In this document: piece after piece, positions 1 to 38,033 of the stretch
Numbering within the stretch: position 1 is the stretch's first letter
Layout: each line of letters starts with the position of its first letter
DNA from: a virus
IMG/VR virus record: IMGVR_UViG_3300048930_000277
Span: 1-38,033 of that record
Direction: 5' to 3' (one strand)
Length of the DNA: 38,033 nt
Program-made: the position numbers and the translations under genes
The notes under the pieces: generated by a model
What the model was told of the DNA's origin: nothing
Database searches by the model: none
What the model saw: the letters and a program-made list of their open reading frames with translations, nothing else

Positions 1-127
1 TTTGTCCAAAATAGAATTGTCCAAATCCGAAAAAAAAACCGAAACCGATCTGAAAGAAAAGACCATTAGCAAGAATAAGTCCGTTTCCAAAGAGAAACAA
101 GGCAAATTCCCTTGGTGGTGGATAGTG
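1..127. repeat. Terminal direct repeat (copy 1)
   Basis: Bases 1-127 are identical to 37907-38033. A 127-base exact overlap equals a common maximum k-mer size in short-read assemblers, so this is most simply the closure overlap of a circular contig and not a biological terminal repeat. The unit genome would be 37,906 bp. Circularly permuted headful-packaged phage DNA, or a circular episome, would both assemble this way. Confidence 0.9.
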
Positions 128-199
128 ATTGCTTTAGTGCTTTACCTTGCAATTTCCTATTTGAGAAAAACGCTTAATCCTTTGGGGTGGATTGGTTAA
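2..199 (+). CDS. C-terminal part of unimolecular-spanin-like protein
   Basis: This is the 3' third of the gene that starts at 37518 and crosses the contig junction. Positions 2-127 duplicate 37908-38033, and 128-199 hold the last 23 codons and the stop. It has no start of its own: the TTG at 2 is an internal codon. The segment is a Lys/Glu/Ser-rich linker followed by a C-terminal membrane segment (about WWWIVIALVLYLAISYL) and a short tail ending GWIG. With the N-terminal lipobox of the other part, this gives the topology of a unimolecular spanin. See the entry at 37518. Confidence 0.85.
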   Translation: MSKIELSKSEKKTETDLKEKTISKNKSVSKEKQGKFPWWWIVIALVLYLAISYLRKTLNPLGWIG

Positions 200-210
200 T
201 TCGTTTTACA

Positions 211-271
211 CGACATTTAGAGGTATAAACGAAACTGTTTTGGTTGTGGTTGCGTTTATACACATGTTAGC
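211..271 (-). repeat. attC-like site at the distal end of the array
   Basis: The stem arms are 223-235 and 249-261 (GTATAAACG pairs with CGTTTATAC, 12 of 13 positions), flanked by a GTTAGC core at 266-271. The left core is poor (ACGAC at 209-213). The TAA stop of the 267-728 gene lies inside the core. The right arm plus core (249-271) recurs exactly at 3270-3292. The hairpin also separates the convergent late operon from the array and could act as a terminator, although no T-tract follows it. Confidence 0.65.
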
Positions 272-728
272 GGTCAGCTAAGGAAGACAGCATCACGCCA
301 GTAAGACAGTAGTAGAAATTTTGCAATTCGTGGACAAACTCCATTTTGCTAAATCTATGACCCTCAAAATCGAAAGTATAGGTGTTGTTCCATTCGCCTT
401 TTGAAAATGGTTTTGATAACACAAAATCAAGTATCATTCCACCACTCTTAAAGTCCTTACCTATGTATCCATTTTTATAGTCTTTGTCGGAAAATCCAAA
501 CTTCAAAAGCCACTCTTCGGTTAATGGAATAGGCGAATGAACAAGATTAAATCCTTTCGGGTCTTCGGTAAGCCATTTAAGGTCTTGCCAGTCTATTACG
601 GTAGGCAAAATTTCTCCTTCTGCTGTATCGTAATTTAAAATGTTTCCGCACTTCAAATCGTGGATTGAAAAAGCCGAACCGCTAACAGCAGTTTGGCAAG
701 ATGCGGGGTTTTGTACTTCGTTTGACAT
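267..728 (-). CDS. Cassette protein, 153 aa, IPLTEEWLLKFGF family
   Basis: The function is unknown. The body carries DLKCGN near the start, PIPLTEEWLLKFGF in the middle and VHELQNFYYCLTG at the end, a pattern I associate with a widespread small Bacteroidetes/phage family whose members usually begin with Met just before an equivalent of DLKCGN. That Met is absent here. The only ATG lies 14 codons upstream of the recombination core, inside the preceding attC-like site, and residues 1-14 (MSNEVQNPASCQTA) are encoded by the site's loop and arm. Val15-Ser16 are the core GTT-AGC. The TAA stop lies inside the GTTAGC of the next site (266-271). It is the last cassette of the array. Confidence 0.75.
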   Translation of the reverse strand: MSNEVQNPASCQTAVSGSAFSIHDLKCGNILNYDTAEGEILPTVIDWQDLKWLTEDPKGFNLVHSPIPLTEEWLLKFGFSDKDYKNGYIGKDFKSGGMILDFVLSKPFSKGEWNNTYTFDFEGHRFSKMEFVHELQNFYYCLTGVMLSSLADR

Positions 729-812
729 ATTGTGCTAAATTTTAAGTTAAGTAATTCTAATCGGCTTTAGTGCTGAAAGTCCCGCACCTCGCCAAGCTGC
801 GGAACGTTAGCA
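681..812 (-). repeat. attC-like site with leader ATG in the loop
   Basis: Cores are GCTAAC at 681-686 and GTTAGC at 806-811. The arms around 690-707 (TTTGGCAAGATGCGGG) and 781-796 (CCCGCACCTCGCCAA) pair with two G/A transitions. The loop of about 75 bases contains, on the minus strand, an A/T-rich leader and the ATG (728) of the next gene. Length is about 131 bp, within the usual attC size range. Confidence 0.8.
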
Positions 813-818
813 CCAATA

Positions 819-1070
819 CTAAGAAACATCGTTCGTTTCAAGAACATCACTTTTCTTGGTACTCATAAAACTTGGCGTTAATGGCTGGTTAAAAGTCAGT
901 AAGCAAAGCCAAACTTCACCTTTCAATAAAATCCTTAGCCGTTCCCTAAATGTCAATTTCCAGCACGTTACTACCTCGCCTTTTTCATCCCTAAACGCTG
1001 GTAATTGATTATATTCTGGTTGGTCTTTTGCAAATGTTACATTGCATTCTTTAAATTTTGTTGGTTTCAT
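819..1070 (-). CDS. Hypothetical cassette protein, 83 aa
   Basis: The start is ATG at 1070 (MKPTKFKE). A longer reading from TTG at 1094 would overlap the upstream gene and is not preferred. The TAA of the upstream gene (1072-1074) is one base from this ATG, so the two are probably translated together. The sequence has KDQPEYNQLPAFRDEKG, TCWKLTFRERLRILLKGEVWLCLLTFNQPLTPS and a polar tail. I recognise this as a recurrent small unknown in Bacteroidetes and their phages, where the LTFRERLR...GxVWLCLLTFxQPLxPS pattern is conserved. No catalytic motif is visible. Confidence 0.75.
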   Translation of the reverse strand: MKPTKFKECNVTFAKDQPEYNQLPAFRDEKGEVVTCWKLTFRERLRILLKGEVWLCLLTFNQPLTPSFMSTKKSDVLETNDVS

Positions 1071-1071
1071 A

Positions 1072-1395
1072 TTATTTAAAATTAGATTGTTCAACGTTTG
1101 CTACTGTAATAAATCCACGTTCTAATTCAGAAATAATCCAGCGTAAATGCTCGGCACTATCCCTAAATCCTTTTTCGTGTGCTAAGTGTATGTTTCCTAC
1201 CAATCCCTGCACAAGAACGTTAGATAAAACCTTAGAACCTGCTTCGGTGGGCAAATCTTCTTTATCTAAATATTGGTGTCTTACTAAGTTATCACTAACC
1301 CCCAGATTGAAATCCGTTGCTACGTGTTTCGAGGTTGTCATTTCTTTTTTGTGTTCTAAAGTGAGAACTACTTTTGCTTCAAATGAAAATTCCAT
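1072..1395 (-). CDS. Hypothetical cassette protein, 107 aa
   Basis: ATG at 1395 follows the attC-like site at 1436-1517 by about 40 bases, so this cassette has its own start. The protein is soluble and of mixed charge, with no membrane segment or Cys motif. Its C-terminal half (SNVLVQGLVGNIHLAHEKGFRDSAEHLRWIISELERGFITV) looks alpha-helical. It is followed with one base between by the 83-aa gene, making a two-gene cassette. I do not recognise a function. Confidence 0.7.
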   Translation of the reverse strand: MEFSFEAKVVLTLEHKKEMTTSKHVATDFNLGVSDNLVRHQYLDKEDLPTEAGSKVLSNVLVQGLVGNIHLAHEKGFRDSAEHLRWIISELERGFITVANVEQSNFK

Positions 1396-1435
1396 ATTAT
1401 TGTTTTTAAATTAAATTGTGAGTGAAAGTACTGGT

Positions 1436-1517
1436 GCTAACAAAGGCTAAAAAACATAGCCAATTAACATTGTGCTGATTACATATCGCACGATATTTTA
1501 GCCCTGAGACGTTATTC
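1436..1517 (-). repeat. attC-like site
   Basis: Cores are GCTAAC at 1436-1441 and GTTATT at 1511-1516. Arms GGCTAAAA (1445-1452) and TTTTAGCC (1496-1503) pair perfectly. Read on the minus strand, the spacer between the first core and its arm is 7 nt and on the other side 3 nt, the same asymmetry as at other sites. The loop holds a small palindrome (ATATCGCACGATAT, 1483-1496). No usable leader ATG runs through this site. Confidence 0.75.
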
Positions 1518-1616
1518 ACTTTCAGCCACACACCCACATTCCTTACAGATAAACATATCCTTTAATTTGTACATTGTGGAGTTACAGTAGGCACTCTTTA
1601 GATCGGTTGAGGTCAT
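1512..1616 (-). CDS. Small Cys-rich peptide, 34 aa (CxxCxC)
   Basis: ATG at 1616-1614 overlaps the TGA of the upstream HTH gene (ATGA). The TAA stop (1514-1512) lies inside the GTTATT core of the next site. The product MTSTDLKSAYCNSTMYKLKD continues to a CKECGC motif and ends AESE. Four cysteines suggest a small zinc-ribbon-like or redox fold. Two junctions of this kind in so short a frame argue that it is real. Function unknown. Confidence 0.55.
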   Translation of the reverse strand: MTSTDLKSAYCNSTMYKLKDMFICKECGCVAESE

Positions 1617-1807
1617 ATTTCAAAAATTTCATCTTGCGTTAAACCTGTATGCTGTTTTATTGCTTCGATTGTCTTTATAGTTGTCAATCGGTCGCTGTCA
1701 TCTCTTATCCAGTTCCTAATGGTGGATATTGATTTTCCTGTACTAAGTGATAGTTTTAGCTTTACATCCTCTGTAATGGCTTTTCTTGCTTTTTTTGATA
1801 GTTTCAT
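1613..1807 (-). CDS. Small helix-turn-helix protein, 64 aa
   Basis: ATG at 1807. The sequence KARKAITEDVKLKLSLSTGKSISTIRNWIRDDSDRLTTIKTIEAIKQHTGLTQDEIFEI fits a compact Cro-like/lambda-repressor-like fold: helix, a turn with STGKSISTIRNWI as recognition segment, then a C-terminal helix. It is translationally coupled (ATGA) to a 34-aa Cys-rich peptide. It could be a regulator of its own cassette or an antitoxin-like partner; neither is shown. The upstream minus-strand leader (1808-1913) is A/T-rich and holds a 10-codon mini-ORF starting at about 1870. Confidence 0.7.
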   Translation of the reverse strand: MKLSKKARKAITEDVKLKLSLSTGKSISTIRNWIRDDSDRLTTIKTIEAIKQHTGLTQDEIFEI

Positions 1808-1913
1808 ATTTAAATATTTTTTATATCCAATATCTTTTAAGTATTGTTCGTGTTTTTCTTTTGTGTCATAGTTTTAAAGTTTAATTCCGAACTGATTTGG
1901 TTGATTTTCTGGC

Positions 1914-1991
1914 GGGTAACACGGTATAAAAAACAGTTGCCAAATTCTCTGTACGGATAGGCAACCGTTTCTTATACCCATTCCGTTATAT
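1914..1991 (-). repeat. attC-like site, long stem
   Basis: Cores are GGGTAAC (1914-1920) and GTTATAT (1985-1991). Arms 1923-1941 and 1961-1979 pair at 17 of 19 positions (GGTATAA...GTTGCC with GGCAAC...TTATACC). On the minus strand the spacers are 6 and 2 nt. The loop is short, about 19 nt. An open reading frame starts in the arm (ATGGGTATAAG) and passes through the site but does not join the HTH gene. Confidence 0.8.
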
Positions 1992-1997
1992 GCAATG

Positions 1998-2327
1998 CTA
2001 TGACTGCATACCGTTCAAAAACTTTTCTACACTCTTGTAAGTGTTCCGATGTATCTCTTGCCAACTGTCGGTATCTTCACCAAGCCTTTCAATCTTATCA
2101 ATACCTTCAACACCTATTTGACAATACACCCGAACCATAGATACATCATCACACTTATTTGTGTTTAAGTAATAATAGCCGTTCTTTCTTTCAGCTGAAA
2201 AAGTTTTTTCACTACCAAAGAAACCGTTATCAATATGACCAGCTAATCTTCTCCAATCATCGGAAGATAAATCACTGCATATAACACGGGTTTGGCAAAA
2301 TGGCTGTTCAGTAATTCTATTTGACAT
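1998..2327 (-). CDS. Hypothetical cassette protein, 109 aa, leader supplied by attC
   Basis: ATG at 2327 lies in the loop of the preceding attC-like site. Residues 1-14 (MSNRITEQPFCQTR) are site-encoded, and Val15-Ile16 are the core GTT-ATA. The leader matches that of the 267-728 gene at MSN, P and CQT plus the core Val, reflecting related sites. The body (from CSDLSSDDWRRL) is soluble, with aromatic residues and a C-terminal helix, and no motif that I recognise. It ends with TAG just outside the next core. Confidence 0.7.
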   Translation of the reverse strand: MSNRITEQPFCQTRVICSDLSSDDWRRLAGHIDNGFFGSEKTFSAERKNGYYYLNTNKCDDVSMVRVYCQIGVEGIDKIERLGEDTDSWQEIHRNTYKSVEKFLNGMQS

Positions 2328-2403
2328 TTGTTTTTAATTTTAAAGTTTAGTAATTCTATTTAGCATCGGGTTCAGCCACTTCGCCAAGGATAATCCGATA
2401 GCC
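2279..2403 (-). repeat. attC-like site with a mutated core
   Basis: The left core ATATAAC (2279-2285) is followed by an arm at 2287-2306 (CGGGTTTGGCAAAATGGCTG). The right arm is 2373-2387 (CAGCCACTTCGCCAA). The right core is GATAGCC at 2397-2403, where GTT has become GAT. In canonical integrons the GTT triplet is required for strand exchange, so this end may be dead. The loop carries the ATG of the 1998-2327 gene behind an A/T-rich leader. Confidence 0.65.
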
Positions 2404-2410
2404 TGTGCGT

Positions 2411-2563
2411 TTAAATCTTTTTCTTTTCTTTTTCCCAACGCTCAATAAGAAATCCGATTAATCCAGAAATATTTTCCTTACCAAATAACTCCTTTGATAA
2501 AGAACGAGCCTTCTCCTGTTGTTCAGGAGTAAGGCTTATCGTTACTTTTTTAGTGTTGCTCAT
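2411..2563 (-). CDS. Ribbon-helix-helix protein, 50 aa
   Basis: ATG at 2563 lies two bases after the TAA of the 87-aa gene, so the two form a short operon. The product begins MSNTKKVTISLTPEQQEKAR and continues SLSKELFGKENISGLIGFLIERW with a basic tail. The beta strand (KKVTISL), helix (PEQQEKARSLSKELF) and second helix after a Gly turn (ISGLIGFLIERWEKE) are typical of CopG/Arc-type DNA-binding proteins. It may autoregulate the pair or be an antitoxin; no toxin fold is recognisable in its partner. Confidence 0.7.
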   Translation of the reverse strand: MSNTKKVTISLTPEQQEKARSLSKELFGKENISGLIGFLIERWEKEKKKI

Positions 2564-2565
2564 AA

Positions 2566-2829
2566 TTAATAATCAAAAATTGATTCATAAGCAGCATTTG
2601 GATAATGCGTATGGTCCATTTCTTCATCTTCGCTCACAAACGTATCATTAGCCAATTCTGCTAAAGTACTTCTGTAAATTGTACTATTTTCAGGATCAGA
2701 AAAAGGCTCGCTAATTCCCCATCTATTAACGTCAAGTGCATACATAGGCTTTCCGTACGTGCTTCTATTGGTTACTACTTGTGCTAATTTAGCTACTTCT
2801 GTTCGGTGGTTTAATAATGCAAAGTTCAT
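2566..2829 (-). CDS. Hypothetical cassette protein, 87 aa
   Basis: ATG at 2829 lies about 40 bases downstream of a well-formed minus-strand promoter (2872-2902). The protein is acidic: it opens MNFALLNHRTEVAKLAQVV, has a central LDVNRWGISEPFSDPENSTIY and an Asp/Glu-rich C-terminus ending ESIFDY. No family is recognised. It is followed immediately by a ribbon-helix-helix gene. The acidic, possibly DNA-mimicking composition next to a DNA-binding partner recalls a toxin-antitoxin or anti-restriction pair, which is speculation. Confidence 0.65.
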   Translation of the reverse strand: MNFALLNHRTEVAKLAQVVTNRSTYGKPMYALDVNRWGISEPFSDPENSTIYRSTLAELANDTFVSEDEEMDHTHYPNAAYESIFDY

Positions 2830-2871
2830 AATTTTCTGTTTTAAGTTGAAGCTTCATTGCTAACAACACTT

Positions 2872-2902
2872 CAAAGATAAGTATTTAATTTGTATTTACA
2901 AA
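2872..2902 (-). promoter_or_regulatory. Internal array promoter (TTTG-N19-TATCTTTG)
   Basis: On the minus strand TTTG (2902-2899) is followed after 19 nt by TATCTTTG (2879-2872), matching the Bacteroidetes primary-sigma consensus TTTG...TAnnTTTG. Transcription would start near 2866 and reach ATG at 2829. This gives the distal half of the array its own promoter. A lone GTTAGC core (minus strand, 2864-2859) lies at the predicted start. Confidence 0.65.
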
Positions 2903-2906
2903 CTAT

Positions 2907-3017
2907 TTATAAAAAATATTTTTCCACCCCTAAAAAGAAAAGAAAAAGTGTCCGTGCTAAATTGAAAGTGAGTGCTTTTAATACCGCACCAGACACACAA
3001 CAATGTATAACCGCCAT
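2907..3017 (-). CDS. Possible small hydrophobic peptide, 36 aa
   Basis: A frame opens with ATG at 3017 in the loop of the short attC-like site and runs 36 codons (starts MAVIHCCVSGAVLKAL, ends GVEKYFL). The second half (LARTLFLFFLGV) could cross a membrane. It ends just before the promoter at 2902. Too short to be sure; it may simply be an open stretch through a recombination site. Confidence 0.3.
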   Translation of the reverse strand: MAVIHCCVSGAVLKALTFNLARTLFLFFLGVEKYFL

Positions 3018-3047
3018 TAAAACGAGCGGTTATACTCAACGTTATCT
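2995..3047 (-). repeat. Short attC-like site
   Basis: Perfect 10-bp arms GTATAACCGC (3005-3014) and GCGGTTATAC (3026-3035) are flanked by CACAAC (2996-3001) and GTTATC (3041-3046). On the minus strand the spacers are 5 and 3 nt. At about 53 bp it is near the lower attC size limit. Its loop (CATTAAAACGA) is the same as that of the site at 4358-4409, so the two are recent relatives. Confidence 0.8.
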
Positions 3048-3198
3048 ACTCATTAAACTCATCTTTCCAAAGGTGCGCAATGGCGAACTTTACGAAAGAA
3101 GTTAGACCTCCGCGCCCTGTATAGTGCCGTGCTATTCTGTCAGCTTTTTTCGCTTCCTCAATCGTGTATTTTATCGATCCTTGTTTTGTTTTGCTCAT
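3046..3198 (-). CDS. Small basic protein, 50 aa, RHH-like
   Basis: ATG at 3198; the TAG stop (3048-3046) shares one base with the GTTATC core of the next site. The product begins MSKTKQGSIKYTIEEAKKAD and continues with RIARHYTGRGGLTSFVKFAI, ending HLWKDEFNE. A strand (GSIKYTI), a helix (EEAKKADRIARHY), a Gly turn and a second helix (LTSFVKFAIAHLW) match the arrangement of the ribbon-helix-helix protein at 2411-2563. Probably a DNA-binding protein; the target is unknown. Confidence 0.6.
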   Translation of the reverse strand: MSKTKQGSIKYTIEEAKKADRIARHYTGRGGLTSFVKFAIAHLWKDEFNE

Positions 3199-3248
3199 AA
3201 TTTTAGGTTTTAATTGATTTCATAAATTAAATTTTTAATAGTTTTATT

Positions 3249-3293
3249 GTGTATCATATTACCACTTTAGTTGCGTTTATACACATGTTAGCC
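3249..3293 (-). repeat. Degraded attC-like site
   Basis: The right half is intact: 3270-3292 is identical to 249-271, including GTTAGC at 3287-3292. The left arm is reduced to GTGTAT (3249-3254), which pairs with ATACAC (3279-3284). The TAA of the 3288-3527 gene lies in the core. It looks like a site that has lost its other half. Confidence 0.5.
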
Positions 3294-3527
3294 ACCATTT
3301 GATGACCATTCATTAGGAAAATTATCTACTGAAAGAATTGGCTTATTAGCACACTCTTTCATTTTATCCAATACCCAATTTATACCTTCTATACTTTCAG
3401 CCCCTACAATTACGCCATTTGCAGTATAACTATTTACCTTCCCTTCTTCATCGTAATAAACCTCGTGTATTTGAAAAAACCAACCATCACCATCTTTGTG
3501 TGCTAATATTCTGTGATTCCAACCCAT
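3288..3527 (-). CDS. Hypothetical cassette protein, 79 aa (NHRILAHK...FQIHEVYY)
   Basis: I chose ATG at 3527, 14 bases inside the cassette after the GTTAGCC core, over a GTG at 3560 that lies in the attC arm. The TAA is inside the GTTAGC core of the next site. The sequence has NHRILAHKDGDGWFFQIHEVYYDEEGKVNSYTANG and a helix with LDKMKECANKPIL. I recognise this as a recurrent small family of unknown function in Bacteroidetes, probably an all-beta domain followed by a helix. This cassette has the standard integron layout: core, short leader, ORF, stop in the next site. Confidence 0.75.
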   Translation of the reverse strand: MGWNHRILAHKDGDGWFFQIHEVYYDEEGKVNSYTANGVIVGAESIEGINWVLDKMKECANKPILSVDNFPNEWSSNGG

Positions 3528-3539
3528 AATAAAAACGGT

Positions 3540-3661
3540 GGCTAACAAAGTATATAGCACATAGCCTGTTAGCCATTTTTTAAACTATGTGCGGTTATTA
3601 AATTATTTTCTTTTTTGCTTAGGTATGTGAGTGGCTACGTGCCATATACAAACCGTTAGGC
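3540..3661 (-). repeat. attC-like site, 17-bp arms
   Basis: Cores are GGCTAAC (3540-3546) and GTTAGGC (3655-3661), a perfect 7-bp inverted pair except one base and matching the canonical RYYYAAC/GTTRRRY. Arms 3550-3566 and 3633-3649 (GTATATAGCACATAGCC with GGCTACGTGCCATATAC) differ at two positions. On the minus strand the spacers are 5 and 3 nt. The loop carries an ATG (3576) whose frame enters the core as GTT-AGC, but it is out of frame with the cassette gene that follows. Confidence 0.85.
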
Positions 3662-3931
3662 AACATTGGAAGCCAACCAATCTACCAAATCACTTACTTT
3701 TTCAAAATCATCTATTCTTGTTTCTCCTTCTTTTATTGTGCAATCGAATTGCAATTCTGCTTCCATTACAATTTCTACAAAGTCAAGGTCGTCCAACCAG
3801 CCTTTTACTTGTTCATCAATTTCAGTATCAGGTGCAATTGTATTAATTACAGATAAACAACGTTGCCTAACATCGGCTATATTCAATGCCGAGTTTTCTG
3901 CTTTATTCAAGTTTTCGTTTTCTTTACTCAT
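3656..3931 (-). CDS. Acyl-carrier-protein-like, attachment Ser replaced by Asp
   Basis: Residues 19-91 read like an acyl carrier protein: a helix (DVRQRCLSVINTI), then WLDDLDFVEIVMEAELQFDCTI, then EGETRIDDFEKVSDLVDWL. ACPs have D-S-L-D before the second helix, with Ser carrying phosphopantetheine. Here residues 47-50 are D-D-L-D, so the carrier Ser is Asp48 and the protein cannot be charged in the usual way. ATG (3931) and residues 1-20 lie in the upstream attC-like site, and Val21-Arg22 are the core GTT-AGG. Without the site the ACP body has no Met start. The TAA is in the core of the next site. It may be a decoy or structural ACP mimic. Confidence 0.7.
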   Translation of the reverse strand: MSKENENLNKAENSALNIADVRQRCLSVINTIAPDTEIDEQVKGWLDDLDFVEIVMEAELQFDCTIKEGETRIDDFEKVSDLVDWLASNVA

Positions 3932-3996
3932 TTTATCTGTTATTTAAAGTTTATACTATTTAATTCGGCACTGAAATATAGCCGTAGCCGTTAGCA
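3865..3996 (-). repeat. attC-like site with leader ATG in the loop
   Basis: Cores are GCCTAAC (3865-3871) and GTTAGCA (3990-3996). Arms 3874-3892 and 3965-3984 (CGGCTATATTCAATGCCGA with TCGGCACTGAAATATAGCCG) pair with one unpaired base and one transition. An extra base in one arm is typical of attC sites, where it sets strand choice. On the minus strand the loop contains AACTTTAAATAACAGATAAA and then the ATG (3931) of the ACP-like gene. Confidence 0.85.
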
Positions 3997-4017
3997 TTCA
4001 TAGCTGACATTCTGCAT

Positions 4018-4317
4018 TTATTCAACATTTATCACTTCACATTCCGAAAAATCAATTCCGTAAGGTAAATAGCTTTCACAACTTGCTACTTCGTCTTTCG
4101 GTCGCTTTATCTTCAATGTCGTACCATTATCCATTACAACAACTATTTCTTCTGCTTTTGGTAGTTCTTTATTCCAAAAGCGATTACAATCTCTTACGTG
4201 TTTAGTTACAGGGTCAATTAATGATTCTAATTCGGTTCTCGCTTTTCTGAATCGCTCCCTAAGTTCTATTTCTTTTTGAATGAGTTGTTTAAACTCCATT
4301 GATTTTTCTTTGTCCAT
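4018..4317 (-). CDS. Hypothetical cassette protein, 99 aa
   Basis: ATG at 4317 lies 40 bases after the preceding core, so the start belongs to the cassette. Residues 1-45 are strongly helical and charged (EFKQLIQKEIELRERFRKARTELESL), probably a coiled coil. The rest contains DGTT-like (MDNGTTLKIKRPKDEV) and an acidic C-terminus (DFSECEVINVE). No recognisable family. It ends TAA at 4018, 22 bases before the next core. Confidence 0.7.
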   Translation of the reverse strand: MDKEKSMEFKQLIQKEIELRERFRKARTELESLIDPVTKHVRDCNRFWNKELPKAEEIVVVMDNGTTLKIKRPKDEVASCESYLPYGIDFSECEVINVE

Positions 4318-4357
4318 ATTTCAATTAAAATTTATCGTTAATAATCCGCTACGAAAT

Positions 4358-4409
4358 GCTAACACTATATAAGCCACATTAAAACGATGGCTTATACTCA
4401 ACGTTAGCG
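4358..4409 (-). repeat. Short attC-like site
   Basis: Cores are GCTAAC (4358-4363) and GTTAGC (4403-4408), perfectly inverted. Arms TATAAGCCA (4368-4376) and TGGCTTATA (4388-4396) pair perfectly. The loop CATTAAAACGA is shared with the site at 2995-3047, as is TATACTCAACGTTA on the right. About 51 bp. The TAA of the 4404-4622 gene lies in the core. Confidence 0.85.
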
Positions 4410-4622
4410 GTAATTCTTGCGAACCTTGTTCAACCATTCTTCCGCTTTATCAAGTATTTCTTCGTGTGAGCCTTCTACATACCTAACACCTTTCACTGTA
4501 TATATTCTTCCGTATGCCATTAGATTTTCTATTATCAAAATTGCTTCTGATAAAGAACTACCGCTAACAACACCTAAATCGCTATTGGCGGTTTCTTCTG
4601 TATTCAAATTTTCGTGTTTCAT
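4404..4622 (-). CDS. Hypothetical cassette protein, 72 aa, leader supplied by attC
   Basis: ATG at 4622 is in the loop of the preceding site. Residues 1-18 (MKHENLNTEETANSDLGV) are site-encoded, and Val19-Ser20 are the core GTT-AGC. The cassette part begins GSSLSEAILIIENLMAYG and continues RIYTVKGVRYVEGSHEEILDKAEEWLNKVRK, a helix-strand-helix arrangement of unknown function. The TAA stop is inside the next core (GTTAGC). Both ends of the reading frame are therefore set by recombination sites. Confidence 0.75.
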   Translation of the reverse strand: MKHENLNTEETANSDLGVVSGSSLSEAILIIENLMAYGRIYTVKGVRYVEGSHEEILDKAEEWLNKVRKNYR

Positions 4623-4693
4623 TGTTACTTTATTTTAAGTTGATAATTGCGTGTTTTAAATCGCCAACAGCGTTTAGCTGCGGCACGTTGGGA
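4562..4693 (-). repeat. attC-like site with leader ATG in the loop
   Basis: Cores are CGCTAAC (4562-4568) and GTTGGGA (4687-4693). Arms CTAAATCGCTATTGGCG (about 4574-4590) and CGCCAACAGCGTTTAG (4662-4677) pair with one unpaired base and one transition. Minus-strand spacers are 9 and 5 nt, again a difference of about 4. The loop holds AACTTAAAATAAAGTAACA followed by the ATG at 4622. Confidence 0.8.
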
Positions 4694-4702
4694 GTGAATG
4701 AC

Positions 4703-4906
4703 CTAAAGGTCGTGTTGCTCCGCTTTAATTTTTTCAGCTAAATAGTCAATATGTTTTTTCAATGACATAACATTTTCTTTATCTAACCAAAAGAATCTAT
4801 CACCGCACATTGGCGCTTTCATTACTATCTCTATTTCGTTTTCAATATCAAAATCAGAAAATGTTATTTCTCGGTTTCCGTGTTTTAACGATAGTGATTT
4901 TTCCAT
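4703..4906 (-). CDS. Hypothetical cassette protein, 67 aa
   Basis: ATG at 4906 follows the preceding core by about 40 bases. Two strands (REITFSDFDIEN and EIEIVMKAP) are followed by FFWLDKENVMSLKKHIDYLAEKI, in which W-L-D/N-K-E...L-x-x-H/L-x-Y-L is a pattern I have seen in small Bacteroidetes hypothetical proteins. No enzymatic motif. It ends TAG, about 10 bases before the GTTGGGA core. Confidence 0.7.
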   Translation of the reverse strand: MEKSLSLKHGNREITFSDFDIENEIEIVMKAPMCGDRFFWLDKENVMSLKKHIDYLAEKIKAEQHDL

Positions 4907-4943
4907 AGTTTAAAAAATTAAGACTCCCGCACCACTCATTCAC

Positions 4944-5116
4944 TCCCAACGGGCAGGGAATGGCAGATGCATCGAGTTAGTTAATATTTATTTGTTAAAT
5001 TCATTTCTTTCTTTAGGTCACTGCACACCAACAATGGATATACCCCATAGATGCACAGCCAAAGCCCCTTGTGTGTATGCTGCGCATCCACGGGGCATAA
5101 TCCCTGCCCGTTATAG
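4944..5116 (-). repeat. Long attC-like site with nested hairpin
   Basis: Outer arms AACGGGCAGGGA (4948-4959) and TCCCTGCCCGTT (5101-5112) are perfectly complementary, with cores TCCCAAC and GTTATAG and no unpaired spacer. Inside, GATGCACAGC (5050-5059) pairs with GCTGCGCATC (5079-5088) at 9 of 10, with CCCC/GGGG extending it. At 173 bp it exceeds the usual attC range. The TAA of the 5111-5413 gene lies in the core. Confidence 0.75.
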
Positions 5117-5413
5117 GGCATTTTGAGAATCCCACCTGTGAACAATCTTACCCGTTTTATGAAATTTAATTTTACTCACAGACCAATGAAGCCATAATAA
5201 GTTTCTTGGGTAATATCCAAGCATTTTAATCGGCTTCCACCATTTAGCCCAATACAATCTAATTTGAAATCCTGATGTATACGGTATTCTTTCGGCTATC
5301 ACATAACCTTTTCTACAATATCTTTTACAGCTTTCAAGGCTTTCGTCCTCAAAAGAAATACCCTGTAAATCTTCGGACATTACTGCGAAACCTTTTCTGT
5401 AACTATCTAACAT
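5111..5413 (-). CDS. Hypothetical cassette protein, 100 aa
   Basis: ATG at 5413 (MLDSYRKGFAVM) is 22 bases inside the cassette after the core at 5441-5435. A second ATG at residue 12 is possible. The protein is basic and rich in aromatic residues (RLYWAKWWKPIKMLGYYPRN, LLWLHWSVSKIKF), with Cys at two positions in ESCKRYCRKG. It may associate with membranes or nucleic acid, but no family is recognised. The TAA stop is in the GTTATAG core of the next site. Confidence 0.7.
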   Translation of the reverse strand: MLDSYRKGFAVMSEDLQGISFEDESLESCKRYCRKGYVIAERIPYTSGFQIRLYWAKWWKPIKMLGYYPRNLLWLHWSVSKIKFHKTGKIVHRWDSQNAL

Positions 5414-5434
5414 TTTGAATGAATTATAAACGCC

Positions 5435-5568
5435 CTATAACCATGTATAAATTCAAGTTGGGGCTTATTAACAACTTGAAACAGTTGTGCTACTTATATC
5501 ATTCGGTGCAGGTTGACAGGGCATCACACTTTAATCCCAACCTGAAATTTATACAGATACCGTTATCT
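5435..5568 (-). repeat. attC-like site
   Basis: Cores are CTATAAC (5435-5441) and GTTATCT (5562-5568). Arms 5444-5462 (TGTATAAATTCAAGTTGGG) and 5536-5555 (CCCAACCTGAAATTTATACA) pair with one unpaired base and one transition. Minus-strand spacers are 6 and 2 nt. It separates the genes at 5569-5862 and 5111-5413. Confidence 0.8.
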
Positions 5569-5862
5569 TCAATTGCTACGTTTACGTTTAAAAAGAAACA
5601 TAAAACAACCTTTGAAGACTAAAAAAACGCATTCTTTTTTCGATAACCAACCTGCTCTATATTCATCAGTAGTTTTTACAACAATATCAACTATTGGATT
5701 AGTCCAAGCATCTCCATCAAAATCCTCTTTATTATTATAAAATTCAATAGTTGCGAATTTGTGCCTTGCTCTGAAATAAAAGAAGTATCCTAAAAAATAA
5801 CCTTCTGCTTGTACAGGACAATTTCCACTTGGTTTATAAATCCATTCAAATATTTTTTTCAT
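5569..5862 (-). CDS. Hypothetical cassette protein, 97 aa
   Basis: I chose ATG at 5862 (MKKIFEWIYKPSGNCPVQAE); a TTG at 5886 is possible but unlikely. The body has GYFLGYFFYFRARHKFATIEF, a Tyr/Phe-rich strand pair, and AGWLSKKECVFLVFKGCFMFLF near the end, giving a duplicated G-Y/W-x-L...F pattern typical of a small all-beta domain that I recall from Bacteroidetes hypothetical proteins. It ends TGA right next to the GTTATCT core (5562-5568). Confidence 0.7.
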   Translation of the reverse strand: MKKIFEWIYKPSGNCPVQAEGYFLGYFFYFRARHKFATIEFYNNKEDFDGDAWTNPIVDIVVKTTDEYRAGWLSKKECVFLVFKGCFMFLFKRKRSN

Positions 5863-5891
5863 AAAATTTAGTTTTAAAACCCGCAACTGAA

Positions 5892-6024
5892 AGATAACAA
5901 GTGTTTGCCGTCAGTGGCAGGATTGGGTTATATCCGAAATATTTCGGCTTATTTAATGTTTTTTAATTTTTATTATCTTCGGTCTTGAAATTGCCACCGA
6001 ACGGCAAGCACTCGAACGTTATCG
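5892..6024 (-). repeat. attC-like site
   Basis: Cores are AGATAAC (5892-5898) and GTTATCG (6018-6024). Arms 5901-5919 (GTGTTTGCCGTCAGTGGCA) and 5992-6011 (TGCCACCGAACGGCAAGCAC) pair with one extra base and two transitions. Minus-strand spacers are 6 and 2 nt. The GTTATCGGGCATAACCT stretch at its right end (6018-6034) recurs exactly at the head of the array (7227-7243). Confidence 0.8.
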
Positions 6025-6130
6025 GGCATAACCTCAACACCTCAGCATTACTGCATTCCTTCCAGTCATTCCGTAACGCTTCGGGTTTCGCATACGAAAA
6101 ATAAAACTCCGTAAACTACATTTTCCCCAT
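5963..6130 (-). pseudogene. Small cassette frame interrupted by an early TAG
   Basis: From ATG at 6130 the frame reads M-G-K-M, then TAG (6118-6116), then stays open for 50 codons (FTEFYFSYAKPEALRNDW and on through LRLCPITFECLPFGGNF) to TAA at 5963. The second half crosses the GATAAC core and arm of the site at 5892-6024. A single TAG-to-TGG change would give a 55-aa protein. It could be a decayed cassette gene, an amber-suppressed gene, or a chance open frame. No other in-frame ATG exists downstream. Confidence 0.4.
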
Positions 6131-6146
6131 TTTTCTAATGCCCGAT

Positions 6147-6640
6147 AACGAATGGGGGCTACTCATTAAAAGAGCCTATGCACCACCTGCGGTGGCGACT
6201 TTGATAAATTTTAATTTTAATTCTCTGCATCTTATCAAAAATTCATCCTTTTCACCAAATCCATTATATCCAATCCCTCTTGTTCCAATTGAATAACCGT
6301 TAAAATTTCCTTGATTTATTTCAACTAAATCGTTCAATCGGCAACCATCGCTGATAATGTCTATGTACCCAGCGTATCTTATTCCTTTTTGTATTTCATC
6401 CCAAAGAAAATTGTAGTCTTCAGAAAGGTTATAATTGATTTTTCCTGTTGGCATAATTTCTATTTATTTAGTTAATTAATTCCACGTTTTATTTTTAGTA
6501 TGTACGTTACGCCCGACAACACGGGCTAAATAATATTGCTTCGCAAAGGCTATTTTAATGAATGTTGCTTTCGTGCTTCCCGCAATTCAAACAAGTTTGA
6601 TTGCTCACGCACACGCAACATTACTTAGCCCCCATTCGTT
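6147..6640 (-). repeat. 15-bp perfect inverted repeat around the 92-aa cassette
   Basis: AACGAATGGGGGCTA at 6147-6161 and its exact complement at 6626-6640 enclose the 6176-6454 gene. The right copy is also the arm and core of the site at 6514-6644. Read on the minus strand, the left copy is an L'-R' half-site ending GTTATCG. The arrangement looks like one recombination site split by insertion of a cassette into its loop, or like small terminal inverted repeats. Confidence 0.6.
6176..6454 (-). CDS. Hypothetical cassette protein, 92 aa
   Basis: ATG at 6454 (MPTGKINYNLSEDYNFLWDE). The body includes GIRYAGYIDIISDGCRLNDLVEIN, a Gly-rich central stretch (GYSIGTRGIGYNGFGEKDEF) and LIRCRELKLKFIKVATAGGA at the end. 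Small alpha/beta protein without known motifs. It is flanked by a 15-bp perfect inverted repeat and ends TAG before the half-site at 6161-6143. Upstream, within the site at 6514-6644, a 23-codon minus-strand frame precedes it but is not joined to it. Confidence 0.65.
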   Translation of the reverse strand: MPTGKINYNLSEDYNFLWDEIQKGIRYAGYIDIISDGCRLNDLVEINQGNFNGYSIGTRGIGYNGFGEKDEFLIRCRELKLKFIKVATAGGA

Positions 6641-6644
6641 ACCT
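6514..6644 (-). repeat. attC-like site
   Basis: Cores are CGACAAC (6514-6520) and GTTACCT (6638-6644). Arms 6523-6539 (GGGCTAAATAATATTGC) and 6615-6631 (GCAACATTACTTAGCCC) differ at two positions. Minus-strand spacers are 6 and 2 nt. It lies between the methyltransferase gene and the 92-aa gene. Confidence 0.8.
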
Positions 6645-6650
6645 GCCATT

Positions 6651-7163
6651 TTAAAGACCGACATAGTAACCATTTAATTGACAATTTTTAAGTGCTTGAC
6701 AATTCTGTTCTCCATAAGCAAACAAAACAACGCCTCTCATTATTGATACAGGCGACATATCCATTCTTGTAAACTTTGGTCTGCCTTTCAATAAATACAT
6801 TCCGTTTGCCTTTTTTAATCCGTATTCTTGAAACCAATCCGTATCAGTAGAGTTTAGCACTAATGCAATTCCGTTTCCGTGTTCAGCAAGTTTTTTAATA
6901 AACGGCTTTGGATTTGAATATGGTGGATTTAACCAAACTCTACCACTCCATTCTTCAACCAATCCATCATCAGGCAGCGAAATTATTTTGTTTGCTGTTT
7001 TGTGCCATTGTAAACCACAAGGGTCTAAATCAAATACCCCAAAATTGTCAATTAAATCAAGCGGAGTAAGTGTTATATTTTTATCCTCAACCGAATGAAA
7101 AACGGCAGGTAACACGGGTTTGGCAAAATTGCCGTTTTCATTTTCAAATAAACTATTTTCCAT
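6651..7163 (-). CDS. Dam-type DNA N6-adenine methyltransferase
   Basis: Residues 21-170 match the phage DNA N6-adenine methyltransferase family (DNA_N6_adenine_methylase, as in T1 Dam): DLDPCG (45-50) in the AdoMet-binding region, the catalytic NPPY at 79-82 (RVWLNPPYSNP), ALVLNSTDTDWFQ and GRPKF downstream. It would transfer methyl groups to adenine in phage or host DNA, usually to evade restriction. Length (170 aa) is usual for the family. ATG (7163) and the first 17 residues are encoded in the attC-like site at 7107-7233. Unlike the other fused cassettes, the core GTT is not codon-aligned here. It is the first gene after the array promoter, so probably the most strongly expressed. Confidence 0.88.
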   Translation of the reverse strand: MENSLFENENGNFAKPVLPAVFHSVEDKNITLTPLDLIDNFGVFDLDPCGLQWHKTANKIISLPDDGLVEEWSGRVWLNPPYSNPKPFIKKLAEHGNGIALVLNSTDTDWFQEYGLKKANGMYLLKGRPKFTRMDMSPVSIMRGVVLFAYGEQNCQALKNCQLNGYYVGL

Positions 7164-7233
7164 AAATTCAACTTTTGTTTTTCAATTTAACTTTTGTGTT
7201 CGGCAACTTCGCCAAGCCCGAGAAACGTTATCG
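7107..7233 (-). repeat. attC-like site at the array head (attI position)
   Basis: Cores are AGGTAAC (7107-7113) and GTTATCG (7227-7233). Arms 7115-7134 (CGGGTTTGGCAAAATTGCCG) and 7201-7220 (CGGCAACTTCGCCAAGCCCG) pair at 17 of 20, the differences being transitions. It sits between the array promoter and the first cassette, where an integron would have attI, but it has attC form. Its loop carries the ATG of the methyltransferase gene. The left arm is related to the site at 2279-2403. Confidence 0.82.
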
Positions 7234-7248
7234 GGCATAACCTTACCA

Positions 7249-7283
7249 CAAAGATAAACCAAAAAATAATAATAATAAACAAA
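7249..7283 (-). promoter_or_regulatory. Array promoter (TTTG-N23-TATCTTTG)
   Basis: On the minus strand TTTG (7283-7280) and TATCTTTG (7256-7249) match the Bacteroidetes consensus with a 23-nt spacer, at the long end of the accepted range. The -7 octamer is identical to that of the internal promoter at 2872-2902. Transcription would begin near 7243 and enter the array through the first attC-like site, a role comparable to Pc in integrons. Confidence 0.6.
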
Positions 7284-7289
7284 TAAAAT

Positions 7290-7324
7290 TTATTTTCATA
7301 GTAAATATTTTCTGTTTACATTTG
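7290..7324 (+). promoter_or_regulatory. Early operon promoter
   Basis: TACATTTG at 7317-7324 fits the -7 consensus TAnnTTTG. The -33 region near 7291-7297 (TATTTTC) is weak. It would drive the early plus-strand genes starting with ATG at 7347. It is back-to-back with the array promoter, so the 40-bp A/T-rich interval between them is a likely control region. Confidence 0.5.
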
Positions 7325-7346
7325 CCTAAACCAAAACACAAAAGAT

Positions 7347-7559
7347 ATGAAAACAGACACGGTTACAGTTTACGGAATTGAATTAGAGGTCAACTATGAT
7401 TTCTATAAGAGTGAGCCATCTACACGGGATTATCCGGGTTCATGGCCAGAAGTAGAGATACAAAGCGTACACGCTGGGGGTGAAGCAAGCATTTACGACC
7501 TTTTGCACGATAGCGTTATCGAAAAGATAGAGGAAAAACTAATCGAAATAAACAAATAA
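7347..7559 (+). CDS. Hypothetical early protein, 70 aa
   Basis: ATG at 7347, about 17 bases after the expected transcript start. It begins MKTDTVTVYGIELEVNYDFY and has HAGGEASIYDLLHDSVIEKIEEKLIEINK at the end: a strand-rich first half and a charged helix. First gene of the plus-strand early operon, followed after three bases by another small gene. Early position suggests a host take-over or regulatory role, but no family is recognised. Confidence 0.65.
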   Translation: MKTDTVTVYGIELEVNYDFYKSEPSTRDYPGSWPEVEIQSVHAGGEASIYDLLHDSVIEKIEEKLIEINK

Positions 7560-7562
7560 GTT

Positions 7563-7760
7563 ATGGCGATCACTATATCGGATAACAGCAAGGAATTGGT
7601 TTCGAGCCTTATAAAAAAAGAGTTCCACGCAATAGACTTTCAATGGGATTACATCGATCATAAGGCGCAAATGCTCATAAAGGCTTGTATGGACTTCGGC
7701 CTTTGGGAACTGGCAAACGAACTGAACGAGATTTACGAATTTGAAATTAACAATTTATAA
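7563..7760 (+). CDS. Hypothetical early protein, 65 aa
   Basis: ATG at 7563. Predicted mostly helical: NSKELVSSLIKKEFHAIDFQWDYIDHKAQMLIKACMDFGLWELANELNEIYEF. Acidic, without Cys pairs or membrane segments. It is the second gene of the early operon, and a terminator-like hairpin follows at 7780-7839. Function unknown. Confidence 0.65.
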   Translation: MAITISDNSKELVSSLIKKEFHAIDFQWDYIDHKAQMLIKACMDFGLWELANELNEIYEFEINNL

Positions 7761-7779
7761 TTATCCCCACAATGACGAA

Positions 7780-7839
7780 GGGGCGGGAAAAGTAATTTTT
7801 TTCATAGTTATTTGGTTAATGATCCCGCTCCTTTTTTTT
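7780..7839 (+). terminator. Rho-independent-like terminator
   Basis: GGGGCGGGA (7780-7788) pairs with TCCCGCTCC (7823-7831) with one mismatch and is followed by eight T (7832-7839). The 34-nt A/T-rich loop is long, so termination may be partial. It would end the two-gene early transcript. Confidence 0.6.
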
Positions 7840-7853
7840 AAACCCCAAATCTT

Positions 7854-7970
7854 ATGGAAAACCGACAAAACGCAATGCAAGAGGGCGCACTTGCCCAAAT
7901 GATTAACGATGCAATAGCATCAATAAATTATGATAATGAATTAAAAAAACGTATATTTATATACAAATAG
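7854..7970 (+). CDS. Small hypothetical peptide, 38 aa
   Basis: ATG at 7854, stop TAG at 7968. The product begins MENRQNAMQEGALAQMINDA and ends LKKRIFIYK. Helical and amphipathic. It lies between a terminator and the SSB-like gene, with 48 bases to the next start. Plausible by codon use and position, but short. Confidence 0.45.
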   Translation: MENRQNAMQEGALAQMINDAIASINYDNELKKRIFIYK

Positions 7971-8018
7971 AGCCGGAGCGCTTACGGCAACTTTAAGCGT
8001 AATTTAAAACTATTTATT

Positions 8019-8699
8019 ATGAGCTGGTTAGACAGACCCGAAAAAAGAAGTGCCAATCCCGCAAAAAAATTCCTTGAATGGAAGAGCGATGAAAAATGTT
8101 TCTCTTACTACGACAAAGAGAAAAAGGAAAACGTAAAAGTGGAGCTTCCATTATCATTTGTTATCTTAGAACATTACCACACCGTTAAAGGATGGAACGA
8201 TAAATCCGAAAGCGGTATCTATTCTAATGAAGTTTTCTCCATTGGAAGCGAAAAGATGGATGTAAAATCTTTTAAAGGTGGTGCAATCGCATCTGGATTT
8301 TATAAGGACATTAAGGAAAACGTAAAAAATGCGGGTGGACATTATAGCCGTTCCATTTATGCCGTTACCAATGACCTTGAAATTGTGAACATTTCACTTA
8401 AAGGATCTGGCGTTTCCGCTTACTCTGATTTCATTAAACTTATTGGCGACAATAATTTTGACAAGAACTGGATAACCGTTAAAAGTGCCGAGCAACTTAA
8501 AAAAGGGAAAGTAACTTATTCAATCCCGGTATTTGAAAAAGGTGCTGAAATAAAGGACAAATCAAAACTTGCACCTTTTGCGCAGGAACTACAGGAATAT
8601 ATGATAGCCTATACTTCAAATGATAAACCGACAAGGGAAAATTCCGCAGTCGATAAGCATTTTGAAGCCAAAGAGGAAGAGGACGATCTTGCATTTTAA
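8019..8699 (+). CDS. Putative single-stranded-DNA-binding protein
   Basis: 226 aa. The body is beta-rich with many Lys and aromatic residues (YGxY-like segments SGFYKDIKENV, HYSRSIYAV). The C-terminus is the strongest clue: an acidic tail EAKEEEDDLAF ending in Phe, the arrangement by which SSB and T7 gp2.5-type proteins recruit replication partners. Position at the head of the replication block, before primase and helicases, fits. I do not see a canonical OB-fold motif by eye, so an alternative is another replication accessory protein. Confidence 0.55.
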   Translation: MSWLDRPEKRSANPAKKFLEWKSDEKCFSYYDKEKKENVKVELPLSFVILEHYHTVKGWNDKSESGIYSNEVFSIGSEKMDVKSFKGGAIASGFYKDIKENVKNAGGHYSRSIYAVTNDLEIVNISLKGSGVSAYSDFIKLIGDNNFDKNWITVKSAEQLKKGKVTYSIPVFEKGAEIKDKSKLAPFAQELQEYMIAYTSNDKPTRENSAVDKHFEAKEEEDDLAF

Positions 8700-8701
8700 A
8701 A

Positions 8702-8851
8702 ATGGGATATTCAAAACAATTATTTGAAAGGTCAAGGCAGGGGAATACACCCCTGCCAAATACCGAAGGAAACCACATTATTAACGAACTACATTTTAAT
8801 TATGGAAACAGTAATACAGAGTACCGCAACGGAAACGATGCGAGAATATAA
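8702..8851 (+). CDS. Possible small overlapping gene, 49 aa
   Basis: ATG at 8702 is two bases after the SSB-like stop, a spacing typical of this operon. The product starts MGYSKQLFERSRQGNTPLPN and is Asn/Gly-rich, ending NDARI. It overlaps the next gene by 50 bases if that gene starts at 8802, or by 14 if it starts at 8838. No recognised family; coding status uncertain. Confidence 0.4.
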   Translation: MGYSKQLFERSRQGNTPLPNTEGNHIINELHFNYGNSNTEYRNGNDARI

Positions 8852-9233
8852 AGAAGGGAATATATCTTTGGAGGACGCTTTAATCCAACTTGAAACCGAA
8901 AGGAATGTTTTAGAGCAGGTTTTGGAAAAGATAAAAAACTTCAAACAGGAATATAGCGGTGAAATTGCCGACCTTGCTAAAGAATATAAAGAAGGATATA
9001 AAGGATTTACTTTTGAAGTGAGAAACGGCGCAAGGAGATTTTCCTATAAAGGGATTCCCGAATGGGAAAATGCTTCAAAAACAGTTAAGGACGTGGAGGG
9101 AAAATACAAATCTATGTTTGAGGCAAAATTAAAAGGTAACCCGCACGCAAATATTTCAGAGGATGGTGAAGAACTTCCATTACCGGAAGTGTCATACGGC
9201 GCGCCCAGCGTGATAGTGAAGGCCAAGAAGTAA
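8802..9233 (+). CDS. Hypothetical replication-block protein, 143 aa
   Basis: ATG at 8802 (METVIQSTATETM); ATG at 8838 (MREYKEGN) is an alternative. Residues 14-60 form a charged coiled-coil-like helix (SLEDALIQLETERNVLEQVLEKIKNF). Then GFTFEVRNGARRFSYKGIPEW and a C-terminal Pro-rich stretch (LPLPEVSYGAPSVIVKAKK). The position between SSB-like protein and primase suggests a recombination or replication accessory factor, but no motif confirms this. A terminator follows. Confidence 0.65.
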   Translation: METVIQSTATETMREYKEGNISLEDALIQLETERNVLEQVLEKIKNFKQEYSGEIADLAKEYKEGYKGFTFEVRNGARRFSYKGIPEWENASKTVKDVEGKYKSMFEAKLKGNPHANISEDGEELPLPEVSYGAPSVIVKAKK

Positions 9234-9257
9234 TTTTATCCCCGGTTAATTTGAATG

Positions 9258-9286
9258 AGCCACCTCTTTATGGGGTGGTTTTTTTG
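9258..9286 (+). terminator. Rho-independent terminator
   Basis: CCACCTC (9260-9266) pairs with GGGGTGG (9272-9278), with one G-T pair, across a 5-nt loop, followed by a run of seven T. It closes the 8019-9233 transcription unit just before the putative origin. Confidence 0.75.
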
Positions 9287-9288
9287 TT

Positions 9289-9520
9289 TGATACACATAC
9301 AACACATTACCGTCCCCCTATATACCCCCCCTGTGGTGGAAAACTGAAATCTAAGAGGGGGGTGTAAAAATCGTTTTCAATGTGTATAACGTGTTGCGTT
9401 CAATGTTTTCTAAGGGTAAAAGCTGAATTATCTATTTTTAACATTATTTCAATGTGTTGCATAAAAAATATATTAAGATAATATTAGTAAATAAATAAAA
9501 AAGTGTTATATTTACATTTC
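9289..9520. other. Candidate replication origin
   Basis: This 300-bp gene-free gap has nested dyads. TGTGTATAA (9381-9389) is a perfect inverted match to the DnaA box TTATNCACA, and TGATACACA (9289-9297) is a one-mismatch copy in opposite orientation. Between them a stem TATACCCCCC / GGGGGGTGTA surrounds TGTGGTGGAAAAC. AATGTGT recurs at about 9379 and 9452. From about 9420 to 9520 the sequence is very A/T-rich, like an unwinding element. The downstream operon encodes primase-helicase and a DnaA-domain-IV-like protein. Alternatively it is an operator region for the HTH gene at 9534. Confidence 0.5.
9513..9520 (+). promoter_or_regulatory. Probable -7 element of the replication operon
   Basis: TACATTTC differs at the last base from TAnnTTTG. 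No convincing -33 element is visible. It would start a transcript close to ATG at 9534 and read into the primase-helicase gene. Confidence 0.4.
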
Positions 9521-9533
9521 AAAACTTTAAGTT

Positions 9534-9689
9534 ATGGATTTAAAACAAAGAATAAAAGACAAGGGTATTAAGATTGTTTGGCTTGCTGAAAAAATTGGGG
9601 TATCTCAACCGTTTTTATCTATGTGCCTTAATGGGGATAGAACCCTTGCAAGGGATAAAATGGAAAAGCTAAAAGAGTTGCTTAACTAA
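9534..9689 (+). CDS. Small Cro/CI-type HTH protein, 51 aa
   Basis: ATG at 9534. The product begins MDLKQRIKDKGIKIVWLAEK and continues IGVSQPFLSMCLNGDRTLAR. The HTH_3 pattern is clear: WLAEKIGVSQPFLSMCLNG is helix-turn-helix with the usual Ala, Gly-Val and Ser-x-x-x-x-x-L-N-G positions. It is a minimal single-domain regulator directly downstream of the dyad-rich gap, so it probably binds there and controls the replication operon. No dimerisation domain is present. Confidence 0.75.
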   Translation: MDLKQRIKDKGIKIVWLAEKIGVSQPFLSMCLNGDRTLARDKMEKLKELLN

Positions 9690-9724
9690 AAATTTTTTCC
9701 CTAGACTGAAATACTTATATAACT

Positions 9725-12079
9725 ATGGTTACCGTATTTAAAGACCTTTTTAAGACTTCGGACGTTCCTTTTATCGTTCCAATTGATAAAATAATTAAGC
9801 GTATAAAACAGGGTTCGTCAAAAAAATTGATAGAACAAATACGGGCATCAACAAACAAAGATGAACGGGATAGGCTTAAAAAGAAATTGCCAGCTATTCT
9901 ATTTGCTGGGGAATTTTCAGAGCGTAACAAAGAAGGTCTTTTAAACCATTCGGGATTAATGGTTACCGACTTCGATAATTTCCCAGATGAAGATGTTTAC
10001 AATGAAATGTTTTCAAAGATAACACAAAACCCTTATGTTATTTTCGCTTTTCGTGGCCCAAGTGGCAATGGAATAAAAGCGGTGGTAAAAATACCCCAAT
10101 GTGATAAGTTTGACCACGAGCGTTATTTTAAGGCGTTCAAAAAGGAATTTGATTTTGAATATTTTGACCAGAGCAATTGTGATGTTAGCCGTGTTTGTTT
10201 TGAAAGCTATGATCCCGAAGCATTTGTAAATTTGGATGCTGAAACATATTCTCCTAAATTAATTGATGACGGTTACCAGTTTAAAGAATATGTTTCTTAT
10301 ACCCCACTTTTAGACGAGGATAAAATTATTGAAAGGATAATGCAATGGAATTGGAAAAAGGATTTTGTTGAGGGGGAAAGGAATAGTTTCATTTTTGATA
10401 TTGCTGGTGCTTTTTGTGAGTTTGGAATTTCCGAAAGTACGGCAGTAGGGTATATTTTAAATAATGTGGTAATAGGGGAATTTTCTGAAAGTGAAGCAAA
10501 GACCACCATTAAAAACGTTTATAAAAAGCGTTCCTTCAATTCACGTTTTTTTGAGGATTACACCAAAAAGGAAAAACTGAATAAGGATTTAAAGACTAAG
10601 AAAAAAGAAGAAATACAAAAGGAGTACGACCTTACTGAAGAACAATATGACGAGGTTAAGGACAAAGCAGACCACGAAGCATTTTGGTATTTTGAACTTG
10701 ACTCAAAAGGAAAGTACAAAACAAAAATAGATCCCTTAAAGTACAAGTATTTTTTAGAACGTAGTGGGTTTAAAAAATTCTTCCATAACGATAGCCAAAA
10801 ACCGACATGGGTTAAAATTGAAAGCAATAAAGTCAGCGAAACATCAACTGAAAAAATAAAGGATTTTGTTTTGGACTATCTTTTAAAAAATAAGTACTTA
10901 AAGGTTTGGAGTTACTGCGTAAATTATAGCACCATATTTTCTGAAAATTTCCTTTTGATGTTGGAAACGGTTGACCTTATGATGCTGGAAGATAAAAAAT
11001 ACAAATCCTTTATAGCTTATGAAAATGGTATTTTAGAAGTGACAAAAGACAAGGCGGAACTTGTGGATTATATTGATGTTGATGGGTACATTTGGAAAAG
11101 CCAGATTATAAAGAGGGATTTTGAGCCGGTATCAAAAAATGACAATGAGTATAAAACATTTATATCCAATATATCAAACAAAGAGCCAGAGCCAATAGAA
11201 GCGGTTATCGGTTATCTTCTTTCAACGTATAAAAATAAGATGAACAATAAAGCCATTATCTTAAATGACGAGGTTATAAGCGAAAATCCAGAAGGGGGGA
11301 CAGGGAAAGGACTTTTTATTCAAGGACTTCGACAAATAAGAAAGGTATCTATTTTGGATGGAAAGACCTTTGATGACAAAAAATCATTCCCATATCAAAC
11401 TGTTAGTCAGGAAACCCAAATTTTAGTATTTGATGACGTTAAAAAAAATTGGGATTTTGAAACAAAATTTTCCCTTGTTACCGAGGGAATGACATTGGAG
11501 CGAAAGAATAAGGATGCTATCAAGTTAACAGTTGAGGAAAGCCCTAAAATGGTTGTAAGTACTAACTATGCTATTAAAGGGGAGGGGAACAGCCATGACA
11601 GGAGAAGGCACGAAATAGAGATTGCGCAGTATTACGGAAAGGATTTGACCCCTTATGACGAATTTGGAAAACAGTTGTTTGATGACTGGAATGAAGATGA
11701 ATTTAATGCCTTTGATAACTATATGGTTTATTGCCTTCAATTATATCTTTCAAAGGGATTGGTTAAGCAAAATGCAAAGAATTTGGATATGCGTAAATTC
11801 ATAGCTGAAACAGCAATGGAGTTTAATGAATGGATTTCAGATGGTGAGCATTTCCCTATAAATAAAAGAAATAATAAAGTTGAGATGTTTGATGGTTTCA
11901 TTTTAGAATATCCAGATTTTAAGAAATGGCTTACCCGTAAGCGTTTTAATATTTGGGTACAAAAGTATGCTTCATTTAAAAACTTTGTTTTTGAGCAGGG
12001 CAATACAAACGGTATAAGATGGTTTCAGATTACCGATATTACAAAAGAGATTGAAGAAGATAACGGAATAGATTTTTAA
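9725..12079 (+). CDS. Primase-helicase (VirE N-terminal plus SF3-like helicase)
   Basis: 784 aa. Residues 1-160 resemble the BT4734/VirE N-terminal domain: FKDLF, then GEFSERNKEGLLNHSGLMVTDFDNF, then VIFAFRGPSGNGIKAVVKIP, the primase-like core found in Bacteroidetes mobile elements. The C-terminal half is an AAA+/SF3-type helicase with Walker A GGTGKG near residue 525 and Walker B ILVFDDV near 567, then SPKMVVSTNYAIKGEG and DRRRHEIEI as sensor/arginine region. It should prime and unwind at the phage origin. The start ATG is 35 bases after the HTH gene; the helicase gene follows after 4 bases. Confidence 0.85.
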   Translation: MVTVFKDLFKTSDVPFIVPIDKIIKRIKQGSSKKLIEQIRASTNKDERDRLKKKLPAILFAGEFSERNKEGLLNHSGLMVTDFDNFPDEDVYNEMFSKITQNPYVIFAFRGPSGNGIKAVVKIPQCDKFDHERYFKAFKKEFDFEYFDQSNCDVSRVCFESYDPEAFVNLDAETYSPKLIDDGYQFKEYVSYTPLLDEDKIIERIMQWNWKKDFVEGERNSFIFDIAGAFCEFGISESTAVGYILNNVVIGEFSESEAKTTIKNVYKKRSFNSRFFEDYTKKEKLNKDLKTKKKEEIQKEYDLTEEQYDEVKDKADHEAFWYFELDSKGKYKTKIDPLKYKYFLERSGFKKFFHNDSQKPTWVKIESNKVSETSTEKIKDFVLDYLLKNKYLKVWSYCVNYSTIFSENFLLMLETVDLMMLEDKKYKSFIAYENGILEVTKDKAELVDYIDVDGYIWKSQIIKRDFEPVSKNDNEYKTFISNISNKEPEPIEAVIGYLLSTYKNKMNNKAIILNDEVISENPEGGTGKGLFIQGLRQIRKVSILDGKTFDDKKSFPYQTVSQETQILVFDDVKKNWDFETKFSLVTEGMTLERKNKDAIKLTVEESPKMVVSTNYAIKGEGNSHDRRRHEIEIAQYYGKDLTPYDEFGKQLFDDWNEDEFNAFDNYMVYCLQLYLSKGLVKQNAKNLDMRKFIAETAMEFNEWISDGEHFPINKRNNKVEMFDGFILEYPDFKKWLTRKRFNIWVQKYASFKNFVFEQGNTNGIRWFQITDITKEIEEDNGIDF

Positions 12080-12083
12080 TGTT

Positions 12084-13322
12084 ATGAAAATAAGACCACA
12101 CCAAACACAAAAGGCAAACGAACTTTTATCTGTTCTTAAAACCTACAAATGCGCTTATCTTATTGGAGAAGTGAGAAGTGGTAAAACAATTACGGTTTTA
12201 GAAACCGCTAAAAAATATGGAGTTAAAAACGTATTGTTTATTACAAAAAAGAAAGCAATTTCATCAATACAATCGGACTTTAATAATATTGGGTATCAAT
12301 ATAATATAACAATTACTAATTACGAAAGCCTTCATAAAATTGAAAGGACAGATTTTGATTTAATTATTTATGATGAAGCTCACGGACTTGGCGCATTTCC
12401 AAAGCCATCAAAGCGAACTAAATTAATACGGGAATTGTTTTATAATACGCCTTGCATTTGGTTAAGTGGAACTCCATGTACTGAAAGTTTCTGCCAATAT
12501 TTTCATCAATTTTGGGTAAGCGGATATTCTCCATTTAAGAAATACAGTAACTTTTATAAATGGGCAAAAGACTGTGTTGATATAACCGAAAAGAGAATAG
12601 GAACACACATCATAAAAGATTACACTAATATTAAAACCGAAGCAATGCCTATGCTTAAATCTTTTATTGATTTATTCTCTGTTGTAATGACACAAGAAGA
12701 TGCTGGGTTTGAAGTAAGCATAAAAGAGCATATCATTACCGTTCCAACACCTAATAAAATACATTTATTAGCGCAAAAACTTATAAAGGATCGGGCGGTT
12801 GAGGGCAAAAAAGGGTTTATAATGGCAGAAATGCCAGCTAAATTGCAGAGTAAGATACACCAAATTTATAATGGAACAGTAATACTTGAAACTATTGAAG
12901 GTAATAACACAAGCGTTTCACTAAGTAGTTATAAAGCTGAATTTATTAAGGAATATTTTAAGGATAAAAAAATAGCAATAATGTACTATTATCAACAAGA
13001 ACTTGAAATACTTAAAGAAACATTTGGAAGTTGTTTAACCACATCTATAAACGAATTTAATACAACCTATAAGCACTTTGCTATTCAACAATCCTCAACC
13101 GAGGGAATGAATATATCAAAAGCTGATTGCCTTGTATATTATAATTTTGGTTTTAGTGGTAAAAACTTTGTTCAAAGCCGGGACAGATTAACAGTAAAAG
13201 ACAGGTTAAATAATGATGTTTACTTTATATTGGAAGAAAAAGGAATTAATGAAAAGATATTGAAGGCAGTCCAAAGTAAGTCAGATTATAATTTAAGAAG
13301 TTTTAAAAAGGATTTTTTATGA
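12084..13322 (+). CDS. SF2 DNA helicase (DEAH-type)
   Basis: 412 aa. Motif I GEVRSGKT (28-35), motif Ia-like LFITKKKA, motif II DEAH (97-100), motif III SGTP (128-131). The second RecA domain has KIAIMYYYQQELEIL and the motif V/VI region QQSSTEGMNISKADCLVYYNFGFSGKNFVQSRDRL, where QSRDR takes the place of QxxGRxxR. This is the compact SNF2/type-III-restriction-like phage helicase layout. It overlaps the next gene by ATGA (13319), implying coupled translation with a VRR nuclease, a common helicase-nuclease pairing. Confidence 0.88.
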   Translation: MKIRPHQTQKANELLSVLKTYKCAYLIGEVRSGKTITVLETAKKYGVKNVLFITKKKAISSIQSDFNNIGYQYNITITNYESLHKIERTDFDLIIYDEAHGLGAFPKPSKRTKLIRELFYNTPCIWLSGTPCTESFCQYFHQFWVSGYSPFKKYSNFYKWAKDCVDITEKRIGTHIIKDYTNIKTEAMPMLKSFIDLFSVVMTQEDAGFEVSIKEHIITVPTPNKIHLLAQKLIKDRAVEGKKGFIMAEMPAKLQSKIHQIYNGTVILETIEGNNTSVSLSSYKAEFIKEYFKDKKIAIMYYYQQELEILKETFGSCLTTSINEFNTTYKHFAIQQSSTEGMNISKADCLVYYNFGFSGKNFVQSRDRLTVKDRLNNDVYFILEEKGINEKILKAVQSKSDYNLRSFKKDFL

Positions 13323-13561
13323 GCAACCATAAAGAGAAATTAAAAAAGCAATGGAAAGACAAGGGTTACTTTGTTATTAATCTAATACGAATAACTCCAG
13401 TTGGATTGCCAGATTATTTATGCCTAAAACCTAACCACGTTGTATTTGTGGAAAGTAAAGAGGGTAGGGATGTTCTTTCCCCACTTCAAAAAATATGGCT
13501 GAAAAAACTTACCGCTTTAGGGTTTGATTGTTATATAAATTATGAAATTTTTACGATATGA
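13319..13561 (+). CDS. VRR-NUC domain nuclease, 80 aa
   Basis: The whole protein is one VRR-NUC domain of the PD-(D/E)XK superfamily. GLPDYL (29-34) supplies the Asp, FVESKEG (43-49) the E-x-K pair, and SPLQKIWLKKLTALGFD the conserved Gln helix. Small single-domain VRR-NUC proteins are common in phages, acting as structure-selective nucleases in replication or recombination. ATG overlaps the helicase stop (ATGA). Confidence 0.88.
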   Translation: MSNHKEKLKKQWKDKGYFVINLIRITPVGLPDYLCLKPNHVVFVESKEGRDVLSPLQKIWLKKLTALGFDCYINYEIFTI

Positions 13562-13770
13562 AAATGCCCTTAGACCCCGCAATAATTTACACCAGCCCAA
13601 AAGGACGGACATTCCGAGTATCAGGAATAGAGAAGATTCCCGAAACTTCCAAGTGGATAGGAAAGGTTGAAAAACATCATTGGATAGTTACCATTCGTTT
13701 TTTGGACGACAATAGTTTTGGCGAATTGTATTTTGACCACCAAGATAATCATTATAAAACAACGCTATAA
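13558..13770 (+). CDS. Hypothetical protein, 70 aa
   Basis: ATG at 13558 overlaps the VRR-NUC stop. Beta-rich: IIYTSPKGRTFRVSGIEKIPETSKW, then HHWIVTIRFLDDNSFGELYFD. Likely a small SH3-like or OB-like barrel, but no family is recognised. It sits in the replication operon, 23 bases before the DnaA-like gene. Confidence 0.65.
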   Translation: MKMPLDPAIIYTSPKGRTFRVSGIEKIPETSKWIGKVEKHHWIVTIRFLDDNSFGELYFDHQDNHYKTTL

Positions 13771-13793
13771 ACAAATACAGGGAATGAAAGAAC

Positions 13794-14275
13794 TTGAACT
13801 ATTTTTTGAATATTGCTGTAAGGCTGTAAAAATAGATTTGTCATCAAGAAAAAGAGATGACATAATAGCATTTGGAAGGTTCGTTTACTTCTATAATGCA
13901 AAAAAAATGTTCCCCACAATTTCCAATGCTAAAATAGGAAGCCTCGCAGGTGGCAGGGACAGCGCAACAGTTACGCACGGAATAAAGAGATATGGAGAGC
14001 TTAAAGGGGATTTTGAATTTGAGTCGATAAAAAAAGCAATTGAAGAACAATTGGAGGTATTTGATCCAAACCTAAGCGGGAGAGACCTTGAGCTTAAATA
14101 TCTATACTCAAACAAAAAAAGACTTGAAAAGCAAGTTGAGATATTGAACAAACGAATAGCCAATACAGAAGTGGAGCGAGAGATATTGGATATGTTCAAT
14201 AAATTGCCAAAAGAAAAACTAATAGACTTCAAAGAAACAAGGTTAAAGCCTTACTTAAAAATGAACTCAATATGA
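13794..14275 (+). CDS. DnaA domain IV-like DNA-binding protein, 160 aa
   Basis: ATG at 13794 (MKELELFFEYCCKAV); an earlier in-frame non-ATG start would overlap the previous gene. Residues 22-75 follow the DnaA C-terminal domain: RKRDDIIAFGRFVYFYNAKKMF, then SNAKIGSLAGGRDSATVTHGIKRY, where GGRDSATVTHG corresponds to the DnaA signature GGRDHTTVLHA that contacts the DnaA box. No AAA+ domain is present. Residues 95-150 are a coiled coil (KRLEKQVEILNKRIANTEVEREILDMF). It may mark the phage origin, compete with host DnaA, or act as an adaptor for helicase loading. Confidence 0.78.
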
Positions 14276-14385
14276 ACCTACAAATAACAATACCCAGCAC
14301 TTGGCAGCCAGAAAATGCCCAATCTTTCAATAATTGGATCGAAAAGATACACCAGCACGTAATGGAATCAAGATTAAAATGTTAA
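14272..14385 (+). CDS. Small hypothetical peptide, 37 aa
   Basis: ATG overlaps the DnaA-like stop (ATGA), which supports its reality. The product begins MNLQITIPSTWQPENAQSFN and ends ESRLKC. Function unknown; last gene of the replication operon. Confidence 0.5.
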   Translation: MNLQITIPSTWQPENAQSFNNWIEKIHQHVMESRLKC

Positions 14386-14396
14386 AGTTTTAAATA

Positions 14397-14430
14397 GTTA
14401 GTTATAATTGAAAATAAGTTTGTATATTTG
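14397..14430 (+). promoter_or_regulatory. Promoter-like sequence
   Basis: TATATTTG at 14423-14430 fits TAnnTTTG exactly. Upstream TTAG (14397-14400) at 22 nt could be a weak -33 element. It precedes ATG at 14450 by 19 bases. Confidence 0.5.
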
Positions 14431-14449
14431 AAACATCAAAACAACTAAG

Positions 14450-14809
14450 ATGAACTACAACGAATCATACACAGTACAAAATCACTTCCAAGAATTGGGA
14501 TTTACAGTAACATTAGACGCTTCTAAAACTTCTGATTATGTTACCATCACTAATGACAACAAATATGGAATGAAATTAGTAATTAGATTTTCAGACCACG
14601 ATGCAATGACCGGTCGCTCTGCTTGCGCTGATTTGTCTTATGTGATTTCAGATTTGAAAGATGACGCGGGAAAATTCGAAAGTAAAATCTCAATAGATGA
14701 GGATGGCGACATTTCTTCTGATGAAGTTGAGTTTGATACTGAATTGGAAAGGGATTCTTATTTAATGAATGTAATTTTAACCGAGATAACAAACAAAATA
14801 GATTTTTAA
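14450..14809 (+). CDS. Hypothetical acidic protein, 119 aa
   Basis: ATG at 14450 under its own promoter-like sequence. Acidic and beta-rich: LGFTVTLDASKTSDYVTITNDN, GMKLVIRFSDHDAMTGRSACADLSYVI, then an Asp/Glu-rich stretch (SIDEDGDISSDEVEFDTELE). The SDHDA and RSACADLSYV pattern resembles small proteins I associate with phages, without a known role. Followed after two bases by an RHH-type gene, so the pair may be an operon with its own regulator. Confidence 0.65.
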   Translation: MNYNESYTVQNHFQELGFTVTLDASKTSDYVTITNDNKYGMKLVIRFSDHDAMTGRSACADLSYVISDLKDDAGKFESKISIDEDGDISSDEVEFDTELERDSYLMNVILTEITNKIDF

Positions 14810-14811
14810 AA

Positions 14812-14946
14812 ATGGCACAAAAGACGATGACATTATCCGATAAAGTATGTGAATGGGTAGAAGCACAGGCAAAGAAAGAAAACCGAAACTTTTCAAATAT
14901 GGTAGAAACCATACTACTCGAAAGAATAGAAATGGATAAACTTTGA
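14812..14946 (+). CDS. Ribbon-helix-helix-like protein, 44 aa
   Basis: ATG at 14812, TGA at 14944. The product begins MAQKTMTLSDKVCEWVEAQA, then KKENRNFSNMVETILLERIE. Strand KTMTLS, helix DKVCEWVEAQAKKEN and helix NFSNMVETILLERI, with the N-F-S-N turn, form a standard Arc/CopG-type fold. Probably the regulator of the promoter at 14397-14430. An attC-like site follows within 12 bases. Confidence 0.7.
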   Translation: MAQKTMTLSDKVCEWVEAQAKKENRNFSNMVETILLERIEMDKL

Positions 14947-14957
14947 AATGGGTTATA

Positions 14958-15085
14958 GCGTAACGCAAATATAAGAAGTTGGGGACTGTCGTGAGCAGTT
15001 GGTCAAGCACCCTACCCCACGGAGCAGATGCCGAAAATGACGGTTAAAACATCGATTCCCCAATTTCTTATATTTTATGTTATAA
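14958..15085. repeat. Lone attC-like site outside the array
   Basis: Arms AAATATAAGAAGTTGGGG (14967-14984) and CCCCAATTTCTTATATTT (15058-15075) pair at 17 of 18. Cores are GCGTAAC (14958-14964) and GTTATAA (15079-15085). Size 128 bp, the same class as in the minus-strand array 7 kb away. The spacers (2 and 3 nt) do not show the polarity of the array sites. It follows an RHH gene and precedes a beta-barrel gene, so the flanking accessory genes may have entered by recombination here. The rest of the gap (15086-15229) has only a weak inverted repeat (TGGAGC near 15111, GCTCCA near 15188). Confidence 0.72.
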
Positions 15086-15229
15086 AACGTTTAACCTTTA
15101 AATAATAATTTGGAGCAAAAAGTGAAAATCAAACTGATGAATTGAGGCAATTACAATAAGACCAAAACCAACCGTTAAAGTCGTTCCGCTCCATTTAAAA
15201 TTTAGCACTAACTATTAATTAAAGATATT

Positions 15230-15757
15230 ATGAAATCAAAAATAACAATGTTAATACTGTTATTCACATTAGCAGGACATTCACAGACCGCAGTAGGTCT
15301 GCAAGTAACGCAGGACAATCGTTTATTCCTTTTGGGGGATGACCACGGGAACGATCCGTTAACGCCCGACCTTCAATTTAAAATAGTATTGCAGGGTAAC
15401 GACAGCGACTTGGGGTATTTGGTAGTTGCTCCAAAATACGAATGGGCGCAGTTGTCTGGTGGCGATTATTCACGCTTCGGAGTTGAAGCGGGTTATTCAT
15501 TCCATACCTATATTTTAAAAATTGATGTAACACCGTTAATCGGCTACGGTTATATGTTCAGGCACGACAGCCGTTCGGTAAGTTGGGAGTTTTCAACGGA
15601 AATAAAAATACCGTTGACTAAAAATCTAAGCGTTATAAGCCTTGTGAACGTAAACCAACGGCACGACCTTAAAGATGCCCCTTGGAGATACAATGTAAGC
15701 ACAGGATTGAGGTTTGATATGCCTACGGGATGGAACGGTAAGCAAACACGGTTTTAA
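15230..15757 (+). CDS. Secreted outer-membrane beta-barrel-like protein, 175 aa
   Basis: ATG at 15230 starts a signal peptide (MKSKITMLILLFTLAGHSQ) with cleavage probably after SQ, a typical flavobacterial end. The mature part alternates hydrophobic and polar residues in strands (FKIVLQGNDSDLGYLVVAPKYEW, YSRFGVEAGYSFHTYILKIDVTPLIGYGYMF, SWEFSTEIKIPLTKNLSVISLVNVNQRH) as in small OmpA/OmpW-like barrels, and ends in a Phe. No lysis role is suggested by position. A phage-encoded OM protein could alter receptors or block superinfection. Confidence 0.65.
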   Translation: MKSKITMLILLFTLAGHSQTAVGLQVTQDNRLFLLGDDHGNDPLTPDLQFKIVLQGNDSDLGYLVVAPKYEWAQLSGGDYSRFGVEAGYSFHTYILKIDVTPLIGYGYMFRHDSRSVSWEFSTEIKIPLTKNLSVISLVNVNQRHDLKDAPWRYNVSTGLRFDMPTGWNGKQTRF

Positions 15758-15768
15758 AAATAGGAATT

Positions 15769-15921
15769 ATGGCAGAAGTTAGGTATCAAAAAGACTGTAA
15801 GTACTGCGGAGAAAAGGAGTCTGTAAATGTGATAATGAAACAGACTAAAAATAGCCGAAGTTTAAAAGTTATGAAATGTAGTAAATGCAAGAGGCAAAAC
15901 GGAATTAAAGAAAGTTTATAA
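15769..15921 (+). CDS. Small zinc-ribbon protein, 50 aa
   Basis: ATG at 15769. The product begins MAEVRYQKDCKYCGEKESVN and continues to MKCSKCKRQNGIKESL. The two pairs CKYC (10-13) and CSKC (37-40) are spaced as in zinc ribbons, with basic residues around the second pair. Likely binds nucleic acid or a polymerase. Short gene in the accessory block. Confidence 0.65.
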   Translation: MAEVRYQKDCKYCGEKESVNVIMKQTKNSRSLKVMKCSKCKRQNGIKESL

Positions 15922-15962
15922 TCCACGCTCCCAGACAACAATACCTTTTAACAAATAAAGCA

Positions 15963-16274
15963 ATGGAAAAAAATAGAAAAACACTAAAAATAGTAAGCAA
16001 AGACTTTTATAAACAAACAAGGGCGGATGGAACTATTTATTATTATCCTTCTGTTACTTTCAGAACTAAAATATTCTTTGGTCTTATTAATTGGAATTTT
16101 ACAAGGTATGTACACAAAGTAACCTTTAAAGAGATTTACTTTCTAACAGATTATGAAGACTGGAAATACCCTTTTAAAGATTTAAGCAAAGCAAAAAGAA
16201 TACTTGATGAAGTTGTTGAAAAAAGAATGAATGAATTTCTATCAGAAAAAGTAATAAGTTACTCTAAAATCTAA
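15963..16274 (+). CDS. Hypothetical protein, 103 aa
   Basis: ATG at 15963. Basic, aromatic-rich protein: FYKQTRADGTIYYYPSVTFRTKIFFGLINWNFTRYVHKVTFKEIYFL, then a helix (SKAKRILDEVVEKRMNEFLSEKVI). No membrane segment of full length and no known motif. Neighbours are small accessory genes; function not recognised. Confidence 0.65.
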   Translation: MEKNRKTLKIVSKDFYKQTRADGTIYYYPSVTFRTKIFFGLINWNFTRYVHKVTFKEIYFLTDYEDWKYPFKDLSKAKRILDEVVEKRMNEFLSEKVISYSKI

Positions 16275-16280
16275 CCCATT

Positions 16281-16604
16281 ATGGAACTAAACGGAAAGTG
16301 TAAAGAAGAATTTGAAAAGTGGAAAATCAACAAGAGATTTGATATTATGTTTGGAAGTGATTTTTTCACGCTTCCCGATTCTATGAAATTTGGAGTGTAC
16401 CAAGATTTTTTTATTACAAATAAAATCTATATTGAAATTCAACTAAAAACACAGCCAACAATGCAGGAAGCAAGATTTCAAATGTTTAGACCGGAAATAT
16501 TACACAAAGGCCGTTTTCATAATTGCGCAGCTTCTTTTGGCAGAATAACAACCGCAAGAACCGAAGCGATCAAAACAGCAAACAACTTGTTCAACGAACA
16601 ATAG
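16281..16604 (+). CDS. Hypothetical protein, 107 aa
   Basis: ATG at 16281, six bases after the previous stop. Contains FEKWKINKRFDIMFGSDFFTLPDSMKFGVYQDFF and a C-terminal part with FRPEILHKGRFHNCAASFGRITTARTEAIKTANNLF. The pattern FEKWL-x(n)-F-x-LP-x-x-x-x-GVYxDFF is one I associate with a small Bacteroidetes phage family of unknown function. Confidence 0.65.
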   Translation: MELNGKCKEEFEKWKINKRFDIMFGSDFFTLPDSMKFGVYQDFFITNKIYIEIQLKTQPTMQEARFQMFRPEILHKGRFHNCAASFGRITTARTEAIKTANNLFNEQ

Positions 16605-16647
16605 AAGAAAAAACCACAACTATCGACAATATTAAAAAATAATTCTA

Positions 16648-16655
16648 TATATTTG
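16648..16655 (+). promoter_or_regulatory. Candidate late promoter -7 element
   Basis: TATATTTG matches TAnnTTTG; no clear -33 TTTG precedes it. It lies 66 bases before the sigma-like gene that opens the late operon. Downstream, 16678-16710 encodes a 10-codon mini-ORF (MYGNMPSKYL) ending in TGA, and a 5-codon mini-ORF (16707-16724) overlaps the TTG start at 16721. Confidence 0.45.
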
Positions 16656-16720
16656 TAAATACCTATAAATAAACACTATGTACGGCAATATGCCATCAAA
16701 ATATTTATGACAATTGAACA

Positions 16721-17152
16721 TTGAACCCTAAGAACTGGAGCAATAAAGACAACAAGAAATGGAAAGCCATTTCAATCTCTATTTGTGGGGACAAAGATTT
16801 AGCCGATGATATTCTGCAAGAAGCATATCTAAAGATATTTGAAAAGGAAGAAGTTAACAGCCGTTATATTTACCGTACAATACTAAACCTATTCATAAAC
16901 TACTGCAAGGAAACAAAGAACATAAGGCTAACAGAAAAGCTGCAAATAGAATGCAACCAAAGATATTTCGAGCCGACAGATGAGGAAGAAAGAATACTCG
17001 AAAGGTTTAACGCCTTGGAATGGCACAAAAGGGAATTGCTATCTGAAAGCCACGACAGGTCATTAAGGGAAATCGAAAGAGAGTACAATATCAACTATGG
17101 TTTTGTATTCAGGGAAATAAAGAACGCTAAAGAATTTATATTGAATGGCTAA
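16721..17152 (+). CDS. Sigma-70-family (ECF-like) factor
   Basis: 143 aa from TTG at 16721; an in-frame stop at 16715 excludes a longer product and no ATG is near. Residues 20-45 (ISICGDKDLADDILQEAYLKIFEKE) match sigma region 2 (D-A-x-D-L-x-Q-E-x-x-L-x-x). Residues 105-140 (SHDRSLREIEREYNINYGFVFREIKNAKEFI) match the region 4 helix-turn-helix that reads the -35 element. Directly upstream of the packaging genes, it is a good candidate for the switch to late transcription. Translation could be coupled to two tiny upstream frames. Confidence 0.72.
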   Translation: MNPKNWSNKDNKKWKAISISICGDKDLADDILQEAYLKIFEKEEVNSRYIYRTILNLFINYCKETKNIRLTEKLQIECNQRYFEPTDEEERILERFNALEWHKRELLSESHDRSLREIEREYNINYGFVFREIKNAKEFILNG

Positions 17153-17531
17153 AAAAAAGAAAGTAATGGTAAAAAGCGGTGGGGTAGGAACTACAATCGC
17201 AAAGGCAATCAAAGCAACGGGACTTGATATATTCGTAAACGGTAAAGACTGTGGATGCGAAGAACGTGAAGCAAAGCTAAACAAGTTACTCCCCTATCGG
17301 TTCAAGGCAAGGTGTATGACCGAACAGGAATACAAAGACTGGAAAGCCTTTCAACAAAACAGGACTTTAAAACTAAGTTGGGATGAAATATTGTTTGTTT
17401 GCAAAACCCATTCAGATATATTCAATAGGCAATATTGGAAACCCGATTGCCTAAACTGCCAAGGCACAATCAAAGTGCTTATTGAAATGATAAAGAAACT
17501 GGATTTAGTATTTGAACAATATGAAAAGTAG
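17145..17531 (+). CDS. Hypothetical Cys-containing protein, 128 aa
   Basis: ATG at 17145 overlaps the sigma-like gene by 8 bases. Basic N-terminus (MAKKKKVMVKSGGVGTTIAK), then NGKDCGCEEREAKLNKLLPYRFKARCM, then helical DWKAFQQNRTLKLSWDEILFVCKTH and WKPDCLNCQGTIKVLIEMIKKLD. Cys pairs CGC and CLNC could bind a metal. It always seems to sit before terminase in such phages as far as I recall; role unknown. Confidence 0.65.
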   Translation: MAKKKKVMVKSGGVGTTIAKAIKATGLDIFVNGKDCGCEEREAKLNKLLPYRFKARCMTEQEYKDWKAFQQNRTLKLSWDEILFVCKTHSDIFNRQYWKPDCLNCQGTIKVLIEMIKKLDLVFEQYEK

Positions 17532-17532
17532 A

Positions 17533-17556
17533 TTTGAATAATCAAATTATTTCAAA
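17533..17556. promoter_or_regulatory. Palindrome upstream of small terminase
   Basis: TTTGAATAAT (17533-17542) and ATTATTTCAAA (17546-17556) form an imperfect inverted repeat in the 27-base gap before the small terminase ATG. It may be an operator or a processing hairpin. No T-tract. Confidence 0.3.
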
Positions 17557-17558
17557 CG

Positions 17559-17810
17559 ATGGCAGCAGGAGGTAAAAGAAAAGGCGCAGGACGTAAACCA
17601 AAGGCAGAGGAACAACAATTAATAGAGAAGCTTAGTCCACTAGCGCCCAAAGCTTTTAAGGCATTAGAACAAGGCTTAGACGATAATCAAAATTGGGCGG
17701 TCAAATTGTTTATGGAATACTCTTATGGCAAGCCAAAGGAAAGTATAAATATAAACCCTGACAATGATTTTGAAATTCCATTAACAAAATTCTTCGGTGT
17801 TAGAGATTAA
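17559..17810 (+). CDS. Small terminase subunit-like protein, 83 aa
   Basis: The N-terminus GGKRKGAGRKPKAEEQQ is the basic Gly/Arg/Lys motif found at the start of many phage small terminase proteins. A helical part follows (PKAFKALEQGLDDNQNWAVKLFMEYSYGKPKES). It overlaps the large terminase by 14 bases. It would recognise pac sites on phage DNA and load the large subunit. At 83 aa it is short for a TerS, but context and motif agree. Confidence 0.75.
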   Translation: MAAGGKRKGAGRKPKAEEQQLIEKLSPLAPKAFKALEQGLDDNQNWAVKLFMEYSYGKPKESININPDNDFEIPLTKFFGVRD

Positions 17811-18999
17811 TGAGAAATTCCTACCGTTAATAACAAATACCGATTGCCGTTACTTTATACTAACAGGTGGTAGGGGTTCTGCAAAGTCATTTTCTACAAC
17901 CGCGATAACTACAGGATTAACTTTTGAAAGAGGGCATAGAATATTGTTTACTCGATACACTATGTCCTCTGCACATTTATCTATTATACCAGAGTTTATA
18001 GAAAAGACTTCAATAATGAATGTGGAGGATTCTTTCACAATAAACAAAACAGATATTACAAATACACGCACAGGTAGCGACATACTATTTAGGGGAATAA
18101 AAACATCTTCCGGAAACCAAACTGCTAATCTAAAATCATTGCAGGGAGTAACCACTTGGATATTGGATGAAGCCGAAGAACTTGTTGATGAAAATATATT
18201 TGATACTATTGATTTATCTGTTAGGCAGGTAGGGAAACAAAACAGGATAATACTTATACTTAATCCAGCAACCAAAGAACATTGGATTTATAAAAGGTTT
18301 TTTGAGGGCAAAGGAGTTGAAGGTGGTTTTAACGGAGTAAAGGACAATGTATGTTATATCCACACTACTTATAAGGATAATATAAAGCACCTTAGCCAAT
18401 CATATTTAGACCAACTTGAAGCCATAAGAATAAACAACCCTAAAAAATACCAACACAAAATATTAGGCGGTTGGTTAGAAAAAGCAGAAGGGGTAGTGTT
18501 TGAGAACTGGAAGTTCGGCGCGTTCAATCCCGATAACCTGCAAACATCCTGCGGGATGGACTTTGGATATTCCATTGACCCCGACACCCTGACCGAGGTA
18601 GCAATAGATAAAAAGAAAAAGATTATCTACGTCAAGGAGCATATCTATTCCAAAGGGAACAAGAGTTCAGACCTTGCAAAGATGATATTGGCAAGGGTAG
18701 GCAATAAACTTATAATTGCCGATAGCGCAGAGCCACGTTTGATTGATGATTTAAAGGATGCGGGGGTTAATATCCAAGCCGTCAAAAAAGGAACGATTGA
18801 GAGTGGCATAACACGAATGCAGGACTTCCAAATAATAGTAGAGGAAAACAGCCACAACATCGCAAAAGAATTTAACAACCACGTTTATTCAGACAAGACT
18901 TCAAAGTTATACGTTGACGATTGGAATCACGCAATTGATGGTATAAGATACAATGTAACCTATCATTTGGACGGTGCTTTCGGTATAGAGATTTGGTAA
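17797..18999 (+). CDS. terL: Large terminase subunit (PBSX-like)
   Basis: 400 aa from GTG at 17797. ATPase: Walker A GGRGSAKS (24-31), Walker B WILDEAEE (121-128), coupling motif region ILILNPATKEHWIY. RNase H-like nuclease: GMDFGYSIDPDT near 254, LIIADSAEPR near 305, and DDWNHAIDGIRY at the C-terminus supply the three acidic residues. The PBSX/Terminase_3 family includes headful packagers, which agrees with a circularly permuted genome. It cuts and translocates DNA into proheads. Confidence 0.93.
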   Translation: MLEINEKFLPLITNTDCRYFILTGGRGSAKSFSTTAITTGLTFERGHRILFTRYTMSSAHLSIIPEFIEKTSIMNVEDSFTINKTDITNTRTGSDILFRGIKTSSGNQTANLKSLQGVTTWILDEAEELVDENIFDTIDLSVRQVGKQNRIILILNPATKEHWIYKRFFEGKGVEGGFNGVKDNVCYIHTTYKDNIKHLSQSYLDQLEAIRINNPKKYQHKILGGWLEKAEGVVFENWKFGAFNPDNLQTSCGMDFGYSIDPDTLTEVAIDKKKKIIYVKEHIYSKGNKSSDLAKMILARVGNKLIIADSAEPRLIDDLKDAGVNIQAVKKGTIESGITRMQDFQIIVEENSHNIAKEFNNHVYSDKTSKLYVDDWNHAIDGIRYNVTYHLDGAFGIEIW

Positions 19000-19032
19000 A
19001 TAACAAAAAACCTTTTAATTTGTTTATACAGT

Positions 19033-19599
19033 ATGAAGATCACTTTGCCCGAACATATTGGCGACATTACGCTTGAACAATACCAAAAGTACCACAAACT
19101 TTGTTTAAGGGAGGACTTGAACCTATTTAATTTCAACACCCGAAAGATTGAGATATTCACAGGGCTATCACATAGGCAGGTCAAGGATATTTCACATAAG
19201 GACTATTCAGAAATCGTGGCGCAGATTGACAAGGCAATGAACGAGGACACGCCATTCAAGAACACTTTCAAAATGAATGGCATTGAGTATGGTTTCGTTC
19301 CCAACTTGGACAAGATTACCACAAGGGAGTTTGTGGACCTTTCAACCTTCGGCGTAGAAATAGAAGATTTGCACAAGACGATGGGCGTGTTATTTAGAAA
19401 GGTAACCAAAAAAGATGCTTTTAAGAATTATCAAATAGAATATTATTCAGGAACCGAGGAAAAGGCAGAAGCAATGAAACAAATGCCTATGAATATCGTA
19501 AACGGGGCATTGCTTTTTTTTTGCAATTTAGCGAGGGAATTAAGGGTAAGTATCCAGAGATATACGGAAGCGGAACAAGCGAAGGCGATGGCGCATTAA
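19033..19599 (+). CDS. Tail assembly chaperone, G-like (zero-frame product, 188 aa)
   Basis: ATG at 19033 (MKITLPEHIGDITLEQYQKY). A compact helical protein with GLSHRQVKDISHKDYSEIVAQI and KMNGIEYGFVPNLDKITTREFVDL, like chaperones that precede the tape measure in siphoviruses. The zero frame passes a run of nine T (19514-19522) and ends 26 codons later at 19599. In the -1 frame a second domain continues. As in lambda G/GT, the short product would be abundant and the frameshifted one rare; together they would coat the tape measure during tail assembly. Confidence 0.72.
   Translation: MKITLPEHIGDITLEQYQKYHKLCLREDLNLFNFNTRKIEIFTGLSHRQVKDISHKDYSEIVAQIDKAMNEDTPFKNTFKMNGIEYGFVPNLDKITTREFVDLSTFGVEIEDLHKTMGVLFRKVTKKDAFKNYQIEYYSGTEEKAEAMKQMPMNIVNGALLFFCNLARELRVSIQRYTEAEQAKAMAH
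19515..19521 (+). other. Probable -1 ribosomal frameshift site (T TTT TTT)
   Basis: The zero-frame codons TTT (19516-19518) and TTT (19519-19521) can both re-pair after slipping back one base. Reading then continues TTG-CAA-TTT-AGC in the frame open to 19790. The fused protein would be about 252 aa. A homopolymer sequencing error would also produce two frames here, but both frames remain open and protein-like past the run. Confidence 0.65.
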
Positions 19600-19790
19600 G
19601 CTATTTTGAAAAATGGGGATGGTATGCAACGATTGAAAGTTTGGCTAAAGGGAACATTCTTAAAATGGACAAGATATTGGATAAGCCACACGGGGAAACA
19701 TTGGTATTTTTGGCGCATAGGATTGATAAACAGAAACTGGAAGCACAATTGAGGAAAACAAAAACCGGAACGACAACAACGCAGTTATGA
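19521..19790 (+). CDS. GT-like extension of the tail chaperone (-1 frame)
   Basis: This frame has no convincing start of its own (TTG at 19521 is within the T run) and is best read as the C-terminal part of the frameshifted product. Residues: a Gly/Ser linker (PEIYGSGTSEGDGALS), then YFEKWGWYATIESLAKGNILKMDKILDKPHGETLVFLAHRIDKQKLEA. The W-G-W-Y...L-x-x-x-D-I-L-K-x-D pattern and a following L-x-F-L-A helix resemble the T domain of GT proteins. Its TGA overlaps the next ATG (ATGA). Confidence 0.68.
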   Translation: MQFSEGIKGKYPEIYGSGTSEGDGALSYFEKWGWYATIESLAKGNILKMDKILDKPHGETLVFLAHRIDKQKLEAQLRKTKTGTTTTQL

Positions 19791-19984
19791 GAATAGATAC
19801 AAAATACGATATTGGGGAATATGTTTATTTAAAAACAGATCCAGACCAAAAGCAAAGAATGATTAGGGGTATTTTTCTTAGGCGTAACCAAATATCTTAT
19901 GAGTTGATTTGTGGAATTGAAGAAAGTTACCACGAGGACTTTGAATTTACAAAAGAAAAAGACGTTTTAAAAACATTGGACTAA
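19787..19984 (+). CDS. Hypothetical protein, 65 aa
   Basis: ATG overlaps the preceding stop. Beta-rich sequence: YDIGEYVYLKTDPDQKQRMIRGIFLRRNQISYELICGIEESYHEDFEF. The pattern G-x-x-V-Y-L-K-T-D-x-x-Q...R-x-V/I-x-G-I/Y is an SH3-like small protein common in Bacteroidetes phages, of unknown function. TAA and the next ATG share one base. Confidence 0.65.
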   Translation: MRIDTKYDIGEYVYLKTDPDQKQRMIRGIFLRRNQISYELICGIEESYHEDFEFTKEKDVLKTLD

Positions 19985-20451
19985 TGAGTTTAAACCAATA
20001 TACCCAGCTACTATACTACATTAAGCAACTAGCCGAACAGGATAGTTATATAAAGACCGTAACAAAAGATGCGGATGATTCTATTGATTTGGACAAGGGA
20101 AATATATTCCCGATGCTTAACATCGATATTGTAAGTGGTAGCTTTACAAATGGGCAAACGGTCAAGTTTAACGTTACTTTAGCCTGTTTGGATATTCGGG
20201 ATATTAATAAGGAAATCAATACAGATAAGTTTTGGAAGCAGGACAATGAAGTGGACAACCATAACGAAACACTTGGCGCACTTAATAGGATATGGACTTC
20301 AATGTATAGGGATTTTGAAAGCAATGACATAACGGCAAGCGAAAACCCGCCGCTCCAAAAGATAACCTATTCAGGGGTTAATTTATTGGACGGGTGGGAA
20401 CTTACATTTGATGTGGAAATGCCTAACACAACTTTAAACTTATGCGAGTAA
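19984..20451 (+). CDS. Putative tail completion/terminator protein, 155 aa
   Basis: ATG at 19984. Residues 40-100 (GNIFPMLNIDIVSGSFTNGQTVKFNVTLACLDIRDINKE) form strands around a polar loop as in tail terminator proteins that cap the tail tube. The position before a gp10-like gene and the length support this, but the match is structural guesswork. It overlaps the next gene by 10 bases. Confidence 0.5.
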   Translation: MSLNQYTQLLYYIKQLAEQDSYIKTVTKDADDSIDLDKGNIFPMLNIDIVSGSFTNGQTVKFNVTLACLDIRDINKEINTDKFWKQDNEVDNHNETLGALNRIWTSMYRDFESNDITASENPPLQKITYSGVNLLDGWELTFDVEMPNTTLNLCE

Positions 20452-20969
20452 AATCAGAAATAGATACCTTTTGGCTAAATGTTATTTCAGCAGCTCGCAA
20501 CAATCTAAGTAAAAAGAATGCAAGTGGGGCGTTGAGCAAGTCATTAAAAGCTGAAACAATACAGTACAAAAACAGTTTCACTACTTCCCTTTTAATGGAA
20601 GACTATGGAATCTATATCGATCAAGGGGTTAAAGGTGTAGGCGGTACAAAAGCCGACGGCACGAAATGGAAAAGAAAAAGTGTTTTTGGAAGCCGTGAAA
20701 ACTTTAGATATAAAAACAAAAGACCACCCTATATGGCCTTTAACGGATGGAGTATAAGAAGGGGAATCGCGCCTAGAACAAAGAGCGGAAAGTTTCAAAA
20801 AAGGAAAGGACTTTTGTTTGCGTTGGCTAATTCAGTATATCACACGGGAATTGAAACAACGCATTTTTTAACAACGCCTTTTGAATATTACTTTAAGCAA
20901 TTGCCAGATGACATTGTGGAAGCATACGCATTGGATGTAGAGAATTTATTAAAACTAAGTCTGAAATGA
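20442..20969 (+). CDS. HK97 gp10-like head-tail/tail completion protein, 175 aa
   Basis: ATG at 20442 (MRVKSEIDTFWLNVISAARN). The central YGIYIDQGVKGVGGTKADGTKWKRKSVFGSRENFRYKNKRPPYMAF is basic and Gly-rich, and the C-terminus HFLTTPFEYYFKQLPDDIVEAYALDVENLL is helical. The Y-G-x-Y-x-D-x-G-V-K-G motif is often seen in gp10-family neck proteins. It probably joins head and tail or completes the tail. Overlaps the following gene by ATGA. Confidence 0.5.
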   Translation: MRVKSEIDTFWLNVISAARNNLSKKNASGALSKSLKAETIQYKNSFTTSLLMEDYGIYIDQGVKGVGGTKADGTKWKRKSVFGSRENFRYKNKRPPYMAFNGWSIRRGIAPRTKSGKFQKRKGLLFALANSVYHTGIETTHFLTTPFEYYFKQLPDDIVEAYALDVENLLKLSLK

Positions 20970-22039
20970 TACGTTCACTTTCGCCCCACTACATAGAAAC
21001 CCCATTTGTAAGCCCCAATAGCGGGCTTGTCTGCGATTCCTACATATTAGAGGTGTTTGTTTGGAAAGGGGCAAAGTTATCGCCCCCATCAACACCGACA
21101 TATTCTTGGACAATTCCAAACCCAACGGCCAGCACAGGAACGAGCAAGGTCAATATTTCGAGGGTTGTGAGTGATTTTGTAGAGTTCGAGCCGCAGACCG
21201 CAACCGATACGAGCGTAGTGGATAATATAAATTCAGCGTGGGTCAAGACACAAGTAAAATACAACAGGGGAGCAGGTACTGAATTTGCACAGCTTCAACA
21301 TACGGAACTGATGTCGAGGGGCTATTATTACGCAATGGACAACCAGTCTTTGAACGAAACAGGAATGCTGGTCTCGGGAACTGATTTTAAAGTGGAAAGG
21401 GGCGGTTTGTTCTGCGTTCCAATATTGGTAAGTGAAACGGAAGATTCGCAGATAACCGTTACATCGCATCCGGGGAGCGATATTAATTTTACGTTTAACG
21501 TGTCCGCTACCACAAACTCAAACGAACTTGTAAAAAATCTTTGGGTCAAGATTTCAGACCTTGCTTCAAATTCATATATTGAAATAACCCATAAATTTGA
21601 TACGCAGGATATTACAGGCATCACCCTATTGGTTACGGATGAATGGAAATACAATCCCGTTCAAGTTATGTTTCAGAATAAATATGGTTATGAACAGGTG
21701 CTTACATTTTTCAAGGAACGTTCGTCAAACCTAACAACGACTTCCGAAAGTTTTGAAAGCGATAGGGGTCAGCCTATTGATGGAAATCACCAATTCGTGA
21801 CCTACAACGTACAGGGGCGCGAGGGGTTCAAAATAAATAGCGGATTTGTTTCCGAAAGCAGAAACGAAACTTTCAAACAATTATTCCTAAGCGAAAGACA
21901 ATGGATAATAGAGGGCGCTTTAATTACGCCCATCAATATAAAATCCAAAGACCTTACCTATAAAACACAATTGAAGGAAAAGCTGATTAATTACGAAGTT
22001 GATTTTGAATATTCTTTTAACGAAATAAACAATATTTGA
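20966..22039 (+). CDS. Minor tail protein, 357 aa
   Basis: ATG at 20966. Beta-rich with Ser/Thr (IETPFVSPNSGLVCDSYILEVFVWKG, TSKVNISRVVSDFVEF) and a C-terminal FKQLFLSERQWIIEGALITPINIKSKDLTYKT. The position between tail completion genes and the 762-aa tip protein suggests a distal tail or baseplate hub component. No family named with confidence. Translation couples to the next gene through TTGA. Confidence 0.6.
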   Translation: MIRSLSPHYIETPFVSPNSGLVCDSYILEVFVWKGAKLSPPSTPTYSWTIPNPTASTGTSKVNISRVVSDFVEFEPQTATDTSVVDNINSAWVKTQVKYNRGAGTEFAQLQHTELMSRGYYYAMDNQSLNETGMLVSGTDFKVERGGLFCVPILVSETEDSQITVTSHPGSDINFTFNVSATTNSNELVKNLWVKISDLASNSYIEITHKFDTQDITGITLLVTDEWKYNPVQVMFQNKYGYEQVLTFFKERSSNLTTTSESFESDRGQPIDGNHQFVTYNVQGREGFKINSGFVSESRNETFKQLFLSERQWIIEGALITPINIKSKDLTYKTQLKEKLINYEVDFEYSFNEINNI

Positions 22040-24324
22040 TAACAACCCTATACATAGCAAACCAAAGATTGGACCAGTTCAAAGATGAAAACGTGGAGGT
22101 GGTTTCGTCTGTTGTGGACATTAAGGACATCACAAAGAATACCACTTCCTTTACGCGAACTTTCACAGTTCCGGCATCCCGAAGGAACAATATTATATTC
22201 AGGCACTATTATGATGCTAATATTGACAATTCTTTTGATGCGCGCACAAAGATTGATGGGCGAATAGATTTGGACGGAATCCCTTTTAAGTACGGTAAAT
22301 TCAGGTTGTCAAAAGTAAGCGTTAAAAAAAACAAACCGAGTGCATACACGATTAACTTCTTCGGAAACTTAGTCGATTTAAAGGACAAGTTAAAGAACGA
22401 TGAGTTGAGCAGTCTTGACCTTTCCGCTTACGATCACGACTACGATTCAGACACGGTTAGAACGGGGTTGGAAGGGTCTTTGTTTTCGGGGGATTTAATT
22501 TACAATCTCTTTGTAAAGAAACAGTACTACATCAATTCGATTAATACAGACAACACTCAAACGGAAAAACTTGCCAATATATCCTATTTGGGCGGCAACG
22601 ATGCTGGTGTTATTTGGAACGATTTGAGACCAAGCCTAAAGCTGATACGAATTATTGAAGCGATTGAAACAAAGTACGATATTGTTTTCAGTAGGGATTT
22701 TTTCGGGACTTCGGAATTTACCAAGCTCTACATGTGGCTCAACCCCCACAAAGAAAAGCAAACAGGTGGCGATACACAAATAGTAGATTTTGATTCAGGA
22801 GATAGTACCTATATGAACCTTTCAACTAATGTAGGGTCATATACAGTTCAGAACACAAGTGCCTCAGACGATAGGGTCAGATTTTTTATGGCTTTAGAGA
22901 TAACCCCCTCGGCAGGCTATGAAAATGTTGAGTACACGATTAAAATGTACAGGGATGGAGAGGTGTTTAAAGAAACGACCCATACGGGAACTGCAACACA
23001 ACGATCACGATTGGACTATGATGGTGGCGAGATAACATATTCCGTTTATTACGAGGTGGTATGTACGCAAAAGTTTGTTTATTCTGCTGAATTGGAACAA
23101 AGACGAAACAGTTCTGTACCCGGAGACCCACCTAATCAATACTTTTTTACATTTGCTTCTGAGAACACAATAGAAAGTGTCTTTGTTGTTTCGGAAGAAG
23201 TCCCAAAAATGAAGATTATAGACTTTTTAAAGGGGCTGTTCAATATGTATAAGTTGGTGGTTATCCCAGAGGATGATGGAACGCTTTATATCAACGGTTT
23301 GAATGAATATTATGCTGAGGGCAATGTTTATGAAGTAACAAGATACATTGACTTTGAGAGTTTTGACGTGTCAAGGGGCGAAATACTTAACGAAATATCG
23401 TTTAAATTTTCCGAACCCACGACAATATTGAACCTTCAATTTAAAGAAAACACACTTATTGCCTATGGTGATGAGGAGTTGAGATTGAATGATGACAATG
23501 GAAACCCTTTGGACGGGGATTCGTTGGCTTTTGAACTGCCTTTTGAGCAATTTGTTTACGAAAGACTGCCCGATTTGCAGGACAATGTACTTTCACAGGT
23601 GCAATATGCGGCTATAATCGGGGAGGATTTAAGCCCCGCTAACCCAAAAGCCCATATATTCTACAATCAAAACATAAGTACTATAACAAAACCGATAGGT
23701 TTTATTGATGACGATGGCAATAAACAGGACCTTGACGGTTTCAATATACCTATGCACGTTGATTTTGTGAACTATCCGCAATACTCTACCACCTTTGGAA
23801 AGGAAATTAACGAATGGGATGGGTCGGTTATTCAAAACACGCTTTACTCGAACCATTATCAGAAATATATCGAGGCGATATTCAACATAAAAAAAAGGAG
23901 CTTTAATTTTAGTGCGGTGCTTCCTTTATGGTTAACACTAAAGCTACAGCTAAACGATGTATTGAAAATAAAGGAAAGCTATTATCGGATAGACAAATAC
24001 AGTTTTAACCTGTTGAATGGAAAGACCAATTTCGACCTTGTTAATTCTTTTGATGAAAGTATTGGGGGCGTAGTTGCTCCACGTTCTTACTATACAGATT
24101 ACACGGCAAAGACCGATACAATCTATGTAAGCAACTTAGAAGGAGCAACCATCCAAAAAGTAAGTCAAGGCGCAACGATTGACTTTCTAACTGTAACACA
24201 ATCTGGAAATCATTTAACATTGACTTTTATTGAGAATACTGATCCGGATGATAGGGGTGTTTATTTAATCATAACCAACGCAAATAACAAACAAACCATT
24301 TACATAAACCAGTCAGGACAATGA
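22036..24324 (+). CDS. Tail-tip/baseplate protein with C-terminal BACON-like domain, 762 aa
   Basis: Starts at TTG 22036, overlapping the previous stop. The N-terminal third (TLYIANQRLDQFKDENVEVV, then FTRTFTVPASRRNNIIFRHY) resembles distal-tail proteins of Bacteroidetes siphoviruses. The middle has LKLIRIIEAIETKYDI and FLKGLFNMYKLVVIPEDDG. The last 60 residues (GATIDFLTVTQSGNHLTLTF, then NTDPDDRGVYLIIT and a final QTIYINQSGQ) follow the BACON domain pattern, including the terminal I-x-Q-x-G. BACON domains bind mucin or carbohydrate, so this may contact the host surface. Confidence 0.7.
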   Translation: MITTLYIANQRLDQFKDENVEVVSSVVDIKDITKNTTSFTRTFTVPASRRNNIIFRHYYDANIDNSFDARTKIDGRIDLDGIPFKYGKFRLSKVSVKKNKPSAYTINFFGNLVDLKDKLKNDELSSLDLSAYDHDYDSDTVRTGLEGSLFSGDLIYNLFVKKQYYINSINTDNTQTEKLANISYLGGNDAGVIWNDLRPSLKLIRIIEAIETKYDIVFSRDFFGTSEFTKLYMWLNPHKEKQTGGDTQIVDFDSGDSTYMNLSTNVGSYTVQNTSASDDRVRFFMALEITPSAGYENVEYTIKMYRDGEVFKETTHTGTATQRSRLDYDGGEITYSVYYEVVCTQKFVYSAELEQRRNSSVPGDPPNQYFFTFASENTIESVFVVSEEVPKMKIIDFLKGLFNMYKLVVIPEDDGTLYINGLNEYYAEGNVYEVTRYIDFESFDVSRGEILNEISFKFSEPTTILNLQFKENTLIAYGDEELRLNDDNGNPLDGDSLAFELPFEQFVYERLPDLQDNVLSQVQYAAIIGEDLSPANPKAHIFYNQNISTITKPIGFIDDDGNKQDLDGFNIPMHVDFVNYPQYSTTFGKEINEWDGSVIQNTLYSNHYQKYIEAIFNIKKRSFNFSAVLPLWLTLKLQLNDVLKIKESYYRIDKYSFNLLNGKTNFDLVNSFDESIGGVVAPRSYYTDYTAKTDTIYVSNLEGATIQKVSQGATIDFLTVTQSGNHLTLTFIENTDPDDRGVYLIITNANNKQTIYINQSGQ

Positions 24325-24476
24325 TAGCGGATATTTTAGAGATATTGAAGAAAGGGGATTTTTACGGAGGTGGCAGGAATATAGAAATTGCCAAGGGAAA
24401 GCACGAACTTGTTACGGATTGGAAAAGCGTAAGATATAAAATAAAAAGGCAATGGCGATCACGAGGGAAATCATAA
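24321..24476 (+). CDS. Small basic protein before tape measure, 51 aa
   Basis: ATG overlaps the previous stop (ATGA), and its 3' end overlaps the tape-measure start by 25 bases. The product begins MIADILEILKKGDFYGGGRN and ends RQWRSRGKS, with DWKSVRYKIKRQW in between. Tight overlaps on both sides support it. Function unknown. Confidence 0.55.
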   Translation: MIADILEILKKGDFYGGGRNIEIAKGKHELVTDWKSVRYKIKRQWRSRGKS

Positions 24477-26032
24477 TTACGTCCAATATGGACGAAACCG
24501 CAAAAGACGCGGAAAGACTTGCTGGGAGTTTAGACAAGGTAGACAAGGAGGGAAAGAAAGCCGCAAAGTCTGTTGATGACGTTGCTGGCAATGGCGGGGC
24601 TATTGCAATACTCGACAGTTTGACGGGAGGACTTGCCACAAGGTTAAAGGATGCCTTTGAAGCATCCAAACTTTTCAACGGTTCTTTAAAGGCAACACGT
24701 GGCGCACTATTGGCAACGGGTATAGGCGCTTTTGTTGTTTCGCTTGGATTGGTAGTTACATATTGGGATGACATTGTAGAATTTACCACAAGAGCAAACG
24801 AAAGGCTCGAAGAACAATTGCAACTTAACCGTTCAAATGCTGACGTATTGTCTTCCGAAATAGGATTGCTCGATAAAAAAATAAGCCTATTAACAAAAGA
24901 GGGCAAGGCAACCGAAGCGTTGCAGGAACAAAAGAAGGCACTTGTAAAACAGGCACAGGAGTTTAACAAAGAACAGATAAAGATACTTGAGGTTCAACTT
25001 GAAAGATTAAAGGCAACAAGTGAGGAGCTATCTTTGTGGGAAAAAATAAAAGGGGCTGCGGCATTTGCCTTTCTTGGAGCGGATGGTGCTGCTCAATATT
25101 CAACTGACACAGTAAGGGAAAGGGCGAAGGCAATCAATGAACTGGAACAGGCATTGCTGAAAGCCAAAGGCGAGGCTATTGATTTAGAAACGGTTCTTTT
25201 TGATATAGAGAACCCCGAACAATCAAAAACCAATACCAAAACAAAAGAAACCGACAACACAAAAATAACCTTTGACGATTCCGCGCAGAAAAGAATAGAC
25301 GAGGAAATAAGGGCTATTGAGGAAATAGCGAGAATACGCCAAGAGTTTGCCGACAAGAACAGGGAAGACGAACTCGTAAAATCGGAAGTTGAAAGGGAAA
25401 GAAGATTGCTTGAAATAGAAAACCTTGTTGCTGACGAAGTGTTTAAGCGTGAGGCCATTGCGGAAGTAAACAAATATTATGACGAACAGGCACTTGAAAT
25501 AGCGAAGCAAAGGGCAGAAGAAGAAGCTAAAATCGAAAAGGAAAAGAACGACAAGATTAAAGAGGATGAGGAAAGGTTGAGGGATGCCAAGTTTGCTATT
25601 GGCAATCAAACATTGAATATACTCGGTAGCCTTGCAAAAGAAGGTAGCGCATTGGCAAAGGGGATAGCAGCTTCACAAGCTACCATAAACACTTTTCAAG
25701 GTGTTACTTCTGCACTTAGCGCAACTTCGGTAATACCCGATCCGTTCGGAACTATATTAAAGTTTGCCAATGCTGCCGCTATTGGTATTGCTGGATTTAT
25801 AAACGTAAAAAAAATACTATCTACCAAACCTGTAACAACGAGCGCAAGTGGAGGTTCGGGAACGGGAGCGCCACCAGCCCCATCATTCAATTTAGTACAG
25901 GGTACTGGAAGCAATCAAATAGCCGATTCAATACAGGGAGGAAACCAACCCATAAAAGCCTATGTAGTTTCTTCTGACGTATCGAGCAGTCAAGAAATGG
26001 ATAGGAATATTGAAAGTAATGCTACTTTGTGA
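24452..26032 (+). CDS. Tape measure protein, 526 aa
   Basis: ATG at 24452 (MAITREIIITSNMDETAKDAERLAGSLDKV). Long charged helices (EEQLQLNRSNADVLSSEIGLLDKKISLL; RIDEEIRAIEEIARIRQEFADKNREDEL; EKEKNDKIKEDEERLRDAKFAI) with two hydrophobic stretches (ATGIGAFVVSLGLVVTYWDDIV near 90-110 and ANAAAIGIAGFINVKKIL near 450) and a low-complexity end are typical of TMPs. At roughly 1.5 angstrom per residue, a family rule of thumb, the tail would be about 80 nm. It sets tail length and may help DNA entry. Confidence 0.85.
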   Translation: MAITREIIITSNMDETAKDAERLAGSLDKVDKEGKKAAKSVDDVAGNGGAIAILDSLTGGLATRLKDAFEASKLFNGSLKATRGALLATGIGAFVVSLGLVVTYWDDIVEFTTRANERLEEQLQLNRSNADVLSSEIGLLDKKISLLTKEGKATEALQEQKKALVKQAQEFNKEQIKILEVQLERLKATSEELSLWEKIKGAAAFAFLGADGAAQYSTDTVRERAKAINELEQALLKAKGEAIDLETVLFDIENPEQSKTNTKTKETDNTKITFDDSAQKRIDEEIRAIEEIARIRQEFADKNREDELVKSEVERERRLLEIENLVADEVFKREAIAEVNKYYDEQALEIAKQRAEEEAKIEKEKNDKIKEDEERLRDAKFAIGNQTLNILGSLAKEGSALAKGIAASQATINTFQGVTSALSATSVIPDPFGTILKFANAAAIGIAGFINVKKILSTKPVTTSASGGSGTGAPPAPSFNLVQGTGSNQIADSIQGGNQPIKAYVVSSDVSSSQEMDRNIESNATL

Positions 26033-26095
26033 ACACAAAAATAAAAAAAGTCTTAAAAAAGTATAACAATACAACATTTATTTTGTTTGTATTGT

Positions 26096-27175
26096 ATGAT
26101 AACCTACCAAGCGACTTTCAATCCTGCAAAAAATGACGGTGTTTTCGGAATATCGTTAGTGGACGACCCAGCTATGGAAGGGCTATTTGTAGCTTTAAAA
26201 AATGAAAAGATACAATTAAAGGAAATCGACAAAGAACAACGTATCTTGATAGGGCTTGTTTTAGAGCCTGACAAAAAGATATATCGCAATCAGGACGGAC
26301 AGGAGTTCAATATCGTATTTGATGCCGACACCATAAAGGAACTTTCACACCATTTCTTCAAATCGAACTACCAAAAGAACAGCACGATTGAGCATTTAGA
26401 CCCAATAGACGGAGTTACGTTCGTTGAAAGTTGGATAGTTGAAGATTCCAAGATTGACAAGTCAGCTAATTTTGGTTTGTCTTATCCAAAAGGAAGTTGG
26501 ATAGCCACGATGAAAGTGGACAGCGATGACATTTGGAACAACTATGTAAAGACAGGAAAAGTAAAAGGTTTTAGCGTTGATGCTATGATCGATTTAAAGC
26601 AAATTAATTTAAAAAATGAAATAAATATGTCAGACAAATTGGATTCCTTTATGAAGGAAGTTAAAGCATTCTTAGGAATGGAAAAAGAAATCAAGCTCGG
26701 TTCGGTGGTATCTGGAGATATAACAATCGAATACGAGGGCGAAACGCTTGGTGCTGGTGTTGCCGCTTGGATTATGGCGGACGATGGCACTAAAGTACCG
26801 TTGCCTGCTGGGGATTATCCAACGGAGGACGGCAAGACGATTGTAGTTACAACCGATGGAATGATTGCGGAAGTTAAAGAAGCGGCGGCAGCCAAGCCAG
26901 ATGAGGCAGCACAAATGAATGACGATGCACAAATGGCAGAGATTGCAAACGCAATCAAATCCATTATGATTAAGTACACAAAGGATGCCGAGGCAACGGA
27001 CGAAAGACTTAAAACTCTTGAAACCAAATTGAAAGCACAGGATGAGCTTATTAAAAAACAAGCGGAAACAATTGTGGAACTTTCAAAAGAACCAGCGGCA
27101 AAACCAGTAAAGGCACAACCATCACAAGTGCCATTGAACAAACAAGGACGTATTTTAGAATCATTAAGAAAATAA
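26096..27175 (+). CDS. XkdF-like prohead serine protease fused to scaffold-like region, 359 aa
   Basis: I start at ATG 26096 (MITYQATFNP); a TTG nine bases earlier is less likely. Residues 45-165 match XkdF/Peptidase_S78_2: RILIGLVLEPDKKIYRN, then KSNYQKNSTIEHLDPIDGV with the conserved His, VESWIVED and a GFSVDA with the probable Ser near the end. Residues 175-359 are acidic and helical (coiled coil DERLKTLETKLKAQDELIKKQ), as in scaffolds released by the protease. It would process and shape the procapsid before packaging. Confidence 0.78.
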   Translation: MITYQATFNPAKNDGVFGISLVDDPAMEGLFVALKNEKIQLKEIDKEQRILIGLVLEPDKKIYRNQDGQEFNIVFDADTIKELSHHFFKSNYQKNSTIEHLDPIDGVTFVESWIVEDSKIDKSANFGLSYPKGSWIATMKVDSDDIWNNYVKTGKVKGFSVDAMIDLKQINLKNEINMSDKLDSFMKEVKAFLGMEKEIKLGSVVSGDITIEYEGETLGAGVAAWIMADDGTKVPLPAGDYPTEDGKTIVVTTDGMIAEVKEAAAAKPDEAAQMNDDAQMAEIANAIKSIMIKYTKDAEATDERLKTLETKLKAQDELIKKQAETIVELSKEPAAKPVKAQPSQVPLNKQGRILESLRK

Positions 27176-27181
27176 AAAACA

Positions 27182-27583
27182 ATGAGCGTAACACATATTT
27201 TCGGTACAGCCGAAGCAGCAGACAAAGTGGTAAATGTTACCACGGCATTGACCCTTACAAGTGGAGATAGTGGTAAATTATTTGAACTTAACGCAACGCC
27301 CGGTAAGGCAGTTACATTGCCCGCACTTATTCCCGGAATGAAATTCAAATTTAAGGTGGCGAGTTTATTTGAGACAACCGCTTGGACAATCGTTTTGCCA
27401 GTAGCAAAAGGACAGGGAGGAGCAATCGTAAACAGCGTATTTGTCCCAGCGGCAAACGAAACAACTATCACTCTTTCAGCAACGGCTGATACCATTGGCG
27501 ATTGGGTAGAGATTGAATATGGCACGGAAAATATTTACATTAATGGCGTTGGCGCGCAAGCCGCAAGCATCGCTTTTTCTTAA
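27182..27583 (+). CDS. Putative head decoration protein, 133 aa
   Basis: ATG six bases after the protease stop. Thr/Val/Ala-rich beta protein: VVNVTTALTLTSGDSGKLFELN, PGKAVTLPALIPGMKFKFKV, then ATADTIGDWVEIEYG. Small beta-rich proteins between protease and capsid are usually capsid decorations. The sequence pattern (T-L-x-x-x-D-S-G-K-x-F, V-T-L-P) also occurs in phage head fibre or virion proteins. Confidence 0.55.
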   Translation: MSVTHIFGTAEAADKVVNVTTALTLTSGDSGKLFELNATPGKAVTLPALIPGMKFKFKVASLFETTAWTIVLPVAKGQGGAIVNSVFVPAANETTITLSATADTIGDWVEIEYGTENIYINGVGAQAASIAFS

Positions 27584-27603
27584 CAACTTAACACATTTAA
27601 TAA

Positions 27604-28536
27604 ATGGCAACAACAACAACAGTAAACAGTAACTACGTAGGAAAGGCGGCTGGCGAAATAATCGGCAAGGCCTTTAAAGAAGCGGACACCCTAAGATTGG
27701 GGCTTGTAACCGTGGCGGAAAACGTAAATTTTAAATACCACCTTCGCAAGATTCGTTATACGGATGGAACGGTAGATTATACTTGTGGATTCGCCCCAGA
27801 GGGTTCAATCGTTCTTTCGGAAAAAACCATCGAACCTAAAAAGGTAATGAACCCTTTCCAAATCTGTAAAGAAGATTTTAGACAGACTTGGAGCGAGGAT
27901 TCAATGGGTGCAAGTGCTTGGAATCCAAATGCCCCGGCAGATATTATGGAGGCTATCCAAGTAGAGGTTTTGGCCGAAACGGCTGAAAATATCGACGAGC
28001 AAATTTGGACAGGAACAGCAGCAACAAACGGTGAAATCGGTGATGGTTTCTTGGTTCAATTTGCGGCTGATGCGGCTATCATAAAAGATGGCAACGGAGT
28101 AACAGCACCGGGCCACGCAGTAACGGAGGCAACGGTTGAGGCAGACTTGAAATTAGCTTTGAATGCAATTCCGAGAGCCGTACGAAGAAGCAATACCCTA
28201 ACGGTTGCGGTTTCCCCAGACGTATTCCAAGCTTATTCTTTTTATCTTATTTCTAAGGGAATCGCAAACGATGGAACGGCTGACGAAAAGCAAGTAAAAT
28301 TTGGTAAGTATATGTTGAATGAGGTTAACGGACTTCCCGACAACACAATCTTGGTTTACGACAAGAAAAACTTGATCTTCGCAACAGGATTAAAGGCAGA
28401 TCATAACGAAATCAAAATCGTTGATGAGGACGAAATCGGATTGCTTACTGGAATGGTAAGAGGTAAAATGGTTTACAGCGGCGGAATGGGGTACTACAAC
28501 CCAGAGGAAATCGTTTGGTTGACACTAACTGCATAA
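27604..28536 (+). CDS. Major capsid protein (HK97 fold likely), 310 aa
   Basis: ATG at 27604. The N-terminus is Thr-rich and lacks a long scaffold arm. Features: ADTLRLGLVTVAENVNFKYHLRKI, a capsid-like helix EAIQVEVLAETAENIDEQIWTG, RAVRRSNTLTVAVSPDVFQAY, and a closing MVRGKMVYSGGMGYYNPEEIVWLTL. Size, location downstream of a protease and high expression signal (strong spacing, hairpin after the stop) identify it. Fold assignment is by context. Confidence 0.82.
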   Translation: MATTTTVNSNYVGKAAGEIIGKAFKEADTLRLGLVTVAENVNFKYHLRKIRYTDGTVDYTCGFAPEGSIVLSEKTIEPKKVMNPFQICKEDFRQTWSEDSMGASAWNPNAPADIMEAIQVEVLAETAENIDEQIWTGTAATNGEIGDGFLVQFAADAAIIKDGNGVTAPGHAVTEATVEADLKLALNAIPRAVRRSNTLTVAVSPDVFQAYSFYLISKGIANDGTADEKQVKFGKYMLNEVNGLPDNTILVYDKKNLIFATGLKADHNEIKIVDEDEIGLLTGMVRGKMVYSGGMGYYNPEEIVWLTLTA

Positions 28537-28541
28537 TAATA

Positions 28542-28561
28542 AGGGCGTTTAATTACGCCCT
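28542..28561 (+). promoter_or_regulatory. Hairpin after the capsid gene
   Basis: AGGGCGT (28542-28548) pairs with ACGCCCT (28555-28561) across a 6-nt loop. No T-run follows, so it is more likely an mRNA stability or processing element than a terminator. Confidence 0.5.
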
Positions 28562-28577
28562 ATAATACATAAAATAT

Positions 28578-29087
28578 ATGGCTTGTTTATTAACAGCGGG
28601 TAGAACAAAGGCTTGTAAAGATGGGTTGGGGGGAAACTCAAAACTATATCTTTACAACGATATTGAAGACCCTTTCACGATTGCAAATGGCGAGGCAACT
28701 GCTATAAATGCCGGCATTACGGATGTGTTTGAATTTGAGCTTGAAGGGGACGGAAATACATTGGAGCAATCGATGGTTTCTGACAGAAACACGGGAACAA
28801 CGGTAAACACTCAGACCCTAACAATCGTTTTGAAGAAAATGGATGCCACGACAAGCGCCCAATTCAATCTATTGGCTTATGGTTTCCCGCAGGCAGTTGT
28901 AAAAGACAGAAACGGAAAGTACCACGCAATAGGTATTGATGACGGCATTGATTTTACGGTGGTCGCAAGTACGGGAGGGGCAAAGACAGACCTTAACGGA
29001 TATACATTAACGGGAGTTTCAACCACAGGAGCATTAGCCCCTATTTTGGATAACGACACAGTAACGGCTTTACTTGCTTTGGTGTAA
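28578..29087 (+). CDS. Major tail (tube) protein-like, 169 aa
   Basis: ATG at 28578 (MACLLTAGRTKACKDGLGGN). Beta-rich, with TDVFEFELEGDGNTLEQSMVSDRNTGTTVNTQTLTIVLKKMD, the strand-loop pattern of tail tube proteins. The N-terminal C-K-D-x-x-G-G-x-x-K-x-Y-L is shared with the protein at 31633-32181, so the two are probably distant paralogues. A strong terminator follows, consistent with a highly expressed structural gene. Confidence 0.62.
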   Translation: MACLLTAGRTKACKDGLGGNSKLYLYNDIEDPFTIANGEATAINAGITDVFEFELEGDGNTLEQSMVSDRNTGTTVNTQTLTIVLKKMDATTSAQFNLLAYGFPQAVVKDRNGKYHAIGIDDGIDFTVVASTGGAKTDLNGYTLTGVSTTGALAPILDNDTVTALLALV

Positions 29088-29107
29088 TTTTTTCCAGTTT
29101 TAATTGC

Positions 29108-29138
29108 AAGCCCCCTATAACAATAAGGGGGCTTTTTT
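29108..29138 (+). terminator. Rho-independent terminator in the late operon
   Basis: AAGCCCCC (29108-29115) pairs perfectly with GGGGGCTT (29127-29134) across an 11-nt A/T loop, followed by TTTTTT. It would lower expression of the downstream genes relative to capsid and tail tube. The gene after it (29150) starts 12 bases on, so read-through must occur or a promoter overlaps. Confidence 0.8.
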
Positions 29139-29149
29139 GTTTATAATAT

Positions 29150-29455
29150 ATGAAAGTGGTTTCCCCTTCATCAACAACGCACGATATTACTTTTGTTCCA
29201 AGATTCTACCCTGACAATACAATTACGGTAGAGTTAAAGAACGAGGTTGATTCGGTTGTTTCCACGCCAACAAATACCTATTTCGTAAAGGATGGAAAGA
29301 TAACCGTTAGGTTTGATTATACTTTTGTTGAGAACGACAAATTTCAGATGAAGGTAAGCGCGGGGTCGGATGTAGTGTATAGGGGAAAGATATTTGCGAC
29401 AACCCAAAGCACACAGGCTTTTAAATTAACGGACGGACTGTACGAATATGAGTGA
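29150..29455 (+). CDS. Hypothetical structural protein, 101 aa
   Basis: ATG at 29150. Ig-like or fibronectin-like beta protein: HDITFVPRFYPDNTITVELKNEVDSVV, then GKITVRFDYTFVENDKFQMKVSAGSDVVYRGKIFATT. The phrase F-x-P-R-x-Y and W/Y-x-G-K-I-x-A/T-x-Q recurs in small Bacteroidetes phage virion proteins. It overlaps the portal gene by 8 bases. Confidence 0.62.
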   Translation: MKVVSPSSTTHDITFVPRFYPDNTITVELKNEVDSVVSTPTNTYFVKDGKITVRFDYTFVENDKFQMKVSAGSDVVYRGKIFATTQSTQAFKLTDGLYEYE

Positions 29456-31139
29456 TATAAACTTAATCCAACTTAGTAACTATGTACGCCCCGCAATTGT
29501 GGAGCAGAAGTACAAAGGCTATGTGCTTAACGGTAAGAACAACGAGTTTTACCAGTACATTATTGATAGGTACAATGGAAGCCCTACGAACGCCTCTATT
29601 ATAAATTCCTATATTGATTTGATTTACGGTAAGGGATTGGGCGCTACCAACTCAAATACAAATCTAAAGGACTGGACTTACCTAAAGACTATATTAAAAG
29701 ATACCGAACTAAAAAAAATAATCTCAGACTTTCAGTTATTTGGCGAAGCTACCATCCAATGTATCAAAACAAAAGGCGGTAAGGATTTGGCTACTTTGGC
29801 GCATATCCCCACAAATTTGGTAGTGCCGAGCATAGAAAATGAGGATGGCGAAATAGAAAGCTATTGGTATTCCAAAAATTGGAGCAAGATAACCCAAAAT
29901 CCACCTAAAGAATATCCCGCCTTTGGAACTTCAAAAGAAAATATCGAGATATTCAGGATTAAACCCTATAAGGCAGGAAAGGATTATTTTGCAGACCCCG
30001 ATTATTTGAGCGGACTTCCATACGCTGAAATGGAGGAGGAAATAGCTAACCTTAATATCAATTCAATTAAAAATGGATTGAGTGCCGGCTACATCATAAA
30101 CGTCCCCGATGGCAAAAGTCTTTCAACAGAGGAAAAGGCAGAGTTTGAGAAAAAGATAAAACAGAAATTAACGGGAAGCCCAAACGCTTCGAGGTTTATT
30201 CTGTCTTTTAACGGCAGGGATGCAGAAATAAATATCACCCCTTTCCCTGTTAACGAACAGATACATAAGCAATGGGAATTTTTGACCGAAGAAGCCAAAC
30301 AACAGTTATTGACGGCACACAGGGCAACAAGCCCTTCAATAGTTGGTATCGTTTCAAGTAGCGGGTTTTCAAATACTGCGGACGAAATGGACACGGCAGA
30401 AGCGCAACTTGTGAAGCGTGTCATTGCCCCAAAACAATCGCACATTATAGATGCCTTACAGGATATTCTGACTTTCTATAATATAAACCTTGATTTAAAA
30501 TTTATACAGCTTACAGAGCCAACACAGGCCCAGCCAACAAAGTTGAGCAAAGAGGGAAAACAAAACCCATTTAGCGAAGAACAGATTGATAGGCTTATCG
30601 AAATGGGTGAGGTCATAGATGAAAACGAATGGGAAATAATAGAAGATGAAAGGTGCGATGCTATCACATTAAAGGAAAGCCAATTAAATAATATTTTTCA
30701 ACTTGCATCCACTCCAAAGACCAGCGATAAAAAAAGCGAGCAGGACACTTCACTATTTAAGATACGCTATAAGTATGCGGGAAACCCATTGCCCGAAAGA
30801 ATGTTCTGTAAAAAGGTGATGTTTTCAAACAAAGTTTACCGGGCGGAGGATTTGAACGCCAACTATAACTACAATGAGGAATTTGCACCAAGTGGACAAA
30901 GTAGTTATAACATATTCCTTTTCAAAGGTGGCGTAAACTGTAAGCATTGGTGGCAACGTGTTATTTATATGAAGAAAGGAAACGAACAGATAAGCGTAAA
31001 CGATGCAAGGCGTATGATACTTGAACTTGACCCAAAGGATAGAAAAGATGCAATGTGGCAAAGCAATGATGACAGGGTGGCAAAGGTAGCCGAACCCGCT
31101 AACAATTGGTGGAGCTTAAAACCTAACTATAGAAGCTGA
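29448..31139 (+). CDS. Portal protein with Cys-containing C-terminal domain, 563 aa
   Basis: Residues 1-370 follow the portal layout of Bacteroidetes phages: NEFYQYIIDRYNGSPTNASIINSYIDLIYGKGLG, DFQLFGEATIQC, LAHIPTNLVVPS, then AEMEEEIANLNINSIKNGLSAGYIINVP and SPSIVGIVSSSGFSNTADEMDTAE before the crown helices. Residues 450-563 are an added domain (ERMFCKKVMFSNKVYRAEDLN; YNIFLFKGGVNCKHWWQRVIYMKK) found in XkdF-like or head morphogenesis proteins. It forms the dodecameric DNA gate. It lies downstream of the capsid gene, the reverse of the usual order. Confidence 0.8.
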   Translation: MSDINLIQLSNYVRPAIVEQKYKGYVLNGKNNEFYQYIIDRYNGSPTNASIINSYIDLIYGKGLGATNSNTNLKDWTYLKTILKDTELKKIISDFQLFGEATIQCIKTKGGKDLATLAHIPTNLVVPSIENEDGEIESYWYSKNWSKITQNPPKEYPAFGTSKENIEIFRIKPYKAGKDYFADPDYLSGLPYAEMEEEIANLNINSIKNGLSAGYIINVPDGKSLSTEEKAEFEKKIKQKLTGSPNASRFILSFNGRDAEINITPFPVNEQIHKQWEFLTEEAKQQLLTAHRATSPSIVGIVSSSGFSNTADEMDTAEAQLVKRVIAPKQSHIIDALQDILTFYNINLDLKFIQLTEPTQAQPTKLSKEGKQNPFSEEQIDRLIEMGEVIDENEWEIIEDERCDAITLKESQLNNIFQLASTPKTSDKKSEQDTSLFKIRYKYAGNPLPERMFCKKVMFSNKVYRAEDLNANYNYNEEFAPSGQSSYNIFLFKGGVNCKHWWQRVIYMKKGNEQISVNDARRMILELDPKDRKDAMWQSNDDRVAKVAEPANNWWSLKPNYRS

Positions 31140-31633
31140 TGGCAATCAAATTATTCATAACACCCCAACAGATAGCCCAAACAACGATAATGGGCGGAAA
31201 CGTTGATGTTGATAAATTCAATTTCTGTATAGACAACGTGCAAGTAACGGTAATAGAGCCTTTGTTGGGAACTGAACTTTACGATAAGATGCTTTCTGAC
31301 TTTCCTACTTATACGGGACTTTACGCAACGCTTTATACTGAATATGTACAGCCGATAGTAAAATATCAGGCAACGGCCGAATATATAGAAATTTCAAGCT
31401 ATACACTCGGGAACGGTGGGTTGTTCAAACACGCTCCCGAAAACCAAGAGATTGTGGATAAAGAAGAAGCACAGTTCTTGGCGCAAAAGTACTCGGCAAT
31501 GGCACAGATGTACGTACAACGGTTCAATAAATGGATTTGCAAGAACACCATAGCGGAATATAAACATTGTCAAGACGATGTAAACGCAGATGGGGATATA
31601 AAATTAACAGCGGGCTGGTATTTCGGAAGATAA
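31139..31633 (+). CDS. Head-tail connector/adaptor, 164 aa
   Basis: TGA of the portal gene and this ATG share one base. Helical: DKFNFCIDNVQVTVIEPLLGTELYDKMLSDF, then YVQPIVKYQATAEYIEISSYTLGNGGLFKH, then AQKYSAMAQMYVQRFNKWI. The pattern I-E-P-L-L-G-T-x-L-Y-x-K and N-x-G-x-F-K/R-x-x-x is that of DUF6712-like or gp6-type head completion proteins that ring the portal. Confidence 0.68.
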   Translation: MAIKLFITPQQIAQTTIMGGNVDVDKFNFCIDNVQVTVIEPLLGTELYDKMLSDFPTYTGLYATLYTEYVQPIVKYQATAEYIEISSYTLGNGGLFKHAPENQEIVDKEEAQFLAQKYSAMAQMYVQRFNKWICKNTIAEYKHCQDDVNADGDIKLTAGWYFGR

Positions 31634-32181
31634 TGTACGGACTGACAAAAAATATAGCAAAGGGCTGCAAGGATTTACAGGGCGGGATAAATAAAGTCTA
31701 TTTGTTCCCTTATGTAAAGTATTCCCGAAGCCAAATCACTATTTCGGGACAGAAAGTAACGGCATTCCCAAGTACCGACATATACGAGGGTCATTCAAAC
31801 GCATCAAGTTTCAATGAAAATAGCGAAATTGAGGGCGGTGCTGACTTTTACAACCAAACATTAACGTTGCAATTTCCCAAAACTACGGTTCAAAGCGAGA
31901 TTTATAAGTTTACAAAGGCACTTTATAGGGCTATTTATATTGACAGATTGGGAAATATACGCATTTTAGGGCTTTGGAACGGTCTTGACGCAAGTGTTAC
32001 CAATGAAACTGGAACGGAAAAAGAAGCATTGAACGGTTATCGCGTTACTTTTACCGGTAAAGAGGACAATCAAGCGTACTTTTTAGACAACTTAAACATT
32101 GTGAGTGGGTTTGATTTAAAGATATTTATGGACGGAAACACGGCTATCTTCCAAGATGGCAATAATTACATATACAACTAA
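31633..32181 (+). CDS. Virion protein, tail-tube-like, 182 aa
   Basis: ATG at 31633 shares a base with the previous TAA; an in-frame start at 31567 would overlap the connector and is not preferred. Sequence: MYGLTKNIAKGCKDLQGGIN, then YLFPYVKYSRSQI, then GADFYNQTLTLQFPKTTVQSEIYKFTKALYRAIYIDRLGNIRILGLWNGLDA and ALNGYRVTFTGKEDNQAYFLDNL. The C-K-D-L-x-G-G-x-x-K-x-Y-L start is shared with 28578-29087. It could be the tail tube itself, leaving the other as a paralogue or capsid-associated protein. Confidence 0.55.
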   Translation: MYGLTKNIAKGCKDLQGGINKVYLFPYVKYSRSQITISGQKVTAFPSTDIYEGHSNASSFNENSEIEGGADFYNQTLTLQFPKTTVQSEIYKFTKALYRAIYIDRLGNIRILGLWNGLDASVTNETGTEKEALNGYRVTFTGKEDNQAYFLDNLNIVSGFDLKIFMDGNTAIFQDGNNYIYN

Positions 32182-33557
32182 TGGCAAATCAAAGATTAAC
32201 AGATAAACCGGAGCTTACATCGCCAGCATTGGATGATAAGTTTGAGGTTGTCGATGTTTCAGACACTACACAGAACTCCGCTGGAAGCACTAAATGGATT
32301 AAATGGTCAACGTTGAAATCCTTTTTTCTCAAATATACGGGGCTTTCAGATGTATTGGATACAACACTTCAGGGCAAAGAGGGGCAAGTGCCAACGGTTT
32401 ATACTCCAGTTGGAGCGTCAACACCAAAACTAAAACTTACACCTTTACCAAGTTTCACAGAGTTATATTCCGGCAATACGGTTATAAATGGCGGAATTAT
32501 AAAGTTAGGGCTCACTGACCTCTCGTATAAAGTTTGGGCAACGTCATTTATCATAAATAACATAAAATACGATGAATTTGTAACCGCAAATAAAACATTG
32601 TCAGATGGAGACCCAACACATCCAAGAATTGATGTCTTTGCTATTGAGGTTAATGCGTTTGCATATCCGCCCACATTTTCGGTGGTAGTAATTGAGGGAA
32701 CGCCAGCTGCCTCTCCTGTAAAACCAACGGTAAACCTTGCAACACAAGTAGAGGTTTCATTTTCTGTAGTTGCTGCTGCCGCTACAACAGACCCTAACAC
32801 AGTTTTAGATTTAATTTATGACGAAGCGACAGGAGAGCCCGATGAATGGGGAAATACACACCTTGTAGCAGGCGGAAACTTAACAGATGCCTCAGACCCA
32901 TTTTTAGGTACTGTTTCTTTGAATATTCCATCACTTGCAAATGATTATGTGAGTTGGACAAACCTAACAGACATATCATATACAACAGATCAAAAGTTAA
33001 ATTTTGCTATTAAGCTAACGGCTTGGAACGGTGGGCAGACTATTGAATTTAAATTAATTGATACTGCGACTTCAAATTATAGAATACTTTCCATTAATAG
33101 TATAAACGCGGTTAATTACGGAATAGATATTACTTCAACTTCTTGGCAAGTTGCACAGATACCAATATCAAGATTCATAAGTCAATCATCAACAACAACT
33201 TTTGATAGATTGCATATAACATTTACAGGCAATGCTCCAATGTTATTGGATTGGATTAACGTACAATCTGGGTTGAACCAGCCACCAACGTACACTTATG
33301 TTAAATCGGTAGTAGCTGGAACAAATATAGTTGTAGATAATACAGACCCAGAAAGGCCGATTGTAAATATGCTAACGTCCTCTTTTATTTTGGCTGGCTA
33401 TACAATAGGAACACTTCCACCACCATCAATAGGCAAGATTGTTTATATAACAGACGGTCAGACATACGGAGCTTCAGCTTCTGGTTCAACTGTAAGCACA
33501 ACAGGGTCAACAAAAAGACCCGTATTTTATGACGGAACTAATTGGATATATGTATAA
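32181..33557 (+). CDS. Tail fibre / receptor-binding-type protein, 458 aa
   Basis: The N-terminus (MANQRLTDKPELTSPALDDKFEVVDVSDTTQNSAGSTKWIKWSTLKSFF) is an attachment region I associate with Bacteroidetes phage appendages. The middle (WGNTHLVAGGNLTDASDPFLGTVSLNIPSLANDYVSWTNLT, then LNFAIKLTAWNGGQTIEFKLID) reads like a carbohydrate-binding beta-sandwich. The end (GKIVYITDGQTYGASASGST, then KRPVFYDGTNWIYV) is a shared phage tip motif. No catalytic residues are evident. Confidence 0.65.
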   Translation: MANQRLTDKPELTSPALDDKFEVVDVSDTTQNSAGSTKWIKWSTLKSFFLKYTGLSDVLDTTLQGKEGQVPTVYTPVGASTPKLKLTPLPSFTELYSGNTVINGGIIKLGLTDLSYKVWATSFIINNIKYDEFVTANKTLSDGDPTHPRIDVFAIEVNAFAYPPTFSVVVIEGTPAASPVKPTVNLATQVEVSFSVVAAAATTDPNTVLDLIYDEATGEPDEWGNTHLVAGGNLTDASDPFLGTVSLNIPSLANDYVSWTNLTDISYTTDQKLNFAIKLTAWNGGQTIEFKLIDTATSNYRILSINSINAVNYGIDITSTSWQVAQIPISRFISQSSTTTFDRLHITFTGNAPMLLDWINVQSGLNQPPTYTYVKSVVAGTNIVVDNTDPERPIVNMLTSSFILAGYTIGTLPPPSIGKIVYITDGQTYGASASGSTVSTTGSTKRPVFYDGTNWIYV

Positions 33558-33913
33558 TGGCAAGCATAGTACAAAGAAATTTAGAGGACAGGGTTAAGAA
33601 CGATACTTTTTCAAGTGTTGAGTTTGAGTATCTCGACGGAAATGATGACCCTATCGATTTGACCGATTGCACTATTCGGGCGCAGTTTAGATTTCGCTCC
33701 AAAACGGGTGCAGTTGTAAAAGATATAGTTACAGGCACAGGCATTACGTTAACCGACCCAACAAATGGAATTTTTAAAATAGACGAGTTTACGCCAGTAG
33801 ATTGGGAAGTAGATTCATATTATTATGATGTACAGGTTACTTTTCCAAGTGGAAAGATAAAAACATATGTTTGGGGAATAGTTAAGATAATTCAGGACGT
33901 AACAGATTTCTAA
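33557..33913 (+). CDS. BppU-like Ig-domain baseplate protein, 118 aa
   Basis: ATG at 33557 overlaps the preceding TAA; an upstream frame at 33542 is ignored. DTFSSVEFEYLDGNDDPIDLTDCTIRAQFRFRSKTGAVVKDI, then GITLTDPTNGIFKIDEF and WEVDSYYYDVQVTFPSGKIKTYVWGIVKIIQDVT follow the N-terminal domain of upper baseplate protein BppU. It would link fibres to the tail tip. Confidence 0.72.
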   Translation: MASIVQRNLEDRVKNDTFSSVEFEYLDGNDDPIDLTDCTIRAQFRFRSKTGAVVKDIVTGTGITLTDPTNGIFKIDEFTPVDWEVDSYYYDVQVTFPSGKIKTYVWGIVKIIQDVTDF

Positions 33914-33914
33914 A

Positions 33915-34610
33915 ATGGCAGAAAGAGTAAAAGTAAAAGTAAACGATGGGCAGGAAAAGGTATCTATTTTCGTTCAAAGTGGGTATCAACAAATACCGAC
34001 CAAAACGAGCCAGCTTATTAATGACGGGAGCGATGGAACGAATCCGTTTATTTCAAATACCATCATTCAAAACTTTACAGACATTGCATCACTTTTAGCT
34101 GGGCAGGGCGCACAAATAGAAGATGGGGTTTATGGAGTTATAGACGCCTCCGCAGACTCAGCCCTAACCTTTCCAAGTGGCGAAACAAGGCTACAGGCCT
34201 ACTACCGATACTTAGGTACCACCACCGGCACTATGGCGGATTATGAGCTTATTAGTGCGCCGTGGCGAGAAGTTGCCCCGGTAATGATAATCAAAACTGC
34301 CAACTATACCTTGGCGGCCAACGAAAACGGAGCAACAATAGTAAACCCCGGCTATATCTGCACCTTTGACCCAACGACCGTAACCTATCCAAATGGCTAT
34401 ATAGTAGCGATGGACAACGATACCGATGCAACCGCGGTGAGCATTGTACTGATAGGTCTAACAGGCTGGAGCTACAAGCTGAACGATGGAGCGTGGACGG
34501 CTTTGACTACGGGAAGCAATGTAACGCTTTCTTGGCCAGCAGGGGCAACTTGTACACTATATAGAAAGGGTAATGAACAAAAAATAAGGATAAATGGCGG
34601 CGTTGAATAA
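33915..34610 (+). CDS. Tail appendage protein, 231 aa
   Basis: ATG one base after the previous stop. N-terminus MAERVKVKVNDGQEKVSIFV and TKTSQLINDGSDGTNPFISN, a short anchoring motif common in tail fibres. The remainder is Thr/Ala-rich beta structure (TANYTLAANENGATIVNPGY, then LNDGAWTALTTGSNVTLSWPAGATCTLY). It shares the context of adjacent fibre genes and overlaps the next by 17 bases. Confidence 0.58.
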   Translation: MAERVKVKVNDGQEKVSIFVQSGYQQIPTKTSQLINDGSDGTNPFISNTIIQNFTDIASLLAGQGAQIEDGVYGVIDASADSALTFPSGETRLQAYYRYLGTTTGTMADYELISAPWREVAPVMIIKTANYTLAANENGATIVNPGYICTFDPTTVTYPNGYIVAMDNDTDATAVSIVLIGLTGWSYKLNDGAWTALTTGSNVTLSWPAGATCTLYRKGNEQKIRINGGVE

Positions 34611-35226
34611 ATTGCAGTTGGGGGTTTTTGGTAGGCGAAATGCAAGACCGGTTATTCCATCTCTTTTGAATTTCCCAACAGGAAATACAGATAAGGATTG
34701 GATTGATTTTGGTATTTCGCAATATATATTTTCAGGTGCTTTTTATGTAGAGATTGATTTTTTATACTCAGCAGTTACTTCAACTTATGCGGGGGTTTTT
34801 GGAACTCTGTTTATACCAGTTAATCAATCATTTAGAATGTTAATAAGTAACTCAACCTTTTTGGTTTCTTTAACAAATAATTTAAACAATAGTACAGCAA
34901 AAGCATCTTATTTAAACACAAGGTTTACCGTAAGATTTAGAAGGGATGCTTCCAATAACTTATTTGTTTCCTATAATGGTGGAACTGAATCAAATGTAGG
35001 CACAAAAGCAGGGACTATATGTGTTAAGTCAGTTTCAAATGCAGACAATACCCCAAGATATCTACAGGGAAAAGTTTATAGATTCGATATAAATGGCGAT
35101 GAATATTTATTGACCGAAGGAAGTGGCAATAAGGTTTACGGAAGTCTCGGAGGGAAAGGAACAATCAAAACTTCTAATATTAGCGGAATAACCCACATCA
35201 ATAACGATATGTGGGAAGCACTTTAA
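34594..35226 (+). CDS. LamG/jelly-roll-like appendage protein, 210 aa
   Basis: ATG at 34594. AFYVEIDFLYSAVTSTYAGVFGTLFIP, FRMLISNSTFLVSLTNNLNN, TRFTVRFRRDASNNLFVSYNGGTES and LQGKVYRFDINGDEYLLTEGSGNKVYGSLG are the strands of a concanavalin-like jelly roll typical of carbohydrate-binding tail proteins. It likely contributes to host-surface recognition together with the two preceding gene products. Confidence 0.6.
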   Translation: MAALNKLQLGVFGRRNARPVIPSLLNFPTGNTDKDWIDFGISQYIFSGAFYVEIDFLYSAVTSTYAGVFGTLFIPVNQSFRMLISNSTFLVSLTNNLNNSTAKASYLNTRFTVRFRRDASNNLFVSYNGGTESNVGTKAGTICVKSVSNADNTPRYLQGKVYRFDINGDEYLLTEGSGNKVYGSLGGKGTIKTSNISGITHINNDMWEAL

Positions 35227-35237
35227 AATAATAGATT

Positions 35238-35717
35238 ATGAAATTAAAAACCTTACAACCAGTAACAATAACCCAAGCCCGTCAATTTGAGGACGAGCAG
35301 GGATTGAAGGGAATAAAGAAACAGAACATTTTCAGCCCAGACGACTGCAAGTGGGAGCTGGAAGTAACCGAGCGAAAATTTGGTGATGGATTTTCCGCAA
35401 AGGTAAAATGGTTCCAGACCCAACAATATGAAGATGTGGACGAGAACGGAAACCCCATAACAAGGGAAATGCCCGTACTGATGTTCGATGAGGATTTCAG
35501 ATTGACGACCGCAGAAATGGACGGAATGTTCAACCAAATTGGAATATCCATAACGCCAAACCAAGATAGTTTCAGTGCAAAAGTAGATGAGATAGTACTT
35601 TCGGGAATTATCTATTGGGTAGGTACGGTACGGCAGATATTCGGACTTGATGCCAGCGGTTTTGAAGTGGTGGTTGCCAATAGGCCGTTGTCCGAAAAAA
35701 GTTCACGGAAAAAATAA
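35238..35717 (+). CDS. Hypothetical protein, 159 aa
   Basis: ATG at 35238 (MKLKTLQPVTITQARQFEDEQG). Contains KWELEVTERKFGDGFSAKVKWFQTQQYEDVDENGNPITREMPVLMFDED and ITPNQDSFSAKVDEIVLSGIIYWV. Soluble and beta-rich; sits between fibre genes and lysis genes. No family recognised; it could be a virion or late accessory protein. Confidence 0.62.
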   Translation: MKLKTLQPVTITQARQFEDEQGLKGIKKQNIFSPDDCKWELEVTERKFGDGFSAKVKWFQTQQYEDVDENGNPITREMPVLMFDEDFRLTTAEMDGMFNQIGISITPNQDSFSAKVDEIVLSGIIYWVGTVRQIFGLDASGFEVVVANRPLSEKSSRKK

Positions 35718-35742
35718 CAGACGTTCAAAAACCAAAGAAAAT

Positions 35743-35964
35743 ATGAAAAATGAAATGATTTTCGGAATTATAGCAGCCATTGGCGCGCTCGCCTTATACC
35801 TTTTTGATAAGGAAGCACTTGCACTGGCATTTGTCGGCATTGTGTACGGCATATACGAGCGGTTCAACAGTACCGAAAAGGTAAAGGAAAAGGAAATCGA
35901 AATCCAATCCCTGAAAGAAGATAACGAAGCCCTGCGAGAGTTGAACCGTGGGTTAAAGAAGTAG
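35743..35964 (+). CDS. Small membrane protein with coiled coil, 73 aa
   Basis: ATG at 35743 (MKNEMIFGIIAAIGALALYLF). Two hydrophobic segments (about 6-22 and 27-41) are followed by a charged coiled coil (STEKVKEKEIEIQSLKEDNEALRELNRGLK). The topology suits a small holin, antiholin or inner-membrane partner of the lysis cassette. Only four bases separate it from the next gene. Confidence 0.6.
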   Translation: MKNEMIFGIIAAIGALALYLFDKEALALAFVGIVYGIYERFNSTEKVKEKEIEIQSLKEDNEALRELNRGLKK

Positions 35965-35968
35965 TAAA

Positions 35969-36535
35969 ATGCTAAAGGTACTTGTAACCTACATATTAAA
36001 GAATCTATTGGCCATACACAACGGAAGCGCGGTGGTCAAACTAAAATCACTGCTAATGCTATCCCTGCCCCTATCTGCATTGGCGTCGATTAACCCAATA
36101 ACACATTGGATAGACGCCAACATCGCCTACATTGGTTTCGTACTTGTTGCCATAGCTATAGACCATATCCTTGGAAGTGCCGTACACGCCTTCGTTAAGC
36201 GGGATTTCTCGCCAAAAAAAAACATTATCGGGCTTGCCGTTAAGTTGTCATTGGTGCTATCGGTAGGTATTCTGTTTGAGGGGTTTCAATTTCTGTATCC
36301 GGACAAAACACCCTTCATCGAGGCCGCGATGGATTATTTGTTGACCATTACGCGAATAATGGTATTCCTTTATCCCGCCGGGAGTGCCTTTGTGAACGCT
36401 TCAATATTGACCAATGGGAAGTTCCCGCCCTTGGGATGGATCCAAAAAGTAGAGAAATTCAACTCAAATTTGGACATTAACCAATTCAAAGAACAAAAAG
36501 ATGAGGACGGCGAAGATGCTATCGAACGTTACTAA
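35969..36535 (+). CDS. Holin-like protein, 188 aa
   Basis: ATG at 35969. Three or four membrane segments (SLLMLSLPLSALASI, IGFVLVAIAIDHILGSAVHAF, IIGLAVKLSLVLSVGILFEGF, LLTITRIMVFLYPAGSAFV). AIDHILGSAVHAFVKRDFSPKKNIIGLAVKLSLVL resembles the D-x-x-x-G...S-K-K-x-x-x-G-x-x-K core of the Phage_holin_4 family. Charged C-terminal tail (EQKDEDGEDAIERY). It should permit endolysin to reach or be activated in the periplasm. Confidence 0.7.
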   Translation: MLKVLVTYILKNLLAIHNGSAVVKLKSLLMLSLPLSALASINPITHWIDANIAYIGFVLVAIAIDHILGSAVHAFVKRDFSPKKNIIGLAVKLSLVLSVGILFEGFQFLYPDKTPFIEAAMDYLLTITRIMVFLYPAGSAFVNASILTNGKFPPLGWIQKVEKFNSNLDINQFKEQKDEDGEDAIERY

Positions 36536-36743
36536 CGTACTTTCCACTATTTTTTTGGTGGTGATGATACCCTGCACTATCGTGGGGACGTATTTCATCG
36601 TCATTAACAGCAATGAGATACAAAAGAACACCCAGTACCGCATCCGAACGGAGCGAGTGCTCGACAGCCTTCAAATACAGTTGAAGCTGGAAAGGCGCAT
36701 CAATACGATGCACCGTGATAACCTTAAAGAAGAAATAAAATGA
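36516..36743 (+). CDS. Single-TM protein with periplasmic helix, 75 aa
   Basis: ATG at 36516 overlaps the holin gene by 20 bases. One N-terminal membrane segment (VLSTIFLVVMIPCTIVGTYFIVI) and a charged helix (EIQKNTQYRIRTERVLDSLQIQLKLERRINTMHRDNLKEEI). The N-in, C-out layout is that of an i-spanin or antiholin. Because the cassette also encodes a u-spanin-like protein, an antiholin or holin-partner role seems more likely. ATGA overlap with the endolysin. Confidence 0.6.
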   Translation: MLSNVTNVLSTIFLVVMIPCTIVGTYFIVINSNEIQKNTQYRIRTERVLDSLQIQLKLERRINTMHRDNLKEEIK

Positions 36744-37291
36744 CCGAAAAAGATTATAGCACCGCCGCAGAAGCACTGGGCGTTGACGTTGCTACGATAA
36801 AGGCAGTGGCCGAAGTTGAAAGTGCCGGGGACGGGTTTCTTTCCAACGGCCAGCCTAAGATACTATTTGAGGGGCACTGGTTCCACAAGCTCACGGGTGG
36901 AAAATATACCAATCCGGAAAACGCGAACATTTCCTATCCCTCGTGGAAACGCGACTACTACCGCGAGAACCAGCACGCCCGACTGGCCAAAGCGGTTAGA
37001 TTGGACCGGGAAGCAGCTTTGAAAAGCGCAAGCTGGGGGAAGTTTCAGATAATGGGCTTCAATTTTGACAAGGCTGGCTTTCCAAATCTTCAAAGTTTTA
37101 TTAACGCGATGTACCAAAGTGAGGGCGCACAATTGATGGCGTTCGTGAATTTCGTGAAAAATACTGGATTGGCAGATGAGTTACGGCAAAAGGATTGGGC
37201 GCGGTTTGCCCGTGGTTATAATGGCCCCGGATATGCCAAGAATAAATATGATGTGAAACTGGCCAGTGCCTATAAAAAATATTCCAAATGA
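36740..37291 (+). CDS. Endolysin, N-acetylmuramidase (DUF3380) family
   Basis: 183 aa covering one muramidase domain (PF11860). ATIKAVAEVESAGDGFL contains the probable catalytic Glu (A-V-A-E-V-E-S-A-G), followed by PKILFEGHWFHKLTGGKY. Also ALKSASWGKFQIMGFNFDKAGF, the S-W-G-x-F-Q-I-M-G motif, and WARFARGYNGPGYAKNKYDVKL at the end. No signal peptide, so export depends on the holin. It cleaves glycan strands of peptidoglycan. ATGA overlaps on both sides. Confidence 0.9.
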   Translation: MTEKDYSTAAEALGVDVATIKAVAEVESAGDGFLSNGQPKILFEGHWFHKLTGGKYTNPENANISYPSWKRDYYRENQHARLAKAVRLDREAALKSASWGKFQIMGFNFDKAGFPNLQSFINAMYQSEGAQLMAFVNFVKNTGLADELRQKDWARFARGYNGPGYAKNKYDVKLASAYKKYSK

Positions 37292-37521
37292 AAACAAAAA
37301 CAATATACCGCAACGCCGTAACAGGCGAGATCGTTACTGCACAATACGCAAAGGCAAACCCCGATACCACGGTAAAGGAAACGATGAAAGTAGCCCCGAA
37401 AAAAGCCATCGAAACGCTACGGAAATACCAAGAATGGAGGCAGGGCAAAGTTGAAGCATCGCTCCACCCGACTACTATCACTAAGGCAATCAACGACATA
37501 TTAAACTACTTTGAGCAATGA
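37288..37521 (+). CDS. Small lysis-cassette protein, 77 aa
   Basis: ATG overlaps the endolysin stop. MKTKTIYRNAVTGEIVTAQYAKANPDTTVKET followed by a helix (APKKAIETLRKYQEWRQG). The T-I-Y-R-x-A-x-T-G-E-I-V-x-x-x-Y-A-x-x-N-P-x-T-T-V pattern is one I associate with short proteins next to phage endolysins. Role unknown. Coupled by ATGA to the spanin-like gene. Confidence 0.62.
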   Translation: MKTKTIYRNAVTGEIVTAQYAKANPDTTVKETMKVAPKKAIETLRKYQEWRQGKVEASLHPTTITKAINDILNYFEQ

Positions 37522-38033
37522 CAAAAGAACTGATAGCCCGTAGATTGTTGCGCATTGCCTTGGTGATGTTGATAATATGTCTGGTGCTAATGGCCACCAG
37601 TTGCGGCGGCAAGAAGAAAGCCGTGCAGGTTTCAGAAGTATCGACCGAGATTGCCAAGGTGGAGCGTGTATCGGAATTGAGCGAAAATGATATTCAAACT
37701 GATATTTCCGTTTTCCAGTCAAATAAAGAAAAAAATGTATCGGTGCAGGAAAATTTTCAAGGCGAAGTGGCAGACACCAGCAAGGAAGCGACTTTGACCG
37801 TTGAAAACTTAAACGGAAAAAAAGTGTACCGATACACTAATTTCAAAAATGTAATCTCTGGCAATCAAATTTCCGAATCCGAATCAAATAAAACTTTAGA
37901 ACAAAGTTTGTCCAAAATAGAATTGTCCAAATCCGAAAAAAAAACCGAAACCGATCTGAAAGAAAAGACCATTAGCAAGAATAAGTCCGTTTCCAAAGAG
38001 AAACAAGGCAAATTCCCTTGGTGGTGGATAGTG
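37518..38033 (+). CDS. Unimolecular-spanin-like protein (continues at 128-199)
   Basis: The window ends inside this gene; joined to 128-199 it encodes 195 aa. The N-terminus (MTKELIARRLLRIALVMLII, then CLVLMATSCGGKKK) is a lipoprotein signal with lipobox A-T-S-C, placing Cys29 in the outer membrane. The middle (VQVSEVSTEIAKVERVSELS and on) is polar, helical and Ser/Glu/Lys-rich, long enough to cross the periplasm. The end is one membrane segment (WWWIVIALVLYLAISYL). An OM lipid anchor and an inner-membrane C-terminus in a single chain are the hallmark of u-spanins such as T1 gp11, which fuse the two membranes in the last lysis step. Position after holin and endolysin agrees. Confidence 0.72.
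   Translation, partial: MTKELIARRLLRIALVMLIICLVLMATSCGGKKKAVQVSEVSTEIAKVERVSELSENDIQTDISVFQSNKEKNVSVQENFQGEVADTSKEATLTVENLNGKKVYRYTNFKNVISGNQISESESNKTLEQSLSKIELSKSEKKTETDLKEKTISKNKSVSKEKQGKFPWWWIV
37907..38033. repeat. Terminal direct repeat (copy 2)
   Basis: Identical to 1-127. See copy 1. The junction falls inside the spanin-like gene, and reading on from 38033 to 128 restores one uninterrupted frame, which confirms that the contig closes into a circle. Confidence 0.9.

Follow-up and report, generated by a model that had tools for sequence, protein, structure and literature searches.

In the window analysed here, the whole 38,033-nucleotide stretch of viral DNA, we found a small gene for a protein with the acyl carrier protein (ACP) fold that has Asp in the place of the phosphopantetheine-bearing Ser. 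The substitution was present in three copies, and the protein is under purifying selection. Its gene lies on a cassette of defined boundaries, missing from a near-identical phage, and has its start codon in the loop of its own attC site. We are highly confident of these structural and cassette layers of the explanation. The protein most likely binds an ACP-recognising protein without carrying cargo; that it is a carrier-protein paralogue lacking the attachment Ser, which persists as a selected, non-acylatable ACP mimic with a decoy or mimic function, is proposed tentatively, at slightly less than even confidence.

Carrier-protein identity and the missing serine

The negative-strand ORF was present exactly as given in a first-pass annotation, and the ACP similarity proposed there exceeded chance with NCBIfam, PHROG and hhalign. 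The ORF matched NCBIfam ACP models (HMM) with E-values of 1.7e-5 to 2.9e-5 and the PHROG ACP family (PHROG 5934) with 2.7e-6, and the suggested profile comparison, run with hhalign between its three-member family and 32 viral ACPs, gave a probability of 94.5% and an E-value of 7.5e-8. Single-sequence searches were marginal, both in Pfam (E 0.015) and with phmmer in the PDB (best E 0.036), where all the matches listed were carrier proteins. The profile match spans residues 46-90, helix I being weakly aligned, and the score of 24 bits is under the 70-bit cut-off of the curated ACP model.

In every alignment D47-D48-L49-D50 fell on the ACP D-S-L-D, in agreement with the earlier placement of Asp48 on the phosphopantetheine position. 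The remaining Ser residues (2, 14, 27, 80 and 88) all lie elsewhere; none is close to the start of helix II, so no Ser occupies the true attachment site. Judged by this absence of the acceptor Ser, phosphopantetheinylation at the standard position would be ruled out. The acidic recognition helix II is retained, D47, D50 and E53 being equivalent to D35, D38 and E41 of E. coli ACP, so that the partner-binding surface appears to be kept. The ORF resembles ordinary ACPs (TIGR00517 and PRK00982 models; PHROG 5934) in size, acidity, helix order, predicted fold and a D-x-L-D-x-V-E motif where helix II begins, but differs from them in the Asp, in an extra 20-residue leader, in having two more residues ahead of the motif and another two behind helix II, and in scoring well under the equivalog cut-offs. 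Its net charge of about -14 and pI of 4.05 equal those of ordinary ACPs; thus the first-pass description of an "uncharged mimic" was wrong, and the likeness there drawn between Asp and a permanently phosphorylated Ser is weak because the group on the ACP Ser is no phosphate but a bulky phosphopantetheine arm.

AlphaFold, run with an alignment that contained ACPs, predicted the ACP fold (pLDDT 85) with helices at residues 18-32, 48-62 and 79-90 and a disordered leader; helix II begins at Asp48, and the surrounding helices are kept, as had been claimed. An alignment of the three family members gave a low-confidence model (pLDDT 57). In a Foldseek search of the PDB the top 46 fold matches were all carrier proteins (probability 0.95-1.00, TM about 0.5-0.64, E-values 0.006 or higher), among them ACP subunits of complex I and the Fe-S assembly complex. 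This fold match is supportive and not fully independent, because ACP rows were part of the prediction alignment.

Two close copies of the ORF were found. One, 81% identical over the full length, is in a phage-like contig with an Erf-like recombinase from a Bacteroidota MAG bin (L083); the other, about 80% identical from residue 21 onward only, is in a Chryseobacterium chromosome (L084), lacks the leader and has one premature in-frame TGA. Both keep D-D-L-D; the motif is thus in 3/3 copies, with synonymous differences in the neighbouring codons. Each of these two genomes also has one ordinary Ser-bearing ACP, beside which the ACP model recovered the relative in whole-genome searches. All viral ACPs fetched for comparison have the Ser, one of the two search patterns having included it. 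There was no further copy in 395 Bacteroidota genomes, no homologue of the cassette in phage and plasmid records, and no additional one in a motif search of viral contigs, where the candidate L347 proved unrelated. The gene is considered rare since only three copies were found, one of them with the TGA. Between window and L083 the body showed dN 0.07 and dS 0.71 (dN/dS about 0.1) and is under purifying selection; the 20 codons of the leader showed dN 0.46 and dS 0.22. Gene neighbours differ among the three loci, which share no conserved gene partner. A separate planctomycete ACP-like stretch (L085:4028-4171, LMGLDFVEIVMEVEE) has Gly at the Ser position, and a stop breaks its frame just upstream.

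The cassette array of the phage contig

The contig belongs to a tailed phage, with genes for terminase, portal and endolysin. No Phage_integrase match indicative of a tyrosine integrase was found in the contig, which may be incomplete; the integrase gene of a complete integron is therefore not part of it. Roughly a dozen small genes on the minus strand occupy positions 1-7350, with attC-like sites between them. A detector based on structure only found ten attC-like sites in this array and one at 14958-15085 (shuffles gave 0-1), so that ten to eleven sites with R''/R' cores and an L''/L' stem are present in the window. The single-strand fold of the ACP cassette's attC had z-scores of -2.5 to -3.0, and the other sites were weaker. 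An Rfam search gave no match.

Features of the ACP cassette and of the array in the window
Feature	Position	Strand	Comment
ACP-like ORF, 91 aa	3656..3931	(-)	Asp48 on the 4'-phosphopantetheine Ser position; TAA stop is cassette bases 1-3
Leader of this ORF, codons 1-20, MSKENENLNKAENSALNIAD	3872..3931	(-)	Start in attC loop, then stem; predicted disordered (residues 1-17 low pLDDT)
Body of this ORF, residues 21-91 and stop	3656..3871	(-)	Complete carrier domain; homology to Chryseobacterium copy begins here
attC of ACP cassette, GCCTAACA...CCGTTAGCA	3865..3996	(+)	Long stem; loop contains ACP start codon
attC of neighbouring cassette	3540..3661	(+)	G|TTAGGC core is the other ACP-cassette boundary
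ACP cassette unit	3656..3990	(+)	TTAGGC to G of next core; classical attC polarity, gene reversed
attC with start of gene 267-728 in loop	680..812	(+)	
Gene with MSNEVQNPASCQTAV leader, start in attC 680-812	267..728	(-)	TAA stop within core site
attC-like site	1914..1991	(+)	
Gene with leader MSNRITEQPFCQTRV	1998..2327	(-)	Leader common to L149, there before unrelated body
attC with start of gene 4404-4622 in loop	4562..4693	(+)	
Gene, start in attC 4562-4693	4404..4622	(-)	
attC site	5435..5568	(+)	
attC site	5892..6024	(+)	
attC site	6514..6644	(+)	
attC with start of Dam-like methyltransferase gene in loop	7107..7233	(+)	Gene-5' end of array 1
DNA adenine methyltransferase gene, start in attC 7107-7233	6651..7163	(-)	
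Cassette stretch including ACP	3292..7226	(.)	Unmatched in near-identical phage L096
TATCTTTG	7249..7256	(-)	Fits Bacteroidota -7 consensus TAnnTTTG; consensus match only

The ORF had been called a cassette protein, and it is encoded on a cassette, whose extent follows from the bounding cores, TTAGGC and the G of CCGTTAGCA. Homology between the window and the Chryseobacterium chromosome runs from TTAGGC to CCTAAC only. The near-identical phage L096, 93% identical over window positions 7226-9292 and sharing 164-1481 at 100%, has other cassettes in place of the stretch with the ACP gene.

Some further repeats were noted. An identical 23-mer, GTTGCGTTTATACACATGTTAGC, lies at 249-271 and 3270-3292, at the gene-3' end of both sub-arrays, and also in L096; it has no matching second stem arm and resembles a half-site or a fixed end of the array. 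A 30-nt inverted repeat (83%; 6132-6161 and 6626-6655) surrounds gene 6176-6454 and suggests an inverted or damaged attC. The lone site at 14958-15085 lies among the late genes, well away from the array, has the opposite polarity to the array sites and precedes a gene for a secreted-looking protein (15230-15757).

Reversed genes that start inside attC

The coding strand of a classical aadA-type attC reads AACA...CGTT, with the conserved segment next on the same strand. By this mark the genes were reversed in 85/89 scorable viral (IMG/VR) cassettes, and Bacteroidota chromosomal arrays had seven classical cassettes and two reversed ones among nine. The ACP gene likewise neither runs in the direction of its attC nor ends before it. 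Co-inheritance gave an assignment of sites to genes that is independent of the AACA...CGTT mark: where similar attCs on different contigs had only one flank in common, it was in each case the gene with its start in the site (55 pairs in 9 families, the ACP pair of window and L083 included, versus 0). Neither flank was shared in 70/202 pairs, as in other integrons with similar attCs. The core-adjacent bases, the gene direction in Bacteroidota chromosomes and this co-inheritance all indicate that the leader belongs to the gene's own attC. A leader donated from the upstream cassette over the crossover point, with attCs oriented by gene direction, was rejected, and two independently shuffling modules were dropped as the main reading, because the attC is inherited together with the gene whose start it contains.

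The loop and one stem arm of the ACP cassette's attC encode the first 20 residues. Genes 267-728, 4404-4622 and 6651-7163 have embedded starts too, and inspection showed one for gene 1998-2327 as well. Among 221 oriented sites in IMG/VR contigs fetched by relatedness or attC patterns, 80 had an embedded start, i.e., one followed by at least 25 open codons past the stem, compared with 24.1 (sd 3.6) when the interiors were shuffled and 6 when the sites were read the opposite way; a small group (L086-L097) fetched by a leader-like pattern inflates the 80/221 slightly. The bases upstream of the embedded starts are A-rich and G-poor, unlike those of other ATGs in the same sites. With an A-rich ATG whose frame is open as far as the end of the stem as the sole criterion for picking sites, 69/91 had a frame that stayed open beyond it, the baseline being about 22%. 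At the other end, 37/75 genes stop at the TAAC of the core, versus 5/39 window ORFs outside the array. A phage-specific character of the embedded starts was unsupported (80/221 vs 5/26, P 0.13), and the bodies were not set apart by a lack of alternative start codons. Among further cassettes (L149, L172, L225 and L144), the cytosine-methyltransferase-like members L172 and L225 have 95% identical bodies and different attC leaders, and in L149 the leader of window gene 1998-2327 fronts a methyltransferase body.

Phage clusters of attC sites without integrases (CALINs) have been published by Qi et al. 2023 (PMC9892861), where integron-integrase recombination was shown for other phage attC sites. 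The present array resembles them in having several attCs, no integrase, a tailed-phage genome and DNA methyltransferase cargo. The cassettes in that report were same-direction in two phages, with divergent attC directions in Polaribacter phage P12002L, whereas the genes of the set examined here are reversed and often start inside the attC loop. Translation signals within integron recombination sites are also known from ORF-11 of attI1 and from short ORFs in attC sites (reviewed in PMC8876359); those make separate short peptides that aid re-initiation, whereas here the attC start opens the cargo gene and the site encodes its N-terminus. In the literature searched, which left most subscription papers and all bioRxiv preprints outside reach, we met neither a description of attCs that encode where reversed cargo genes start and their N-termini, nor one of a phage cassette with a Ser-less ACP.

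We put forward, with about even confidence, that Bacteroidota phages harbour attC cassettes of a separate class, in which the genes are turned back to front. In these the attC loop would give the ribosome-binding context, the start codon and a short leader, the gene would cross the stem, and the opposite core would often supply the stop. Such cassettes would need no promoter-proximal start signal of an integron and would function in phage arrays that have no integrase; one cargo would be the Ser-less ACP, a decoy in host metabolism.

Possible roles of the Ser-less protein

For the mimic reading we envisage that a carrier-protein paralogue lost its attachment Ser and came to travel as a mobile attC-type cassette in the integrase-less array of a Bacteroidota phage. 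Since the cassette would supply its own translation start, any insertion point downstream of a phage promoter would allow its expression. In an infected cell the acidic helix II might bind a host ACP-recognising protein; candidates are a holo-ACP synthase, an enzyme of fatty-acid or lipid metabolism, and a regulator gated by ACP. Having no arm, the mimic would deliver no substrate and would block or reset this partner instead of supplying it.

The hosts of this phage are Bacteroidota; MukB belongs to the Gammaproteobacteria. That ACP can be bound independently of the Ser is seen with MukB, which apo-ACP stimulates to an equal degree (PMC8602292). Against the mimic reading, some partners need the phosphopantetheine-bearing Ser for binding: IscS requires S36 of E. 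coli ACP in addition to D35 and D38, and its binding is lost in the S36T variant (PMC13343975), which is not modifiable (PMC3340395).

Another use of the fold would be as a structural adaptor, the Ser-less domain serving as a plain protein-protein module for a phage-encoded or specific host partner outside fatty-acid metabolism. Mitochondrial ACP, a subunit of larger complexes, offers a parallel, to which the complex I and Fe-S assembly ACPs among the fold matches, the strong purifying selection and the loose N-terminal leader could be added; with no gene partner conserved across the three differing neighbourhoods, we judge this unlikely. Still less probable is a DNA-mimic-like acidic protein, e.g., an anti-restriction factor, with the ACP fold as mere scaffold. 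The charge and pI would suit it, a DNA methyltransferase cassette is in the same array, and methyltransferases are frequent cargo both in the examined set and in PMC9892861, but ordinary ACPs are just as acidic, and what is conserved is the motif by which ACP is recognised, not a diffuse acidic surface. That the gene is a functionless, decaying carrier protein which lost its Ser and drifts in the array is comparably doubtful: the ORF is rare and its Chryseobacterium copy is interrupted and leaderless, but the frame is full-length, dN is far below dS (0.07 vs 0.71) between the two phage copies, and the motif is the same in all three. That a short, acidic, helical protein resembles ACPs merely by chance, as the marginal Pfam and PDB E-values and the 24 of 70 bits might suggest, is very improbable given several independent ACP models, the profile-profile result and the retrieval of both relatives alongside true ACPs.

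If the mimic reading is true, a conserved, selected, acyl-incapable ACP would be a natural dominant-negative probe of the host proteins that read ACP. The reversed cassette layout, in turn, would explain how cargo is expressed from integrase-less phage arrays, and it bears on the question of cassette origin, because any ORF joined after an attC stem would gain a start codon.
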